Shown: one piece after another, positions 1-64,000 of the stretch
How the letters are laid out: the number at the start of each line of letters is the position of its first letter
Numbering within the stretch: the first letter of the stretch is position 1
NCBI RefSeq assembly: GCF_000317635.1
Contig: NC_019779.1
Span: 496,001-560,000, forward strand
From: Halothece sp. PCC 7418
GTDB lineage: Bacteria > Cyanobacteriota > Cyanobacteriia > Cyanobacteriales > Rubidibacteraceae
Direction of reading: 5' to 3'
DNA: 64,000 nucleotides
Translations under genes and position numbers: made by a program
Notes under the pieces: generated by a model
The model's database searches: none
Told to the model about the DNA's origin: nothing
Seen by the model: the letters and a program-made list of their open reading frames with translations, nothing else

Positions 1-11
1 TAAAGACATTT

Positions 12-60
12 TTTGTTCTTTGTTCTTTGTTCTTTGTTCTTTGTTCTTTGTTCTTTGTTA
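12..60. repeat. Heptanucleotide tandem array (TTTGTTC)n
   Basis: Six perfect TTTGTTC units plus a seventh ending in A. The 7-nt period resembles the short tandemly repeated repetitive (STRR) sequences of cyanobacteria. An open frame running through it and the next array is only the translation of the repeat. Confidence 0.9.
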
Positions 61-61
61 A

Positions 62-145
62 CTGATAACTGGTCACTGATAACTGGTCACTGCTCACTGG
101 TCACTGATAACTGCTCACTGGTTACTGATAACTGCTCACTGATCA
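62..145. repeat. Heptanucleotide tandem array, consensus CTGNTNA
   Basis: Twelve consecutive 7-nt units alternate among CTGATAA, CTGGTCA, CTGCTCA and CTGGTTA. Short arrays of the same family recur at 14547-14567 and 51621-51648. The array ends about 75 bp before ligA. Confidence 0.88.
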
Positions 146-191
146 CTATTCTCAACAGACAAAAAATTACCTATGGTATATTAACGAATAA

Positions 192-2249
<2,058 letters not shown>

Positions 2250-2282
2250 TTTTAACATAATGATCCGATAAGGATATCACTT

Positions 2283-3227
2283 ATGGTTAATAATCCAGAT
2301 AACTCTCAGATTCAAGCTGATCTCGATGAAGCGATCCAACTGAAAAACAAGGGTCAATTGGATCAAGCTCTTAATAAAATCGAACAAATATTAATTATTT
2401 CTCCTGATCATGCCCCAACCCTCAATCAACTGGGAGCAATTCACCTCGCTAGAAAAGAATTTGAGAAAGCAATTGCAGCTTATCAAAAAAACATTGAATT
2501 CAAACCGAAGAATGCTCAGGCTTACCATGGTTTAGGGGATGCTTACTTGGGAATGAACAATTTCACAGAAGCAATTACCGCCTACCAAAAAGCCCTAGAA
2601 ATTAATCCCCAGTTACCGCCTTATGTGCATAAAAAATTAGGGGATGCCTTCCAGCAAGCTGGACAAAAGCAAGCAGCAATTACCGCTTACCAAAAAGCAG
2701 TAGAACTCAATCCGAATCAAGCAGGCTTTTATAATGTTTTAGGTGATGTTTACTTGCAAACGAACAATCCCAAAGAAGCAATTACCGCCTACCAAAAAGC
2801 CCTAGAAATTAATCCCCAGTTACCGCCTTATGTGCATAAAAAACTCGGCGATGCTTTGAAACAAGGGGGACAAATAGAAGAAGCCATTGCTACTTATCAA
2901 AGCGCGATCGCGCTGAATCCAGACAAACCATGGCTTTATCATGCTTTAGGTCAGATTTATTTCCAAACCAACCAGCTAGCAGAAGCAGTGACGGCTTTCG
3001 AGACATTTGTTGAATTGAAAAATGACAACCCCAATGTTTATCAAAAGTTGGGTCAGGTGTATCACAAACAAGGCAAAGTCAAGGAAGCCTCCCAATGTTA
3101 TAAAAACGCGATCGCGCTGAAACCCGAAAACCCCCAAGTCTATCGCCTCATTGGTGACCTTTTCCTCGAAAATGGACGGGAAGAGCAAGCATTGAAAGCC
3201 TACCGTCGCGCTCTTTCTCAATCCTAA
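2283..3227 (+). CDS. Tetratricopeptide repeat protein
   Basis: A protein of 314 residues made almost wholly of about eight 34-residue TPR units, recognisable by the spacing of G, A/Y and P positions such as AITAYQKALEINPQ. No signal peptide or membrane segment is visible, so a cytoplasmic scaffold for protein-protein contacts is likely; the partner cannot be told. ATG start 33 bp after ligA, after AAGGATATCACTT, a weak ribosome site. Two repeats are identical at DNA level (separate entry), which points to recent internal duplication. Convergent with the KaiB-domain gene: the two reading frames abut with no intervening bases. Confidence 0.9.
   Translation: MVNNPDNSQIQADLDEAIQLKNKGQLDQALNKIEQILIISPDHAPTLNQLGAIHLARKEFEKAIAAYQKNIEFKPKNAQAYHGLGDAYLGMNNFTEAITAYQKALEINPQLPPYVHKKLGDAFQQAGQKQAAITAYQKAVELNPNQAGFYNVLGDVYLQTNNPKEAITAYQKALEINPQLPPYVHKKLGDALKQGGQIEEAIATYQSAIALNPDKPWLYHALGQIYFQTNQLAEAVTAFETFVELKNDNPNVYQKLGQVYHKQGKVKEASQCYKNAIALKPENPQVYRLIGDLFLENGREEQALKAYRRALSQS
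2567..2843. repeat. 70-bp exact direct duplication inside the TPR gene
   Basis: Bases 2567-2636 and 2774-2843 are identical over 70 bp and lie 207 bp apart, that is 69 codons, so two TPR units were copied in frame. Flanking repeat units have diverged, so this pair is younger than the rest of the array or was homogenised by gene conversion. Confidence 0.9.
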
Positions 3228-3959
3228 CTAGGGCGTGGCAATCAACTGTAAAATGCGATCTACGTTGTCCCACTCGCCAACAATCCGTCGCACTGGTTCT
3301 GGATAGAGGCGAACTAAGGTCGGAGTTGCTGAAACTTGATTTAACTCCGCCTGTTCTGGATGCTTCATAATATCGACAACTTTTAACGTATAAGAATTAC
3401 TGAGTTTTTGTTCTAACAGGCGATGTAGAGTGGTGAGGGCTTCTGTTGTGCTATGGGAGTGTCCAGAGACAAATAAGCGTAAAATGTAGCTGGTAGGGGC
3501 GGGGACAGGGGATTGAGATCGGGTAGGTGCTTGCTCTAAAGGAGTCCCTCGCAGCGACTCTAAATTAACCACTAAGTCATGATTCTCCCAAAGTTGAGGA
3601 AACTGTTCGTGATAGGTTTCCATGATTCTGGGGTCACCATACCCCTCTTGCCATGGTAAAACAGTCCATTGCTGTTGAATCCCAAAAATTGCATGGAGTA
3701 GAGGTTGATAGCGTTGTACTAACGGATACACCTCACAAGACACTTGTATCCGATTGGATTTCGGATCAAGCCACTGATCCATCGTTGCCGTATAAGCAGG
3801 AACAAGAAAGTGGGGAGATTCTTTAAGATTCAGTAACTCTTTTAAACCTTCACACAGGTCAAGATGCCAACGTTTGCTTTTATCAGCATCGAACCCATAA
3901 ATTAAATCTCCCCCTGGGGTAAATAAAGCAATACCTTTATAGGATTGATCATCACTCAT
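3228..3959 (-). CDS. KaiB-domain protein with N-terminal extension
   Basis: The last roughly 85 of 243 residues (from about 158) align by eye with the circadian clock protein KaiB: YILRLFVSGHSHSTTEAL, then the region around LKVVDIMKHPEQAE, then SATPTLVRLYPEPVRRIVG. KaiB has a thioredoxin-like, fold-switching domain that binds KaiC. The first 150 residues are an unrelated domain I do not recognise, starting near GIALFTPGGDLIYGFD. This is neither a stand-alone KaiB (about 100 residues) nor a SasA-type kinase, because no kinase domain follows. ATG start. The pilT-family gene lies 10 bp upstream on the same strand, so the two may be cotranscribed. A clock role is inference. Confidence 0.8.
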   Translation of the reverse strand: MSDDQSYKGIALFTPGGDLIYGFDADKSKRWHLDLCEGLKELLNLKESPHFLVPAYTATMDQWLDPKSNRIQVSCEVYPLVQRYQPLLHAIFGIQQQWTVLPWQEGYGDPRIMETYHEQFPQLWENHDLVVNLESLRGTPLEQAPTRSQSPVPAPTSYILRLFVSGHSHSTTEALTTLHRLLEQKLSNSYTLKVVDIMKHPEQAELNQVSATPTLVRLYPEPVRRIVGEWDNVDRILQLIATP

Positions 3960-3969
3960 GATTGATCAT

Positions 3970-5262
3970 TTAAACGCGTCCACGAAGCATTTGCGCCATT
4001 TCATTGGGCGTTGGCGACCATTCGAGGGCAGTTTCTTCGCTAATTCGTCCTTCCTGATAGAGTTGAAACAGGGACTTATTCATGGTCATCATACCATCAT
4101 ATTCCCCATCAAGCATCAATTCGGTAATTTCGTCATATTTGCCATCCCGAATGTACTCCTTCACGGTTTCGGTGTTGATCAAAATGTCATGAAAGGCAGC
4201 CCGTTTGCCATCCGTGGTGCGACATAACCCTTGGGAAATCACCGATACTAAAGACTCCGCAATGGCAACCCGCATGGCAGGTTGTTCTTCTGGGCTATAA
4301 AGGCTTAAAATCCGTTCTAGGGTTTTCACCGCACTGTTGGTGTGTAAAGTTCCCATGACCACGTGACCCGTTTGGGCTGCTTTCAGAGCCGTGTTGACGG
4401 TTGCGCGATCGCGCATCTCCCCAATTAAAATCACGTCTGGATCTTCCCGTAAAGAGGCTTTCAAGGCGTGATCAAACTCTAGGGTGTGCATTCCCACTTC
4501 CCGTTGACGGATTAAAGCCCTCTGACTCTGATGGACGAACTCAATGGGATCTTCAATGGTGATAATATGCTTAGGCATCTCCTGATTAATATAATCCACC
4601 ATTGCAGCCAACGTTGTTGACTTACCAGACCCCGTGGGACCTGTTACCAAAATCATCCCTTTGTGATAATGGCAAATATCCTTAAACACCGCCGGTAACT
4701 TCAACTGTTCCATCGTCAAAATTTTCAAAGGAATCAGTCGCAAGACCATCCCTGGCCCGTTAAGAGTATCAAACACATTAATCCGCACCCGAGCAAAATC
4801 ATATTGCGTCGCCCCATCAAATTCTAAAGTGGTTTGAAACTTCTCCACTTCTTCTTCGGTGAGGATTTCATATAACCAACTCATAAACGTATTCTGGTCA
4901 GTCTCGGGATAATCGGAAGAATCCATTTCTCCCCGGTTGCGGAAACGAGGAACTTCTCCCACCCCCAAGTGAATATCGGAAAATCCCTCTTCGTTGGCTT
5001 TATTGACAATATCAGCTAACGTCGGTTGTCCTTTCGATGGCGAGGGTTTAGGCTTCGGTCGAAAGGTGGCTTTTCTTTGCCCTGAAGGGGGAGGCGGAGG
5101 GGGCATTGCTCCTTTTTTCTGTGAGGGCATTTGTTGCGTCACATCCGACTCAGTGTGGGCTTCGGTGACCTCCTCTTGTTGCCGATTTTGAGGCGTGCGA
5201 GGGGGAGGTGGAGGGGGGGAGATTACTGGGGCGAGATTGCGGTTGTCTAACCATAATTGCAC
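3970..5262 (-). CDS. pilT: PilT-family type IV pilus retraction ATPase
   Basis: Hexameric ATPase that powers pilus disassembly and twitching at the inner membrane. Residues from about 90 onward carry the family signature: Walker A GPTGSGKSTT, acidic residues in ITIEDPIEF, Walker B around DVILIGEMRD and the His box GTLHTNSA. The C-terminal segment after TVKEYIRDGK corresponds to the AIRNLIRE region of PilT but is divergent. The N-terminus (about 90 residues) is a low-complexity, proline-rich extension with runs of P and Q. The length of 430 is close to the longer PilT paralogue of cyanobacteria. The start must be GTG at 5262, because TAA at 5284-5286 closes the frame upstream; no good ribosome site is seen. 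Confidence 0.93.
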   Translation of the reverse strand: MQLWLDNRNLAPVISPPPPPPRTPQNRQQEEVTEAHTESDVTQQMPSQKKGAMPPPPPPSGQRKATFRPKPKPSPSKGQPTLADIVNKANEEGFSDIHLGVGEVPRFRNRGEMDSSDYPETDQNTFMSWLYEILTEEEVEKFQTTLEFDGATQYDFARVRINVFDTLNGPGMVLRLIPLKILTMEQLKLPAVFKDICHYHKGMILVTGPTGSGKSTTLAAMVDYINQEMPKHIITIEDPIEFVHQSQRALIRQREVGMHTLEFDHALKASLREDPDVILIGEMRDRATVNTALKAAQTGHVVMGTLHTNSAVKTLERILSLYSPEEQPAMRVAIAESLVSVISQGLCRTTDGKRAAFHDILINTETVKEYIRDGKYDEITELMLDGEYDGMMTMNKSLFQLYQEGRISEETALEWSPTPNEMAQMLRGRV

Positions 5263-5325
5263 TTCTTGTCCATTTAAGGCTTCTTAATTACCTATTTTGG
5301 CATCCACATTGAATATTTGTTTTCA

Positions 5326-5375
5326 GTTATTGGTTAATCGCAACCGAAAACGGAGTTGAACGGTTAACCAATAAC
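5326..5375. terminator. Long inverted repeat between por and pilT
   Basis: GTTATTGGTTAA at 5326-5337 pairs perfectly with TTAACCAATAAC at 5364-5375, and the spacer holds a second weaker pairing (CAACCG against CGGAGTTG). It lies 11 bp past the por stop on the strand por uses, so a por terminator is likely. It lacks a clean T-run, so a processing site or a simple palindromic repeat is possible. Confidence 0.55.
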
Positions 5376-5386
5376 CTGTCTTGCTG

Positions 5387-6457
<1,071 letters not shown>

Positions 6458-6460
6458 TTA

Positions 6461-7546
6461 TTAATTTTTTGTGAGGGTTTGGGAGAGGGTATCGGCAGCC
6501 ACTTCGACCAGCGCGATCGCGTTTTCATAAAGCATTCGCGTCGGACCGATTAAGCCCACACTACCACTAGGGGCTTCTCCCTGATAGTAATTGGCGTAAA
6601 TCAAGCTACAGGTTTGCATCGGTTCCAGAGGATTTTCCGAGCCAATCCTCACCGTCACGCCCCTCTCATTACTCCCTGCTTCCACCACATCAAAAATAAC
6701 AGAACACAATTGCTCCTGTTCTGCTTCTAGCAAATGCAGTAAGGTTTGCACTTGTTGTAATTGGGAAAATTCCGGTTGGCGTAAGACTTCTGAAATTCCC
6801 CGCACTAGAATTTGGGAAGAGGGACGAGTTTGACAGCGTTGAATCAGTTGTTGACAAATCTCTTGCAAAAACTCACTGTCTTGTTTCCATTCTTTTTCTA
6901 ATTCCACCGCTTTCAGTGTCGCCAACTCAGCAAGTGAGCAACCTTGTAATTTTTGATTTAAAAAATTTGATAATAAATCCAGTTCTTCTTCAATCCCTTC
7001 TCCGAGTGCTAATTTTTCCGCAATCCAAGGCGGAGGATCGATTAATCCCGATTGAGTTTGATAAGAGTCGGTAATAATAATGAGCATAATGCGCTGATTA
7101 TCGAGAGGAACCAGTTGCAAATGCCGTAAATAAGCCGTTTGTTGCTGAGGAAAGGTAATAACTGCCATGTAACCGCTTAAGCTGGCTAAGAGTTGCGCCA
7201 CGCCATAAAGGAGTGCTTCTAAACTGCCCACTTCTTCTTTAATTGCATTACTCAGCAGTTGATCCAATTGTTCCCGCAGTGCTTGATCCGGTCGCATAAT
7301 TTGGTCAACATAAGTGCGATACCCAGAGTCCGACGGAATCCGTCCTGCAGAAGTATGGGGTTGATACAGTAAGCCTGCTTTTTCTAACCAGCCCATTGCG
7401 TTACGAACCGTTGCCGAACTGACGGTAAAATCATATTCGTTGACCAAGGTTTTAGAACTCACCGGTTCGACTGTGGCAACATAATGACGGATGGTTGCAG
7501 ACAGAATATTTTGATGACGTTCTTTTAAGCGCATGGTTTTAAGCAT
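6461..7546 (-). CDS. hrcA: Heat-inducible transcription repressor HrcA
   Basis: Represses chaperone operons such as groESL by binding CIRCE operators. The 361 residues open with the winged-helix domain (ERHQNIL, then SSATVRNAMGWLEKAGLL) and continue with the dimerising and IDD domains typical of the family, including GSVGLIGPTRMLYE near the C-terminus. The first ATG is at 7546; a second ATG at 7534 (MRLKERH) fits the conserved start about as well, and neither has a clear ribosome site. No CIRCE inverted repeat was seen next to it, so its targets are elsewhere. The rhodanese gene lies 9 bp upstream on the same strand. Confidence 0.94.
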   Translation of the reverse strand: MLKTMRLKERHQNILSATIRHYVATVEPVSSKTLVNEYDFTVSSATVRNAMGWLEKAGLLYQPHTSAGRIPSDSGYRTYVDQIMRPDQALREQLDQLLSNAIKEEVGSLEALLYGVAQLLASLSGYMAVITFPQQQTAYLRHLQLVPLDNQRIMLIIITDSYQTQSGLIDPPPWIAEKLALGEGIEEELDLLSNFLNQKLQGCSLAELATLKAVELEKEWKQDSEFLQEICQQLIQRCQTRPSSQILVRGISEVLRQPEFSQLQQVQTLLHLLEAEQEQLCSVIFDVVEAGSNERGVTVRIGSENPLEPMQTCSLIYANYYQGEAPSGSVGLIGPTRMLYENAIALVEVAADTLSQTLTKN

Positions 7547-7555
7547 GGTTACAGT

Positions 7556-7906
7556 TTAATAACGAGGAATAGATGAATCAATAGCAAGGGAATAAGCATC
7601 GATTCCGCCGATGATGTTTTTGACGTTGCTGAAGCCTTGTTGATTCAACCAGTAACACATTTGAGCGGAACGAATCCCGTGATGACAGATCACAAGCGTT
7701 TCTTTCTCGGTATCCAAGTGAGTGTGAATTTCTTGAGCCCAGTATTCATATTGGCTTAAAGGCAGATTGATAAACCCAGGAATTGCTGCTGTTTCCACTT
7801 CTTGCGGTTCTCTGACATCAATTAACTGAATGCTTTCGGAAGGGTTGGTTTGCAGCGCGATCGCAAGGTCTTCTACTGAGATGTGTTGAAACGGAGTATC
7901 AGCCAT
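7556..7906 (-). CDS. Rhodanese-domain protein (sulfurtransferase family)
   Basis: A single rhodanese domain of about 116 residues. It shows LIDVREPQEVETAAIPGFINLPL and the active-site loop CHHGIRSAQ, whose cysteine would carry the persulfide. The start is placed at ATG 7906 (MADTPFQH); a longer frame to 7969 adds 21 residues without the domain. No signal peptide, so cytoplasmic. Close linkage to hrcA suggests joint transcription, but no functional tie is known. The substrate cannot be told from sequence. Confidence 0.88.
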   Translation of the reverse strand: MADTPFQHISVEDLAIALQTNPSESIQLIDVREPQEVETAAIPGFINLPLSQYEYWAQEIHTHLDTEKETLVICHHGIRSAQMCYWLNQQGFSNVKNIIGGIDAYSLAIDSSIPRY

Positions 7907-8089
7907 TTTTAAATTAACTTCAATAAATGTTTCTTCTTTAAACGGTAACCCAAGAAGAAAGCCGTTCACCTAGCCAGAGCAACATTCCCTTTCGGACACA
8001 CTCAACGGTAAAATCAGCAAGGGAGTAATCATAAAAAATAACTCACTCTCCAAATTATAGTAAGCCCACATAACAGGAGGAAACGAACC

Positions 8090-9295
8090 GTGGCGAAAAA
8101 AACAATTGCCAGCCTCACCGAAACCGATCTTAGCGGTAAACGAGTTTTTGTCCGTGCTGATTTTAATGTTCCCCTTAGCAAAGAAGGTGAAATTACTGAT
8201 GATACTCGCATTCGCGCTGCCCTCCCTACCATTCAGGATTTAATTCAAAAAAACGCTAAAGTTGTTCTTTGCAGCCACATGGGTCGTCCCAAAGGTGAAG
8301 TGAAAGAAAAATTACGTCTCACCCCTGTTGCGGAACGTCTATCTCAGCTTCTTGGACAAGAAGTGGTTAAGTGTGATGACTGTATTGGTGAGGCCGTTCA
8401 ACAAAAAGTCGATGCTTTAGAAAATGGTCAAGTTGCCCTCTTAGAAAACCTCCGCTTCCACTCTGAAGAAGAAGCCAATGATCCAGAATTTAGTCAAAAA
8501 CTTGCTGCCAATGCAGATGTTTATGTCAATGATGCGTTTGGTACGGCTCACCGCGCTCATGCTTCCACCGAAGGGGTAACAAAATACCTCAGCCCTTGTG
8601 TGGGTGGCTATCTCATTGAGAAAGAACTCGATTACCTCAAAAATGCCGTTGAGAACCCTCAACGTCCCTTTGCTGCTATTATTGGGGGGTCTAAGGTCTC
8701 CAGTAAAATTGGTGTTATTGAAACCTTAATTGAAAAATGTGACAAGTTAATCATCGGCGGTGGCATGATCTTCACCTTCTTTAAGGCGCGGGGAATGAGT
8801 GTTGGTAACTCTCTGGTTGAAAACGATAAACTTGAACTGGCAAAGTCCTTAGAAGCGAAAGCGAAGGAAAAAGGGGTTGAGCTTCTCTTCCCGACCGATG
8901 TCATTATTGCGGATAACTTCGCTGAAGATGCAAATACGCAAACGGTTACAGTAGAAAACATTCCCAATGGCTGGATGGGTTTAGATATTGGTCCGAACAG
9001 TGTGGAAGCCTTCAAAGAAGCCCTGGCTGACTGTAAAGGCATTATCTGGAATGGTCCGATGGGTGTCTTTGAAATGGAAGCCTTTGCCAAAGGAACAGAA
9101 GCGATTGCTCGGACTTTAGCCGAATTAACTGATAATGGCGCAATTACCATTATTGGTGGCGGTGACTCGGTTGCTGCGGTGGAAAAAGTGGGGGTTGCCG
9201 ATAAAATGAGCCATATTTCCACTGGTGGTGGCGCAAGTCTCGAACTGCTAGAAGGAAAAGAACTTCCCGGGATTGTTGCTCTGAATGATGTTTAA
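8090..9295 (+). CDS. pgk: Phosphoglycerate kinase
   Basis: Interconverts 1,3-bisphosphoglycerate and 3-phosphoglycerate with ADP/ATP in glycolysis and the Calvin cycle. 401 residues, normal length. Visible family motifs: [51 protein letters not shown] and the C-terminal nucleotide site [13 protein letters not shown] with [17 protein letters not shown] start at 8090, decided by the strong ribosome site AGGAGG nine bases upstream. Unlinked to other carbon genes here. Confidence 0.98.
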
Positions 9296-9317
9296 ACGAA
9301 TCGTTTAGCAACTGAGT

Positions 9318-9340
9318 TAGGGTGGGCTGAGTCCACCCTA
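9318..9340 (+). terminator. Hairpin after pgk (AGGGTGG family)
   Basis: TAGGGTGG at 9318-9325 pairs with CCACCCTA at 9333-9340 across a 7-nt loop, 22 bp after the pgk stop and between convergent genes. No T-run follows. It belongs to the same hairpin family seen at 18979, 19807 and 46623. Confidence 0.55.
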
Positions 9341-9356
9341 TGACATTGACATTAAA

Positions 9357-10043
9357 CTATAAACTTCCTGCTGCTAAATGGCTAAGTTGACGAACATTCG
9401 TAATGGATAAAGTGTTTTCTTCTTGATTTAATTCCAGCCAGCCTTTACTTTGGAATTTATGCAAAAACTTTTGTGTTTCTTCCAAATTTAGATCAGACAG
9501 ATCAGCAAGATCTTGTTCGGGAAAAAGTAAAATTTCCATTCCCTCTTCTGTCGGTTTCCCATAAGTTTCTGCGAGGGAAACTAGGGTATGTGCTAATTTC
9601 ACCACAGGTGGATGATGGCGTAACTGTAAGCGACTGTCCATTTGTCGCAGTCGGCGAACAGTAATTTGTAAGAGTTTATGATGCAGTTGGGCATCTTGGA
9701 AGAGGGTTTGAATAAAGCGTTGTGCAGAAATACTAATCACTTTCGTGTCACTAAGAGCAACCACTTCCGTTGCGCGAGGGGGTTCATCTAAGATTGCACT
9801 TTCACCAAAAAAGTCCCCCCGTCCTTGAATTGAGATTGTAATTGGAGTTTCGTTACACCAACGTCTTGCTTTAACCCAGCCAGACACAATGAAATATACA
9901 GCGTTTCCCCAAGATTGATCGCAGAGAATGTTTTCTCCAGCTGCAAATTCCTGCTCAATGGCAACAGAAAGTAACCAGTCTAAAGTCTCTGTTTCTGCAG
10001 CATTAAACAGGGGGAAAATCTCACTAACAATTGTACTCTCCAT
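9357..10043 (-). CDS. Crp/Fnr-family transcriptional regulator
   Basis: Residues from about 10 to 120 form a cyclic-nucleotide-binding-type beta barrel (GENILCDQSWGNAVYFIVSGWVKA, GRGDFFGESAILDEPPRATEV). The RATEV stretch occupies the phosphate-binding cassette position where cAMP binders have RSA. The C-terminal part (DLADLSDLNLEETQKFLHKF) is a winged helix in the usual place. The ATG at 10043 is chosen; a GTG at 10073 would add ten residues. Cytoplasmic DNA-binding protein; ligand and targets are unknown. It stands alone. Confidence 0.88.
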   Translation of the reverse strand: MESTIVSEIFPLFNAAETETLDWLLSVAIEQEFAAGENILCDQSWGNAVYFIVSGWVKARRWCNETPITISIQGRGDFFGESAILDEPPRATEVVALSDTKVISISAQRFIQTLFQDAQLHHKLLQITVRRLRQMDSRLQLRHHPPVVKLAHTLVSLAETYGKPTEEGMEILLFPEQDLADLSDLNLEETQKFLHKFQSKGWLELNQEENTLSITNVRQLSHLAAGSL

Positions 10044-10117
10044 TAAAAGTTGCTTGCTTGATGAATGAATCACAAATTAACTAAAGCGCTGGGTGAAATT
10101 CAAATATTTTTTTAAGA

Positions 10118-10507
10118 TTATCGATTCTTGATCAGTGCTTGCAATTGTTGACGAATTTCCTCAACTCGTTTGCGATTAACGCCTAAATCAGATTTGCCTA
10201 AACGAGAGGCAGAACGAACATGAATGACTTGGTTCACATCATCTTTATGAAATTCTACATCATCAACAAATCCCATTAATTTACTCTTAAATTCAGCATA
10301 AAGATAATTTTCAGTTTCTTCAATGATGGTGGTTCGTTCCATGTTGTTAACCACTCTTTTAATATCAGTAATCTGAGCATAAGGAAGTGGTTCAATGGCG
10401 TGTTCCGCGTCAGAACTTTGGCTAGAAACACAATTGGGAGTGTTGGGACAAGGGGTTAATTTTCCCGCTTTGACACCCAGATCGGTGGGTCGTTTTCCGG
10501 CAAACAT
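10118..10507 (-). CDS. DUF1499 family protein
   Basis: A 129-residue protein with the DUF1499 signature: CPNTPNCVSSQ near residue 20, a YLYAEFKSKLMGFVDDVEF core and IHVRSASRLGKSDLGVNRKR toward the end. The biochemical role of the family is not established. No membrane segment is seen. ATG start; the region before it is A/T-rich without a clear ribosome site. Confidence 0.88.
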   Translation of the reverse strand: MFAGKRPTDLGVKAGKLTPCPNTPNCVSSQSSDAEHAIEPLPYAQITDIKRVVNNMERTTIIEETENYLYAEFKSKLMGFVDDVEFHKDDVNQVIHVRSASRLGKSDLGVNRKRVEEIRQQLQALIKNR

Positions 10508-10541
10508 AAGTCTTTTTTTAGGTATTCTATTCTATCAAAAA

Positions 10542-10754
10542 TTAAGGTTTAAAGACAGGAGCAATTTCGGTGTGAGACGGGAGGGGAAATTCCATAACCG
10601 TTTGCGCGATCGCGCTCAGTTGTATGAAATGATCAACGACCGAGCTTCGGTACTGATCACGAAGATTTAAACCGAGTAAATCGGCTGTTTGTGCCACATA
10701 AGCCTCATAATCAAAGGCAGGAGGGGAAGGATAGGGTGAATTAGAATCGCTCAT
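10542..10754 (-). CDS. Small DUF4089 (AtzG-like) protein
   Basis: About 70 residues. The second half, LLGLNLRDQYRSSVVDHF followed by MEFPLPSHTEIAPVFKP, is characteristic of DUF4089, whose characterised member AtzG is the small partner of the amidase AtzE in cyanuric acid breakdown. No amidase gene is adjacent, so the partner, if any, is elsewhere. The start is placed at ATG 10754 (MSDSNSPYP); a longer frame to 10805 adds 17 residues. Confidence 0.72.
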   Translation of the reverse strand: MSDSNSPYPSPPAFDYEAYVAQTADLLGLNLRDQYRSSVVDHFIQLSAIAQTVMEFPLPSHTEIAPVFKP

Positions 10755-10822
10755 CATCAGCATATCACTCAACACTACGGATATTGTGCCATAGTTCCTG
10801 TGCAACTCTTCGCCTCTGAGAT

Positions 10823-10901
10823 CTATAGCAATCCTAAATCAGTTGTAAATTCCTGCTTATGATCCCCCCTTCAATAAGAGATCATATTGCTATAGCAATC
10901 C
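10823..10901. repeat. Paired CTATAGCAATCC repeats with a 14-bp palindrome
   Basis: CTATAGCAATCC occurs at 10823-10834 and again at 10890-10901. The second copy is part of the perfect palindrome ATTGCTATAGCAAT (10886-10899). The TATAGCA core is shared with the ends of the MITE-like elements at 33924, 34460 and 46979, so this may be a decayed element of the same type. Confidence 0.55.
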
Positions 10902-10963
10902 CATAAGAATTTTAAATTAATCCCCCTACTGCTTTGGCAAAGGGGGAACGGTTAATCAACTTT

Positions 10964-12211
10964 TTACTCTTGACTTGTCTGATTTGCCTGTCCCATTCGT
11001 TCTGCGATACTTGGTAAATCAATCCCCGTGCTTTCTCGCAACTGTTCGGTAAAAGCTGCTAATTTTGTGGCATTCCCCCCTTTCGCTGGATCAATCACCG
11101 TTACCTTCTGCACATCAATTTCAGGAACTGTACTCACCATATTAGATAAAAGGGGTTCCAATTTCTGGAAGAGGAAAATTTCTCGGGCGTTTTCTCCCGC
11201 AGCATTCCAAGACTTGGCGAGACTGCGTAACCCTTCCGCTTGCGCTTTCCCATCCTCAATGATGCTCGCTGCTTGTCCTTTGGCTTCTGCTTGCGCCCGT
11301 TGACAGTCTGCTTCGGCGGGGGCGACCACATCCGCTTGTAACTGTTGTTCTACTTGTTTCCGTCGTTCCCGTTGTACCGCTAAATCGGCTTGAGTGCGGG
11401 CGACTTCCGCTGCAATTTCGGATTCGGCTTCCGCGATTCCCGCTTCTCTCTGAGTAAGGGCATTTTGTAAGCGACGGTTGGCTTCAGCGCGAACTTTTGC
11501 AATTTGGGCTTCCACTTGACGCAGAGAAGTATTTTTCTCGTTTTCTGTTGATTGCAATGCGGATTCGGTTTTGGTTCTCGCTTCTGCAATCCGAGCATCT
11601 CGGAGTAAATCTGCTCGTTGTTTGCGCCCAATGGAGTTAAGATAGTTTACCTCATCAGAAATGTTCTGAATTTGTAAGTTATCTAAGACTAACCCTAACT
11701 TTTGTAAGTCGTCTTCTGCTTCTTCTAATAAACTCCGAGCAAACGCCATTTTATCTTCATTCACTTGTTCTGGGGTGAGGCTCGCCAGTACCCCTCTTAA
11801 ATTTCCTTCTAGGGTTTGTTGAGCAATCTTTTCAATTTGCTTTTGGCTTTTCCCTAATAACCGCTCGATCGCGTTGTGAATCGTCGGTTCTTCTCCAGCC
11901 ACTTTAATATTCGCGACTCCATCCACTTTTAAAGGAATCCCCCCTTTCGAGTAAGCATTGGTCACTTTCAACTCAATAATCATGTTGGTAAGATTCATCC
12001 GAAACACTTTTTCTAACAAAGGTTTGCGGATACTACTTCCCCCTTTCACCAAGCGATAACCAACGCTTTTATCACCAGCGACGGCTTGACGAGTTCCAGC
12101 AAAAATCAAAATTTCACTGGGCTGACAAATGTAATATAAATTTTTAATCACGAGACCAATCGTTCCCGCACCGCCGAATAATAGAACCAGTAAAGTTAAA
12201 ATCGCAGTCAT
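10964..12211 (-). CDS. Flotillin-like SPFH/band 7 protein (second copy)
   Basis: A 415-residue membrane-anchored scaffold of the flotillin family: N-terminal hydrophobic segment (about 3-27), SPFH/band 7 domain (about 30-200), then a long coiled coil rich in A, E, Q and R with EAES/AEA repeats, and a C-terminal oligomerisation tail. Flotillins organise membrane microdomains; direct activity is unknown. Its ATG overlaps the stop of the preceding flotillin gene by 4 bp, so the two are translationally coupled and probably form a hetero-oligomer. Confidence 0.9.
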   Translation of the reverse strand: MTAILTLLVLLFGGAGTIGLVIKNLYYICQPSEILIFAGTRQAVAGDKSVGYRLVKGGSSIRKPLLEKVFRMNLTNMIIELKVTNAYSKGGIPLKVDGVANIKVAGEEPTIHNAIERLLGKSQKQIEKIAQQTLEGNLRGVLASLTPEQVNEDKMAFARSLLEEAEDDLQKLGLVLDNLQIQNISDEVNYLNSIGRKQRADLLRDARIAEARTKTESALQSTENEKNTSLRQVEAQIAKVRAEANRRLQNALTQREAGIAEAESEIAAEVARTQADLAVQRERRKQVEQQLQADVVAPAEADCQRAQAEAKGQAASIIEDGKAQAEGLRSLAKSWNAAGENAREIFLFQKLEPLLSNMVSTVPEIDVQKVTVIDPAKGGNATKLAAFTEQLRESTGIDLPSIAERMGQANQTSQE

Positions 12212-13575
12212 ACTTCTTCCTCCTCCATTTGGCTTGGTTCAGCAACTTCAGTCTTTTTTCCACTGAGAGTAATCCCGAGGGTTTCTTCCGATTGTTGTAA
12301 AAACTGACGAATCATTTCAGGATAGGCATTAGACAGAGACGCAAGGGCTTTACCATCGCCATTATCAATCACAGTTACTTCGCCTAAATGCAAGCGATGA
12401 GGGACTTTTGCTGCTTGTTTCAAAATCATGTCCATCTGTTGCACTAAGAATAACTCTGAAGCATCAACCCCCGTATCTTGCCAAATTTGGGCTAACATTT
12501 CGTTCACTTCGGCTGAGGCTTTGGTATCTTCAGCAAGTTTAGCTGCATTCCCTTTCGCTTGTAATTCGTCTGCTTTTTGTTTGGCTTGTGCAGGTAAAAT
12601 TTCATCCACTTCTAAACGAGCCTTTTCCAGTTGCGCCCGAACCGCCTGTAATTCTTGTTGGGCGCGGGCTTTGGCTTCCTTGGCTGCTGCGGTGGTGCGT
12701 TCTTCTTCGACCCTTGCTTCTTTCTCAACTTCTGCTTTAATCCGTCGTAGTTCGTTTTCTTTTTCTTGAACTGCGGTGCGGGTTTCCGTTTCTGCAACTT
12801 CCGCTTGGCGATCGCAGTCGGCTTCAATTTGTTCGGCTTCTGCAACCGCGTTAGATTCAGCAATTTCCGCATCTCGAACAATGGTGGCAATTTGTCGCCG
12901 TCCAATAGAGTTAAGATAATCCACCTCATCCGAGACACTTTGAATTTTTAGCGTATCCAGTTGTAAGCCCAGTTTCGCTAAATCCCCACTGACATCATTG
13001 GCAATGCGGGCTGCAAATTCTAAACGGTCTTCGTTTAACTGTTCGGGTGTCAGTGTCGCCACAACGCCCCGTAAATTTCCTTCGAGGGTTTCTCTTGCCA
13101 CACGGGAAATCTCACCGCGATCGCGCCCTAAAAAGCGTTCAATGGCATTTCCCACCAATGACCAATCCCCAGAAATCTTAACATTAGCAATGGCTTGAAT
13201 ATTGAGAGGAGTTCCTCCTTTGGCATAAGCATTGGTTACTTCAATGGGAATCGGTAAGGTGGTTAAATCCATGGTTTCCACTTGTTCCAAAATCGGAATC
13301 CTAAAAGCCCGTCCCCCATAAATCACCTTATACCCTAGTTCCTGACCATCTTGGCGTTTATATTTCCGACCCGAAATAATCAAAATTTTATTGGGATCAC
13401 AAATTTGGACACAAGCATTGATCATACCCACTAAAATAATTGCAGCCACAATAACAACTGTAATTCCGAAGCCAAAACCCAAAGAATTACTATTATTGCT
13501 TTGCGCCAAAATCGGGGGGGAGGAAACTTCTATCACCGTTTCTGTTTTGAGTTCTTTGTCTAATTGCTGAACCAT
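12208..13575 (-). CDS. Flotillin-like SPFH/band 7 protein (first copy)
   Basis: A 455-residue paralogue of the next gene: cytoplasmic N-terminus of about 30 residues, one membrane segment (about 31-55, GFGITVVIVAAIILVGM), SPFH domain, and a coiled coil with alternating E/A/R/K. The SPFH block shares stretches such as EVTNAYAKGGTPL and RETLEGNLRGVVATLTPEQ with the downstream protein. Second gene of a compact minus-strand operon NfeD-flotillin-flotillin, with 25 bp to the NfeD-like gene. In many bacteria NfeD and flotillin genes pair this way. Confidence 0.9.
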   Translation of the reverse strand: MVQQLDKELKTETVIEVSSPPILAQSNNSNSLGFGFGITVVIVAAIILVGMINACVQICDPNKILIISGRKYKRQDGQELGYKVIYGGRAFRIPILEQVETMDLTTLPIPIEVTNAYAKGGTPLNIQAIANVKISGDWSLVGNAIERFLGRDRGEISRVARETLEGNLRGVVATLTPEQLNEDRLEFAARIANDVSGDLAKLGLQLDTLKIQSVSDEVDYLNSIGRRQIATIVRDAEIAESNAVAEAEQIEADCDRQAEVAETETRTAVQEKENELRRIKAEVEKEARVEEERTTAAAKEAKARAQQELQAVRAQLEKARLEVDEILPAQAKQKADELQAKGNAAKLAEDTKASAEVNEMLAQIWQDTGVDASELFLVQQMDMILKQAAKVPHRLHLGEVTVIDNGDGKALASLSNAYPEMIRQFLQQSEETLGITLSGKKTEVAEPSQMEEEEV

Positions 13576-13600
13576 AATTTCAGATTTTCTCCCGTTCTAT

Positions 13601-14248
13601 TTATTGATCCTTCAAATTATCGGTTGAGACCACCCACACTCGGTTCTCTTGACAAGAAACAACGAGAACTTCTTCTCCTTGTTGAAATTGTCGATCTTGT
13701 TCGGTCATCGCAGAAAATCCTACCCTTGACCCTTTGACAGAAAGTTGGACTTTCCCCCGACTATTGGCATCAAAGGGAATTTCTACCGTCCCGATCACAC
13801 CCACTAAATCATCCGTGCGAGTAAAACTATTGGTATAATTTCCGCCTAAAACTCGCAATAACCAAGCCATTGCTGTACCAATGGTTAATCCCATAACAAC
13901 CGCAATCAGAGCGATCAAGACAACGCCTAAATTCGGTTGTAACCAAGTTAAGGCTAAGCCAGTTAAGCCGAAAAAACAGATCCCAAATGTCCAAAATTTA
14001 AAGCTAAAAATTGTCAGCCAGAGTGTTTGTTGCTGAGAAGGATTACCGAGCCAAGGATTATATTTCTTTTCTCTTTTGCCTTGATTTGTTCCGAAATCAA
14101 TATCATCAAAATCGGCTTCTGCATCCACATCAGCATCCATCTCAAAATCGGCTTCGGTATCAAAATCAAAGCCCTCGAAACCACCAGATACCGATAACGC
14201 AACGAAAACGCCACCAATTAAGGCACAGGCTAAATAAATAACAAGCAT
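13601..14248 (-). CDS. NfeD-like membrane protein
   Basis: A 215-residue protein with an N-terminal hydrophobic segment, an acidic spacer rich in D and E (about 25-55), two to three membrane helices (about 78-135) and a C-terminal OB-fold domain (GVIGTVEIPFDANSRGKVQL). This is the layout of the short NfeD class, which lacks the ClpP-like protease domain. First gene of the flotillin operon, so it probably works with those proteins in membrane microdomains. ATG start at 14248; no strong ribosome site. Confidence 0.85.
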   Translation of the reverse strand: MLVIYLACALIGGVFVALSVSGGFEGFDFDTEADFEMDADVDAEADFDDIDFGTNQGKREKKYNPWLGNPSQQQTLWLTIFSFKFWTFGICFFGLTGLALTWLQPNLGVVLIALIAVVMGLTIGTAMAWLLRVLGGNYTNSFTRTDDLVGVIGTVEIPFDANSRGKVQLSVKGSRVGFSAMTEQDRQFQQGEEVLVVSCQENRVWVVSTDNLKDQ

Positions 14249-14617
14249 TATCTTTAATAAAGAGGCTTTGGTAGAAGCAGAGAAAGGCTCTCTACTCAGT
14301 TACGTTTTTACTTTAAACCAGCTTGGTCTTAAAATTGCCAAAATCATTGTGTTCGATCATACAAAAAAGCAAAATATTTATATTTCTTAATTTTTGTTCT
14401 TTGTTATTGGGTCTTGGTTCTTTGCTCGCCTCAGGAACACATTACGGAAAATTATAGGTTTTTTTAATTGCAATTCAGATGTCAAACTGTCTAAGGTAAA
14501 CTAGATCAGTAACCATGGAAAGCCTTCCTATTCGTGGGTTTGATAACTGGTCACTGGTCACTGGTCACTGCTATAACTGACCGTACCTTAGTATCAAGTC
14601 GAATTAAATAGAACTCT
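14249..14617. other. Intergenic region between divergent nfeD-like gene and malQ
   Basis: 369 bp without a supported gene. It is A/T-rich and must hold both promoters, but no clear -35/-10 pair could be fixed. At 14547-14567 there are three CTGGTCA heptamers preceded by TGATAA, the same repeat family as at 62-145. Confidence 0.7.
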
Positions 14618-16120
14618 ATGCAACTTGACCGAGCAAGCGGAATTTTACTTCATCCCACCTCCTTTCCCAGTCGCTACGGAATTGGAGATTTGGGGGGAGA
14701 AGCCTATGAATTTGTTGATTTTTTAGCAGGAAGCGGACAGACTGTATGGCAAGTGCTTCCCTTGGGACCGACGGGGTTTGGAAATTCTCCTTATTTATCT
14801 TATTCAGCATTAGCGGGAAATCCTTTATTAATCAGTCCCGATAAACTCGTTGAGGAAGGGTTATTAACCCATGAAGAAGTGGATCAATTTCCCAACTTAC
14901 CCGAAGAAAGAGTAGATTTTGATCGCGTGGAAGCCATCAAAATGCCCCTTCTGCGTCAAGCCTTTGAACGGTTTGCCAAACTCCCCGAAGATCAACGCGG
15001 TCCCTACCATGATTTCTGTAATCAACATAGCTATTGGGTGGAAGATTTTGCCTTCTTTATGGCGTTAAAAGAAGCCCATAATGGGATTAGCTGGCATGAA
15101 TGGGAAGAAGGACTCGCCAAGCGCGATCCCAACACCCTACAAAAATGGAAAGAACATCTGGGATGGGAGATTTATTACCATAAATATCTCCAATTTGAGT
15201 TTTATCGCCAATGGCAAAACTTAAAAAACTATGCCAACGAGCGACAAATTAAGATCCTAGGCGATATTCCCATTTACGTCGCTCATGACAGCATGGCGGT
15301 TTGGGTGCACCAAGATATCTTTTGTCTGGATCCAGAAACTTGCCAACCCTCTTTAATGGCGGGTGTTCCCCCCGATTACTTCAGTGAAGGCGGACAGTTA
15401 TGGGGGAATCCCGTTTATAACTGGGAACAAGTGGAAGCCAATGGGTTTGATTGGTGGTTAAATCGCTTTGAAGGGACGCTGGATTATGTAGATTTACTCC
15501 GAATCGACCATTTCCGAGGCTTTGAGTCCTTCTGGGCGGTTCCCCAAGGAGAAAAAGATGCGCGGAATGGTCATTGGGTACAAGCCCCTGGTGAGAAGTT
15601 CTTTAAGATTTTGCGGGAACGTCTCGGTGAATTGCCCATTGTCGCTGAAGATTTAGGGATTATTACTTCCAATGTGGAGGCTCTACGAGCACAGTTTAAT
15701 TTCCCAGGAATGAAAGTCTTACACTTTGCCTTTGATTCGGGTCCGGAAAATCCTTATTTACCCTTTAATTATCATGACCGTAACTGTTTGGTTTATACGG
15801 GAACCCATGATAATGATACAACGGTTGGCTGGTACAAGAAGCGTAATGCGGAACAAAAAGAAACGGTGCGTCAGTTTGTTGGCGGTATTTCTTCGGAAGG
15901 GGTGCACTGGAGTTTGATTCGGGTGGCTCTAGGATCAGTGGCAAATCAGGCGATGATTCCCCTCCAAGATATTTTAGGCTTGGGGAGTGAGGCGCGGATG
16001 AATACGCCCAGTCAGTTAGGAGAAAATTGGGCGTGGCGTTATCGTCGTGATGAGTTGACGAATGAGTTGCGCGATCGATTGGGAATGTTAACCGAACTCT
16101 ATGGTCGCGCTCCCAGTTAG
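14618..16120 (+). CDS. malQ: 4-alpha-glucanotransferase (amylomaltase)
   Basis: Transfers alpha-1,4-glucan segments between chains in glycogen and maltodextrin metabolism. The 500 residues give a full GH77 enzyme: SGILLHPTSFPSRYGIGDLG at the start, LLRIDHFRGFESFW with the nucleophile aspartate, PIVAEDLGIIT with the acid/base glutamate and TGTHDNDTTVGW with the third acidic residue. ATG start at 14618. Isolated in this window, with no glycogen genes nearby. Convergent with the RCK channel gene. Confidence 0.97.
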   Translation: MQLDRASGILLHPTSFPSRYGIGDLGGEAYEFVDFLAGSGQTVWQVLPLGPTGFGNSPYLSYSALAGNPLLISPDKLVEEGLLTHEEVDQFPNLPEERVDFDRVEAIKMPLLRQAFERFAKLPEDQRGPYHDFCNQHSYWVEDFAFFMALKEAHNGISWHEWEEGLAKRDPNTLQKWKEHLGWEIYYHKYLQFEFYRQWQNLKNYANERQIKILGDIPIYVAHDSMAVWVHQDIFCLDPETCQPSLMAGVPPDYFSEGGQLWGNPVYNWEQVEANGFDWWLNRFEGTLDYVDLLRIDHFRGFESFWAVPQGEKDARNGHWVQAPGEKFFKILRERLGELPIVAEDLGIITSNVEALRAQFNFPGMKVLHFAFDSGPENPYLPFNYHDRNCLVYTGTHDNDTTVGWYKKRNAEQKETVRQFVGGISSEGVHWSLIRVALGSVANQAMIPLQDILGLGSEARMNTPSQLGENWAWRYRRDELTNELRDRLGMLTELYGRAPS

Positions 16121-16138
16121 ACTAGATTAGCAGGAGTT

Positions 16139-16155
16139 AGGGAGTTTTTCTCCCT
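16139..16155. terminator. Hairpin between convergent malQ and channel gene
   Basis: AGGGAG, TTTTT loop, CTCCCT. It sits 19 bp after the malQ stop and 14 bp before the channel gene stop on the other strand, so it could act in both directions. The stem is short and no T-run follows. Confidence 0.45.
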
Positions 16156-16168
16156 GCTCTCACTTGTG

Positions 16169-17854
16169 TTAGCTGGCATGATAAAACAAAGATAAATTTA
16201 ATTCAGTTGCTGGGATGGTTAGATACAAAATATCACCTGCGGTTAAATAGGTGTTCAGCAGTTGCCAACCATGGCGAGTTTTTTTCCCAGTTTCTAAATA
16301 GAGGGGAACAAAGTTTGCTTCCATCGCGCTATCTCTAACTAACTGATGACAAAAGGGATGCTGTGGGGTAATGCGGGTCGAGAGACAAACCCACAACAAA
16401 TCCCCATGTAGCCCATTCCCCAGAATTTTACCGCCCAAAGCAGCAGCAGCAAAGGCAGGGGTAGAAATATCCGTGGGACAGAGGACGTTTTGAAACTGAA
16501 AGACTTCTTGCACCGAATCGGTTAAGTCTGGGTTTTGATTGCGGACAATCACGGGAACATTGCCTTGTAAAGCCTTTGCTGTCAGCGCAATTTCAACATT
16601 CACCATATCATCACTGGTGACGGCAAAAATCGCTTCTGCTTTGCGTAAGTTGGCAGCTTCGAGGGTCGCTTCTAAATTGGCATCTTCTAAAATGAGAGGC
16701 ACGCCCAACGATCGCGCAGTGTGGAGAAATCGATTTTCGCGATCGCGCTCGATGACAATCACATCATGATTATGTTGGTGCAGATATTCCATGATCCGCA
16801 TTCCAATTCCCCCTAAGCCACAAATAATATAATGACCGTGCGTTGGAAGACGCGCCACATCCCAAAACTCCTTAAAGCGACTCCCCAGAACAAAATCGTT
16901 AATGAGAGCATAGCAAATGCCAATCACCCCCGCCCCCACAATCATCATGAAAGCGGTGAAAATTTTAATGAGATTATGTGCATCCTCAGCAACTTGTTCT
17001 TGTCCGCCTGCGCCTGTAATCATGCCCACAGAAAAGTAAAGCGCATCGACAATCGAGGTGTTTAAGTTGGTGGAAACATAAGTCGCCGTAGCGATAAAAA
17101 TGGTAACGAGTAAACTTAAGGTTACGACAGCAACGGGACGGGCGTGGTGATGAAATAAAGGCAAACGGGTGATGGTTTTAATCAATCGCCTCAAGCGTTG
17201 ACGAGAGGTTTTGCTGATCTCGGGTTGAATGCCAATCATCACGCGATCGCCCATTTTTAAGCGTTTTCCTGCAATAATCGCTGCAACTAAATTATCATCT
17301 CCATGGCGAGGTAAATAGTGAATCAACATCTGTTTGCGATTTTCCCAGAGTTCATTCAGGGGCGAGCCTAACCAAGGATGATCGGCATGAATAATTTCTT
17401 CGCGAATCGGCCAAGTTTGATGATAAAGTTCAAGTTGTCCGATGGCTTGATTCCCCATGGCAGCAAAGGCGAAAATGGGAGCAGCCAGTGAGGAAACGCT
17501 GAGACTAAAATGATTGGGAAGCATTTGATCCAACCGTTGCCCTAAACTGTGGTTATACAAGCGGTTGACAATGCGAACTTCAGGATTGAGTAAACGGGCT
17601 TGGGTGAGAATGGCAAGATTGACGGCATCATCATTTCCAGCGAGAACAAGACTTTGTGCGGATTCGATGCCCGCTTTGGTTAACGTCGTGCGCGATCGCG
17701 CATCACCGACAATAATATCTTGCTGATACTCCGATTCTGGCAAAGGATAATCACTCACCCCCGCCACAGCAACCCCTTGCTTTTGCAACAGCACAAAAAT
17801 CTTGTAGCCCGTACGCCCTAAGCCACAAATAATAATCCTTGGCTTCATTCTCAC
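16169..17854 (-). CDS. Cation channel with RCK domains on both sides of a single pore
   Basis: 561 residues: an N-terminal Rossmann RCK/TrkA-N domain (ICGLGRTGYKIF), a TrkA-C-like part to about 225, one membrane helix (about 242-265), a pore loop, a second membrane helix (about 295-320) and a second RCK domain (ICGLGGIGMRIMEYL) with its own TrkA-C. This is the fold of ligand-gated potassium channels. The filter position, near residues 277-285, reads MITGAGGQ in place of the TVGYG type of potassium channels, so ion choice is open. ATG start at 17854 or the ATG two codons later; GGAGGTGA just upstream is a strong ribosome site. Confidence 0.85.
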   Translation of the reverse strand: MRMKPRIIICGLGRTGYKIFVLLQKQGVAVAGVSDYPLPESEYQQDIIVGDARSRTTLTKAGIESAQSLVLAGNDDAVNLAILTQARLLNPEVRIVNRLYNHSLGQRLDQMLPNHFSLSVSSLAAPIFAFAAMGNQAIGQLELYHQTWPIREEIIHADHPWLGSPLNELWENRKQMLIHYLPRHGDDNLVAAIIAGKRLKMGDRVMIGIQPEISKTSRQRLRRLIKTITRLPLFHHHARPVAVVTLSLLVTIFIATATYVSTNLNTSIVDALYFSVGMITGAGGQEQVAEDAHNLIKIFTAFMMIVGAGVIGICYALINDFVLGSRFKEFWDVARLPTHGHYIICGLGGIGMRIMEYLHQHNHDVIVIERDRENRFLHTARSLGVPLILEDANLEATLEAANLRKAEAIFAVTSDDMVNVEIALTAKALQGNVPVIVRNQNPDLTDSVQEVFQFQNVLCPTDISTPAFAAAALGGKILGNGLHGDLLWVCLSTRITPQHPFCHQLVRDSAMEANFVPLYLETGKKTRHGWQLLNTYLTAGDILYLTIPATELNLSLFYHAS

Positions 17855-17949
17855 CTCCTCTCCCGCCTCTTAGTTGCCAAATCCAGATTGATACGCTAGA
17901 ATAGATAGTCGGGCTTGTTTTTGGATTTGCACCTGTTTTTTCCATCAGA

Positions 17950-18004
17950 GTAACTGCTTTCTAGTTACACTGGTTGTCCTACCCACAACCGAAATTGATT
18001 TTCG
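17950..18004. other. Three consecutive short stem-loops
   Basis: GTAACT/AGTTAC (17950-17968), GGTTGT/ACAACC (17972-17990) and CGAAA/TTTCG (17990-18004) follow one another almost without gaps, each with a 5-7 nt loop. They lie in the divergent region between the channel gene and rbp. They could be part of a structured leader or small RNA, or chance; no promoter or terminator was identified with them. Confidence 0.35.
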
Positions 18005-18096
18005 AGGGTAGCAAAAATAGCAAATTCATGATAGCTTAAGAAAGAGTGTAAAAAAATTGTAATAATTTTGAGTACAGTTACTGCTAAATTTAGACT

Positions 18097-18327
18097 GAAT
18101 TCCGCGTGCGCGGTTTGCGTTATTCCCATCGTCAAGGTAACACGCGCGAAAAAAGGAATTGAGGAACTTTAATCAATTGGCAAGCTGAGTTGGAATTGAT
18201 GATTCAAGAAAAAACACGATTCATGGAACAAAGCAGGTTAGACATTAATTTATTGCAGACAAAGTTCCTTAGTTTGAAGTCAAAGATTACGCCTTCCTAT
18301 ACGGAAGGCGCCTACTTTGACCGTTGA
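18097..18327 (+). pseudogene. Possible decayed small ORF upstream of rbp
   Basis: The frame from 18097 reads as protein-like text (RGLRYSHRQGNTREK), meets TGA at 18160, then continues in the same frame as WQAELELMIQEKTRFMEQ and onward to TGA at 18325. An intact 42-codon ORF begins at ATG 18199. Shifting frame at the A-run near 18150 bridges the stop with KELRNFNQLAS before a second shift, which suggests two compensating indels in an old gene. I do not recognise the family. It could also be a short real gene starting at 18199. The stretch 17855-18385 otherwise holds only stem-loops. Confidence 0.35.
18279..18321. other. Strong hairpin in the rbp leader region
   Basis: GTCAAAG (18279-18285) pairs with CTTTGAC (18315-18321), and inside it CGCCTTCC (18290-18297) pairs with GGAAGGCG (18303-18310) around a TATAC loop, leaving a symmetrical 4/4 internal loop. 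It ends 64 bp before the rbp ATG. It could be a 5' UTR control element or the terminator of whatever preceded it. Confidence 0.55.
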
Positions 18328-18385
18328 TGAATAGTAACTGTATTAAAAAGTTTTTGACTAGTTAAATAATAGTGAGGTATTTCTT

Positions 18386-18880
18386 ATGTCTGTACGTCTT
18401 TACGTGGGCAATTTACCAAAAGATACAGTAGAAAGACAAGAACTGCAAGAAGTTTTTGGCGAGGCGGATGAGTCTTTATCCATTAAAGTGATTAAAGACC
18501 GCAAAACTGGAAACTGTCGTGGGTTTGCTTTTGTCACTGTTCCTAATGATGAAAAAGCAGAAGAAATTATTGAAAAATATAATGGTCAGACCTTCCGAGA
18601 AAATGCTTTAAAGATTGAAAAAGCACAGCCTCGGAATAAAAACAAAGGTGATGAAAATGCAGCAGAAGGGGGAGAAAAAGAGGGATCAGAAGCCCGTGAA
18701 TCTTCTCGTCCGACCAAGCAGAAAAACAAAGAAGGTGGATCAAAACGACGGGGGAAAGGGAATAAAAAATCCAAACAACCGGCAACGACCAGCAGTGGTA
18801 ACACCTCTAACCAACCAGATCCCCGTTGGGCTGATGAACTGGCAAAACTTAAAGAAATGCTCAGTGCAGTTGAGAAATAA
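18386..18880 (+). CDS. RRM-type RNA-binding protein
   Basis: Residues 1-80 form one RNA recognition motif with RNP2 LYVGNLP and RNP1 RGFAFVTV, typical of the cyanobacterial Rbp family, many of which respond to cold. The remaining 84 residues are a hydrophilic tail rich in K, E, G and S, longer than the short glycine tail of most Rbp proteins. ATG start preceded by GTGAGGTATTTCTT, a good ribosome site. A structured leader lies upstream, which would fit post-transcriptional control, but that is inference. Confidence 0.92.
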   Translation: MSVRLYVGNLPKDTVERQELQEVFGEADESLSIKVIKDRKTGNCRGFAFVTVPNDEKAEEIIEKYNGQTFRENALKIEKAQPRNKNKGDENAAEGGEKEGSEARESSRPTKQKNKEGGSKRRGKGNKKSKQPATTSSGNTSNQPDPRWADELAKLKEMLSAVEK

Positions 18881-18892
18881 CTCTCGTTGTTA

Positions 18893-19021
18893 TTTGTTCT
18901 TTGGAAAAATTTAGTAACGAATTAGGAATCAATAACCAAAGTGATGTTATACCACTTTTAAAAAAGAAAGACGACCTTGTAGGGTGGGCATTGCCCACCC
19001 TACTTTTTTCATGATTAATTA
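18893..19021. repeat. 128-bp direct repeat, left copy
   Basis: Matches 19722-19849 with one single-base indel and about four substitutions over 128 bp. It runs from TTTGTTCTTTGG to CATGATTAATTA and contains a complete terminator hairpin. The two copies bracket exactly the toxin-antitoxin genes. Confidence 0.93.
18979..19009 (+). terminator. Rho-independent terminator after rbp
   Basis: GTAGGGTGGGC, ATT loop, GCCCACCCTAC (11-bp perfect stem) followed by TTTTTT, 98 bp after the rbp stop. Part of the left direct repeat. Confidence 0.85.
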
Positions 19022-19070
19022 GGGCTTGGAGGAAATTGCTACTTGTTGTCAAATCTGAAAGTATAATAAT

Positions 19071-19415
19071 ATGGCACGAAAAACTAGACCAATTTCGTGG
19101 ATTAAAGCTGCTCGGAAAGACTTTGAGGCTTTTCCTGCTGATGTACAATTGGAAGCAAAGCGAGCCCTAACAGTAATTGCAGATGGTGTAACCCCTGATA
19201 TTGCCAAGCCCTTAAAAGGTTTAGGTTCTGGTATCTCAGAGCTTGTTTTGAGAAATAGAGGCGATGCTTACCGTGTTGTCTATGCCTTACAACTTGATAC
19301 AGATATCTGGATTATTCATGCTTTTCAAAAAAAATCGAAGCGAGGGATTCAAACACCGAAAGAAGAAATTGATTTAGTTCGTCAAAGATTAAAGCGTTTG
19401 AAGGAGCAACTATGA
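19071..19415 (+). CDS. RelE/HigB-like toxin of a type II toxin-antitoxin pair
   Basis: A 114-residue protein of the phage-derived Gp49/HigB-like group in the RelE superfamily, whose members cleave mRNA. Family features: ARKDFEAFPADVQLEAKRAL helix, KPLKGLGSGISELVLRNRGDAYRVVY core strands and IHAFQKKSKRGIQTPK, which carries the usual basic catalytic-site residues. The toxin precedes its antitoxin, as in HigBA, and overlaps it by 4 bp. ATG start at 19071. The pair lies between direct repeats, a sign of a mobile or excisable cassette. Confidence 0.88.
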   Translation: MARKTRPISWIKAARKDFEAFPADVQLEAKRALTVIADGVTPDIAKPLKGLGSGISELVLRNRGDAYRVVYALQLDTDIWIIHAFQKKSKRGIQTPKEEIDLVRQRLKRLKEQL

Positions 19416-19711
19416 CACAAGATGATCTGGACTTGGTTCGAGGTAGTGGTAATATTTTTCGTGACTTTGGCGATCAAAATGCTGATCTAGAACAATTAAG
19501 ATGTTTACTAGCTGCGGAAATTATTAAAGTTCTTGATGAACAAGCACTAACTGTTCGGGAAGCAAGCCAGAGAAGTGGCTTTGCTGCAGCAGATTTCTCT
19601 AGAGTCCGTCAGGTAAATTTAGGTCGATTCACCGTTGATCATTTAATGTTGATGCTGGAACGGTTGGATCAGAAAGTGGAAGTAAGTGTTAAAGTGAAGC
19701 AACAAACTTGA
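19412..19711 (+). CDS. XRE/HigA-like antitoxin
   Basis: 99 residues with a helix-turn-helix (LTVREASQRSGFAAADFSRVRQVNLGRFTVDHLM) of the XRE type used by HigA antitoxins; it should bind the toxin and repress the operon. ATG start within the toxin's stop region (ATGA overlap), so the two are translationally coupled. No separate operator was identified. Confidence 0.87.
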   Translation: MTQDDLDLVRGSGNIFRDFGDQNADLEQLRCLLAAEIIKVLDEQALTVREASQRSGFAAADFSRVRQVNLGRFTVDHLMLMLERLDQKVEVSVKVKQQT

Positions 19712-19721
19712 TTGATATCTC

Positions 19722-19849
19722 TTTGTTCTTTGGAAAATTTAGTAACGAATTAGGAATCAATAATCAAAGTGATGTTATACCACTTTTAAAAAAGAAAGAC
19801 GACCTTGTAGGGTGGGCAGTGCCCACCCTACTTTTTTCATGATCAATTA
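19722..19849. repeat. 128-bp direct repeat, right copy
   Basis: Second copy of the repeat at 18893-19021, about 97 percent identical. Its last bases form the stop codon of the convergent MscS gene (19847-19849). Confidence 0.93.
19807..19837 (+). terminator. Rho-independent terminator after the antitoxin
   Basis: GTAGGGTGGGC, AGT loop, GCCCACCCTAC, then TTTTTT. Lies inside the right direct repeat, 96 bp past the antitoxin stop and just before the convergent MscS stop, so it may serve both strands. Confidence 0.83.
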
Positions 19850-21517
19850 TGAAGACTTACCATTAGGAGACTGATTGTCTAACCATCCCGAAAGATGCGT
19901 GGAAAGTTGAGATAAGGATTGAGTGAGTTCGGGGGTTAATTCCACAGGTAAATTGCCACTGCGAACATGAAGATCGCGCTGGGGAAAAGGAATTTCTATC
20001 CCGCGTTCGGTAAAGAGTTTATAAATTAAAAAGTAGAGATCGCTTTTAATTTGAAATTGTTTGCGCGGTTCAGAAATCCAAGCAAGTAAATCAAAATCGA
20101 GAGAACTATCGCCAAAGCCGAGAAAAAACACATTGGGTGGCGGAATCGATAAGACATCTGTGTGATCATGAGCAGCATCAAGGAGCGTTTGGCGAACTAG
20201 TTCGACATTTGAGCCGTAAGCAACACCCGCTCGAATGCGGAGTCGAGAAACTGGGCTGCGGTGACTCCAATTGACCACTTCTGATTCTAAAAAACGAGAG
20301 TTCGGGAGAATAACGGAAACGCGATCGAGCGTGGTAATTTCAGTACTGCGGACACTAATATGTTCTACTGTTCCCACTAAATCTCCTACTTCTACAAAGT
20401 CTCCCGCTTGAATGGGGCGTTCAAAAATTAAGACTAAACCACTGACAAATTCTTTGGCAATTCCTTGAATCCCTAAACCGATTCCAACCCCTAAAACCCC
20501 TGCAAAAACAGTGAGCGAACTAATATCTAATCCCCAGATTTGCAGCAGCACCAACGCCCCAATTAAAACCAAGCTATAGTTGGCGACGAGAGCAATGGTT
20601 TCTTGTGCAGCCCGACTTAACCCCGTTAAACTCAACACTCGCAGTCGTAGGACTTGTTTAATACTCCGCGCCCCAATAAATAGGGCTGTAAATAAGGCAA
20701 TGAGGATAATTAAATCGAGAACTGAGTAGGCATTATTCCCCAAGGGAAATAAATCAGAGGTGAGACTATAAACGAGGGTATCCCGCAGTTGACGGCTGAG
20801 GTGTCGCGTTTGGGGAAATAAGGTGCTAATATAGCCCAACGCAATCAGTATGATGATGCTGCGTAAAAAGTTGAGAAAGACTTGAAAGGCAATAAAACGA
20901 GTATTAGTGCTGGAAAACGGTTGAGTATGAGACTCAGCAGGTGTCTCTGATTCTCTCAGATAAGGATTAATCCAGCGTTCACAAATTAAGCCAATTGCCC
21001 AAATCAGTAAGCCCGCAATGATAATAATGAGGATTGAGGCTAATGTCATTGGCACGAGATAACTTGCTGTCCTTTCCCGTTTTGCTTGCGCGATCGCGCT
21101 TTCAAGTTGCTGTTTCCAGATTCGGGCTTGTTCGTCTAAACTCCGTCCTTGGGGTTTGTCTTCGGGTGTCACTGAAAGTAAGTGATTACCATTGATCTTT
21201 AAGACGGGTATGGTTTGACCATTATCCACCGTCACGTTAATAGTGACCTCTTCCTCTTCCTGTAAGGGTGAAATATTTTCACGAATAATCCGATTCAGAG
21301 TTCGATTCGCATCTTCAGCACGCTCTTTAGCCGTAAATTGACCCGAAGCGGTCACTTCAAAAACCACTTTCCCATCCACCAAAATGGGAGCAGAATAATT
21401 ATTTTGCGCTGCTACGGGTAGGACAAATAAAGAAAAACTGAGAATAAACGTACAGATGCTCAGGAGAGCAGTTTTCACTCTTATGAGGTGCATTCTTAAT
21501 TTTTGTTCATTGTTCAT
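19847..21517 (-). CDS. MscS-family mechanosensitive ion channel
   Basis: 556 residues: signal peptide ending near LPVAAQNN, a periplasmic domain of about 120 residues, a membrane helix near 155-180, further helices (about 220-340), the conserved pore helix and loop (VFAGVLGVGIGLGIQGIAKEFVSG), then the cytoplasmic beta domain (GDFVEVGDLVGTVEHISVRSTEI) and C-terminal domain. It would release solutes on osmotic downshock, or form a related small-conductance channel. The start could be ATG 21517 or ATG 21493 (MHLIRVK); the first eight codons of the longer form lie in repeat DNA. Convergent with the toxin-antitoxin cassette. Confidence 0.92.
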   Translation of the reverse strand: MNNEQKLRMHLIRVKTALLSICTFILSFSLFVLPVAAQNNYSAPILVDGKVVFEVTASGQFTAKERAEDANRTLNRIIRENISPLQEEEEVTINVTVDNGQTIPVLKINGNHLLSVTPEDKPQGRSLDEQARIWKQQLESAIAQAKRERTASYLVPMTLASILIIIIAGLLIWAIGLICERWINPYLRESETPAESHTQPFSSTNTRFIAFQVFLNFLRSIIILIALGYISTLFPQTRHLSRQLRDTLVYSLTSDLFPLGNNAYSVLDLIILIALFTALFIGARSIKQVLRLRVLSLTGLSRAAQETIALVANYSLVLIGALVLLQIWGLDISSLTVFAGVLGVGIGLGIQGIAKEFVSGLVLIFERPIQAGDFVEVGDLVGTVEHISVRSTEITTLDRVSVILPNSRFLESEVVNWSHRSPVSRLRIRAGVAYGSNVELVRQTLLDAAHDHTDVLSIPPPNVFFLGFGDSSLDFDLLAWISEPRKQFQIKSDLYFLIYKLFTERGIEIPFPQRDLHVRSGNLPVELTPELTQSLSQLSTHLSGWLDNQSPNGKSS

Positions 21518-21599
21518 TGTTCATTGTTCTTTGATGACCGTCCAAAGAACGAATAACATCCACCAACTCACTGTGTCCCTCGACAAACTACAGAGAGCG
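21482..21599. repeat. Degenerate MITE-like sequence at the MscS gene start
   Basis: Shares with the element at 33924-34078 the blocks TGAGGTGCATTCT (here 21484-21496), a run of TTGTTCA heptamers and CATCCACCAACTCACTGTG. The TATAGC left end is missing and the right end is decayed. It overlaps the 5' end of the MscS reading frame. Confidence 0.65.
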
Positions 21600-21615
21600 A
21601 GACCAGAAAGAGTCA

Positions 21616-22722
21616 CTAACGAGATTTGACGGTTAAAGAAGGATTAGACGGGGAACGACTTTGGCTTTGGGCGAGGGCTTTCGGCTTCAAATACAAATTT
21701 TCAATTAATGTTGCTGCACCTGCCACCCAAGGGGGAACAATCAATGCCCCTAAAATTCCCAACACTTGCGCTCCGCCAATAACAGCGAGGAGTTGATACA
21801 AGGGATGGAGACGCACGGTATTGCCAACTAATAGCGGGTCTAAAACATAAGTTTCTAGATTTTGAATCACCACAAACAACAATAACACCCATAATACCGT
21901 CCATCCCCCTTGGGCTGTAGCAACAATCAGGGCGGGAATTGAACCGAGCACGGGACCGAAAAAGGGAATTAAATTTGTAATCCCCGCGATCGCGCCTAAA
22001 CCTAAAGCAAATTCCGAAATGCCAAGGATTCTTAAACTAATGCTAATTACAACCCCTAAAATCCCAGAGACTAAAACTCGCCCTTGAATATAACCTCCCA
22101 TTCGTTGGGCGACGGGATGAACTTGTGCTTCTAAGCGCACATCCCAAGGAGATGGAAATAAACTGATCATCCCCTGAATTAAACGTCGCGATCCAGATAA
22201 CATATAGCCCGATAAGACAACGGACAAAATAACACTGACTAAACCGCCAATAATGCCTCGGGTTACGCCATAGGAACGCACCAGCAACTGCTGACTAGAG
22301 CGAATCAGCCAACTGGTGAGGGCTTTGGTATCAAAGAGGCGATTAATCGGATCGAGACTTTCAGGATCAGTGACTCCAAAGCGGAGGGCTAAATCTTGCG
22401 CGATCAAACGAAGGCTATCAAGATAGCTGGGAAGTTTGCGGGTTAAGCGTTCAATCTGTTCCACCACAGTCGGACCAATCAAAACGCCAGCACCACTTAA
22501 TCCGCCGATTAACAGTAAGTAAACCAGAATGACCGCTAAAAAGCGAGGCAGTCTCAGTCTTTCTGCAACATCAATTGCGGGGGCGAGGGCGGAAGCAAGG
22601 ACAACAGAAATCATTAAGACAATGATCAGGCTTTGTAATTGCCACAATAAAACCCCCAGAAAAAATAGGGTTCCCGCCAAGATTAAAGTAGAATTCGAGA
22701 TGACAACACGCTGCTCAGACAT
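21616..22722 (-). CDS. AI-2E family transporter (PerM/TqsA-like)
   Basis: 368 residues with seven or eight membrane helices and the family's conserved C-terminal block (GAIAGITNLIPFFGPVLGSIPA, then LLFVVIQNLETYVLDPLLVGN, then HPLYQLLAVIGGAQVLGILGALIVPP). Members have been linked to export of autoinducer-2 or to ion antiport; the substrate here is unknown. ATG start at 22722. Divergent from rnc, with 76 bp between the genes. Confidence 0.92.
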   Translation of the reverse strand: MSEQRVVISNSTLILAGTLFFLGVLLWQLQSLIIVLMISVVLASALAPAIDVAERLRLPRFLAVILVYLLLIGGLSGAGVLIGPTVVEQIERLTRKLPSYLDSLRLIAQDLALRFGVTDPESLDPINRLFDTKALTSWLIRSSQQLLVRSYGVTRGIIGGLVSVILSVVLSGYMLSGSRRLIQGMISLFPSPWDVRLEAQVHPVAQRMGGYIQGRVLVSGILGVVISISLRILGISEFALGLGAIAGITNLIPFFGPVLGSIPALIVATAQGGWTVLWVLLLFVVIQNLETYVLDPLLVGNTVRLHPLYQLLAVIGGAQVLGILGALIVPPWVAGAATLIENLYLKPKALAQSQSRSPSNPSLTVKSR

Positions 22723-22798
22723 TGCACAAGTTACCGATAGGACTTTGCATTATAGTTTATCTTGATTGTTAGGCTTCTGAATTCAGGATGAAATAACA

Positions 22799-23485
22799 AT
22801 GTCACCGCAACTACCACAGTTTAAGGATATTCAGCTTTGGGAAACTGCTTGCACTCATCGCTCCTACTTTAACGAACATCCAGAAGTGCAAGAAGATAAT
22901 GAACGCTTGGAGTTTTTAGGAGATGCGGTTTTAGGCTTTTTGGTGGGGAAGTTACTTTATCAAAAATATCCCCAGATGCGAGAAGGAGAATTGAGTCGGC
23001 TCCGATCGCGCTTAGTGAATAATGAACATCAGTTAGCGGAATTTGCGTTGAGTTTAAATCTTGACCAACATCTGCGGTTGGGAAAAGGGGCGGAAAAAGA
23101 AGGCACTCGCCAAAATCCAGATGTGTTGAGTGATACGTTAGAAGCGGTGATTGGGGCGTATTTTTTAGATGCGGGAATCGAAGCAGTGGAACAATTTATT
23201 GAACCTTTATTCAGCGCGATCGCGGAACAAGTGACAGCCACCTCTGAGTTAGATCAAAATTACAAAGGGCAATTACAAGAATGGGCATTAGCTTACTGTG
23301 GTCTGATTCCCCGTTATTCTATTCGTCAAGAAACAGGCGCAGATCACGCTAAAGAATTTACAGTAGAAGTTCGTATTGGTAGCGAAGTCTATGGGGTGGG
23401 AGTGGGAGAAAGCAAGAAAACCGCAGAAAAAAGAGCAGCCAAAGCAGCTTTAGAAGCACAAAATGCAGCAGGTGGGAAAAATTAA
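22799..23485 (+). CDS. rnc: Ribonuclease III
   Basis: Cleaves double-stranded RNA in rRNA and mRNA processing. 228 residues: RNase III domain with the signature NERLEFLGDAVLGF and a conserved DTLEAVIGAYFLD containing the metal ligands, then a dsRBD (YKGQLQEWALAYCGLIPRY, ending KTAEKRAAKAAL). ATG at 22799 follows ATGAAATAACA, a poor ribosome site. Full length. Confidence 0.97.
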   Translation: MSPQLPQFKDIQLWETACTHRSYFNEHPEVQEDNERLEFLGDAVLGFLVGKLLYQKYPQMREGELSRLRSRLVNNEHQLAEFALSLNLDQHLRLGKGAEKEGTRQNPDVLSDTLEAVIGAYFLDAGIEAVEQFIEPLFSAIAEQVTATSELDQNYKGQLQEWALAYCGLIPRYSIRQETGADHAKEFTVEVRIGSEVYGVGVGESKKTAEKRAAKAALEAQNAAGGKN

Positions 23486-23601
23486 AATGATCCAGCGCGA
23501 TCGGTGTTCAGCAAAAATTGATCAATATGTTAAGCCAAGAAACAGCCCCAACCAATCTGACGGAAGAACAAAACTTCCCTTCATCACCGTAGAAGACTGG
23601 A

Positions 23602-25062
23602 TCAAAAGTTTTGTTCTTCGTTGCTATCTTCTGGTTCTGAGAAACTCTCTTCTATGGGATCTGGGGTCGGTTCGTGACGGTGAATCCGAATTTGGTATAA
23701 GCGGGGACCATCAGCAGCAACAACCGTGAAGTCTAAGTTGTCGTAGGAAAGGGTTTCGCCCTGAGTGGGAATTTTCTGAAATTGATAGAGTAAAAACCCG
23801 CCAATGGTTTGATACTCATCCGTAATTGGTAACTCTAAGTCCAATAACTCATTAACTTCTTCGAGATTCATTTGCGCTTGGACGAGAAAGGTCTGTTCGT
23901 CCAACATTTGCAAAGCGGTTTCTTCTTCCCCAGCACCGCTACTGCTTAACTCACTGTCATCCCCAATAATTTCATCAATTAAATCCTTTAAAGTCACTAA
24001 ACCCGCAGTTCCGCCAAATTCATCGACAATCATCACCATTTCTAAGCGAGAACGGCGCATGGTTCCAAGGAGTTCTCCTAATGAGGTAAATTCTGGGACA
24101 AAGCGCACGGGTCGTATCCAAGGACTAATCAGGGTCTCTGAGGTGAGGCGACCTTTGGCGAGAGGAACAGCTAATTCTTTGAAGTCAATCATCCCGATAA
24201 TATCGTCTAAAGAATCGCCAGTAACGGGGTAGCGGGAGTGTCCACTACTGACTACTTCCTGGAGGACTCCTCCAAAAGTGGCATCTCGGGGAATAGAGGT
24301 GATTTTGGTTCGAGGAACCATGATTTCTTCCACCACCACTTCACTGAATTCAAAGACGTTGTTCAGTAGTTCTCGTTCTTCTGCTTCTAGTCCAATGGAT
24401 TCTCGTTCCGTGGCGATAATGAGTTTCAGTTCTTCGGAGGTGACTCGGTTATACCAACTGTGGGGGCTATATTCTAAACCGACGAAGTGTAAGAGGGTTT
24501 CGGTGGAACGGTTTAAGACCCAAATGAAGGGATGGAACAGTCGGGAAATAACCAGGCTGGTGGGGGCAAACAAGCGAGCCACTTGTTCTGCATGATGAAG
24601 AGCGATGGATTTGGGAGAAAGTTCCCCTAAAATAATTTGCAGGTAGGCAATGAGGAAAAAAGCAACAGGAATCGCCACAGAATGCGCGATCGCGCTCTGC
24701 CATTCTGGAGAGACTGGAAGTTGGGTTAAGCCACTAGCCACCACCACCGCCATCGTACTTTCTCCAATCCAGCCCAAAGCCAGACTGGAAAGGGTAATTC
24801 CCAGTTGGGTGGTGGATAAAAGCCGATCTAAACGCCGTTGTAGGCTTTGCACCGCTTTTGCAGCATGATCGCCCGTTTCGACCAGTTGACTGATGCGCGA
24901 TCGACGCACCGAAACCATCGAAAATTCTGCTGCTACAAAAAACGCATTAATTGCAATTAATAAAAAAACAGATAAAAGTCGCACCAGCAAATCTTGCACC
25001 GTTAGATTTGTCTCCGTTGCGACGAGCGTAAACAATAGAGAACTCAAAGCCGTGCCATCCAT
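23602..25062 (-). CDS. CNNM/HlyC-CorC type transporter-associated protein
   Basis: 486 residues: N-terminal DUF21 domain with four membrane helices, a CBS pair (IMVPRTKITSIPRDATFGG and the following repeat) and a C-terminal CorC_HlyC domain (ADGPRLYQIRI). Proteins of this set, often annotated hemolysin, act in magnesium or cobalt efflux/homeostasis. ATG start at 25062. It lies tail-to-tail with rnc, 116 bp apart. Ion specificity is not readable from sequence. Confidence 0.92.
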   Translation of the reverse strand: MDGTALSSLLFTLVATETNLTVQDLLVRLLSVFLLIAINAFFVAAEFSMVSVRRSRISQLVETGDHAAKAVQSLQRRLDRLLSTTQLGITLSSLALGWIGESTMAVVVASGLTQLPVSPEWQSAIAHSVAIPVAFFLIAYLQIILGELSPKSIALHHAEQVARLFAPTSLVISRLFHPFIWVLNRSTETLLHFVGLEYSPHSWYNRVTSEELKLIIATERESIGLEAEERELLNNVFEFSEVVVEEIMVPRTKITSIPRDATFGGVLQEVVSSGHSRYPVTGDSLDDIIGMIDFKELAVPLAKGRLTSETLISPWIRPVRFVPEFTSLGELLGTMRRSRLEMVMIVDEFGGTAGLVTLKDLIDEIIGDDSELSSSGAGEEETALQMLDEQTFLVQAQMNLEEVNELLDLELPITDEYQTIGGFLLYQFQKIPTQGETLSYDNLDFTVVAADGPRLYQIRIHRHEPTPDPIEESFSEPEDSNEEQNF

Positions 25063-25445
25063 GTTGAGATTTGGGGTTTTTTACAGCGATTCAGTCATTC
25101 ATCCATCCGTTTGAAACGGATGGACGGGGCTTACAAGCGTCGTCACCCTCGTTCCGACGACAGCCCCTCATGAATGACAAGGGAGGACTTTAGTCCTCTG
25201 TGTCTGCTAGAATAGAGCAAGCCCAAAGATGGTGAAAAACCCGTCAGGCTTATTAAAAAAAGTAGAGATACAGCTAGACTTTTGTTTAGCCAAGGTCTTT
25301 AGGGCATATTGAACGTGCCATCCTCACCTTCGCTCCGGCTTCGGGAGACTCCTTTCTAACACTCGATTTGTGATTTTAATCCATTGAGTTGTTTCGATTG
25401 GAATCCACGCGATTTTAATCCGTGGAGAGTTCAAAGGAAAGCCTT
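25063..25445. other. Gene-free structured region
   Basis: 383 bp with no supported gene. Its first 135 bp hold the three-way-junction element described separately; the rest is A/T-rich with a hairpin CCACG/CGTGG near 25406-25425 and no recognised product. Direction and promoter are unclear. Confidence 0.6.
25094..25198 (-). mobile_element. Probable IS200/IS605-type end or TnpB-associated RNA remnant
   Basis: GTCATTCAT (25094-25102) pairs with ATGAATGAC (25170-25178), enclosing two hairpins: CCATCCGTTT/AAACGGATGG (25103-25123) and GGGGCT/AGCCCC with GTCGTC/GACGAC inside (25126-25167). A further hairpin GAGGAC/GTCCTC follows (25183-25198). This three-way junction with a subterminal hairpin resembles the right end of IS200/IS605 elements, where the TnpB guide RNA scaffold lies. 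No transposase or tnpB remnant was found beside it. The assignment rests on structure and on memory of similar ends, not on a search. Confidence 0.5.
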
Positions 25446-25778
25446 TTAAGGAGACTCAATAAAACTATCCTCATCATTGGAGGATTGGGAGGAGGCTTTT
25501 TGTCCATCTAAGGGGGTGGCTTGATCCGAGTTGCGATTCATGACCCCATTCACTTCTTGTAAAATGTCTGCTTCAGAGACAATGACAGCTTGTTTTCCCG
25601 AAGATTCATTATTTTCTCCTCTCAACTGATTTTGAGATGGTTTCACCTCGGGCTGGGACACTTCTTTCAAGGCTTCATAGCCAAGAGTATAGCCTTTCAA
25701 ACCGCTAACAAGACCACTGCCAATGGTCACCAAAACAAAAATTAAAATAAAGGCTAAGGTGGAATTAAATTTGATCAT
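25446..25778 (-). CDS. Hypothetical protein with one N-terminal membrane helix
   Basis: 110 residues: an N-terminal hydrophobic helix (FNSTLAFILIFVLVTIGSGL) followed by a hydrophilic tail rich in S, E, N and Q. Looks like a single-pass anchor with the tail in periplasm or cytoplasm. Family not recognised. The ATG at 25778 is chosen; a longer frame to 25862 would run into the tRNA, so it is unlikely. Confidence 0.6.
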   Translation of the reverse strand: MIKFNSTLAFILIFVLVTIGSGLVSGLKGYTLGYEALKEVSQPEVKPSQNQLRGENNESSGKQAVIVSEADILQEVNGVMNRNSDQATPLDGQKASSQSSNDEDSFIESP

Positions 25779-25826
25779 TCGGAAAGTTACCGCAGATGTT
25801 AAATTATAATTAAGCGTTTCGTTTAA

Positions 25827-25899
25827 CCAGGGTTGGCCGAGCGGTTGAGGCAGCGAACTCATAATTCGCCTTAGGCAGGTTCAACTCCTGCACCCTGGA
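25827..25899 (+). tRNA. tRNA with CAU anticodon, most likely tRNA-Ile2
   Basis: Cloverleaf: acceptor CCAGGGT/ACCCTGG, D stem GCC/GGC, anticodon stem GCGAA/TTCGC with loop CTCATAA (CAT at 25860-25862), variable CTTAG, T stem GCAGG/CCTGC with TTCAACT. CCA is not encoded. The D arm and the CTCATAATTCGC stretch resemble plastid trnI-CAU, so the lysidine-modified isoleucine tRNA is more likely than elongator tRNA-Met. It lacks the features of initiator tRNA (CGG... pairs and GGG/CCC anticodon stem). Confidence 0.9.
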
Positions 25900-25940
25900 T
25901 TTTGGGACTTGTGACTACCCGAGAGCACATCGATGTCAGT

Positions 25941-26372
25941 TTATTCATCTAAGCTGCGATAGTCTGAAGATCCTAATGAGGTGGTGTAGGGATTTGCTAA
26001 ATCTCTTGTCCGAATCGCGTCTCCACCCGCCTGTTGTTGTAGATAGTCTTTATAAATGGTGTCGAGTAACTGAGTATCCCGTACCAGTTCGTTTTCTGGG
26101 AAAGAAGAAAGCCCATTGCCTTTAACGCCACCAATCCCAAAGATCAATTGGAATTGTTCGCTAATTGAGCGATTGGTGAAAAAGTTACCCGACTCATAAG
26201 TAATGGCTTTGACGAAGAAATCGCCAAGATTATTGTAAGTAATGGCAGCACTGTGATCAGAGTGATTATGATCGGATCTAGTGGAGTTAGGATTGGCAAG
26301 AACACTAGATCCGAAGCTGGTCAAGATGAAACTGATGGCGGTTGCGACGATCAGGCGCGATCGAGAAATCAT
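25941..26372 (-). CDS. Hypothetical exported protein
   Basis: 143 residues with a signal peptide (about 1-27, ending SSVLANP). The mature part has a His/Asn/Ser-rich start (STRSDHNHSDHSA) and a mid-region (FQLIFGIGGVKGNGLSSFPENELVRDTQLL). No known family recognised; likely periplasmic or surface. The start is ATG 26372, with GCAGGGTAATTGATC as a fair ribosome site; a TTG two codons earlier is not needed. Confidence 0.65.
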   Translation of the reverse strand: MISRSRLIVATAISFILTSFGSSVLANPNSTRSDHNHSDHSAAITYNNLGDFFVKAITYESGNFFTNRSISEQFQLIFGIGGVKGNGLSSFPENELVRDTQLLDTIYKDYLQQQAGGDAIRTRDLANPYTTSLGSSDYRSLDE

Positions 26373-26437
26373 GATCAATTACCCTGCTAATTTTTGGCTT
26401 AATTTTAACAGATGCGGTGTCATCAAACTTGAGAAAA

Positions 26438-27799
26438 TTATTTTGCTGAAGCCGATTGTGTGTACTGCAATGCTAAGGTTAGAACTTCGGAACGATCAAT
26501 TGGTTTCGAGATAAAGTTGTTTGCACCGACAACCTTAGCTCGCATCCGATCCACAATCCCATCATTCCCAGTCACAATGACCACAGGAACATCTTTCAAC
26601 ACAGAAATTTTCCGAATTTGGCTACAGAGTTCGTAACCGTTGACATTGGGCATCATTAAGTCTAGAAAAATTAACTGCGGTTGTTTTTCCAGTAAAATCG
26701 TAATTGCCTGTACCGAGTCGCCGATGCCAATAAAGTCGTAGCCCCCTTTTGTGACCACATTATTCATTATATTACGACTTTGCTCACTATCGTCCACAAA
26801 AGCAACAAGAGGACGTTGAGATTTGACCCTCTTTTTCTGACTGGGAATTGGAGATGAAGTTGTTGCCGATTGATCTTCAGCACGCCGTTGTAATTGTTGT
26901 TTTTTAACGGTTTTTTCCTGGGGGGCGGGTGGTAAATCAGCGATCGCTGCTAAGGTAATCAGATCTTGGCGAATGTAAGGTTGCAGCGATCGCGCCAGTT
27001 TCAGAGGACTCATTTTCATCACCACCGATAAATCTCGTAACGTCCGATCACCCGTCACCAGTTTGACTAAATTCCCATAAACTTTTTCTGAAGTTTGAGC
27101 AGCCAATTCCTTTAAATTGAGAAGCTGCGGGGCTTGATTGGGAGAAACATGAGTTAACCCCATTTCTCGCCACTGCACCCAACTTTCCTGAGCTTTGTCC
27201 AAACAGGCTTGCGTTTCGACCCCCCAACTAGGAGGGACAACCATTTCTTGAGAAGGACGAACCCCTGCTTTCCAAGTTCGAGTAAAGACTTGTTTGCCAC
27301 AGTGGTTCGGTTCATCAGGATAGGCTTCCTTGCTGGTACACAGGGCAATTCCCTGATGATTGAGATCAAACAGAATCTCAGTAATCATCCCCACCATAAC
27401 TTTTCTCACTTGTTCCGAACTCAAAATTTTACGTTTGTGCAGGGCTAATAACAAATGGAAATCCCAACACTCATAATGATCTCCTTCTCGCAAATGTCCT
27501 TCTGAATAATGTCCTTTTAAACCATCCTGCTCACAAACATGAGCCAACTGTCTGCGCCAGCGACGACGGGGATGTTCTCCCCCACTTGCCCACAGCAATC
27601 GACCCATCCCAAAATAAAGTTGCCATTGCTGTCTGTCTGGGGTTTTTAGGGTCAGACGACCCGTAAATTGTTGTTGACTAGAAGATACAATTTCTTCTAG
27701 GAGTTCCTCTAACTCTAAAAAAGTTTTCTCTGCGATTTCTGAGTTTTTGTCCACAGTCTTTTGTTGCTGTTGCCCATTTAATTGATCTTTTGTCATCAT
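26438..27799 (-). CDS. PatA-type response regulator (DUF4388 plus REC)
   Basis: 453 residues. The N-terminal 230 form the PatA/DUF4388 type domain (QFTGRLTLKTPDRQQWQLYFGMGRLLWAS), a middle part follows with helix content, and a C-terminal REC domain starts at about 325 (LVAFVDDSEQSRNIM, phospho-acceptor in IFLDLMMPN, and conserved KP near ISKPID). PatA-type regulators in cyanobacteria belong to chemotaxis-like systems such as Pix and Pil. It lies divergently from the CheW-like and MCP genes, sharing a 488-bp intergenic stretch. ATG at 27799, or the next ATG. Confidence 0.9.
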   Translation of the reverse strand: MMTKDQLNGQQQQKTVDKNSEIAEKTFLELEELLEEIVSSSQQQFTGRLTLKTPDRQQWQLYFGMGRLLWASGGEHPRRRWRRQLAHVCEQDGLKGHYSEGHLREGDHYECWDFHLLLALHKRKILSSEQVRKVMVGMITEILFDLNHQGIALCTSKEAYPDEPNHCGKQVFTRTWKAGVRPSQEMVVPPSWGVETQACLDKAQESWVQWREMGLTHVSPNQAPQLLNLKELAAQTSEKVYGNLVKLVTGDRTLRDLSVVMKMSPLKLARSLQPYIRQDLITLAAIADLPPAPQEKTVKKQQLQRRAEDQSATTSSPIPSQKKRVKSQRPLVAFVDDSEQSRNIMNNVVTKGGYDFIGIGDSVQAITILLEKQPQLIFLDLMMPNVNGYELCSQIRKISVLKDVPVVIVTGNDGIVDRMRAKVVGANNFISKPIDRSEVLTLALQYTQSASAK

Positions 27800-28287
27800 G
27801 GCTTAATTTTTACCTCCCTTGCTACTTTTGAGATCACAGACGTGAAGGATATTCTTTGCTTTCTCCTTTCCCATCAGGTCGAGTTTTTCTTGATGATTTC
27901 TTTTCCTAGTGGAGATAACATTAACGTTTCTTTTTTTTCTCAACCACCTTGAACAAAGAACAAAAATTTAGAATGTACTTCCTGAGAGTAAAAACCGCTA
28001 TACTTAGTTGGATTTACTTATTTTTGTAACCCTCAATCTGTTATAATTTGTCATTTTTATGAGTCTGAATGCGTTCTGACTGCATCGGTTGTTTTGTTGT
28101 TTAGTAAACTAATAATATTTTTATCCATAATAAGGATAAGAAAATTGTAATTGCAAAGTAAAGTCTTTTTAATAAAAATTTAATAATAATTATGAGAACT
28201 TGGGTAAGTTTACTGCTGTCCTTTAATGATTAAATAAGTTAAATTAGGGACTAGATTGCCTGTATTTTAAACGCAAAACCACCGTTC
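27800..28287. other. Divergent regulatory region ahead of the chemotaxis-like genes
   Basis: 488 bp, A/T-rich, no gene supported. It contains a decayed half of the MITE-like element (27955-27995, AACAAAGAACAAAAATTTAG then TGTACTTCCTGAGAG), a TATAAT box at 28042-28047 reading rightwards without a matching -35, and a hairpin TTATCC/GGATAA at 28121-28139. It probably holds the promoters for both directions. Confidence 0.55.
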
Positions 28288-29157
28288 ATGACTCAGTCTC
28301 AGTCGATTCGTCAACGAGATACAATTACTCTCGCCAAACAAGGAGAACCCGAACTACTAGAAACCTTCCTCAACTACAAGCTGAAACCGAAAGGAATCTC
28401 AGCACGAGTGAGAAAAAAACAACGTCATCTTTTAGTGCTCTTGGAAGGCATAGAAGTTTGTCCCAACGAAGAGCAGATGATGAAACTGCTTCGACAAATT
28501 GCAAGCAAACTAGATCCCAAAAAAGTCGAAAAAATTCGGGTTTGTGGTCAGCAAAAAGGAGATGATATTCCCAACTGGCTGCAGATTATTGAAACTGGAG
28601 AATCGACAGCAGCACAAGGTGATCTAAAAGGGTGGCTAGATTCTGTAAAAATCACTCCCTCTTTATTATCTCAAACCGAAGGAGACCCCAATTCTGACGC
28701 ACAAACAGGACAACGATTTTTGCGGTTTCATTTGGGAGCAGAAGATACAGCACTGCTTGCAGTTAATGCCGTGAAAGAAGTCCTCAGTGTTTCGGGAGAA
28801 AAGATATTGCCAGTTCCTGATGTTGCTTCTAGTGTGTTAGGGCTTCATAACTGGCGGGGTGAGATGTTATGGGTGGTTGACTTAAATGACTTACTGGGCT
28901 TTTCCGCCCTCTGGGAAATTGAAAATATAGCAGCTAACATTAATGTCATTGTTCTCCAAGTGGAACAACAAGAAATTGGAATTGCAGTTCGTCAAGTGGA
29001 GACCATTGAGCAACATGACTGGCAGAAACTTCAACCTCCAGAAGGACTGTTTCCCCCACACATCTTGTCTTATGCACAAGGATATTTAACCGAAGCCAGT
29101 AGCATTATTTTAGATGCGACGGCGCTGGTCAAAGCATTTAACCAAAACGGAAGATAA
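28288..29157 (+). CDS. CheW-like coupling protein with N-terminal extension
   Basis: 289 residues. From about 148 on there is a CheW fold (FLRFHLGAEDTALLAVNAVKEVL, VLGLHNWRGEMLWVVDLNDLLG). The first 115 residues are a separate basic domain of unknown type (LLETFLNYKLKPKGISARVRKKQRHLLVLLE). CheW proteins link receptor to CheA in a signalling array. First gene on this strand of the cluster, 29 bp before the receptor gene, so probably cotranscribed with it. ATG at 28288. Confidence 0.82.
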   Translation: MTQSQSIRQRDTITLAKQGEPELLETFLNYKLKPKGISARVRKKQRHLLVLLEGIEVCPNEEQMMKLLRQIASKLDPKKVEKIRVCGQQKGDDIPNWLQIIETGESTAAQGDLKGWLDSVKITPSLLSQTEGDPNSDAQTGQRFLRFHLGAEDTALLAVNAVKEVLSVSGEKILPVPDVASSVLGLHNWRGEMLWVVDLNDLLGFSALWEIENIAANINVIVLQVEQQEIGIAVRQVETIEQHDWQKLQPPEGLFPPHILSYAQGYLTEASSIILDATALVKAFNQNGR

Positions 29158-29186
29158 ATCATAATCACAAGTCAATTTGAGGGATA

Positions 29187-32100
29187 ATGTACACAGAAGA
29201 AACTCAATCTAACACTCCAGAAGTTGTCAATCCTAACGCTTCTAATCCTGAGCAAGAGCGGAATTTTGATGTTGGGTCGGATCTCAAGCACTTTCAGAGC
29301 AGTTTACAAAGTCTGAAGCAAGAACTGTCGAGAGTCAGGGGCTTAGAGCGAACAGAAATCTTGAATAAACTGCAACAAATTGAAAGCATTGGTCATCATT
29401 TTGAAGAATGGATCAATGAACCCAGTATTGGTAATGGGAATGGGGGAAACGGGTCAAAAACTTATTCTTCCGCCCAACGGGAACAAATTTTGGAACTGGC
29501 GCAACAAATTCAAGAGTGCCAAGAGTTACAAACGCTGTTGAATTTAGTTTGTCAGGAAACTTTGAAGATTAGCCAAGCCCAACGGTGTTTTGTCTATCAA
29601 TTTGATGGGGAAGAACAAGGGAAAGTCCTTGCTGAGCGTGTCGAACGAGGTTGGACTCCTGCCAAAGGGGAAACCCTTCCTGCGACAATGTTTGGTCGCG
29701 ATGAAGCTCAGGAATATTTGCAAAGCGCGATCGCTGCGATTAATGGGACTGATCGCGCCACCCCTTACCAACAACAACTGCTCGATCGCTATCAAGTGCA
29801 AAGTAGTCTCGCCCTCACACTACGCATTGACGGTAAACCCTGGGGCTTGCTGGTGGTTCACAGTTGCCAAAGCGCACAACCTTGGTCAGAAGACACCATC
29901 AATGTTCTTTATCAAATTAGTACCGAACTTGCCCTGAAACTAGCCAGTTTTGACTATCAAGAACAGGTAAAACAAGAGAAAAATCGGGAACAAACCAAAG
30001 TTGCGCTTATTTCTCGCATTCGCCAATCTCAAGACTTAGACAGTATCTTTGAAGTGGCTACTCAAGAGATTCGTCGCGCCCTACGCTGCGATCGCGTGGG
30101 AATTTATCGGTTTAATGAAGACTGGAGTGGCGGGTTTGTCGCCGAAGCTGTCACCACAGGCTGGACACCCGTGATTAACTCCGATGATCCCGCAGGGGAT
30201 GTTAAAAACGACTGTAGCTTGCGGATGTTAGGGGGAGAAAGACGCGCCCGAGAAAGTGAAGACACTTATCTCCGCGATACCCAAGGCGGAGGTTATACCC
30301 AAGGGAAAAAATATAGCGTCGTCAACGACATCTATGAAATGGGCTTTCCCCGTTGCTATCTCAACCAGTTAGAAAAATACGAATGTCGCGCCTATATCAA
30401 CGTTCCCATTTTCCAAGGGGAAAAACTGTGGGGCTTAATGGCTGCGTATCAAAATAGCGGACCCCGCCAGTGGACAGAAGAAGAAAAAGACTTGATGGTG
30501 GAAGTGGCTGATCCCCTCGGTGTTGCCCTCAATCAAGCCGAATATATCGAAGAACTGCAAAAACAAACCCAACGAGAAGCAGCGCAAGCTCAACAAGAAA
30601 AAACCAAAGCCAATATCATCTCTCGGATTCGGCAAACTCAAGACTTGGATCAAATTTTCCAAGTGACCACTCAAGATCTGCGGAAAGTCGTCAACGCCGA
30701 TCGCGCAGTTGTTTATCAATTTAATGAAGATTGGAGTGGACAAGTCGTTGCTGAATCAGTGACAGGCGGTTGGGTTTCCCTGCTCGTAGAACAAACCAAT
30801 GACGAAGTTTTAAGCAGCGATCGCACCAGCAATGACCGTTGCACCCTCCGTAAATGGTCCAGTGGCGATATTACAGACCGTGATACCTACTTACAAGAAA
30901 ATCAAGGCGGAAAATACAAAGACGGCAAACGCTACACCGCCATTAACGACATTTATGAAGCCAACTTCCCCGCCTGTTACATTCAATCTCTGGAAAAATA
31001 TCAAGCCCGTGCTTACATCATTGTTCCCATCTTCCAAGGGGATAATATTTGGGGCTTACTCGGAATCTACCAAAACGATGGCCCCCGCCTTTGGCAAGAA
31101 ACCGAAATTGATCTCTTAGTGCAAGTCGGGGATCAACTCGCCGTTGCCCTCCAACAAGCGGAATTTGTCGAGCAACTGAAACAGAAAAACGAACAACTCG
31201 CCCAAGGGGTAGAACGGGAAAAAACCACCTCGAAAATTGTGGATCGCATTCGTCGCACCCAAGAAGTGAACGCCGTTTTCGAGAATACCACCCAAGAGAT
31301 GCTGAACATCTTAAAAGCCGAACGGGTGGCGTTGTATAAGTTTTATGAGGATTGGAGCGGTGAATTTGTTGCCGAATCCGTTGCTTCGGGTTGGAAACGC
31401 CTCGTGGGAACAGATGAAGCCAGAGTGAAAGACACTTACCTCAAAGACAATGAAGGGGGACGTTACGCCCTAGGGCAGAATCATGTTGTCCCTGATATCT
31501 ACAAAGAAGGCTTTGACCCCTGTCATGTGGAACTGTTAGAAACCTTCCAATGTCGCGCTTATATTCTAGTTCCCGTATTCCAAGATGATGTCTTGTGGGG
31601 CATTTTGGGCGTTTATCAAAATGGTGCGCCTCGCCAATGGCAAGACAGTGAAGTGCAACTGACCCGACAAGTGGCGACTCAGTTTGGGGTTGCTCTCAAA
31701 CAAGCGCAATATCTTGAACAAATTCGGAAACAATCAGAAGAACTTGCAGAAGCAGCAGAGCGGGAACAAGCAGCATCCAAGATTGTAGATCGGATTCGTC
31801 GCACTCAAGAAGTCAAAGCCGTTTTTGATAACACCACCCAAGAAGTTCTTAATGTTCTCAAAGCCGAGCGGGTGGCGTTGTATAAGTTTTATGAAGATTG
31901 GAGCGGGGAATTTGTTGCAGAATCCGTTGCTGCGGGTTGGAAACGCCTCGTGGGAACGGATGAAGCCAGAGTAAAAGACACTTACCTCAAAGATAATGAG
32001 GGGGGACGGTACGCTTTGGGTCAAAGCCATGTTGTGCCTGATATTTATGAAGAAGGCTTTGATCCCTGCCATGTTGAACTCTTAGAAACCTTCCAATGTC

Positions 32101-33860
32101 GCGCTTATATTCTTGCTCCTGTTTTCCAAGACGATAAAATCTGGGGTATTTTAGGCGTTTATCAAAATAGTGCGCCTCGCCAATGGCAACAAAGTGAAGT
32201 GCAACTGACCCGACAAGTGGCGACTCAGTTTGGGGTGGCTCTCAAACAAGCACAATACTTAGAACAAATTCGCTTACAAACCGAAGAACTTGCCGAATCT
32301 GCGGAACGAGAGCAAGCCGTCTCGAAGGTGGTTGATAAAATTCGTCGCTCTCAAGATGTGAAAACCATTTTTGATACCACAACTCAAGAAGTGCGCTTGT
32401 TACTGAAAGCAGACCGCGTGGGACTCTATCAGTTTGGAGACGACTGGAGTGGGGAGTTTGTCGCTGAATCTGTGGCTACGGGTTGGCAGCCCTTAGTGGG
32501 AACTGAAAGCGCAAAAGTTAAAGATACCTACTTACAGGAAAATAAAGGCGGTCGTTACGCCCGAGGCGATAGTCATGTCGTTCCCGATATCTATCAAGAA
32601 GGGTTTGATTCCTGTCATTTAGAACTGCTAGAAACCTTCCAGTGTCGCGCTTATATTCTCGTTCCCATTTTCCAAGATGATGTCTTGTGGGGCATTTTGG
32701 GCGTTTATCAAAATGGGGAAGCCCGCCAATGGCAAGAACAAGAAGTGAAACTATTACGACAAATTGGGGTACAGTTAGGGATTGCCTTAAAACAGGCTGA
32801 GTTTTTAGCCCAAATTCGCGAACAGTCAGAACAGTTAGCACAAGCAGCAGAACGGGAACGGAAGGCAAAAGAGCTCTTACAACGACGGGCAATTGAACTC
32901 TTAACCGCAGTTCGTCCCGCTTTAGATGGAAACTTAACCGTCCGTGCGCCCGTTACTGATGATGAGTTAGGAACGATCGCGGATGCTTATAACAATACTC
33001 TCAAAGGCTTGCGTCAAATTGTCGTGCAAGTCCAAGAAGCGGTGGAAAAAGTGGGACAAACCTCCACCGAGAGTGATGAAGCCATTAATCAACTTTCGGA
33101 ACGAGCAACTCAGCAGTCTCAAGCACTGACAGGAGCTTTAGACCAAGTGGAATCCATGACTCATGCAACGCAAGATGTTGCTAACAATGCCCAAGCCATT
33201 AATGAAGCGGTACAGAAATCCAATCAAACCGTGTCTTCTGGGGATGCTGCCATGAATCGGACTGTCGATGGGATTCAAGGGATTCGCGATGCGGTCTCGG
33301 AAACCAGTCGCAATATTCGTCAACTTGGGGAATCCTCCCAGAAAATTTCTCGCGTGGTTAACCTGATTAGCGACTTCTCGAAACAAACCCAGTTACTCTC
33401 CCTTAATGCGTCCATTGAGGCGACTCGCGCTGGTGAATACGGTCGTGGGTTTGCCGTGGTTGCGGATGAAGTGCGGTCTCTCGCCCGTCAGTCTGCGGAT
33501 GCAACGAAAGAGATTGAAGACTTAGTGGCGGAAATTCGCAATCAAACCAGTGAAGCGATTAAAGTAACTGAACGCGCCATTGCTCAGGTTAGTGCAGGAA
33601 CAAACCTGGTGCAAGAAGCCAAAGAAGAGTTAAACGCGATCGCTGCTGCAACTGGAGAAATCAGTAAACTGGTGGCAGGCATTACCGAAGCCAGTCAAGG
33701 ACAACTGCAACAGTCGCAATCGGTAACCCAAACCATGCAAGAAGTAGCGGAAATTGCCAACGCGACATCCGAACAATCCAACGCCCTCTCTGCTTCCTTC
33801 AAAGAAGCCCTAGATACCGCTCAACAACTGCAAGCTGCGGTTGATAAGTTCACGATCTAG
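29187..33860 (+). CDS. Soluble MCP with six GAF domains, several of cyanobacteriochrome type
   Basis: 1557 residues without a membrane helix. GAF1 about 105-255, GAF2-6 follow to about 1200, then HAMP (about 1230-1285) and an MCP signalling hairpin (tip [20 protein letters not shown]). GAF4, 5 and 6 have the bilin-binding Cys-His (residues 779, 961, 1143) in [16 protein letters not shown]-type motifs after a DTYL...GGRY stretch, as in red/green cyanobacteriochromes. GAF2 and GAF3 have Cys-Tyr at the same place (390, 597); GAF1 has none. This suggests a light sensor for phototaxis, cytoplasmic. GAF4 and GAF5 are near-identical. ATG at 29187. Confidence 0.92.
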
Positions 33861-33923
33861 AGCAGTAACCAATTAGCAATGAACAATTACCATGATCGGT
33901 TTTTGTTCATTGTTATTTGTTCT

Positions 33924-34078
33924 TATAGCACTTCCCAATCTCATGAGGTACATTCTAAATTTTGGTTCTTTGTTCTTCGTTCTTTGTTATTTGTTGGTTG
34001 TTAATCAATGAACCACGAACCATGAACCATGAACATCCACCGACTCGCTTTGTACCTCAACCAACTAGGAAACGCTAT
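33924..34078. mobile_element. MITE-like element, copy A
   Basis: 155 bp with imperfect terminal inverted repeats: TATAGCACTTCC at the left and GGAAACGCTATG at the right, plus TGAGGTACA/TGTACCTCA further in. The same sequence lies at 46979-47118 in the opposite orientation, differing mainly in the number of heptamer units in the centre. No ORF. TATA ends are consistent with TA-targeting (IS630-like) elements, which is inference. Confidence 0.85.
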
Positions 34079-34098
34079 GGTTCTTTGGAAATCAGAAA

Positions 34099-34464
34099 AT
34101 GGGAAGTTTTGAAGACCTACAAATTTATCAGATCGCTGAAAAACTAGCGAATAAGATATGGTTGATTGTTTCTAAATGGGATTACTTTGCGAAAGACACC
34201 ATTGGCAAGCAATTAGTGAGATCTGTAGATAGTATTGGGGCAAATATCGCTGAAGGTAATGGGCGTTACAACCATAAAGACAAGGAACGTTTTATTAAAA
34301 TTGCTAGAGGATCTTTGTATGAAACACGACACTGGTTAAGACTTGCTTTTGCTCGTAATCTTTTAGCTAGGGAAGATATTGATAAAATTAAGCCATTAGT
34401 AGAAGAATTATCTCCTAAACTTAATGCTTATCTTAATTCGATAAAAAAACAACAGAATATATAG
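34099..34464 (+). CDS. Four-helix bundle protein (S23-like)
   Basis: 121 residues of the four-helix-bundle family (TIGR02436) first known from proteins encoded in 23S rRNA insertions and related to Avd: FEDLQIYQIAEKLA, IGKQLVRSVDSIGANIAEGNGR, KERFIKIARGSLYETRHWL. Function is unknown. The gene lies between the receptor and CheA genes, 20 bp after MITE copy A, and its TAG stop (34462-34464) lies in the TATAG end of the next element. This points to insertion into the cluster. ATG at 34099 with no clear ribosome site. Confidence 0.9.
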   Translation: MGSFEDLQIYQIAEKLANKIWLIVSKWDYFAKDTIGKQLVRSVDSIGANIAEGNGRYNHKDKERFIKIARGSLYETRHWLRLAFARNLLAREDIDKIKPLVEELSPKLNAYLNSIKKQQNI

Positions 34465-34527
34465 CAATTCTAAGACTGGTGAGATACATGATTAATTTTT
34501 GTTCCTCAACAGACTAAAGAAACGCTA
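34460..34527. mobile_element. Short MITE-like element, copy C
   Basis: About 68 bp: TATAGCAATTCT at the left, GAGATACAT inside, then TTCCTCAACAG and AAGAAACGCTA at the right. The ends match those of copies A and B with changes, and the centre is mostly lost. It joins directly to the GAACCAA array. Confidence 0.65.
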
Positions 34528-34587
34528 GAACCAAGAACCAAGAACCAAGAACCAAGAACCACGAACCAAGAACCAAGAACCAAGAAC
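34528..34587. repeat. Heptanucleotide tandem array (GAACCAA)8
   Basis: Seven GAACCAA units and one GAACCAC, then GAAC, ending one base before the CheA start codon. The array occupies the place where a ribosome binding site should be. Confidence 0.95.
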
Positions 34588-34588
34588 G

Positions 34589-37500
34589 ATGACTACCGAT
34601 GAAGAAATCCGCCAACAGAGTTACGAACTCTTTCGTAATGAAGCCCCCGATCTCCTCGAACAGGTAGAAACGGGAATCTATAATATTCAAGAAGATCACA
34701 GCCGACCCACCGTTCACGGCTTAATGCGGGCAACTCACACCCTCAAAGGGGCTGCTGCTAATGTGGGACGGGATACCATTAAACAAATTTCTCATCATCT
34801 GGAAGATGTGTTTGGCGCACTCCTTTCTCCCAATGCTGTCTTTGATAGTGAAGTGCAAACTCTTCTGCTTGATATTTACGAATGCTTGCGAGTCGCCTAT
34901 AACAACGAAATACAAGGAAATAATACAAGTGATGAGCAAAACCTGAAACGGGCGGAAGGAATTTTTGCTCAACTGCAAGATAAACTGGGGGATTGCTTTG
35001 ATGAAGAACCCGCAGTGCTCTCTTCTTCTGAACTCGGGTTTGATATGACCCAATCGGTGTTTCAAGTCGGGGTCAAACAACGCATTGAACAGATTGAATC
35101 CACTTTAAATGAAACAACAGACTCACAGGAGATTGCAGAAGCGGTAAGCACTCAGATGGAAGTGTTTGTGGGCTTAGCCGAATCTTTGGGGTTAGAAGGA
35201 TTTAAAGAGATTGCTCAAACGGGTCTTAAAGCCCTTCAACAGCATCCACAAGCAGCAGGTGATATTACTCAAGAGATTTTGAATAATCTTCATGAAGCCA
35301 GAGAACAGGTTTTAAATGGAGAGCGCGATCGCGGGGGAGAACCCTCAGAAATCCTCAAAGGCTTTGCTGAAGACACCTTCACCGAAACCACAGCCACCCG
35401 CGAAGACGATTCTCTCTCTCTTGAAGATACATTTGGTACTTTTGACACTAACGAGGAAGAAGATCCCTTCGCCTCATTTGCAGCAGCCTCGACATCAGAA
35501 ACCGAGGTCGAACCACAACCAACTCCCGAACCAACCGCCCCACCCCAATCTCAACTTGTCCCCACTTCCGAAGAAAAACCAAAAACAGAAACCAGTCACG
35601 ATCCAGAGCTAGAATCTTCTCAATTCCATCAACAAGCCAGTACCCCTCGCAATCGAGTCAGCATTCGGGTTGATTTAGAACAAGTGGAAAACCTCAATCA
35701 TCTCGTTGGGGAACTTTCCATTAACCAAAACCTTTTATCACTGCGGGATGAACAATATCAATCCGCATTACAAAAACTGGGCGGTTGGCTCTCTCAACAT
35801 CGACGCACCCTATTCCAACTCCGAGATAAACTTCCTGCTGAATATGCCAACAGCGACTTTGCTCAGTTCTTATACGCTTCTCTAGAAGAAAATAGCCAAC
35901 TGGAACAAGCCCTGGATGATGTGAATCATCTTGCGAGATCAAATGCCACTTCAGTGGAACGAGAACAACGCCTCTCTCGTCAGCTTCGAGATGCCCTAGA
36001 AGGGGTACGAATGCTACCCATTGAGAAAGTTCTAAATCGGTTTCCGCCCATGGTGAGAAAACTCAGTCAATCTTATAACAAGGCAGTGGAACTGAAACAG
36101 AGTGGCGTACAAGTTTTAGTGGATAAAGCGATTACCGAAAATCTCTATGATGCCTTACTCCATATTGTTCGCAATGCTTTTGACCATGGTATTGAATCCC
36201 CCCAAGAACGACAACAACAAGGCAAACCAAGCACAGGACAAATTTTCATTCGTGCCTATAACCAAGGAAACCGCACCATTGTTGAGGTAAGAGACGATGG
36301 ACGCGGGTTAGATGTGGAAAAAATCTGTCAACGGGCGTTAGAAAAAAATCTGATTACAACGAGCCAAGTGCAAGCAATTCGCAAATCTCCCCATCCCGAA
36401 GACCAACTGCTGCGGGTGCTTTGTGAGCCTGGTTTTTCCACTGTTGCTAACGCCACAGATCTCTCAGGGCGAGGGATTGGTTTAGATGTGGTTTATTCCC
36501 AAATGCAGAAAATTAACGGGTCTGTCACCGTTGAAAGTGAAGTTGGCGTGGGAACAACCTTTTATCTGCAAATCCGAGGCGCGTTAATGAACGCTCGTTT
36601 GTTAGTGTGTAAAGCGGGAAATGGAATGTATAGCTTTATTGCCGATGAAGTGGAACAAGTGCTGATTCCAGAGGAAGATCAAGTTAAATGGTTAGGTAGT
36701 CGCAAAGTCTTGCAATGGCGATCGCGCAAAGAAGAAAACCCGATCAGTATTCCCATTTATGGCTTAACCAACCTCTTAAACTATCAGCGCAATGCCAACT
36801 ATCTTCTGCAAACCCAGACTAAGTCCGATATCGAACTCCAGCAAGAAACGACACTTCTAACAGCAGAAGAAGGCGTAACACCGCTTTTACTCATCCGCAC
36901 TCCAGACGGGCTCGTCGCCTTAGAGATTGATACCATTCTCGAAGAACAAGAGTTAGTCTTAAAACCCTTCTCTATGACCGTACCACCGCCCAGTTATGCC
37001 TATGGCTGTACCATTCTTCCTGACGGTCAACTGAGTCTTGTTGTTGATGGTGCAGCCCTCCTCAACCATAGCCAAGCCCATCTCAGTAGCAGCAGTTCCC
37101 TTCTTCCCCAACGAAACCCCCAACAACCCCCAAGTCTTCCCAGTCAAAAACAAGCAGCCCTCGCTCATCAACGGCTCACCGAAGACTATACCAATCCCTA
37201 TAGTGTTCATCAGACCCAAGAAGAAGATCTCAAAAGCATCCATGATGATCACTCTTCCCCGACCACTAGCAGTAAAACTCCTCTTCCCATTGATAAAGAA
37301 CAATTCCGAACCTTGCTTGTGATTGATGACTCCATTACCGAGCGACAAACCCTGTCCATGATTATGCAAAAAGCAGGACATCACGTCATACAAGCCAAAG
37401 ACGGTCAAGATGCCCTCGACCAATTACAACAAGGGGCAAAAGTCGATTTGATTGTCTGTGACTTAGAAATGCCTCGGATGAACGGTTTAGAATTTATTGG

Positions 37501-37669
37501 GGCGACCCGCCAAAATCCTGAACTTTCGCAAATTCCCGTAATTGTACTGACCTCGCGCACCCGTGATAAATACCAACGCATTGCCATGGAATTAGGCGCG
37601 TCTGATTATTTAACGAAGCCCTATTTAGACCAAGACTTACTCGGCGCAGTCGGTAAAAATCTAGAATAA
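34589..37669 (+). CDS. Hybrid CheA-type histidine kinase with receiver
   Basis: 1026 residues: Hpt domain with phospho-histidine 50 (ATHTLKGAAANVG), a long acidic linker, the dimerisation region (about 350-500), HATPase (HIVRNAFDHGIE N box near 528, VRDDGRGLDVEKI, LSGRGIGLDVV), a CheW-like domain (about 670-800), a P/S/Q-rich linker, and a REC domain (IVCDLEMPRMNG, Asp 958). This is the PixL/PilL layout of cyanobacterial phototaxis. ATG at 34589 (MTTDEEIRQQ), directly after a GAACCAA array, no canonical ribosome site. CheW follows 47 bp downstream. Confidence 0.96.
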   Translation: MTTDEEIRQQSYELFRNEAPDLLEQVETGIYNIQEDHSRPTVHGLMRATHTLKGAAANVGRDTIKQISHHLEDVFGALLSPNAVFDSEVQTLLLDIYECLRVAYNNEIQGNNTSDEQNLKRAEGIFAQLQDKLGDCFDEEPAVLSSSELGFDMTQSVFQVGVKQRIEQIESTLNETTDSQEIAEAVSTQMEVFVGLAESLGLEGFKEIAQTGLKALQQHPQAAGDITQEILNNLHEAREQVLNGERDRGGEPSEILKGFAEDTFTETTATREDDSLSLEDTFGTFDTNEEEDPFASFAAASTSETEVEPQPTPEPTAPPQSQLVPTSEEKPKTETSHDPELESSQFHQQASTPRNRVSIRVDLEQVENLNHLVGELSINQNLLSLRDEQYQSALQKLGGWLSQHRRTLFQLRDKLPAEYANSDFAQFLYASLEENSQLEQALDDVNHLARSNATSVEREQRLSRQLRDALEGVRMLPIEKVLNRFPPMVRKLSQSYNKAVELKQSGVQVLVDKAITENLYDALLHIVRNAFDHGIESPQERQQQGKPSTGQIFIRAYNQGNRTIVEVRDDGRGLDVEKICQRALEKNLITTSQVQAIRKSPHPEDQLLRVLCEPGFSTVANATDLSGRGIGLDVVYSQMQKINGSVTVESEVGVGTTFYLQIRGALMNARLLVCKAGNGMYSFIADEVEQVLIPEEDQVKWLGSRKVLQWRSRKEENPISIPIYGLTNLLNYQRNANYLLQTQTKSDIELQQETTLLTAEEGVTPLLLIRTPDGLVALEIDTILEEQELVLKPFSMTVPPPSYAYGCTILPDGQLSLVVDGAALLNHSQAHLSSSSSLLPQRNPQQPPSLPSQKQAALAHQRLTEDYTNPYSVHQTQEEDLKSIHDDHSSPTTSSKTPLPIDKEQFRTLLVIDDSITERQTLSMIMQKAGHHVIQAKDGQDALDQLQQGAKVDLIVCDLEMPRMNGLEFIGATRQNPELSQIPVIVLTSRTRDKYQRIAMELGASDYLTKPYLDQDLLGAVGKNLE

Positions 37670-37716
37670 ATCGTGTCACTGCCAATGAGATCCCAAATCA
37701 CCAAGAACCAATTAAA

Positions 37717-38232
37717 ATGAATAATTTATCGACTCTCTCTCATAATTTTAATTTCTCTTCTTCTGATCTCAATGAGGAAAATCAAGAACTGCTCAGAGTG
37801 ATTGTCTTTCCTCTGGGAGATTACTTTTTTGCCTTACCCATTAATGCCGTTTTACAAGTCATTGAAAGCCCTCCTGAACTCACTCAGCACTTTGAAGGAT
37901 TTGGCTTAGTGATGTTAGAAAAACAAAGCATTACTTTGTTAAACTTACATCGCCATTTGCGCTATAAAACTGAAGCAGATCCGCAACAAACTGCTGATTT
38001 TTTAATTCTGACCCAAAGCCGTCAGGGAGAATTTTGTGGCATTCCAATTTATAGTTTACCGAATATGATGGAATTGCCTTACGATGAAATTCAACCTTTA
38101 CCCACCGTCTATCGTCAAACCAATCTTTATGGCATTGCTCGTTTTGTCACTTTTGTCAAGTTTGAAGAACAAGAAAAAAAAGAAGGGATTTATCTGTTAG
38201 ATGTGGATGAAGCCCTTCGGTTTCTGAGTTAA
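37717..38232 (+). CDS. CheW-like coupling protein
   Basis: 171 residues, one CheW domain (LLRVIVFPLGDYFFALPINAVLQVIESPPELT; LVMLEKQSITLLNLHRHL). It would link the MCP to CheA. Last gene of the cluster on this strand. ATG at 37717. No separate CheY gene is in the window, so output may use the receiver of CheA and the divergent PatA-type regulator. Confidence 0.85.
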   Translation: MNNLSTLSHNFNFSSSDLNEENQELLRVIVFPLGDYFFALPINAVLQVIESPPELTQHFEGFGLVMLEKQSITLLNLHRHLRYKTEADPQQTADFLILTQSRQGEFCGIPIYSLPNMMELPYDEIQPLPTVYRQTNLYGIARFVTFVKFEEQEKKEGIYLLDVDEALRFLS

Positions 38233-38371
38233 GGTCGCTGGTCAAGAAAAAAAATGCTATCCTAGTAGGGCTAAAAATTGAATTCAATTCGCACATCTAG
38301 GGCTTCGGGTGTTTCCGAATTGGAAATTCCCCCTAGGTGGAGGATAAACCCGAATAGGAGAAGCAAAAGTT

Positions 38372-39196
38372 ATGTCCGTTATTACCCTCCGAGAATTACT
38401 CGAATCTGGTGTTCACTTTGGACACCAAACCCGTCGTTGGCATCCTGCAATGCGCCCTTATATCTACACCGCACGGAATGGGGTGCATATCATTGACTTG
38501 GTGCAAACAGCACAACTCATGGAAGAAGCCTACAGCTACCTCCAAGATGCGTCCGCGAAAGGACAAAAAGTGTTGTTTGTGGGAACGAAACGCCAAGCAG
38601 CAGGGATTATTGCTCAAGAAGCCAGTCGCTGTGGTGCATTTTATGTGAACCAACGCTGGTTAGGGGGAATGCTGACTAACTGGGAAACCATTAAAACCCG
38701 TGTGGAACGCTTGAAAGAGTTAGAGCGTCTGAAAGAAAGCGGGGCAATGGCGCGTCGTCCCAAAAAAGAAGCAGCCGTATTAGGACGGGAACTGGAAAAA
38801 CTGCAAAAATATCTTGGTGGCATTAAAATGATGCGTCGCCTTCCCGATATCGTGGTCATTGTGGATCAACGTCGGGAACATAACGCCATCATGGAATGTC
38901 AGAAACTCGGTATTCCCATTATTTCTATGTTGGATACCAACTGTGACCCAGCATTAGCCGATCTTCCCATTCCCGCTAATGATGATGCGATTCGTTCGGT
39001 TAAACTAATTGTTGGCAAACTCGCCAATGCTATCTATGAGGGTCGTCATGGCGAACTCGATATGGAAACTGAAGCCGAGTATGATGAATTTGACGAAGGC
39101 ATTGACACTTACCAAGAAGAAGATGACGAGGAAGAAGAAATGACCTCTGAAGCGGATTCGGAAATGGCTGCTGTGGGGGAGAGTGAAGAAGAATAA
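38372..39196 (+). CDS. rpsB: 30S ribosomal protein S2
   Basis: 274 residues. S2 core ([52 protein letters not shown]-type region read here as [17 protein letters not shown]). The last 40 residues form an acidic E/D-rich tail, longer than in E. coli. ATG at 38372 preceded by ATAGGAGAAGCAAAAGTT, with AGGAG as ribosome site. Paired with tsf downstream, as in most bacteria. Confidence 0.98.
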
Positions 39197-39288
39197 TCTT
39201 TGCTTGCTGAGTCGGAAAAAAACCCTCTCTTTTTGATGCAATAACGGTGTTACACTGCTCAAAGGGCTTAGTGGTTTCACCAAGAAAA

Positions 39289-39367
39289 GGAAGCCAGCTT
39301 CCTCTGTCAGGGAAATTAAAGTATAAACTTTCCTGATGCCAAGCCTCAGTTTTTATGGCTGAGGCTT
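39289..39367 (+). promoter_or_regulatory. Three hairpins between rpsB and tsf
   Basis: GGAAGC/GCTTCC near 39289-39302, TCAGGG-AAA against TTTCCTGA (39307-39336) and AAGCCTCAG/CTGAGGCTT (39341-39367, 9 bp, perfect). None is followed by a strong T-run. They may act as a partial terminator or processing site that sets the S2 to EF-Ts ratio; this is inference. Confidence 0.5.
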
Positions 39368-39413
39368 TGATAACTGTTTACATGACTTGTCTTATAGAAA
39401 AGGAAAAGGTGAC

Positions 39414-40046
39414 ATGGCGGAAATATCAGCAAAACTGGTTAAAGAGTTGCGCGAAAAAACCGGCGCAGGGATGATGGATTGTAAAAAAGCACTTTCTGAA
39501 AGTGATGGTGATGTAACTAAAGCCATGGAATGGTTGCGTCAAAAAGGCATCACCTCGGCAGAGAAAAAGCAAGGGCGAGCAGCAAGTGAAGGTATTATTG
39601 AAAGTTACATCCACACCGGCGGACGCATTGGTGTTTTAATTGAAGTGAACTGTGAAACTGATTTTGTTGCCCGTCGTGAGGAGTTCCAAACCATTGTTCG
39701 GGATATTGCCATGCAGGTTGCAGCCTATAGCAATGTGGAATATGTCTCCACCGATGATGTTCCGCAAGAGATTGTGGAACGAGAAAAAGAAATTGAAAAA
39801 GGGCGCGAAGATCTACAAGGCAAACCCGATAATATTAAAGAGAAAATTGTTCAAGGACGAATTGATAAACGTTTGAAAGAACTCTCTTTGTTAGATCAGC
39901 CTTTTGTGAAAGATCAAAGCATCACGGTGGATGAGTATATTAAGCAGGGAATTGCTACCCTAGGGGAAAATATTCAGGTCAGACGCTTTGCTCGTTTCGT
40001 TTTAGGTGAAGACGGAGATACAGAAGAGCAATCGACTGCAGAATAA
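39414..40046 (+). CDS. tsf: Elongation factor Ts
   Basis: Exchanges GDP for GTP on EF-Tu. 210 residues from ATG 39414 ([27 protein letters not shown]): N-terminal UBA-like domain, then the short cyanobacterial core ([32 protein letters not shown]). Start decided by AAAGGTGAC upstream; the longer frame to 39387 adds 9 residues. Shorter than the E. coli protein because the second subdomain is reduced, which is usual for cyanobacteria. Confidence 0.97.
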
Positions 40047-40083
40047 CTGCTTGTTTTTTGAAAGATCAGAGCCTATACAATGG

Positions 40084-40124
40084 AAGGGCAAAAGGGAGTG
40101 TTCGCGCTAACTTTTGCCTTTTTT
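40084..40124 (+). terminator. Rho-independent terminator after tsf
   Basis: GGCAAAA (40087-40093) pairs with TTTTGCC (40112-40118), with an inner AGTG/CGCT pairing around a TTCG tetraloop, followed by TTTTTT. Located 38 bp after the tsf stop. Confidence 0.8.
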
Positions 40125-40156
40125 ATCAATGACCAATGACTAATGACTAATAATAT

Positions 40157-41080
40157 ATGGTTAGACCTATTCAGCAAATAGAAACGGATTTAGAAGCGTT
40201 AGAAAATCAGGTGAGCGCGATCGCGCAAAAAATTGAAACCGCCTATCAAGATTATATTGAACTTTTAGGAGAAACGCTAAAAAATCAGCTGGTCTTTTCG
40301 GTTTATCAAATTTGCACCCAAGAATATCCAGAAGGCTTTTTGAAGTTATCTTTATCAGAACAGCAGGCTTTACAAAAGAAAATTCGTGACTTAGGAAAAG
40401 AGGCAACTGCGAATTTAAAGTTAGGCGGAGAGGTCTTACAGCGTATTGAATGGAATGATGAACAAGCCCAAGCCTTAGAGGAAATGTTATCAGCAGAAGA
40501 AGAAACAGAAAATACAGAAAATACAGAAAATACAGAAAATACAGAAAATCAGTTTAATATTGAGACTTTACAAGCCTTACTCAACTCAGGACAAAAAGAG
40601 TCGGAACCCGATGATCAAACTCCACCAAAAGTGAGGGAATGGTGTCAGTTACAAGCCGAGGCGATCACGATGATTTTAGAAAATGTGTCAAGTGAGGCCA
40701 ATGAAATCTTACGAAAAGCGGGAGTTTTACCGCAAGAGTTTCCCAAAGAAATGATTGATGCTGCGATTCAATCAGAAGGGACAGGTTCTATGAGTAATCG
40801 CTCTCCAGGTGTCTTACATTTGATGTTAGAACTGGAACGAAAACATCAAGACAAAAGTAGTCATCAAGATGAAGAAAATGAAGTGATTCATCTGGCGATT
40901 GTGCGGTTGCGAGTGGGAGAATTAGAGTTTGCAGCACCCAGTTTAAACACGAAACGGCGCACGTTACGTAATCTTGAACAGCAGTTACAACAACTAGATG
41001 AACAGTATCAGAAATTAACTAGAGAACGCGCGATCGCGCAAGCAGAACTCGCCTGGCGCAGCAGTTGGCACGAAGATTAA
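40157..41080 (+). CDS. Hypothetical coiled-coil protein
   Basis: 307 residues, hydrophilic, with a predicted coiled coil at the start (LEALENQVSAIAQKIETAY) and another at the end (LRNLEQQLQQLDEQYQKLTRERAIAQ). The middle carries five TEN tripeptides in a row. No known domain or membrane segment. Family not recognised; the HIP1-bearing DNA and codon use match the neighbourhood. ATG at 40157. The Uma2 gene follows 14 bp downstream, so the pair may share a transcript. Confidence 0.75.
   Translation: MVRPIQQIETDLEALENQVSAIAQKIETAYQDYIELLGETLKNQLVFSVYQICTQEYPEGFLKLSLSEQQALQKKIRDLGKEATANLKLGGEVLQRIEWNDEQAQALEEMLSAEEETENTENTENTENTENQFNIETLQALLNSGQKESEPDDQTPPKVREWCQLQAEAITMILENVSSEANEILRKAGVLPQEFPKEMIDAAIQSEGTGSMSNRSPGVLHLMLELERKHQDKSSHQDEENEVIHLAIVRLRVGELEFAAPSLNTKRRTLRNLEQQLQQLDEQYQKLTRERAIAQAELAWRSSWHED
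40505..40549. repeat. In-frame 9-bp tandem repeat (ACAGAAAAT)5
   Basis: Five perfect units encode TEN five times in the preceding hypothetical protein. Nine is a multiple of three, so copy-number change would lengthen the linker without breaking the frame. Confidence 0.95.
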
Positions 41081-41094
41081 GCATAACCAGTCCC

Positions 41095-41775
41095 ATGAGT
41101 CTAGAAACGTTTCCATTATCCAACCTTCCTCCCCTAGAAAATGGGGATCATCTCACTCGGGATGAATTTGAACGACGCTGTCACGTAATGAGTGCGGGTT
41201 ATGAACAAGCGGAATTGATTGAGGGAGTAGTTTATATGCCCGCAGCGTTAAGATTTAGGAGTCACAGTCAACCACACGCTTTAATCATGGCTTGGTTATC
41301 TAGCTATTGGCTTGTGACCCCGAATGTGGAACTAGGGGATAATCCAACGGTACGGCTTGATGCCTCCAATGAACCGCAACCGGATGCTGTTTTATTATTG
41401 GCAGCTGGTGGACAAACTCGAATTAGTGAGGATGATTATATTGAAGGCGCACCCGAATTAATTGTGGAAGTGGCAGCTAGCAGCAGCGCAATCGATCTCT
41501 ACGAAAAGAAAAATGCTTATGAACGGAATGGTGTGAAAGAATATTTAGTCTGGCAAGTTTTAGAACAGAAATTAGATTGGTTTTGCTTAAATAATGACCA
41601 CTATTTTTTGTTAGAAAAAGATGAAACAGGGGTTATTCGATCACAAGTTTTTCCAGGTTTATGGTTAGCAGTGACTGATTTACTACAAGGCAATCGACAC
41701 CAAGTGATTCAAACGTTACAACAGGGCTTAACCTCTCCAGAACATCAAGCCTTTGTTAATCAATTCCAGCCGTAA
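41095..41775 (+). CDS. Uma2-family (DUF820) putative nuclease-fold protein
   Basis: 226 residues from ATG 41095 (MSLETFPLSN). The Uma2 domain shows ELIEGVVYMPAALRFRSHSQ, then the conserved QPDAVLLL and ELIVEVAASSSAIDLYEKKNAYERNGVKEYLVW. These belong to the PD-(D/E)XK superfamily and are very abundant in cyanobacteria; biochemical function is unproven. A longer frame from 41065 overlaps the upstream gene and is not preferred. Confidence 0.88.
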   Translation: MSLETFPLSNLPPLENGDHLTRDEFERRCHVMSAGYEQAELIEGVVYMPAALRFRSHSQPHALIMAWLSSYWLVTPNVELGDNPTVRLDASNEPQPDAVLLLAAGGQTRISEDDYIEGAPELIVEVAASSSAIDLYEKKNAYERNGVKEYLVWQVLEQKLDWFCLNNDHYFLLEKDETGVIRSQVFPGLWLAVTDLLQGNRHQVIQTLQQGLTSPEHQAFVNQFQP

Positions 41776-41848
41776 GGACTCTGGGCTTCAACCAGCAATT
41801 TCAGCAATCAAGACAGTACCATAAATAAGGAACGCGCTTAGAATAGCA

Positions 41849-44308
41849 GTGGGTACGACGATGACGGACACAAGCAGTCTCGACTGGGAACGCCTCCATA
41901 AAGCCCTCGCCGTCGAAGCGAAAGGAGGGTATTCTGACATCATGGGGAAACAATATCGCTTTAGTGAGTTTCTCTGTTTAACCTTTGGGAAAGTTCCGCC
42001 CCAAGCCACTCGGGAACAACAACAGCGTTGGCAAGAATTAGCCCAAGCCTTTGCCAGTTATGGGGAAAAAAGTTTAACGGAACGTCAGCAACTGGTGGTG
42101 AAAGCCAGTCGTCTCCTCAAAGATGTCCAAGAAGGAAAACAACCGCACTCTTCTCCCCAACTGCAAGTGAAGGCAAAAAATCCCGTGACTCATGGCAGTC
42201 ATTATCTCGAACCCGAACAACCCCTCACCGAAGCCCCTGGTATTGGCAGAAATCACACCAAAAGCCTCTATCGTCTGGGGTTAGAAACGGTGCGGGATGT
42301 TCTGTTTTATTACCCTCGGGAACATATTGACTACGCGCAACAAGTGAATATTGGCGACTTAGTCGAAGGGGAAACAGTCACGATTGTCGGAACTGTAAAA
42401 AGCTGTAATTGTTTTACCAGTCCAAAAAATAAGAAACTGAGTATTTTTCAACTGACGATTAAAGATCGCACTGGGGAAGTGAAGTTAAGTCGCTTTTTTG
42501 CGGGAAATCGGTTTACCAATCGCGGTTGGCAAGAGAAACAAAAGAAATTATATCCGCGCAGCGCGATCGTGGCTGCATCAGGGCTGGTGAAAAAGAATAA
42601 ATATGGAATTACCCTCGATAACCCCGAAATTGAACTCTTAGACTCCCCTGGAGGTGAAATTGATTCGATTAATATTGGGCGCGTGTTACCCGTTTATCCT
42701 TTAACCGAAGGCGTATCTGCGGATGTCATTCGTAAAGCTGTGATGACTGTTTTACCCGCAGCGGAAAAACTCAAAGATCCCCTTCCCTCTCACCTGCGTC
42801 AACAATATGGTTTTCTTTCCCTCCCAGAAGCGGTGAGTAACCTGCATTTTCCGCCCGACCATGATACCCTCGCCCACGCCAGAAGACGTTTGATTTTTGA
42901 TGAATTTTTCTTCCTGCAACTGGGGTTTCTCAGTCGTCGTCAACAACAAAAAGAAACCCAGCAAAGTGTCATCCTCAACCCCACGGGAAAACTCATTGAC
43001 CAATTTAAGGAAGTCCTCCCCTTTCAACTGACTACCGCCCAACAGCGAGTGGTGAGTGATATTCTGCAAGACTTAAATTCGGAAACCCCCATGAATCGTC
43101 TGGTGCAAGGGGATGTGGGGTCAGGGAAAACTGTGGTTGCGGTATTTGCGATTCTCGCTGCGATTCAATCGGGCTATCAAGCTGCATTAATGGCTCCCAC
43201 CGAAGTCCTCGCCGAACAACATTATCGTAAACTGGTGGGTTGGTTCAACTTATTACATCTTCCCGTGGAACTGCTCACGGGATCCACGAAAACCGCCAAA
43301 CGACGGGAAATTCATCAACAGTTAGCAACGGGAGAACTCCCCTTACTGGTGGGAACTCATGCCTTAATTCAAGATCCAGTGAACTTTCAACGCTTAGGCT
43401 TAGTGGTGATAGACGAACAACATCGCTTTGGGGTTCAGCAGCGATCGCGCTTACTCAATAAAGGTCATTCTCCCCATGTTCTCAGCATGACTGCAACCCC
43501 CATTCCCCGCACCCTGGCTTTAACCCTACACGGCGATTTAGATGTCTCTCAAATAGACGAACTTCCTCCAGGACGACAAGACATTCAAACCACCGCTTTA
43601 TCAGGAAAAGACCGTCGCCAAGCCTATGATTTAATCCGTCGCGAAATCGCCCAAGGAAGACAGGCGTATATTGTTTTACCGTTAGTGGAAGAATCAGAAA
43701 AATTAGAGGTTCGTTCCGCCATTGAAGAACAGAAAAAATTGCAAGAAAGTATCTTTCCTGAGTTTAAGGTGGGGTTACTCCATGGGCGCATGAGTTCCCA
43801 AGAAAAAGATGAAGCGTTGAACGCCTTTCGGGAGAATGAAACCCAAGTCATTGTTTCCACAACCGTGATTGAAGTGGGCGTGGATGTTCCCAACGCAACG
43901 GTGATGTTAATTGAAAATGCGGAACGGTTTGGCTTATCGCAACTGCACCAACTGCGAGGAAGAGTGGGACGGGGAGACCATAAATCTTATTGTATTTTAG
44001 TCAGTGGCTCAAAAACCGATACCGCCAAACAACGCTTAGGAGTATTAGAACAATCTCGCGACGGCTTTTTTATCTCCGAGATGGATATGCGTTTTCGCGG
44101 ACCTGGAGAAGTGCTAGGAAAACGCCAGTCGGGACTTCCTGATTTTGCTTTAGCCAGTTTAGTGGAAGATCAAGAAGTCTTAGTGTTAGCCAGAGAAGCA
44201 GCGGAGAAACTAATGTTTACGGATCAAAATTTAGAGGACTATCCCCGTTTGCAAAAAGAATTAGAACGGCGGTATTTGAAACTAATGGGCGGAACAATCC
44301 TCGCTTAA
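41849..44308 (+). CDS. recG: ATP-dependent DNA helicase RecG
   Basis: Branch-migrates stalled forks and Holliday junctions. 819 residues: N-terminal extension (about 130) common in cyanobacteria, wedge/OB domain (LVEGETVTIVGTVKSC), helicase motif I GDVGSGKTVV, motif II DEQH, motif III MTATPIPRT, and C-terminal helicase motifs (VSTTVIEVGVDVPNA, QLHQLRGRVGRG). GTG at 41849 or ATG at 41861 could be the start. Its last 4 bp overlap the convergent flavoprotein gene. Confidence 0.97.
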   Translation: MGTTMTDTSSLDWERLHKALAVEAKGGYSDIMGKQYRFSEFLCLTFGKVPPQATREQQQRWQELAQAFASYGEKSLTERQQLVVKASRLLKDVQEGKQPHSSPQLQVKAKNPVTHGSHYLEPEQPLTEAPGIGRNHTKSLYRLGLETVRDVLFYYPREHIDYAQQVNIGDLVEGETVTIVGTVKSCNCFTSPKNKKLSIFQLTIKDRTGEVKLSRFFAGNRFTNRGWQEKQKKLYPRSAIVAASGLVKKNKYGITLDNPEIELLDSPGGEIDSINIGRVLPVYPLTEGVSADVIRKAVMTVLPAAEKLKDPLPSHLRQQYGFLSLPEAVSNLHFPPDHDTLAHARRRLIFDEFFFLQLGFLSRRQQQKETQQSVILNPTGKLIDQFKEVLPFQLTTAQQRVVSDILQDLNSETPMNRLVQGDVGSGKTVVAVFAILAAIQSGYQAALMAPTEVLAEQHYRKLVGWFNLLHLPVELLTGSTKTAKRREIHQQLATGELPLLVGTHALIQDPVNFQRLGLVVIDEQHRFGVQQRSRLLNKGHSPHVLSMTATPIPRTLALTLHGDLDVSQIDELPPGRQDIQTTALSGKDRRQAYDLIRREIAQGRQAYIVLPLVEESEKLEVRSAIEEQKKLQESIFPEFKVGLLHGRMSSQEKDEALNAFRENETQVIVSTTVIEVGVDVPNATVMLIENAERFGLSQLHQLRGRVGRGDHKSYCILVSGSKTDTAKQRLGVLEQSRDGFFISEMDMRFRGPGEVLGKRQSGLPDFALASLVEDQEVLVLAREAAEKLMFTDQNLEDYPRLQKELERRYLKLMGGTILA

Positions 44309-45429
44309 TCGGGAAACTGCGCCATAAACTTTCGGTCAATCTGATCTTTCCAACGCCAAAGGAGAGGAGAATGACAGCCCAAATTTCCCCACGACGCGAT
44401 CGCGCTTTCATCTCCAGTTCCAATTAAACTGAGATAATTCTTTTGCGGATGATAGGGCTTCAAAGGTTTTCCTAAAATTGTCCGTTGTAGATTCTGAAAC
44501 AGGGGTTTTCCTTGTCGCACCGCAAAAACACCCGCTTTCGGACGGGGATGATTGACCATGGTTGCAATATCCCCCGCAGCAAAGACAAAGGGATGAGAAA
44601 GGGATTGTAAATAGTCATTGACGAGAATAAATCCGCGCTCATCAGTCGCTAAACCACTCTCTTTGATCCAAGTGGGTGCGCTTGCTTGTGTCACCCAAAA
44701 TATCAGATCTGTTTCTAGGGTGAATCCTGATTCACAAACTAATTTATCGGGAAAAACTTCACTCACTGCTTCTCCCAAATGCAGTTTAATTCCTCGTTTT
44801 TCCAGTAAAGAGGCTAAATGTTGACGCACCCATTTCCCTTTATCCAGTAATAATTCCCTTTCTCGTTGGAATAAATGAATCGACACTTGATCGCCGAGTT
44901 GCTGGAGACGTTGCTGCATATTTAAAGCGAGTTCTACCCCACCCGCACCACCGCCAACAATCGCAAGGGTTCGCCCTTGCTGAGGGCTGGCTTCTACCGT
45001 TTCCAGAAATTGATACCAATACTGGAGAAAGACAGAAACGGGTTTTGCAGGAACTGCATAGTCTTTCGCCCCTGGAACAGTAAACATTGCAGGGGTAGAA
45101 CCAATATCAATGGAAACTTTATCAAAGGTTAAAGGCGGACGATTGAGACAAAAAATCTGTTTATGCTTGAGATCTAAACCGACTGCTTGATCCGAATAAA
45201 ATTCTGCTTGGGCTTGTTGAGCCAGAGGCGGTAAATTAATATGGGTTTCATCATAGGTATAGAGTCCCGCTACATGAGCGGGTAACATTCCCGAATAGGG
45301 GGTTTTTTCGGTATTACTGAGGAGTTTTAAGCGGACATCAGCGAGGGTGTGCAGTTGCCACATCCGTAGTAAAATGGCATGACTATGACCGCCACCAATG
45401 AGAACAAGATTTTGGGGTTGAGTACGCAT
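44305..45429 (-). CDS. NDH-2-like FAD-dependent oxidoreductase
   Basis: 374 residues from ATG 45429: dinucleotide fold GGGHSHAILLRMW at the N-terminus, FAD-binding stretch, second nucleotide fold AIVGGGAGGVELALNM for NAD(P)H, and C-terminal FAD site VFAAGDIATM. The GGGHSHA form is that of the flavoproteins found fused to SelD in some bacteria, but no SelD domain is present here. It may act as a type II NADH dehydrogenase or similar quinone reductase; no membrane segment was seen. Start chosen at MRTQPQN; longer frame to 45465 is less likely. Confidence 0.85.
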   Translation of the reverse strand: MRTQPQNLVLIGGGHSHAILLRMWQLHTLADVRLKLLSNTEKTPYSGMLPAHVAGLYTYDETHINLPPLAQQAQAEFYSDQAVGLDLKHKQIFCLNRPPLTFDKVSIDIGSTPAMFTVPGAKDYAVPAKPVSVFLQYWYQFLETVEASPQQGRTLAIVGGGAGGVELALNMQQRLQQLGDQVSIHLFQRERELLLDKGKWVRQHLASLLEKRGIKLHLGEAVSEVFPDKLVCESGFTLETDLIFWVTQASAPTWIKESGLATDERGFILVNDYLQSLSHPFVFAAGDIATMVNHPRPKAGVFAVRQGKPLFQNLQRTILGKPLKPYHPQKNYLSLIGTGDESAIASWGNLGCHSPLLWRWKDQIDRKFMAQFPD

Positions 45430-45525
45430 AGATCGAAGACCAAGCCGTAGGCATCGCATGATCAATAACTGAACAACAATTACTTCTATTGTTTCTTAGA
45501 GTTTTAAATCTTGAGTGAGTTTTTT

Positions 45526-46023
45526 ATGAGTACAAGGGAAGAAATCCCTAGCGCGATCGCGCTAGGGAGTAATTTAGGTGATTCTCAAAACATCCTGGAA
45601 CAAGCGATTCACCAATTAGGAACTGATCCTGCAGTGAAGGTAAACGCGGTTTCCAGTTGGTATGAAACCCTCCCCATTGGACCTGCTCAACCCAATTATC
45701 TCAATGGCTGTGCTTTATTGACTAGTTCCTTATCCCCTGGGGAGCTCTTAGCCACTTTACTCCAAATTGAAACCGCATTTGGGCGCGTGCGCCAAGAACG
45801 TTGGGGAGCGCGTACCCTTGATTTAGATCTCCTTTTATATGATGATCAGGTAATAGAAACCGAGGACTTACAACTGCCTCATCCGCGCATGAGAGAACGG
45901 GCGTTTGTTTTAGTTCCCCTTGCTGAAATTGCCCCGAATTGGATTGATCCAGTAACAGGATGCGCGATCGCGCAACTGAAAGAAAACATCGACTGTTCTG
46001 GTGTCTTACAAAAACTTCAATAA
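45526..46023 (+). CDS. folK: Dihydropteridine pyrophosphokinase (HPPK)
   Basis: Transfers pyrophosphate to 6-hydroxymethyl-7,8-dihydropterin in folate synthesis. 165 residues with ALGSNLGD, the loop PNYLNGCALL, and the signature WGARTLDLDLLLYDD followed by LPHPRMRERAFVLVPL. ATG 45526 (MSTREEIP) is preferred over TTG 45511. The Nudix gene follows 9 bp downstream on the same strand. Confidence 0.96.
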   Translation: MSTREEIPSAIALGSNLGDSQNILEQAIHQLGTDPAVKVNAVSSWYETLPIGPAQPNYLNGCALLTSSLSPGELLATLLQIETAFGRVRQERWGARTLDLDLLLYDDQVIETEDLQLPHPRMRERAFVLVPLAEIAPNWIDPVTGCAIAQLKENIDCSGVLQKLQ

Positions 46024-46032
46024 TGAATTTCT

Positions 46033-46575
46033 ATGAATGATTCCACGCCCCAACTCCTGAAAGAACGTCTCCACTATCAAGGACGCAAGTTTAGTTTTGA
46101 AGTCAGCCATCTCCGCCTCGCCAACGGGGTAGAAGGAGAATGGGAGTGCATTCGTCATCCTGGTGGCGCATTAGCAGTCCCCGTCACCGCAGAAGGAAAA
46201 TTAGTATTAGTCGATCAATATCGCATTCCCCTCAAACAACGCCTATTAGAATTTCCCGCCGGAACCGTGGAAGTAGATGAAGCCCCCGCAGAAACCATTA
46301 AACGAGAGATTGAAGAAGAAACGGGTTATCATGCAAAACAGTGGCGCGATTTAGGCAAATTTCCCCTCGCACCAGGCTACTCTGACGAATATATCTATAG
46401 TTTTTTAGCCACCGATTTAGAAAAATTAGAAACCCCACCCGCACAAGATGATGATGAAGACATTGATGTTGTGCTTTACACTCCAGAAGAATTTGAACAA
46501 TTAATTCATAGTGGCGATCCGAGAGTGGATGCAAAATCAATTACCAGTTACTATCTCGCCCGTCCTTATCTTTAA
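46033..46575 (+). CDS. Nudix hydrolase (ADP-ribose pyrophosphatase-like)
   Basis: 180 residues with a complete Nudix box (GTVEVDEAPAETIKREIEEETGY) that binds the metal and pyrophosphate; the flanking sequences (VDQYRIPLKQRLLEFPAG, LAPGYSDEYIYSFLAT) match the ADP-ribose pyrophosphatase group. Likely clears ADP-ribose or similar nucleotides. ATG at 46033, just after folK. Convergent with the gas vesicle operon. Confidence 0.92.
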   Translation: MNDSTPQLLKERLHYQGRKFSFEVSHLRLANGVEGEWECIRHPGGALAVPVTAEGKLVLVDQYRIPLKQRLLEFPAGTVEVDEAPAETIKREIEEETGYHAKQWRDLGKFPLAPGYSDEYIYSFLATDLEKLETPPAQDDDEDIDVVLYTPEEFEQLIHSGDPRVDAKSITSYYLARPYL

Positions 46576-46622
46576 ACTTTGCGGAAAAAATCAACGAGGA
46601 TTCTAAGCGGATCTCATATCTC

Positions 46623-46647
46623 GTAGGGTGGGCACTTCCCACCTTAA
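46623..46647. terminator. Hairpin between Nudix gene and gvpG
   Basis: GGTGGG, CACTT loop, CCCACC, within a longer GTAGGGTGGG...CCCACCTTA match. It lies between convergent genes, so it may end both transcripts. Same family as the hairpins after pgk and rbp; no T-run. Confidence 0.5.
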
Positions 46648-46683
46648 TCTAGTTTATCGAAATGCTATTAGTCCGTGGAGAGC

Positions 46684-46944
46684 TCAATCAGTCTCTTCCT
46701 CAGCTTGATTATTTTCTTCATCTTCCATCGCCTGCATTGCTAACAAAATTTCTTCCTCTTGTTCGTCATATTCTTCCTCAGAAATTTCTCCTAAATCAAG
46801 GGACAATTGTAAGCTAAGTAGTCGCTTATTTAAGTTTTCTTTTTCATCTAATTCTTGATTAGCGCGTTCTAAGATTTGCTCTCCTAGCCAAGTAACACCT
46901 TCAATGGGTCCAGTAATCGGAAGCAGTAAGAGTTTAAAAACCAT
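46684..46944 (-). CDS. gvpG: Gas vesicle protein GvpG
   Basis: 86 residues matching the GvpG family: N-terminal MVFKLLLLPITGPIEGVTWLGEQI, then an acidic helical tail (LGEISEEEYDEQEEEIL). GvpG is a small accessory protein needed with GvpF/L in vesicle assembly. Last gene of the minus-strand gvp operon. A MITE-like element (46979-47118) separates it from gvpF, so its transcription may be altered. No strong ribosome site at ATG 46944. Confidence 0.93.
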   Translation of the reverse strand: MVFKLLLLPITGPIEGVTWLGEQILERANQELDEKENLNKRLLSLQLSLDLGEISEEEYDEQEEEILLAMQAMEDEENNQAEEETD

Positions 46945-46978
46945 TTTTCTGTTATTTGTTATTTGTTCTCCGCCTCAC

Positions 46979-47118
46979 TATAGCGTTTCCTAGTTGGTTG
47001 AGGTACAAAGCGTCGGTGGATGTTCATGGTTCGTGGTTCATTGATTAACAACCAACAAATAACAAAGAACGAAGAACCAAAATTTAGAATGTACCTCATG
47101 AGATTGGGAAGTGCTATA
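46979..47118. mobile_element. MITE-like element, copy B (inverted relative to A)
   Basis: 140 bp, reverse complement of copy A (33924-34078) apart from heptamer-number differences and a few substitutions. Ends TATAGCGTTTCC and GGGAAGTGCTATA. It lies 2 bp downstream of the gvpF stop and before gvpG, inside the gas vesicle operon. No ORF. Confidence 0.88.
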
Positions 47119-47120
47119 TA

Positions 47121-47858
47121 TTATTCTCGTAATTCAACAAAATTATAAGGAGGGGTAAAATTGTTATAACGAATTTTGAGACGCGGTGCAAATTCAGCAT
47201 CAACTGTTTCCACCGCTTCGCCAAATTCGGGTTCAGACTCCCACGGAATCAGAAAAGCGGTATTATAAATCATTGTTTCAGTCAGAACATCATTTTCCTG
47301 CGTTTCCACAGCAAATGGGATTAAAGCATCTTCAAAGCGGGTGATAACTTCTTGTTTTCTCCTTTCCATTGCTTGTTCTAACGCTTGTCCAATTTGAATG
47401 ACTTCATCCATACTTAAATTTTTCCCTTCTAAGTTATCCCGTCGCGCTTTTAAGTCTGGATTCTCCTCTAAAAGGGCGTTTAATTCTGCATCAGTTTCCC
47501 AATAAATCTTTAAGCTAACTTCTCGTTTTCCTTCTAATCTTTGAAATAAGAGTTGCAGCGTTTCTGATTGATGTTGAAGTAAATCTTGACTGACACTCTC
47601 CCAGTCGGGAACGACTAATCCAAATTGTAACGGAAGCAGAGTGCGGAATCCCTGTTCCATTGCTTCTTCTAAAACTTTTGTATGAGTGATTAAGTTGCGA
47701 CGGCTGGCTAAATAACGAGATTGTTGGGCTTCGGAATAGAGAAAGGTGAAGCCTTCTACGGTGTGGGAGAAAATGGGTTGCTTGTCTAAGCCCTGTACTG
47801 CGATTGTTTGCGGTCCCGGTGGGGGAAAAATACCATACAAATAGAAACCTTCCGCCAT
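47121..47858 (-). CDS. gvpF: Gas vesicle protein GvpF (GvpL/GvpF family)
   Basis: 245 residues with the family start (FYLYGIFPPPG, FTFLYSEAQQSRYLASRRNLITHTKVLEEAMEQGFRTLLPLQFGLVV) and C-terminal half with the second alpha-beta domain (MIYNTAFLIPWESEPEFGEAV). GvpF is a minor assembly protein of the vesicle nucleation complex. ATG at 47858, 3 bp from gvpK, so cotranscribed. Confidence 0.96.
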   Translation of the reverse strand: MAEGFYLYGIFPPPGPQTIAVQGLDKQPIFSHTVEGFTFLYSEAQQSRYLASRRNLITHTKVLEEAMEQGFRTLLPLQFGLVVPDWESVSQDLLQHQSETLQLLFQRLEGKREVSLKIYWETDAELNALLEENPDLKARRDNLEGKNLSMDEVIQIGQALEQAMERRKQEVITRFEDALIPFAVETQENDVLTETMIYNTAFLIPWESEPEFGEAVETVDAEFAPRLKIRYNNFTPPYNFVELRE

Positions 47859-47861
47859 AAG

Positions 47862-48335
47862 TTACTTCCCATTAATCGGTTGTGAGGTCAGAACGAGATG
47901 GAGTCTTGCTTGAATGAGACTGAGTTGAGCAATCCCAAGGTCAAGATTACCATCAATAACCACCCCTTTGTGGAGAATCCGATCGAGCAGTTCTAAAATA
48001 GAAGGATCATCGGAGCTTTCCCCAGGATAATATCCCCCGTTTTTGGGCATTAATGTTCCTAACTCTCCTAAGTCAACATTGAGATCTTTGGGATCAATCT
48101 CAAAGATTTCACATAAACGGATGATTTCTGCTTCGAGCCGTTGTAAACTATCCCCAGCGCGATCGAGCTCTTCTTCATTTAATAACCCTCCATCCATCCG
48201 CCGAATCACTTGCGCTTCCATTAACTGACGAATCAGTTCGGTTACGGTTAAGAGTAAGGGGGCTAACCCCGCATCTGAGTTAGACGTGGCGGGATTAAGA
48301 TTAACTTGGCTGAGGTTACTTTCGTCTGCTGACAC
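47862..48335 (-). CDS. gvpK: Gas vesicle protein GvpK
   Basis: 157 residues: a variable N-terminus of about 25, then the GvpK domain (LAPLLLTVTELIRQLMEAQVIRRMDGG, LQRLEAEIIRLCEIFEIDPKDLNVDLGELG, ILELLDRILHKGVVIDGNLDLGIAQLSLIQARL). Minor vesicle protein of unknown exact role. GTG start at 48335 preceded by AAGTAGGCGCAA; the 47-codon gene ends 6 bp before it. Confidence 0.95.
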   Translation of the reverse strand: MSADESNLSQVNLNPATSNSDAGLAPLLLTVTELIRQLMEAQVIRRMDGGLLNEEELDRAGDSLQRLEAEIIRLCEIFEIDPKDLNVDLGELGTLMPKNGGYYPGESSDDPSILELLDRILHKGVVIDGNLDLGIAQLSLIQARLHLVLTSQPINGK

Positions 48336-48341
48336 TTGCGC

Positions 48342-48485
48342 CTACTTCTTTTCAGAGATTTCCTTCAGATATTGTTTGCGATAATTAATATAGTTATGAT
48401 GCCATTCTTGAAAACGGCGTTCACCGTCACGAACAAGCATTTGACGATATTTTTCAGAGGGAATAAATTGTTTTTTGTCAGTCAT
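48342..48485 (-). CDS. 47-residue basic protein in the gas vesicle operon
   Basis: ATG at 48485 reads MTDKKQFIPSEKYRQM and runs to TAG at 48342, 47 residues. It is rich in K, R, Y and H (RRFQEWHHNYINYRKQY). A ribosome site GAGG lies 9 bases upstream. It has 10 bp to orf90 and 6 bp to gvpK, so it is part of the operon. I do not recognise the family. Clusters in Microcystis and Anabaena place an ORF called gvpX between gvpJ and gvpK; whether this or orf90 corresponds to it cannot be told here. Confidence 0.72.
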   Translation of the reverse strand: MTDKKQFIPSEKYRQMLVRDGERRFQEWHHNYINYRKQYLKEISEKK

Positions 48486-48495
48486 GGGAGTTTCC

Positions 48496-48768
48496 TCACT
48501 TTAAAAGACCAAGGCGTTTAATTTGCGCGATTTGCAGACGGACACTTGGGGGAACTACCTTCATTTTAAAGACATGACGGTAACTTGTCGCGGTTAAATT
48601 ATCCTCACACTTCACGGGGGCGCGTTGCGGTTCACGGGTGCTATACGGTACTTTCTTGAGAGAAACAGGAGTGCGCTTAGACTGTAACCGATTCAAGGAT
48701 TTTAAGTAACGGTTTTGGGGAATATTGCTTGCGGTTTGAATATCTTTTAAGGTGCGGGGTGGGGTCAT
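48496..48768 (-). CDS. 90-residue basic protein between gvpJ and gvpK
   Basis: MTPPRTLKDIQTASNIPQNR... with high K/R content and no membrane segment. Its ATG overlaps the gvpJ stop by 4 bp (ATGA), so it is translationally coupled with gvpJ. Position equals that of gvpX in other cyanobacterial clusters (gvp order A-C-N-J-X-K-F-G), but no similarity could be checked. Function unknown; an accessory role in vesicle assembly is inference. Confidence 0.7.
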   Translation of the reverse strand: MTPPRTLKDIQTASNIPQNRYLKSLNRLQSKRTPVSLKKVPYSTREPQRAPVKCEDNLTATSYRHVFKMKVVPPSVRLQIAQIKRLGLLK

Positions 48769-49151
48769 GAGTTGTCCTCTGATTCACTGAGAAAAGACGG
48801 TTCGGGATTCGTTTCTCCTTTCAGGCGACGCAACTCTGCTTCCATATTTTCCAGTCGGTTTTGCAACGCTTGATTTTCTTCTTTCAGGAGATTGGCTTGA
48901 CTGGAGAGATAAGGATCACCTTCCCACCAGTTAATCCCCAGTTCTCGGGCTTTATCCACGGAAGAAACAAGCAGTCGAATGCGAATGCTTAACAGTTCCG
49001 TTGAACCGACAGAAACGGTAATATCGCCAGCGATAACGATTCCTTTATCGAGGACTCGTTCTAAAATATCCGCAAGGCTAGAAGATTGGGTGCTATTGGT
49101 GATTCCTTTGGACTGGTAAGACTTGGGTTTATTGGTGTTCGGGTTAACCAC
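48765..49151 (-). CDS. gvpJ: Gas vesicle protein GvpJ (GvpA-domain minor protein)
   Basis: 128 residues. The core SLADILERVLDKGIVIAGDITVSVGSTELLSIRIRLLVSSVDKARELGINWW is the GvpA fold; the C-terminal extension is a hydrophilic coiled coil with LKEENQALQNRLENMEAELRRLKGE. GvpJ is a minor nucleating protein. ATG at 49151. Separated by 38 bp from gvpN. Confidence 0.93.
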   Translation of the reverse strand: MVNPNTNKPKSYQSKGITNSTQSSSLADILERVLDKGIVIAGDITVSVGSTELLSIRIRLLVSSVDKARELGINWWEGDPYLSSQANLLKEENQALQNRLENMEAELRRLKGETNPEPSFLSESEDNS

Positions 49152-49189
49152 GAGTTTTGATCGCTACGTGAGCTACAGAGTGAGAGGAT

Positions 49190-50203
49190 TTAATCGTTTT
49201 CGGTGTTGCCAAAGGGATGAGAGAGCCGAAGATGCGGTTTTTCATCAGAGGATAAGTCTTCAGTTTCTCCTTCTACAATCACTGATGGTACATCCTCATC
49301 CTCATCTTCCACAACCAATTCTAGTTCGTACTCCCGAAAGAGTTGTTCTAAAAGACTGATGGATTCTTGGGTAGAAAGGGGACAGCGAGAGGTGAGAATG
49401 TCGTAACAAATATCTTGGAAGTCTTCGTTACTGGTTTGAACAGGAATTTCATGTTGATGACAGACTTGTGCAATCATTAAACAAGAGCGTAAACCCGAGG
49501 AATTTTCCATTTCAGCGCGATCGCGAAAGTTACGAACAAAATTGACAATCATATCGCCGTCATCTGCATTAATTCCCACTTTTTGCACAATAATCTCTCG
49601 TTGCGTTTCAAGATCGGGTTCAGGAACATTAATCGTCACCACGCGATCGAGCAGCGCATCTTGTGTTCCATGAACGCCCCAATATTCTTCGGGGTTGGAG
49701 GTAAAAATTGCCCTAAAATTCGGACTCACCCGCACATATTCAGAGCGATGGCTATCAGGGGGAAGCACTAATAATTTTTCTTCTAATGCGGATAATAAAA
49801 CATTATTCACTTCTGGGGGAGAGCGATTAAACTCGTCATATACAAGGGTAAAGCCTTCTCGACACGCCATGGTCAGGCGAGAATCGACCCATTGCTGGCG
49901 CAGTTCATCTTCTTCTTTCACCACACTATGGATATAGTTATCCACAACTTTTTTGCGGGTGTAACCCGTATTACTCCCGATTAAATCAGTGCTTTTAAAT
50001 TCATCATCCCCATACAACAGCATAATCGGACGATTGAGTAAATCTGCGAGGTGCATAGCTAGGGTCGTTTTACCCGTACCAGCAGGTCCACGCAAGTGAA
50101 TGGAAAAGCCAGATTGAAGATAACGCCAAGCCCGACGACTAATGCGATCAATGGTTGGCGTGGAAACAAAACCTTTGGGACGAGCGTGTAAAACAGTGGT
50201 CAT
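49190..50203 (-). CDS. gvpN: Gas vesicle ATPase GvpN
   Basis: 337 residues, AAA+ ATPase of the MoxR/CbbQ type: Walker [11 protein letters not shown], Walker [10 protein letters not shown], sensor region [20 protein letters not shown]. GvpN enhances vesicle growth. An acidic tail of about 40 residues follows the domain. ATG at 50203. In operon order after gvpC (99-bp gap containing an A/T-rich stretch with short repeats). Confidence 0.96.
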
Positions 50204-50302
50204 AAATCTATCAAATGGGTTGGCGACAGAAGAATGAGGTTATAGCAGTGATCAGTTACCACAGAACCCAGAACAAATAACTAATAACCAATAACATCTT
50301 GA

Positions 50303-51118
50303 TTAAAAATCGGCAACAAAGGGGGTATCATCTTCAACTGTGGGTTGAGAAGCGGGATAAGCATTTGCTGCTGTTTCTCCCCAAATATAAGCGGTGAGTT
50401 GATGACGGAAGTTAGCCAGTGCTTGGGCTTGCTGTTGGGCGTTAACCGTACGGTTGCGTTGTAAGTTATTGAGCAGTTGATCGACTTGTTGAATTAAGTT
50501 TGTGTAGAACGTATTTAAATCCTCTCGCAGTTGTTGGGCTAAGGTCTGCTGTTGTTGTTGGGTTGCGTCCCGCCACTGCGCGGTACTATTTTCTAAATCT
50601 TCGTGAAATTGGATGAGGCTATTATGGAGCGCGATCGCGCTGTCTTTAATTTCCTCCGCCATCAGTTCTCGATTTAAGGTCAACTCTTGCAATTGTTTAA
50701 CACTGGTTTGCGCTAACAGTTCCCGAAATTGCGCTAAATCTGCTTTCAGTTGTTTCGCTAGCACTTGCTGTTGTTGAGCGACAACGGTGCGTTGTTCATT
50801 GGCTTGTTTTAATTTTGTCGCTGTACTGGCTTCTAACTCTTCAAGAAATTGGTTTAATTCTTGCTCTAACTTTTGCGCCATTTCTTGACGGTTTTCATTC
50901 GTTCCCCTTAAAAAAGTTGCTGTATTTTGAGCTAACTTTTCCCGAAATAAATTTAATTCAGATTGTAATTGTTGAGTGTTAGCAATCCGATTTTCTTGTT
51001 GTAATTGTAAATCTCTTTGAATGCTCGAACGCGCCTGTTGGACTTCTGCTTGACGCTGACGAATTTCTGCTTGTCGTTGTTGGGCTTGTTGTTCCCACTG
51101 TTCTCGTAAAGATACCAT
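50303..51118 (-). CDS. gvpC: Gas vesicle outer protein GvpC
   Basis: 271 residues. After an N-terminal Q/R-rich segment there are about five 33-residue repeats, each with an F-E/R-L-L/A-x-T pattern (LNLFREKLAQNT, LNQFLEELEAST, LAQFRELLAQTS, LIQFHEDLENST, LNTFYTNLIQQ). GvpC coats the rib surface and stiffens the vesicle. Start ATG 51118 (MVSLREQWEQQAQQR); a longer frame to 51208 runs into gvpA's trailer and is not preferred. C-terminus ends in a short acidic tail. Confidence 0.93.
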   Translation of the reverse strand: MVSLREQWEQQAQQRQAEIRQRQAEVQQARSSIQRDLQLQQENRIANTQQLQSELNLFREKLAQNTATFLRGTNENRQEMAQKLEQELNQFLEELEASTATKLKQANEQRTVVAQQQQVLAKQLKADLAQFRELLAQTSVKQLQELTLNRELMAEEIKDSAIALHNSLIQFHEDLENSTAQWRDATQQQQQTLAQQLREDLNTFYTNLIQQVDQLLNNLQRNRTVNAQQQAQALANFRHQLTAYIWGETAANAYPASQPTVEDDTPFVADF

Positions 51119-51125
51119 AAGTTGA

Positions 51126-51160
51126 GTTTCCCGAAATAAATTAATAAATGATAGGGAAAC
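51126..51160 (-). promoter_or_regulatory. Inverted repeat between gvpA and gvpC
   Basis: GTTTCCC (51126-51132) pairs with GGGAAAC (51154-51160). It is transcribed between gvpA and gvpC and could slow or partly end transcription, giving more gvpA than gvpC, as proposed for other cyanobacterial gvp operons. The loop is long (21 nt). Confidence 0.5.
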
Positions 51161-51212
51161 CCAAACCCTTTGACTTGAGCCTCCCGAGAGTGATGAATAA
51201 GGAATCAATCAA

Positions 51213-51431
51213 TTATTCTGCGGGGACAGCAGCAGAGGAAGTTAAGCCCACTGCTTCTGCATATTTGAGGTAAGTTTCGACGGAAGCAACGACAACCCGA
51301 GCTTCCACGGCGAGTAATTCAATTCCCACTAAGGAAACCCGCACCCACAAATCAACCACTACACCTTTATCTAAAATGCGATCAACGACTTCTCCTAAGC
51401 TGGAGGAAGAGTTAGTTTTTTCAACAGCCAT
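51213..51431 (-). CDS. gvpA: Major gas vesicle structural protein GvpA
   Basis: 72 residues from ATG 51431 ([20 protein letters not shown]); sequence [40 protein letters not shown] is diagnostic. GvpA builds the ribs of the vesicle wall. A longer frame to 51458 adds 9 residues and is not preferred, since GvpA starts MAVEK in the family. First gene of the operon, with a strong sigma-70-type promoter upstream. Confidence 0.98.
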
Positions 51432-51497
51432 GATTTTTCTCAGTAATTTTGACGACAAAAAATAAAGAAGTAATTTACTCCCCTATCTGTGACTATT

Positions 51498-51526
51498 ATC
51501 ATATTTTTAATTCCGATCTCTGTCAA
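51498..51526 (-). promoter_or_regulatory. Sigma-70-type promoter of gvpA
   Basis: On the minus strand TTGACA (51526-51521) and TATGAT (51503-51498) are separated by exactly 17 bp. The predicted start, near 51490, leaves a leader of about 60 nt before the gvpA ATG. It is one of the best-matching promoters in the window. Confidence 0.85.
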
Positions 51527-51620
51527 CAGTTGGGGAATGAATTAAAGATTAATTTCTTTTAAACTTTAGAGGAGGTGATCAGGTGTAAATCTTGATATTT
51601 CTACTGAACTGATTGTTATT

Positions 51621-51680
51621 TGGTCACTGGTAACTGGTCACTGGTCGGTTTGTACCTTGATAGACCAAGAAAAGCGATGG
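51621..51680. repeat. CTGGTCA heptamers and MITE right-end remnant
   Basis: TGGTCAC-type heptamers (51621-51648) are followed by TTTGTACCTTGATAGACC and AAGAAAAGCGATGG, a decayed match to the right end of copy A. It overlaps the 5' part of the divergent GvpF/L-family frame, which supports the downstream start. The 300 bp between the gvpA and divergent start codons otherwise hold the promoter only. Confidence 0.6.
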
Positions 51681-51731
51681 ATCAAAATTGTATTAAAACA
51701 ACATAAATTATCCAAAAAAATCACTTTAAAA

Positions 51732-52403
51732 ATGTTATATACTTACTGTTTCTTATTTTCTCCAGAAAAAACCCTCTCCTTACCGCAGGGTTTCAAGGGA
51801 GACTTACAGATGATAGAAAAGGGCGCGATCGCTGCGGTGGTTGAACCCAATCTTCCCAAGGCAGAATTAGAAGAAGACGATCAAAAATTAGTGCAAGCAG
51901 TCGTCCATCATGATTGGGTGATTTGCGAACTGTTCCGAGGCTTGACAGTTCTTCCCCTGCGCTTTGGGACGTATTTTCGAGGGGAAGCAGATTTACGCTC
52001 TCATTTAGCTGCTTATGAAGAAAGCTACCAGCAAAAGTTAACCGCACTCACGGGAAAAGTAGAAGTGACCCTCAAACTAACCCCGATTCCTTTTTCTGAA
52101 GAAGGTTCCTCCTCAACCGCAAAAGGGAAAGCCTATTTACAAGCGAAAAAACAACGGTATCAGCAACAAAGCAATTATCAAACACAGCAACAAGAAGCCT
52201 TAGAGAAATTGCAGGAAGAAATCAAGAAAACTTATCCCCAACTGATTCATGACGAACCGAAAGAAAATACGGAACGCTTTTATTTACTAATTGACAGTCA
52301 CAGCTTCTCAGTGTTTGGGGAAAAGATGGAACAATGGAAACAATTTCTATCCAGTTGGAGCATTGAAATCAGTGATCCGCTTCCGCCTTATCATTTTCTT
52401 TAA
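51732..52403 (+). CDS. Divergent GvpL/GvpF-family gas vesicle protein
   Basis: 223 residues from ATG 51732 (MLYTYCFLFSPEKTLSLPQGF). GvpL/F features: VVHHDWVICELFRGLTVLPLRFGTYF, a middle helix with Q/K repeats, and a C-terminal block (RFYLLIDSHSFSVFGEKMEQW). It diverges from GvpF in the same cluster. GvpL/F-domain proteins other than GvpF appear as GvpW in some clusters, which this may be. A TTG at 51657 would add 25 residues from repeat DNA. Confidence 0.8.
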   Translation: MLYTYCFLFSPEKTLSLPQGFKGDLQMIEKGAIAAVVEPNLPKAELEEDDQKLVQAVVHHDWVICELFRGLTVLPLRFGTYFRGEADLRSHLAAYEESYQQKLTALTGKVEVTLKLTPIPFSEEGSSSTAKGKAYLQAKKQRYQQQSNYQTQQQEALEKLQEEIKKTYPQLIHDEPKENTERFYLLIDSHSFSVFGEKMEQWKQFLSSWSIEISDPLPPYHFL

Positions 52404-52473
52404 TTGATGGAACAGACAATGGCATAATACAGAAAAACAATGATTTTCCTCTCGGAAACCGAAGCACATAACG

Positions 52474-52803
52474 ATGAATAACGAACCAATTTTTCCCGAA
52501 AACTCTCCAGAAAAAGCGCAAGCCATTAGTGACAAAATTGCCTTGTGGTGGCGCGATCCAGAAAATAGTGAACTGACTCAGGAAGATCTCACACAATTGA
52601 TTCAACAGTTATCGGGTCCTCCTGCGGTTTGGTCTTATCTCCCAGAAGATGAACCCTATGATTCGATGGAGGCTTGGTGTGAAGGTGAATTAGACTGTGA
52701 GCCAGATAGTTTTTTGGACAAAGTTGCATCCCTGGTCGGTGAAGAAGCGGTGAGTCCGTTGCGCGATCGACGCTTATCAGCCATTTTCCGTCCTCTCTCC
52801 TAG
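52474..52803 (+). CDS. Hypothetical acidic protein
   Basis: 109 residues, acidic, no signal or membrane helix. Sequence LTQEDLTQLIQQLSGPPAVWSYLPEDEPYDSMEAWCEGE and LSAIFRPLS give no known domain. Follows the divergent GvpF/L gene by 70 bp, same strand, so it may share its transcript. Not recognised; a role with gas vesicles is only positional. ATG at 52474. Confidence 0.6.
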   Translation: MNNEPIFPENSPEKAQAISDKIALWWRDPENSELTQEDLTQLIQQLSGPPAVWSYLPEDEPYDSMEAWCEGELDCEPDSFLDKVASLVGEEAVSPLRDRRLSAIFRPLS

Positions 52804-52819
52804 GAACAGGGCTTTGGTA

Positions 52820-53836
52820 TTATTGATTTAAACCGTACATAATCGAACCAATGAGACCGACTTGCGGATCGAGAATCAGATGAATGGGAACTGCATCTAA
52901 CACTGGGCTGACTCTCCCTTTGTCCTTAAAGACTTTGAGAAAACGATTGCTTTTCATCCAAGCTAAGTTTTTGGCAGCAATTCCTCCTGCAATATACAAT
53001 CCGCCGTAAGGGAGTAGTTTTAAGGCGAGGTTTCCCGCCTCTGCTGCATAGGCTTCCATAAACAGTTCCATGGTTTTTTCACAAAGGCGATCGGTTGCTG
53101 CTGCTTGCGCGATCGCTGCTGCTGGATCAATCTCAGTCCGTTGTTGCTTTTCCCATTCACGGATCGTTTCTGCAACGGAAGCATTCCCTTCAGGATGAAT
53201 ATTAAGATCTCTGAGGGCTTGATAAATCGAGATAATCCCTTGTCCCGAGACAATTCTTTCCACAGACACCCGACTAACCTGTTTTTGCTGGCGAATATAG
53301 TTTAAAATCTGAAATTCTAACTCCGATCGCGCTGCGAAATCGGTGTGTCCTCCTTCTGTGCCAAAAATTTGATAATCCCCATTCCCTTTCGGAATCAAAA
53401 ATCCTTCTCCTAAGCCAGTTCCTGCACCGATAATGGCAATGGGAGCGTCTTTTTGGGGCGTAACCCCTTGTAAGGGTTCTAACTCTTCATTTTTGATCCC
53501 TAAGACCCCATAACTCACTGCTGCAAAGTCGTTAATCAGACTCACGGCTTCAAGATTTAATTCCTGTTGCAGGCGATCCGCCTCCAAATACCAACTGAGA
53601 TTTGTCAGTTGACAACTTTGCTGGATCACAGGTCCCGCGATCGCGAAACAGGCTTTTGTCGGAGTATAATCGGTTTCTCCTAAAAATTCCTGTACCATTG
53701 GCACTAAATCAGAATAGTTTTGAGAGGGATAAGTCACTTGGTGGACAGTTTGAAAATCAACTGCTTGCTTTGTGACTTCCACAAGCCGTAAGATAGTTTT
53801 AGTCCCTCCGATATCACCAGCAATGAGTAAAGTCAT
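52820..53836 (-). CDS. glk: Glucokinase
   Basis: Phosphorylates glucose with ATP. 338 residues of the bacterial glucokinase family: LIAGDIGGTKTILRLVEV phosphate loop, catalytic region LINDFAAVSYGV, IIGAGTGLGEGFLIP, GTEGGHTDFAARSELE. ATG at 53836, full length. The histidine phosphatase gene follows 12 bp upstream in map order on the same strand. Confidence 0.95.
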   Translation of the reverse strand: MTLLIAGDIGGTKTILRLVEVTKQAVDFQTVHQVTYPSQNYSDLVPMVQEFLGETDYTPTKACFAIAGPVIQQSCQLTNLSWYLEADRLQQELNLEAVSLINDFAAVSYGVLGIKNEELEPLQGVTPQKDAPIAIIGAGTGLGEGFLIPKGNGDYQIFGTEGGHTDFAARSELEFQILNYIRQQKQVSRVSVERIVSGQGIISIYQALRDLNIHPEGNASVAETIREWEKQQRTEIDPAAAIAQAAATDRLCEKTMELFMEAYAAEAGNLALKLLPYGGLYIAGGIAAKNLAWMKSNRFLKVFKDKGRVSPVLDAVPIHLILDPQVGLIGSIMYGLNQ

Positions 53837-53848
53837 ACTTGAGTTTTC

Positions 53849-54487
53849 CTAATTGAAACGAATCGTATTCTCTGTTGTTGAAAGGTGTGAGGTATCACCA
53901 GCAAGTTCAACTTCCCAACCTCCATTATTTTGCACTAATTTGGTCAAACAACAAAAGGAAGCGCGAATATTGAGTGGTTCTCCTAATAAGCCTTCTGCTG
54001 TTCCTAAAACAGAAGCGCCATGACCAACAAATAACAACTCGCCTTCAAATTCACTGGCTAGTCTTTGTGCTGTTTCTGCGGTTCTGGTTTGTACCGTTTC
54101 TTCGGTTTCTGGATATTGAGGAATTACTCGTGAGTTATAATTTAAATCAATTAAAGGATAGTGTTGAGCTAACGTTTCAGGAGAGCGAATTTCTGGGTCA
54201 TGATCCATCCAACTGGGATTTAACCATTCGCCGAGTCCAGCTTCAAGTTTGATCGATAAATCTAAGATTTTTGCAATTTCATGAGCGGTTTGGACAGTGC
54301 GTAGAAAGGGGGAAGAAAAAATATGAGTAATGTTTTCCGATTGTAATCTTTTTCCCAGTTCTTGAGCTTGTTGAATTCCATCTTCTGCTAGATGTGGATC
54401 GTAACGAAGTTTTGCTGTGATAAACCAATCGGGGTTAACAAAGTCGTACCGATTACCATGCCGTGTGATCCAGATTGTTTGTGTCAT
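53849..54487 (-). CDS. Histidine phosphatase superfamily protein
   Basis: 212 residues from ATG 54487 (MTQTIWITRHGNRYDFV). RHGNR holds the phospho-accepting histidine; HIFSSPFLRTVQTAHEI and LLFVGHGASVLG carry the other catalytic residues. Family members include phosphoglycerate mutases and phosphatases; substrate unknown. A longer frame to 54586 adds 33 residues not in the domain. Next to glk. Confidence 0.85.
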   Translation of the reverse strand: MTQTIWITRHGNRYDFVNPDWFITAKLRYDPHLAEDGIQQAQELGKRLQSENITHIFSSPFLRTVQTAHEIAKILDLSIKLEAGLGEWLNPSWMDHDPEIRSPETLAQHYPLIDLNYNSRVIPQYPETEETVQTRTAETAQRLASEFEGELLFVGHGASVLGTAEGLLGEPLNIRASFCCLTKLVQNNGGWEVELAGDTSHLSTTENTIRFN

Positions 54488-54804
54488 ATTTGAGCAAATT
54501 ATGAAAAAATAATTAACAAAAGATAAATCTCTAGCAGTTTTTAATCTGTTGAGACCCAAAATAATGGAGTGTTCTTCTTTGAACACTGATCAAGGAACAA
54601 GGCACAACAATCTAAAACCCAAAAAATCGAGTATTAAATTGTGCCTCACCCAGACCAGAGATGCTATCCCTTATCTTACCAAATTAATGGGTAAGGATAC
54701 AGCTTGCCTCTGCATTCTAATTTTTGATAATTCGTTTTATTAAGGCGAAATATTGTTAACTTTATAACTTAAAAAAACACCGTAAAAGTATTGACTTTTA
54801 TCTT
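54488..54804. other. Intergenic region between histidine phosphatase and GGDEF gene
   Basis: 317 bp, A/T-rich, no supported gene. It contains AGGCACAA (54600-54607) paired with TTGTGCCT (54639-54646) and a CTTACC/GGTAAG hairpin near 54695. These are likely leader or promoter structures; no clear promoter box pair was fixed. Confidence 0.5.
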
Positions 54805-56376
54805 ATGGACTTTGAACCGAGAATTTTAGCAGTTGATGATGTTCCTGATAACTTATTATTGTTATGTGACTTATTAGAAGAACGCGGATATCATGTCAGT
54901 ATTGCTTCTAATGTACAGGTCGCTTTAAATAATATTAATAAAAACCCACCCGATTTAATTTTGCTTGACATTTGTATGCCAGGGATGAGCGGTTATCGGG
55001 TTGCCTCGCAGTTAAAATCAGATCCAAAAACAAAAGAAATTCCCATTATTTTCTTAAGTGTTTTAGAAGATGCTCACTTAAAAGTCAAAGCCTTTCGGGT
55101 CGGCGGAGCAGACTATATTACCAAGCCGTTTCAAGTGGAAGAAGTGATTGCAAGGATTGAACATCAAATCACGATTCAACAACAGAAAAATGAGCTCAAG
55201 CAATTAAAAGGACAACTGTTAGAACAAAATCAGATCTTAGAACAACGGAACTATGATTTACAGGTTTTACTGACGTTAACTAAAATTATGAATACCGCAG
55301 AGACTCTAGATAGCGCGATCGCGCAGGTGTTAACAAAACTCTGTAAAATCATTGGCTGGGATTATGGAGAAGCATGGATTTTAAATGCGGAAGGAACTGA
55401 ACTAGAAAACAGCAACTCTTGGTATGCGAGTGATCCGAGCTTAGATCGGTTACATGAGAACCAAGAAGAAACAATTGTTAACGTCAAGAAGGACTTAGTT
55501 AAACAAATCGCTCAATCTCAAGAAATTCAATCCCTCGTTGATATTAAAAATATTGAGCAATTCAGTCGGTGTGATTCCTGCAAACAATTACAAAAAAACA
55601 TCCAAAATCTGGGTTTAAAAACCTTATTGGGAGTGCCAATTCTTTTTCAAAGAACAGTCTTAGCTGTCTTGCTGTTTTTCTCAGATGGTTCTGAATCTGA
55701 TGGTCAAACATCTCAAGTTTCACCCCTAAGTTTTGATCAATTGGAATTAATTCAATCTGTTGCTAATCAGTTAGGAACATTAATGCAGCGGTTACGCACG
55801 GAAACAGCATTGAAACAAGCCAATGAGAAACTCCAGCATTTGGTTTCTTATGATGGCTTAACCGCAATTGCAAACCGACGGCGATTTGATGAGTATTTAG
55901 ATGAACAATGGCGACAAGGAAAGCGCGATCGCGCTGAGTTATCCTTAATTTTATGCGATTTAGATGCCTTCAAACGCTACAACGATACCTTAGGTCATCA
56001 AGCAGGAGACCAATGCTTACAACAAGTTGCTCAGGGGATTGAAGCAATTGTCAACCGTCCCCTTGATTTAGTCGCTCGCTATGGAGGAGAAGAAATTGCA
56101 ATTTTACTTCCTAAGACCTCGCAAATAGGCGCATTTCAGTTAGCGGAAAAAATCTGCACAGCGATCAAAGAATTACAAATTTCTCATCCTGATTCCCCAG
56201 TCAGTCCTTATGTCACCATTAGCGTTGGTGTCAGTAGTATTATTCCCCGAGATGATTGTGCGCCAAAAACCTTGATTAGAATGGCTGATAATGCGCTGTA
56301 TCAAGCTAAAAAATCGGGGCGCGATCGCGTGATTCTCAATAACCAGTTCACAGAAGAAATCAATCAGGATCAATAA
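54805..56376 (+). CDS. Response regulator with GAF-like and diguanylate cyclase domains
   Basis: 523 residues: REC (FEPRILAVDDVPDNLLLLCDLL; Asp 55; TKPFQVEEV), a helical linker, a GAF-like domain (about 150-340), then GGDEF (YDGLTAIANRRRFDEYL; catalytic loop GGEEI at 427-431, a variant with E and I where GGDEF has D and F). The cyclase probably makes cyclic di-GMP on phosphorylation. HIP1 octamers are frequent. ATG at 54805, no strong ribosome site. Confidence 0.93.
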   Translation: MDFEPRILAVDDVPDNLLLLCDLLEERGYHVSIASNVQVALNNINKNPPDLILLDICMPGMSGYRVASQLKSDPKTKEIPIIFLSVLEDAHLKVKAFRVGGADYITKPFQVEEVIARIEHQITIQQQKNELKQLKGQLLEQNQILEQRNYDLQVLLTLTKIMNTAETLDSAIAQVLTKLCKIIGWDYGEAWILNAEGTELENSNSWYASDPSLDRLHENQEETIVNVKKDLVKQIAQSQEIQSLVDIKNIEQFSRCDSCKQLQKNIQNLGLKTLLGVPILFQRTVLAVLLFFSDGSESDGQTSQVSPLSFDQLELIQSVANQLGTLMQRLRTETALKQANEKLQHLVSYDGLTAIANRRRFDEYLDEQWRQGKRDRAELSLILCDLDAFKRYNDTLGHQAGDQCLQQVAQGIEAIVNRPLDLVARYGGEEIAILLPKTSQIGAFQLAEKICTAIKELQISHPDSPVSPYVTISVGVSSIIPRDDCAPKTLIRMADNALYQAKKSGRDRVILNNQFTEEINQDQ

Positions 56377-56401
56377 GAAGTGACTGTTTCAGCAGACCTG
56401 A

Positions 56402-57358
56402 TCACATTTCATGTTGTTCATAAGCAGCAACAATTCTCTGCACCAGCGGATGACGCACCACATCCCCTTGAGAGAATTCACAAACGGCGATCCCTTCCAC
56501 TGATTTCAGAATGGTTAAAGCAGTGACTAAACCAGACTCTTGATGATAGGGTAAGTCGGTTTGGGTAATATCCCCTGTCACGACCATGCGTGAAGAAAAG
56601 CCGAGGCGAGTCAGTACCATTTTCATCTGCGCAGGGGTGGTATTTTGCGCCTCATCGACAATGACAAACGCATTATTAAGCGTTCGCCCTCGCATATAAG
56701 CTAAAGGCGCGATTTCAATCGTTCCTTTTGCCATTAAATCGGGAATTTTTTCGGGGTCAATCAGTTCATACAGCGCATCGTAGAGAGGACGCAGAAAGGG
56801 ATTAACTTTTTCTTGTAAATCTCCAGGGAGGAAGCCTAATTTTTCTCCCGCTTCTACCGCAGGGCGGGTGAGAATAAGACGCTCGTAGTCTCCTTTTAAT
56901 AAAGATTGTACCGCTAGAATTGCAGCGAGAAAAGTTTTTCCCGTTCCCGCAGGTCCCGTGCAAAAAGTAATATCGTGAGACTGAATCGCTTTAATATATT
57001 GGCGTTGGCGAAAGGTTTTAGCGCGAATTTGTTCCCCTTTGCGGGTACGCGCCAGAACATTTTGTTGTAAGTCTTGATAATCTTCTAAACGCCCTGTATC
57101 TTGGGCTTGGAAGGCGGTCATGATCTCCGCTTTGGAGATCGCTTTTCCTTCTTCCCAGTAGGGTTTGAGGGATCGCACCACCGCTAAACATCGTTCTACT
57201 GGTTTTTCTTTACCAGTGATTAACAGTTCTTGTCCCCGCATCACCAATTTTGCCCCCGTTTGTCGGGAAAGGGTTTTGAGATTGGCTTCTTGGGGACCGG
57301 CTAGCGCGATCGCGCTCTCGCTACTGGGTAATTCAATGGTTTTGACCGCCTCTGTCAT
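56402..57358 (-). CDS. PhoH family protein
   Basis: 318 residues from ATG 57358 (MTEAVKTIEL). Small KH-like N-terminus, then the PhoH P-loop ATPase domain: Walker [42 protein letters not shown] and ILTRLGFSSRMVVTGDITQTDLP. The family is linked to RNA metabolism and phosphate starvation; activity is not fully known. A TTG at 57367 would add 3 residues. Confidence 0.93.
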   Translation of the reverse strand: MTEAVKTIELPSSESAIALAGPQEANLKTLSRQTGAKLVMRGQELLITGKEKPVERCLAVVRSLKPYWEEGKAISKAEIMTAFQAQDTGRLEDYQDLQQNVLARTRKGEQIRAKTFRQRQYIKAIQSHDITFCTGPAGTGKTFLAAILAVQSLLKGDYERLILTRPAVEAGEKLGFLPGDLQEKVNPFLRPLYDALYELIDPEKIPDLMAKGTIEIAPLAYMRGRTLNNAFVIVDEAQNTTPAQMKMVLTRLGFSSRMVVTGDITQTDLPYHQESGLVTALTILKSVEGIAVCEFSQGDVVRHPLVQRIVAAYEQHEM

Positions 57359-57430
57359 CAGAATCAATTAGGAGTATTTTGGCGTTACTTAATGAGACAC
57401 CGTAGTGGTGACTACAGGAGGAGTTGATCC

Positions 57431-57868
57431 TTACTTAAGTTCTGGTGATCGTTGATCAGCCGAACGATTGGGACTAGGTTTAGACCGTTTTTGCGGTTTT
57501 CTCTTCCCATCTTTTCCCACTGGTTTCTGGGGTCGCTCTGAGGTGGGTTTCCTCGTTTTCCCAGCCTCACTGCTTGTCTCTTTCTCCCCATAAACATCCA
57601 GATATACAGACTGTTGAACTGCTGAGGCTGCAGCGGTCAACACAGTACGCACCGCACTCAGATTTCTTCCTCCTCGCCCAAATAATTTTCCCTGATCACT
57701 TTGTTCTAACGCCAAACGAATCCAAACCCGTTGATTGTTGTTAGTCCATTCACAATCAATTCGTAAACTCTCAGGGACATCCAGTAAGGGGGTTAATAAA
57801 AACTGGACTAATTCAGCATATTGTGGCTGATGCGATGCGGGGGATGAGGAATTGACATAATTAGGCAT
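57431..57868 (-). CDS. khpA: KH-domain RNA-binding protein KhpA
   Basis: 145 residues: KH domain ([38 protein letters not shown] with the GXXG-type loop), then a basic tail of K, R, P and S. KhpA-like proteins bind RNA and act with KhpB in some bacteria. Its ATG overlaps the end of rpsP by 8 bp, the usual rpsP-khpA arrangement. Confidence 0.92.
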
Positions 57869-58109
57869 TCACTTGTTGATACACTTGCGCTTTTTTCAAA
57901 ATATGATCCACGGTTTCAGTAGGTTTTGCCCCTTGCTGCAACCGCTTGACAATAGCTGGAACATTCAGTCGAGTTTCACCTGTTCTGGGATTATAAAATC
58001 CTAATTCTTCTAAGGGGCGACCATCGCGACGGCTACTATTATTCATCGCAACAATCCGATAGCTAGCTTCTCTTTTCTTACCTAATCGCTTTAAACGCAG
58101 TTTTACCAT
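57861..58109 (-). CDS. rpsP: 30S ribosomal protein S16
   Basis: 82 residues: [41 protein letters not shown] with the S16 signature. ATG at 58109. Forms an operon with khpA downstream. The 34-codon ORF lies upstream, 72 bp away. Confidence 0.97.
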
Positions 58110-58181
58110 TTTCTCCAGTGGTCAATTTTATAGTCACATCTAACAATTGTACCGAATATAGAGGCGATTGGTCTAGATGCT

Positions 58182-58286
58182 CTAACGACGGTTTTTAGGG
58201 GCGACGAGCATTTGATCCCGTCGGACTACCATTTCCCCACGTTGGAGAGGGTTACGTTCGACAACTGCTGCTTTTTCTGGTTTCAT
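58182..58286 (-). CDS. 34-residue basic protein upstream of rpsP
   Basis: ATG at 58286 reads MKPEKAAVVERNPLQRGEMV and ends at TAG 58182. A strong ribosome site GAGGAGA stands about 8 bases upstream. Arg-rich C-terminus (VVRRDQMLVAPKNRR). The TIGR04376-like gene ends 20 bp upstream, so it may share its transcript. Family not recognised. Confidence 0.6.
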   Translation of the reverse strand: MKPEKAAVVERNPLQRGEMVVRRDQMLVAPKNRR

Positions 58287-58306
58287 CACACTTTCTCCTC
58301 TCCGCC

Positions 58307-58873
58307 TCATGATTGATGCTTCATTTCTTTTAATTCTTGTTCCACTTCCCAATTGCGGAACTCTTCTTCTAAAGGGTCAAAGCTGCGATTATAAGCAGAA
58401 GAATAAATTTCGTCTGTATTCCAACTGCTGGTCGCCCTGGAAGTGGTTTGCTGGGTTTGCTTTACTTGCTGGGCTTTCGCTTTAACTTCTTTTTGACGCT
58501 GTCTGATCTGCTCAATCAGTGCTCGGGCTTGTCGAATTTGCTCTTTCACCCCTTTCATTTTTCCCCAGCGTTGGTTTCCGAGGCGTAACAAACTCGCTTC
58601 TTTTTCTTGGGCTGCTTGCGCTAAATCTTCACGGTTAGCTGCTCTTGCTTTATCAATGCGTTGATGCCAAAGTTTAATATCTTGAGCAAGGGAAAGAATT
58701 TCATTTTCAATTTTCTTTTCTTGCTGTTGTAGATTTAAGACTAAGCGAATCGTATCTTTTTCTTGCTCTCGTAATTGTTCTTCTAACGCTTGTAATTCTA
58801 AGTGGGGATTTTTCTTTAAAAAATCATCCAACCGCGTTTCTAAAAAATGTGTTAAATCGTCTAATAAACCCAC
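58307..58873 (-). CDS. Coiled-coil protein of the cyanobacterial TIGR04376 type
   Basis: 188 residues, almost all charged helix: MGLLDDLTHFLETRLDDFLKKNPHLELQALEEQLREQE and long QQEKK/RQRQKEV repeats. I associate it with TIGR04376, a cyanobacterial family of unknown function; this is from memory. No membrane segment. ATG at 58873; the upstream hypothetical gene ends 12 bp away, so they form a pair. Confidence 0.7.
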   Translation of the reverse strand: MGLLDDLTHFLETRLDDFLKKNPHLELQALEEQLREQEKDTIRLVLNLQQQEKKIENEILSLAQDIKLWHQRIDKARAANREDLAQAAQEKEASLLRLGNQRWGKMKGVKEQIRQARALIEQIRQRQKEVKAKAQQVKQTQQTTSRATSSWNTDEIYSSAYNRSFDPLEEEFRNWEVEQELKEMKHQS

Positions 58874-58885
58874 CGCTCCGTCTCC

Positions 58886-59938
58886 TTACTGCACAGACAT
58901 TTCTTCACCAACAAACATGACTTTTTGCTGCTCATGATTCCTAAAGGTTGCTTTTTGGTTAGCCACCGATACTAGTTTCCAGTTACTGCCAGGAATGGTT
59001 TCTTCTAGCATAATGCGTTGGGTTGCTCCTTGAACTTTTAATAACGCAGCAGAGTGTTCCCCTAATTCTAATAATCCCACTAGCCGATGAGGAGAGATTT
59101 CAGGAGTCGTTTTCGGCGTTTGTGGTTGGCTGTCCGTGGAGGGTGCTGGGGGTTGAGTTGGCGTTACTGTTTGGTTTTCCGATTGCTGGGTTTTAGCGGG
59201 TTGGGGCTGTGGACTCGGAGTGGGAGTTGGGGGGTTAGCCTTTGCCAGGGCTGGGGGAGGAGGAGGAAGCGCGGGTAAGGTAGCGACAGATTGTGGCTTT
59301 TGGGGTTGAGAGACTGGCGTTGGCTGCGGTTTCGTCTCTGGGATAATGGGGGTGACAGGTGGTTGGGCTTGGTCAATCTTCTGCTGGGCTTTGAGTTTTT
59401 CCGCAAGAGCTTGTTCTCGATCAATTTCTACCAGTGCTCGCTCCATATAATTCAGAAACTCAGGATTCGTGTCAGTGATCTGAGGCTCTTCGGGCTCTGA
59501 GTCTGCCATAGCAGCCTGAATCTCTTGTAAACTGGCTAATGAGAATTGATGATCGTCTTCGATTAAAAGCAAGCTCCCCATAAAGAGAGAACAAGATGAG
59601 AAGAAAATGATTTTGTCCAGATGGCGTGTCCAGAAAGGAGACTGGGGTGGAGGAGGTTCGGAAAATTCTTGTTCAAACTCTTCCAAGGGATCAAAGTTTA
59701 CATCATGGAGGGGATCATCTCGAAAAGCAAAATTTTCAGGGTCATCCTCGTTATAGCCCCCAGAAAATGGAGTCCCAGAAACGGGGTTTCCCTGTTGAGA
59801 GTGATCATGATGTTCTCTTGATTGCAGATGCTCAAAACGGCGGTTTTTTTGTAACGCTTGATCAACTTCACTAAATAGCGTATTGATCATGAGTTCAGCA
59901 TCAGATTCTAGTCTTCGCGGGGGATGAGATAGCGTCAT
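58886..59938 (-). CDS. Hypothetical membrane-anchored proline-rich protein
   Basis: 350 residues from ATG 59938 (MTLSHPPRRLESDAELMINTLFSEV). One hydrophobic segment (IIFFSSCSLFMGSLLLIEDD, about residue 110-130), a long P/Q/T-rich region and a folded C-terminal domain of about 70 residues (LVGLLELGEHSAALLKVQGATQ... FVGEEMSV). The C-terminal part looks like a periplasmic PilP-type or type II secretion-like domain, which is a guess. Not recognised. Confidence 0.65.
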   Translation of the reverse strand: MTLSHPPRRLESDAELMINTLFSEVDQALQKNRRFEHLQSREHHDHSQQGNPVSGTPFSGGYNEDDPENFAFRDDPLHDVNFDPLEEFEQEFSEPPPPQSPFWTRHLDKIIFFSSCSLFMGSLLLIEDDHQFSLASLQEIQAAMADSEPEEPQITDTNPEFLNYMERALVEIDREQALAEKLKAQQKIDQAQPPVTPIIPETKPQPTPVSQPQKPQSVATLPALPPPPPALAKANPPTPTPSPQPQPAKTQQSENQTVTPTQPPAPSTDSQPQTPKTTPEISPHRLVGLLELGEHSAALLKVQGATQRIMLEETIPGSNWKLVSVANQKATFRNHEQQKVMFVGEEMSVQ

Positions 59939-60072
59939 AATTGCCTTTTGCCTTAACTTCAAAAAAGAGTGATTCACAAGGCACACAGAAAAGCAGACGG
60001 GTGAGGATTACTCTTGGTTTCAGGTTAGGTGATTTTTGGCGAAACAAAAGTGATTGTGATCGGAGCTTGATT

Positions 60073-60897
60073 TTATAAAATATTTTCTAACCCATACACC
60101 AATGATTTTAGTTCTGTCACTTTACGAATGGCAAGAATGACTCCAGGCATATAGGCAGCGCGATCGCTGGTATCATGACGGAGGGTATAAGTCTGACCAC
60201 TTGCCCCAAAAATCACTTCTTGGTGAGCAATCAGACCTGGTAAACGAATACTGTGGATATGAATATTATCGTTCGCTAACGCCCCTCTTGCCCCCGCTAA
60301 CGTTTCTTGTTCTTCCACTTGCGCTGGATTATAGGTTTTATCACCACTGAGCATTTGTGCGGTTTTAATCGCTGTTCCACTGGGAGCATCTGCTTTTTGA
60401 TTATGGTGCAGTTCGATAATTTCTACGTGATCAAAGTATTTCGCAGCTTGAATTGCAGCTTGTTGCAGTAAGACAATGCCAATGGAAAAATTAGGGACAA
60501 TCAGTGCACCTGTGGTTGCTTTTTCCGCAAAATCAGTCAAATCAGACAGTTGTTTATCGGTTAAGCCCGTTGTTCCCACTACGGGGCGCACTCCATACGC
60601 GATCGCGGTGCGAGTGTTTTCATAAACGCTATCAGGATGGGTAAAATCAACCATGACTCCCTGTGTGGGATACTGGGTTGCCATCACCAGCGTTCCCTGT
60701 AACTCATTGAGTAAGGGAACTTCAAGGGGACCACAACCCACGACTTCGCCAATATCTTGACCAAGATAAGCGGGATTTTGATCCACGGCCCCCACTAAAG
60801 TCATCCCTTCTGCTTCCGCAACAGCTTTGATCACTTCTCGACCCATTTTTCCAGCAGCACCATTAACGACCACTGGAATGACTGATTCCTCACTCAT
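60073..60897 (-). CDS. dapB: 4-hydroxy-tetrahydrodipicolinate reductase
   Basis: Reduces the dihydrodipicolinate precursor with NAD(P)H in lysine and peptidoglycan synthesis. 274 residues: [18 protein letters not shown] nucleotide fold, [19 protein letters not shown], then the signature [18 protein letters not shown]. Complete. ATG at 60897. Confidence 0.97.
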
Positions 60898-60954
60898 AAC
60901 TGATGTTTCCTTTAACGACTGGTGAGCATTTTACAGGATTAGGAGAGCCAAACT

Positions 60955-61554
60955 CTAGCGCAAGAAACTGCTACTCAACCAAAACAGAAACAAAGTCGTT
61001 AACGCAGTAAACTGCTCTGAAGCCATTCCCGCAGCAACAACGGGGGCGAGGGCTGCACCTAAACCCACACCAATCAATAAACTAGCCAGAGTAATGAGTA
61101 AAGAACGACCCAAACGGTTTTCTTTGCGGTTTAAGAGATAAGCTGTGGCTGCAAAACCAAGGGCTAACATGACCGAAGCACTGTCACCAGAGGAGAGGGT
61201 AATCGCAACCAACAGAACAAAAATCCCCGCAGAAATTAATAAATCATTACGAGAAGGGGTATCCAAAAGTCTCTGTAGCCAGGCGGGAGAAGATGCAGGG
61301 TTCGGGGCTTGGGGTTTAGGTTTGGCTGGTTTGGCTCGTTCGGGGAAACGAATCCGTTCAGGGACTTTAATTTTTCCTTCTTGGCGGAGGCGCAACCGAT
61401 CCATAATAATGGAGTCATAGGCAGCTTCTACCGCTTCTTTTTGTCGCTGATCGTCTTCGTATTCTTTAGTTAAACGAACTTTTGCTTCCTGTATCTCTTC
61501 AAAAGACGCATCTTCTGTTACGCCTAGTTGTTCATAAGGATTTTGCTCACTCAT
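60955..61554 (-). CDS. CPP1-like membrane protein (chaperone-like protein of POR1 family)
   Basis: 199 residues: N-terminal J-like segment (YEQLGVTEDASFEEIQEAKVRLTKEY) without the HPD motif, a proline-rich spacer and three or four membrane helices (about 105-199). This is the CPP1/cell growth defect family, whose plant member stabilises light-dependent POR. POR itself is in this window, at 5387-6358. Role with POR in cyanobacteria is inference. Followed by tatA on the same strand. Confidence 0.85.
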   Translation of the reverse strand: MSEQNPYEQLGVTEDASFEEIQEAKVRLTKEYEDDQRQKEAVEAAYDSIIMDRLRLRQEGKIKVPERIRFPERAKPAKPKPQAPNPASSPAWLQRLLDTPSRNDLLISAGIFVLLVAITLSSGDSASVMLALGFAATAYLLNRKENRLGRSLLITLASLLIGVGLGAALAPVVAAGMASEQFTALTTLFLFWLSSSFLR

Positions 61555-61611
61555 GCTTGTCTCCTTTTGTGGGGCTGATTCAACGTCATCATAACTTGAG
61601 CCAAAGAATTG

Positions 61612-61911
61612 CTAGACTTTGGTTTGTTCTTCTTGATCAGAGGTGGTTTTGGCGTGGGTTGATTCGCCATCAGAGACCGTTTCCGAAGCACTCGGTTCAA
61701 GCTGAGCATTCATTTTTACAGACTCATTACTTTGTGCTTTGTTGGTTTCCCGCTTAAATTCATTTTCAAATTCTTTAGAAGCATCTTGAAAACCACGGAT
61801 GGCTTTGCCGAGACTACTCCCAATTTCTGGTAATTTTTTCGGACCGAAAACCAGTAACGCAATCACAAAAATCAACGCCATTTCTGGTAAGCCAATGCCA
61901 AAAACATTCAT
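61612..61911 (-). CDS. tatA: Twin-arginine translocase TatA/E subunit
   Basis: 99 residues: MNVFGIGLPEMALIFVIALLVFGPKKLPEIGSSLGKAIRGFQDASKEFENEF, i.e. one membrane helix, the FGPKKLPE hinge and an amphipathic helix, then an acidic tail. Exports folded proteins with TatC; no tatC nearby. ATG at 61911. Lies between the CPP1-like gene and bciB. Confidence 0.95.
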   Translation of the reverse strand: MNVFGIGLPEMALIFVIALLVFGPKKLPEIGSSLGKAIRGFQDASKEFENEFKRETNKAQSNESVKMNAQLEPSASETVSDGESTHAKTTSDQEEQTKV

Positions 61912-61954
61912 GAGAGATTCTCCAATGAGGTTTGCTACTGTCTAGTGTATCTTT

Positions 61955-63151
61955 TCAGTCTTTGGGTAGTTCGTACTGTTCTACGATGCGCTTGGCATAT
62001 TCGGGCACATGGTCATCTAACTTCTCTGGATAGTTGCGTTTGACATATAAATAGTTCCGCGTGAAGTGAGAATCAATGGAAAAACGAGCATATTCTAAGC
62101 CTTTCGGGCCCACTTGTTCGATCACGACCCCCATTAATTTTGCTGCCCACATGGGAAGGGTCACTCCCTGATCATAGGCGGGAATACTTTGTTGGACCGC
62201 TGCTTTGCGATTGCCTTTTGAACTCACCGCTTGGGTTTCCAGTTGATCTTGAACGAGATCTAACATTTCTTTTCCGATGTCGTTGCGAACGACAATCCAT
62301 TGATAACCAAACGGTGCGCCCATATAACCGACGACGAGATCGGCAAGAGAGTTGACATAATCAAAGCAACTCATGCAGGAAGGGGCAAAGACATCTTTTA
62401 ATTCTTTGGTGTTGAGTCCGAAAAAGGGAACTTTTTCAATGCTGCCATCTTCATGCTTAAAGTGAACCCGAAAGTCTTGCATAAATTCGTAGTGAACCAC
62501 GGTTTCGGGAGACTTACTGGTCGTTTCGAGAAATTTTTGGAGTCCTTCGCGGGTAACGTTATCCACGCAGGGCGTTCCTAAGACATAGAGTTTTTCGAGA
62601 CCGAGTTTATCTTGAACCGCTCGCAACGCTTGGATTTGGCAACCGACCCCAATCACAAGGAGACGTTTGAAGCCCGATTGTTCCACTTCTTCTAGGATGG
62701 AGAGATTCGGGGAGAGAGTGGGTTTATTCACTCGCGCTGCTAAAACTTCTTCGGGAGTCCGCGCTATGATTGGCATGGGTTGGAAGCGATCTTCGGGGGT
62801 GTTTTGCACACAAACGACACCTTCCACTTTCCCTTGTTGGAGCATTTCACACGCGATCGCGCTGACAATGCCTGTCCACTGCGCTCCCTCAATCGGCTCT
62901 TTTTTTCGGGCTGCCATCATTTCTTGATGAACGCCAAAATAGAGATCGTCTTCTTTTTCTAAATCACGGCTTTGTCCATGGGCTTGGGCTTCTAAGTCTG
63001 CTATTTGCTCATGGAGAAAGGCACAGGCTTCTTTAACATAGTGGATGTAGTAGGTATCACACAACCCACATTCGCTACAAAGAGCTTTCGCGGGACGGGG
63101 ACTACCAGCTTTGAGAGCTTTGGCTTTACGATGGGAAGAAACAGTACTCAT
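61955..63151 (-). CDS. bciB: Ferredoxin-dependent divinyl chlorophyllide 8-vinyl reductase (BciB type)
   Basis: 398 residues of the FrhB/HCAR family with iron-sulfur binding cysteines (CSECGLCDTYY, FAPSCMSCFDY) and the flavin domain (LLVIGVGCQIQALRAVQ; LYVLGTPCVDNVTREGL; LADLVVGYMGAPFGYQWIVVR). The cyanobacterial homologue reduces the 8-vinyl group in chlorophyll synthesis. Assignment against 7-hydroxymethyl chlorophyll a reductase rests on the cyanobacterial setting. ATG at 63151. Together with por and the CPP1-like gene this makes three chlorophyll-related genes in the window. Confidence 0.9.
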   Translation of the reverse strand: MSTVSSHRKAKALKAGSPRPAKALCSECGLCDTYYIHYVKEACAFLHEQIADLEAQAHGQSRDLEKEDDLYFGVHQEMMAARKKEPIEGAQWTGIVSAIACEMLQQGKVEGVVCVQNTPEDRFQPMPIIARTPEEVLAARVNKPTLSPNLSILEEVEQSGFKRLLVIGVGCQIQALRAVQDKLGLEKLYVLGTPCVDNVTREGLQKFLETTSKSPETVVHYEFMQDFRVHFKHEDGSIEKVPFFGLNTKELKDVFAPSCMSCFDYVNSLADLVVGYMGAPFGYQWIVVRNDIGKEMLDLVQDQLETQAVSSKGNRKAAVQQSIPAYDQGVTLPMWAAKLMGVVIEQVGPKGLEYARFSIDSHFTRNYLYVKRNYPEKLDDHVPEYAKRIVEQYELPKD

Positions 63152-63311
63152 CCTAAGTGTTTAATTTAATCAGCTAATGTTGAGACTCCTTTTATCAGGA
63201 TAATTCACAATGGCAAGGGAAGCTAGAAGAAGGACAGACCAAGGGGAAGCAGTGACCATTGATAATATTTATTAACTGGATAGGGATTTTCAGGATTAAT
63301 TGAGTAGTTTC

Positions 63312-63743
63312 ATGGGAAAAGACAGCATCCGAACTTTATTTTTAGCGGTAATAATTGGTTTCATGAGTAGTAGTTGTGCAGCGACAAAAACCAATCAGTG
63401 CCGAGAGATTATTGAGATTGCAAATGAAACCGTAACCGAAGCAAGAACCTTAACCAATGGTGGACAAAGTAGCGATCCAGAAGCTGCTTTATTAGCTGCT
63501 GATACCATGGAACTAGCAGCAGAAGAAATGGCAAATTTAGAAATTACAGATGAACAGTTAAAACAGTACCAAAAAGATTTTATGATTCTGTACCAAGATA
63601 CAGCAAGGGCAACCCGAGCCTTTGTTAAAGCTTATGAAAAAACCGATCAAAGAAAATTAAAACAAGCCCGAAAGCGGTTGCAAAAAGCCACTGCCCCAGA
63701 AAGCAAATTAGTGACAAAAATCAATCGTTATTGCGTCAAATAA
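63312..63743 (+). CDS. Hypothetical exported, probably lipid-linked protein
   Basis: 143 residues from ATG 63312 (MGKDSIRTLFLAVIIGFMSS): signal-peptide-like start and a cysteine at SSSCAATK that could be a lipobox (weak match), then a helical mature domain rich in A, E and K. Family not recognised. A TTG at 63300 would add 4 residues. 77 bp before the pepA-like gene on the same strand. Confidence 0.65.
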   Translation: MGKDSIRTLFLAVIIGFMSSSCAATKTNQCREIIEIANETVTEARTLTNGGQSSDPEAALLAADTMELAAEEMANLEITDEQLKQYQKDFMILYQDTARATRAFVKAYEKTDQRKLKQARKRLQKATAPESKLVTKINRYCVK

Positions 63744-63820
63744 ATTGACAAGTAACGCCTAATAATTAACAATTAATAAGAAGCGCGTTGAATAAAGAAT
63801 AACAAGTAGAGAGTATAGAG

Positions 63821-64000
63821 ATGCAAATCCAAGCAACAGACAAAACAACCTTAACTTGGAGTGGTGATACCCTTGCTGTGGGATTATTTGTGGGTGGTGT
63901 CACTGTCACGGGTGAGCTTGCCGAATTAGATGAGAAATTAGCAGGAACAATTAAAGAACTGATTGCAGAAACCGACTTTGATGGGAAAGCAGGGAATAAT
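63821..64000 (+). CDS. pepA: Leucyl aminopeptidase, N-terminal part (cut by window end)
   Basis: 60 codons from ATG 63821 (MQIQATDKTTLTWSGDTL), then VGLFVGGVTVTGELAELDEKLAGTIKELIAETDF. This matches the N-terminal domain of cyanobacterial cytosol leucyl aminopeptidase; the metal-binding C-terminal half is outside the window, so the call depends on this N-terminal match alone. Confidence 0.8.
   Translation, partial: MQIQATDKTTLTWSGDTLAVGLFVGGVTVTGELAELDEKLAGTIKELIAETDFDGKAGNN

Follow-up and report, generated by a model that had tools for sequence, protein, structure and literature searches.

A predicted HigBA-like toxin–antitoxin pair framed by 128-base direct repeats in Halothece sp. PCC 7418, probably entered by long target duplication

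How does a two-gene toxin–antitoxin (TA) operon come to stand between two nearly identical direct repeats, one of which reaches into the end of a neighboring gene? The locus in question lies in Halothece sp. PCC 7418, within a 64,000-base stretch of contig NC_019779.1 (positions 496,001 to 560,000; hereafter the window), where the pair separates the convergent genes rbp and mscS (Table 1). A sequence-only reading had described 128-bp direct repeats beginning at 18893 and 19722, about 97% identical, holding exactly two TA genes, with a terminator in each copy and with the stop codon of mscS supplied by the right copy. This anatomy is borne out. The copies align with 96.9% identity over 129 columns, differing by three substitutions and one 1-base indel, and their starts lie 829 apart. 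Gene and Pfam calls place a Gp49 toxin gene and an HTH_37 antitoxin gene between them and nothing else. The mscS stop codon (19847-19849, minus strand) forms the final three bases of the right copy, and each copy contains the terminator-like hairpin GTAGGGTGGGCAnTGCCCACCCTAC, with 11 pairs and a following T6, on the plus strand only. The left copy begins after 12 bases beyond the end of rbp, and the distances from the repeats to the enclosed genes are 49 bases on the left and 10 on the right.

Table 1. Features of the rbp-mscS locus, in window coordinates
Feature	Position	Strand	Basis or remark
rbp, RRM-type RNA-binding protein gene, left neighbor	18386-18880	+	PF00076; NCBIfam Rbp_regulator below cut-off
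Left direct-repeat copy	18893-19021		129 bases
Inner part of left repeat, member of the genome's dispersed repeat family	18941-19003		whole-genome matches
Terminator-like GTAG-tagged palindrome, left copy, then T6	18979-19003	+	terminator scan
Probable operator TTGTCAAATCTGAAA and TATAAT -10 box	19046-19067	+	upstream regions compared by eye
Toxin gene, Gp49 family, HigB-like order	19071-19415	+	PF05973, E 2.8e-18
Antitoxin gene, HTH_37, HigA-like	19412-19711	+	PF13744, E 1.9e-18; PDB 2o38, E 7.7e-11
Right direct-repeat copy	19722-19849		128 bases; mscS stop codon at its end
Terminator-like palindrome, right copy, then T6	19807-19831	+	terminator scan
mscS-family mechanosensitive channel gene, right neighbor	19847-21517	-	PF00924, PF21082

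The enclosed pair is predicted to be a type II TA operon of the HigBA-like kind. Like HigBA-type and Gp49–HTH_37 modules, it places the toxin gene first, with the 3′ end overlapping the antitoxin start (19412-19415), carries the same domains, and has a probable palindromic operator upstream. The one solved HigB found (6af3) matches its toxin at E 0.39, and the structure matched by the antitoxin, 2o38, is that of a hypothetical protein. The earlier label of HigB/HigA-type stands for gene order and domain class, but neither protein receives a name from any NCBIfam or PADLOC model. An antitoxin homologue occurs within 200 nt at 90 of 100 homologous toxin loci. By eye, a TTGTCAAATATGACAA-like palindrome precedes most of the 27 homologous toxins displayed from these 100 loci. 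The corresponding operator here, TTGTCAAATCTGAAA, has a right half that is degenerate relative to this palindrome, with TATAAT behind it; a consensus promoter scan did not find this operator/-10 region. With a promoter/operator directly upstream of the toxin gene, the insert would comprise little more than a promoter and two genes.

The frame is not a product of chance, since a repeat of at least 40 bases and at least 80% identity within 200 bases frames 0 of 291 random intervals (641 bases each) drawn from the window. The two TA genes are the only genes between the copies, with no recombinase or transposase gene among them, and no inverted repeat of at least 20 bases spans the insert ends. 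The unit, without transposase, integrase, or terminal inverted repeats (the last sought at 20 bases and above), thus stands within a direct repeat on the scale of 100 bases (129/128 bases, 96.9%). Restriction-modification genes are described as inserting in this manner, with a long and variable target duplication of the order of 100 bp (PMC1643837, PMC3031569, PMC3874152), an observation that the consulted parts of these papers trace to Nobusato et al. 2000. The likeness lies in a toxin/antidote-type unit without transposase, in the ~100-base direct duplication of the target, and in the comparison of related genomes; the differences are that the unit here is a type II TA pair and that the one-copy empty allele was not found at rbp-mscS. 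For TA pairs in general, a search of the open literature showed, among its best-ranked titles, no paper describing long target duplication, which does not prove that none exists.

The reading we favor, with confidence only slightly on the positive side, is that a foreign TA pair inserted between rbp and mscS with a long target duplication of ~128 host bases. A ~700-base type II TA operon, bringing its own promoter/operator and no recombinase, would have been gained horizontally and inserted into the short rbp-mscS intergenic region, and ~128 host bases would have been duplicated on either side. A likely route would have the operon captured, and the overhang copied twice, as the cell repaired a break with long staggered ends or as replication switched templates. 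We infer both this molecular route and the presence of the repeat at the rbp-mscS site before insertion. The sequence-only reading had proposed clean excision through the 97% identical 128-base repeat. Such excision would be possible, with recombination between the two repeats deleting the pair, although a functional toxin would select against that loss. It is more likely that the repeats record the entry of the pair rather than serve as a working excision device.

Consistent with an insertion, the congeners searched lack the pair. A close MscS homologue is present in 5/5 congeners, and in three of them rbp and mscS are convergent and directly adjacent without the pair, separated by 71 bases (G005), 63 bases (G002), and ~39 bases (G004). 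In the other two (G001 and G003), the genes lie far apart. No toxin homologue was found at E<=1e-15 in any of the five congeners searched, one of which (G004) is only 85% complete, and the repeat is absent beside mscS in all five. The sequence-only reading would have failed had all relatives kept both repeats and the genes, which did not occur. Its prediction of an empty site holds insofar as the neighbors adjoin without the pair in 3/5 congeners, but the single repeat expected there is absent. As no relative shows rbp, one repeat, and mscS in succession, target duplication at this locus is not proven.

The congeners are distant. Compared with the nearest, rbp differs at 31 of 61 fourfold sites and mscS at 120 of 215, roughly half, as against 4 of 129 columns between the repeat copies. 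With so few columns differing, the duplication or last homogenization of the copies is far younger than the split from the congeners. Scoring of the congener gaps against the repeat gave p values of 0.24-0.58 in 12 comparisons, and the test is powerless, with one pair of congener gaps scoring p 0.22 against each other. Because half of the fourfold sites differ and the gaps cannot be aligned above chance, the congener comparison cannot say whether the repeat preceded the pair.

The foreign origin of the pair is suggested by its phylogenetic distribution. Among the best 80 of 92 loci from a search of genome contigs, the closest toxin relatives are proteobacterial, at up to 73-74% identity, and the best cyanobacterial relatives among the matches listed are from Microcystis, at 57%. 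At E<=1e-30, the toxin has matches in only 3 of 388 genomes of the class, its own included. In a 99-row toxin tree, which has few columns, a poorly resolved inner order, and a midpoint root, the toxin falls in an 81-row group that is mostly proteobacterial and acidobacterial and includes four Microcystis-type rows; a branch with 100/99 support parts this group from 18 other cyanobacterial rows. With its nearest kin mostly in Proteobacteria and no copy in the congeners, the pair looks horizontally acquired. Its third-position G+C of 0.26 resembles that of rbp (0.29), which indicates that it has not freshly arrived from a G+C-rich donor.

The repeat, by contrast with the proteobacterial affinities of the toxin, is probably host sequence rather than proteobacterial baggage, because its inner element of 63 bases belongs to a dispersed family of the same genome. 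At least 10 other genomic places match 48-86 bases of the repeat at 77-91% identity, and many further copies of the 25-base palindrome lie apart from the pair. This search covered 4,179,170 bases in one contig and gave 78 match rows, with palindromes counted on both strands and 40 of 173 candidates scored. On the same basis, the full 128-base repeat was found only at the rbp-mscS locus, and its left 48 and right 18 bases were found nowhere else in the genome as part of a full repeat. Across 60 genomes (this one and 59 relatives, with at most 14 candidates scored in each), none of the relatives yielded the whole repeat, and the listed matches cover the palindrome and its surroundings. An Rfam search of the region returned nothing, the best match being to an unrelated family at E 0.47. 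The two repeat hairpins are among three terminator-like sites in the scanned region, where shuffled sequences give a mean of 1.2. They probably now end rbp transcripts before the pair and TA transcripts after it.

One alternative is single-crossover (Campbell-type) integration, in which a circle or other DNA carrying one repeat next to the pair recombined, reversibly, with the repeat at rbp-mscS. This would leave the same repeat-TA-repeat anatomy. The dispersed element within the repeat means that repeat-like sequence exists elsewhere in the genome, and plasmids often carry toxin homologues (438 records at E<=1e-5). The confinement of the full 128-base repeat to this one locus, in its own genome and among the 59 others, speaks against such a donor, as does the finding of no toxin relative on viral contigs. 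We consider this route rather unlikely, and a single crossover with a repeat-TA circle remains the main rival to target duplication.

Other Gp49 loci were compared for similar frames. At first look, 7 of 71 homologous loci (L118, L135, L147, L168, L172, L173, and L185) have direct repeats of some kind on either side of the toxin. All of these except L135 have repeats that are short or far from the pair or, at L172, lie in a repeat-full contig, and they failed the strict test described below. At L172, an acidobacterial homologue of the pair stands between 361-base repeats (3610-3970 and 5455-5813, 94% identical), with other dispersed repeats in the contig. A looser test framed 2 of 89 homologous loci (L135 and L070) against 0 of 218 random intervals and, in the order to which this genome belongs, two of 28 Gp49 loci (L217 and L218), three of the 28 being already in the first set. 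Applied to repeat-rich cyanobacteria, it framed 10 of 78 TA loci, one being L070 again as L293, versus 15 of 301 control intervals; these controls are gene-bounded, and the genomes are rich in dispersed repeats.

A strict frame was then defined as a repeat of at least 50 bases and at least 85% identity, with each copy no more than 250 bases from the unit and the fetched locus (~3-10 kb) free of any third copy. Strict frames occur at 5 of 189 Gp49 loci versus 3 of 604 control intervals, a modest difference (Fisher p 0.022) to be read with the facts that these thresholds were set after the looser run and that control intervals overlap. When the third-copy rule is dropped, the counts are 11 of 189 and 10 of 604 (Fisher p 0.004). 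Flanks were sufficient at 92 of 100 loci in the first set, of which L135 passes, and at 97 of 99 in the second, of which L217, L218, L279, and L283 pass. L218, with a repeat of 55 bases, is the weakest case counted. Duplicates of places in the first set were dropped from the second (L226, L228, L229, L231, L249, L262, L272, L286, L293, and L316), and the counts leave out both the rbp-mscS pair and a second Gp49 locus of the same genome, L206. The passing controls represent two places, L131 and L277, the latter as two overlapping intervals. L277 itself encodes a HepT/MntA TA pair (PF01934, PF01909) and was left among the controls; the pair is framed by 186-base direct repeats of 90% identity (3729-4920). 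Six further framed loci (L275, L284, L285, L287, L298, and L309) have repeats with additional copies in the locus and were excluded as evidence, and L070 (77 bases, 83%) and L248 (65 bases, 83%) fall under the strict identity.

The repeats of the strictly framed Gp49 cases are unlike one another, and several are gene ends. The clearest is L217 (genome G518), where a Gp49 pair lies behind lpdA and the last 113 bases of lpdA, stop codon included, are repeated after the pair at 95.6% identity. In a sister species (G449), a single lpdA end is joined directly to the downstream flank of L217 (410 of 523 query bases, 76%) in a locus without toxin. This independent case thus shows the one-copy empty site characteristic of a long target duplication. 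The two copies in G518 are identical to each other at 108 of 113 bases, and either one matches four sisters at 97-104 of 113. As the copies are closest to each other, duplication within the lineage is favored over import from another species. The G518 assembly, a draft (91% complete, 4% contaminated), leaves some chance of misassembly at L217.

Three other sisters (G475, G437, and G497) have the lpdA end and no toxin homologue in the fetched locus; of these, G497 alone showed a match to part of the downstream flank as well. In G497 (L352), 62 bases of the lpdA 3′ end recur as a separate piece at 93.5% identity ~2.3 kb downstream (520-581 and 2823-2884), again in a locus without toxin. The genes before this piece we take to be a leucine-rich-repeat-like gene and one other. 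As the piece stands without a toxin, duplicated lpdA ends are not tied to TA pairs alone.

Three further strict cases also touch gene ends. The L279 repeat has 87 bases at 96.6% identity, and its left copy stops 12 bases short of the end of a methyltransferase gene; in a search for its empty site among 13 genomes of the family, only its own genome matched. At L283, the repeat has 82 bases at 93.9% identity, and the right copy starts within an HsdS gene, 13 bases from its 3′ end. In its sister G528, a 3,087-base locus holds a single repeat copy and lacks the toxin, with the flank unmatched. The L135 repeat has 112 bases at 88% identity, and its left copy stops 6 bases short of the end of a glycosyltransferase-like gene. 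At the edge of its right copy, at ~3440-3500 in this Methylobacter locus, lie two GTAGGGTACGC-type palindromes inverted relative to each other.

L135 bears on a second alternative, in which the pair was already in place before the second repeat appeared, whether copied or acquired through recombination with DNA of another strain. Three Methylobacter sisters (L119, L127, and L142) carry the pair at the same gene with no second repeat copy, so that at L135 the second copy came later or was lost from the sisters, and the L135 copies are just 88% identical. The copies at rbp-mscS, at 97% identity and tight against the pair on both sides, fit this order of events poorly, and for this locus we regard it as improbable.

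A published cyanobacterial pair offers a close parallel. In Microcystis aeruginosa PCC 7806, two identical direct repeats of 152 bp, both of which contain an inverted repeat, enclose a ParE/ParD-like pair behind the MaOC1 orthocaspase gene; 14 bp separate the upstream stop codon from the first of them (PMC7935541). Both pairs are thus fenced by direct repeats a similar distance behind the upstream gene (12 bases here), but the Microcystis pair belongs to another TA family, has the antitoxin gene first, and has a different repeat. The consulted part of that paper gives neither an empty site nor an origin for the repeats. In strain FD4, the repeats are kept around the pair and the neighboring MaOC1 is absent (PMC7935541), a pattern also compatible with repeats that move along with the pair. 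Together, the FD4 repeats and the G497 piece slightly weaken our favored reading, as well as the wider reading given below, and slightly raise both the later second copy and the mobile unit considered next.

This third alternative is an excision cassette or composite element, with the repeats acting as recombination sites, either integron attC-like or ends moved by a REP/RAYT system, and traveling with the pair. Besides FD4, it draws on the palindrome in each repeat copy. GTAG-tagged REP palindromes, short hairpins of many copies reported from cyanobacteria, are of a kind linked to RAYT transposases (PMC3733652). The hairpin here is likewise short, GTAG-tagged, and present in many copies, although it makes up only 25 of the 128 framing bases. 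The genome also encodes one candidate RAYT, at L205 (G000:C1:2303613-2303972), with an open frame of 185 codons and a PF01797 score of 30 bits. We take this Y1 protein to be RAYT-like; the genome has, in addition, six full-length IS200/IS605-type TnpA matches and two fragments.

Several observations argue against such an element. The palindrome recurs without the pair, and no GTAG palindrome of the searched pattern flanks the RAYT-like gene within the 3.4 kb of L205. A MITE or REP/RAYT origin of the frame was given low weight. The insert ends lack spanning inverted repeats and the interior lacks a recombinase gene, as described above; attC core sites were assessed on the repeat by eye. Moreover, the other strictly framed Gp49 pairs carry repeats unlike each other, several of them gene ends. 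We therefore judge the composite element very unlikely.

Returning to target duplication, the rbp-mscS locus itself joins known cases, and the general pattern is the interesting part. The pair at rbp-mscS would have entered by the same route as the other framed cases. More tentatively, and with the balance of our judgment still against it, several TA families may spread as bare operons that insert with target duplications of 55-190 bases, often at gene 3′ ends. This wider reading would cover Gp49/HTH pairs (the present one, L135, L217, L279, and L283), the HepT/MntA pair at L277, and the published Microcystis ParE/ParD-like pair, and it would posit the same transposase-free route as has been proposed for restriction-modification systems. 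If it is true, addiction modules would belong together as a broad class of 'self-inserting' genes, retained through the death of any cell that loses them. A recent and cleanly framed pair, other Gp49 scars, and one single-copy empty site provide natural junctions from which the insertion route may be inferred. In our view, the transposase-free movement of small TA pairs between genomes is poorly explained.

The genome holds other repeat-associated features. At L206 (G000:C1 ~864236-867508), the second Gp49/HTH pair stands in a cluster of small addiction-type pairs, the others of which are presumably YoeB/YefM-like, BrnT/BrnA-like, and HicA/HicB-like, Gp49 alone having been identified through a family search. 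HIP1-rich repeats of 27-79 bases, 81-95% identical, lie between these pairs. Within the window, both framing repeats start with a TTTGTTC-type heptamer, and arrays of TTTGTTC-type heptanucleotides occur at 10-160, 14384, 21493, and 33946-34002. A separate repeat at 31191-32705 comprises three copies spaced 546 bases apart; over stretches of 300 bases they are 68-88% identical to the reference.
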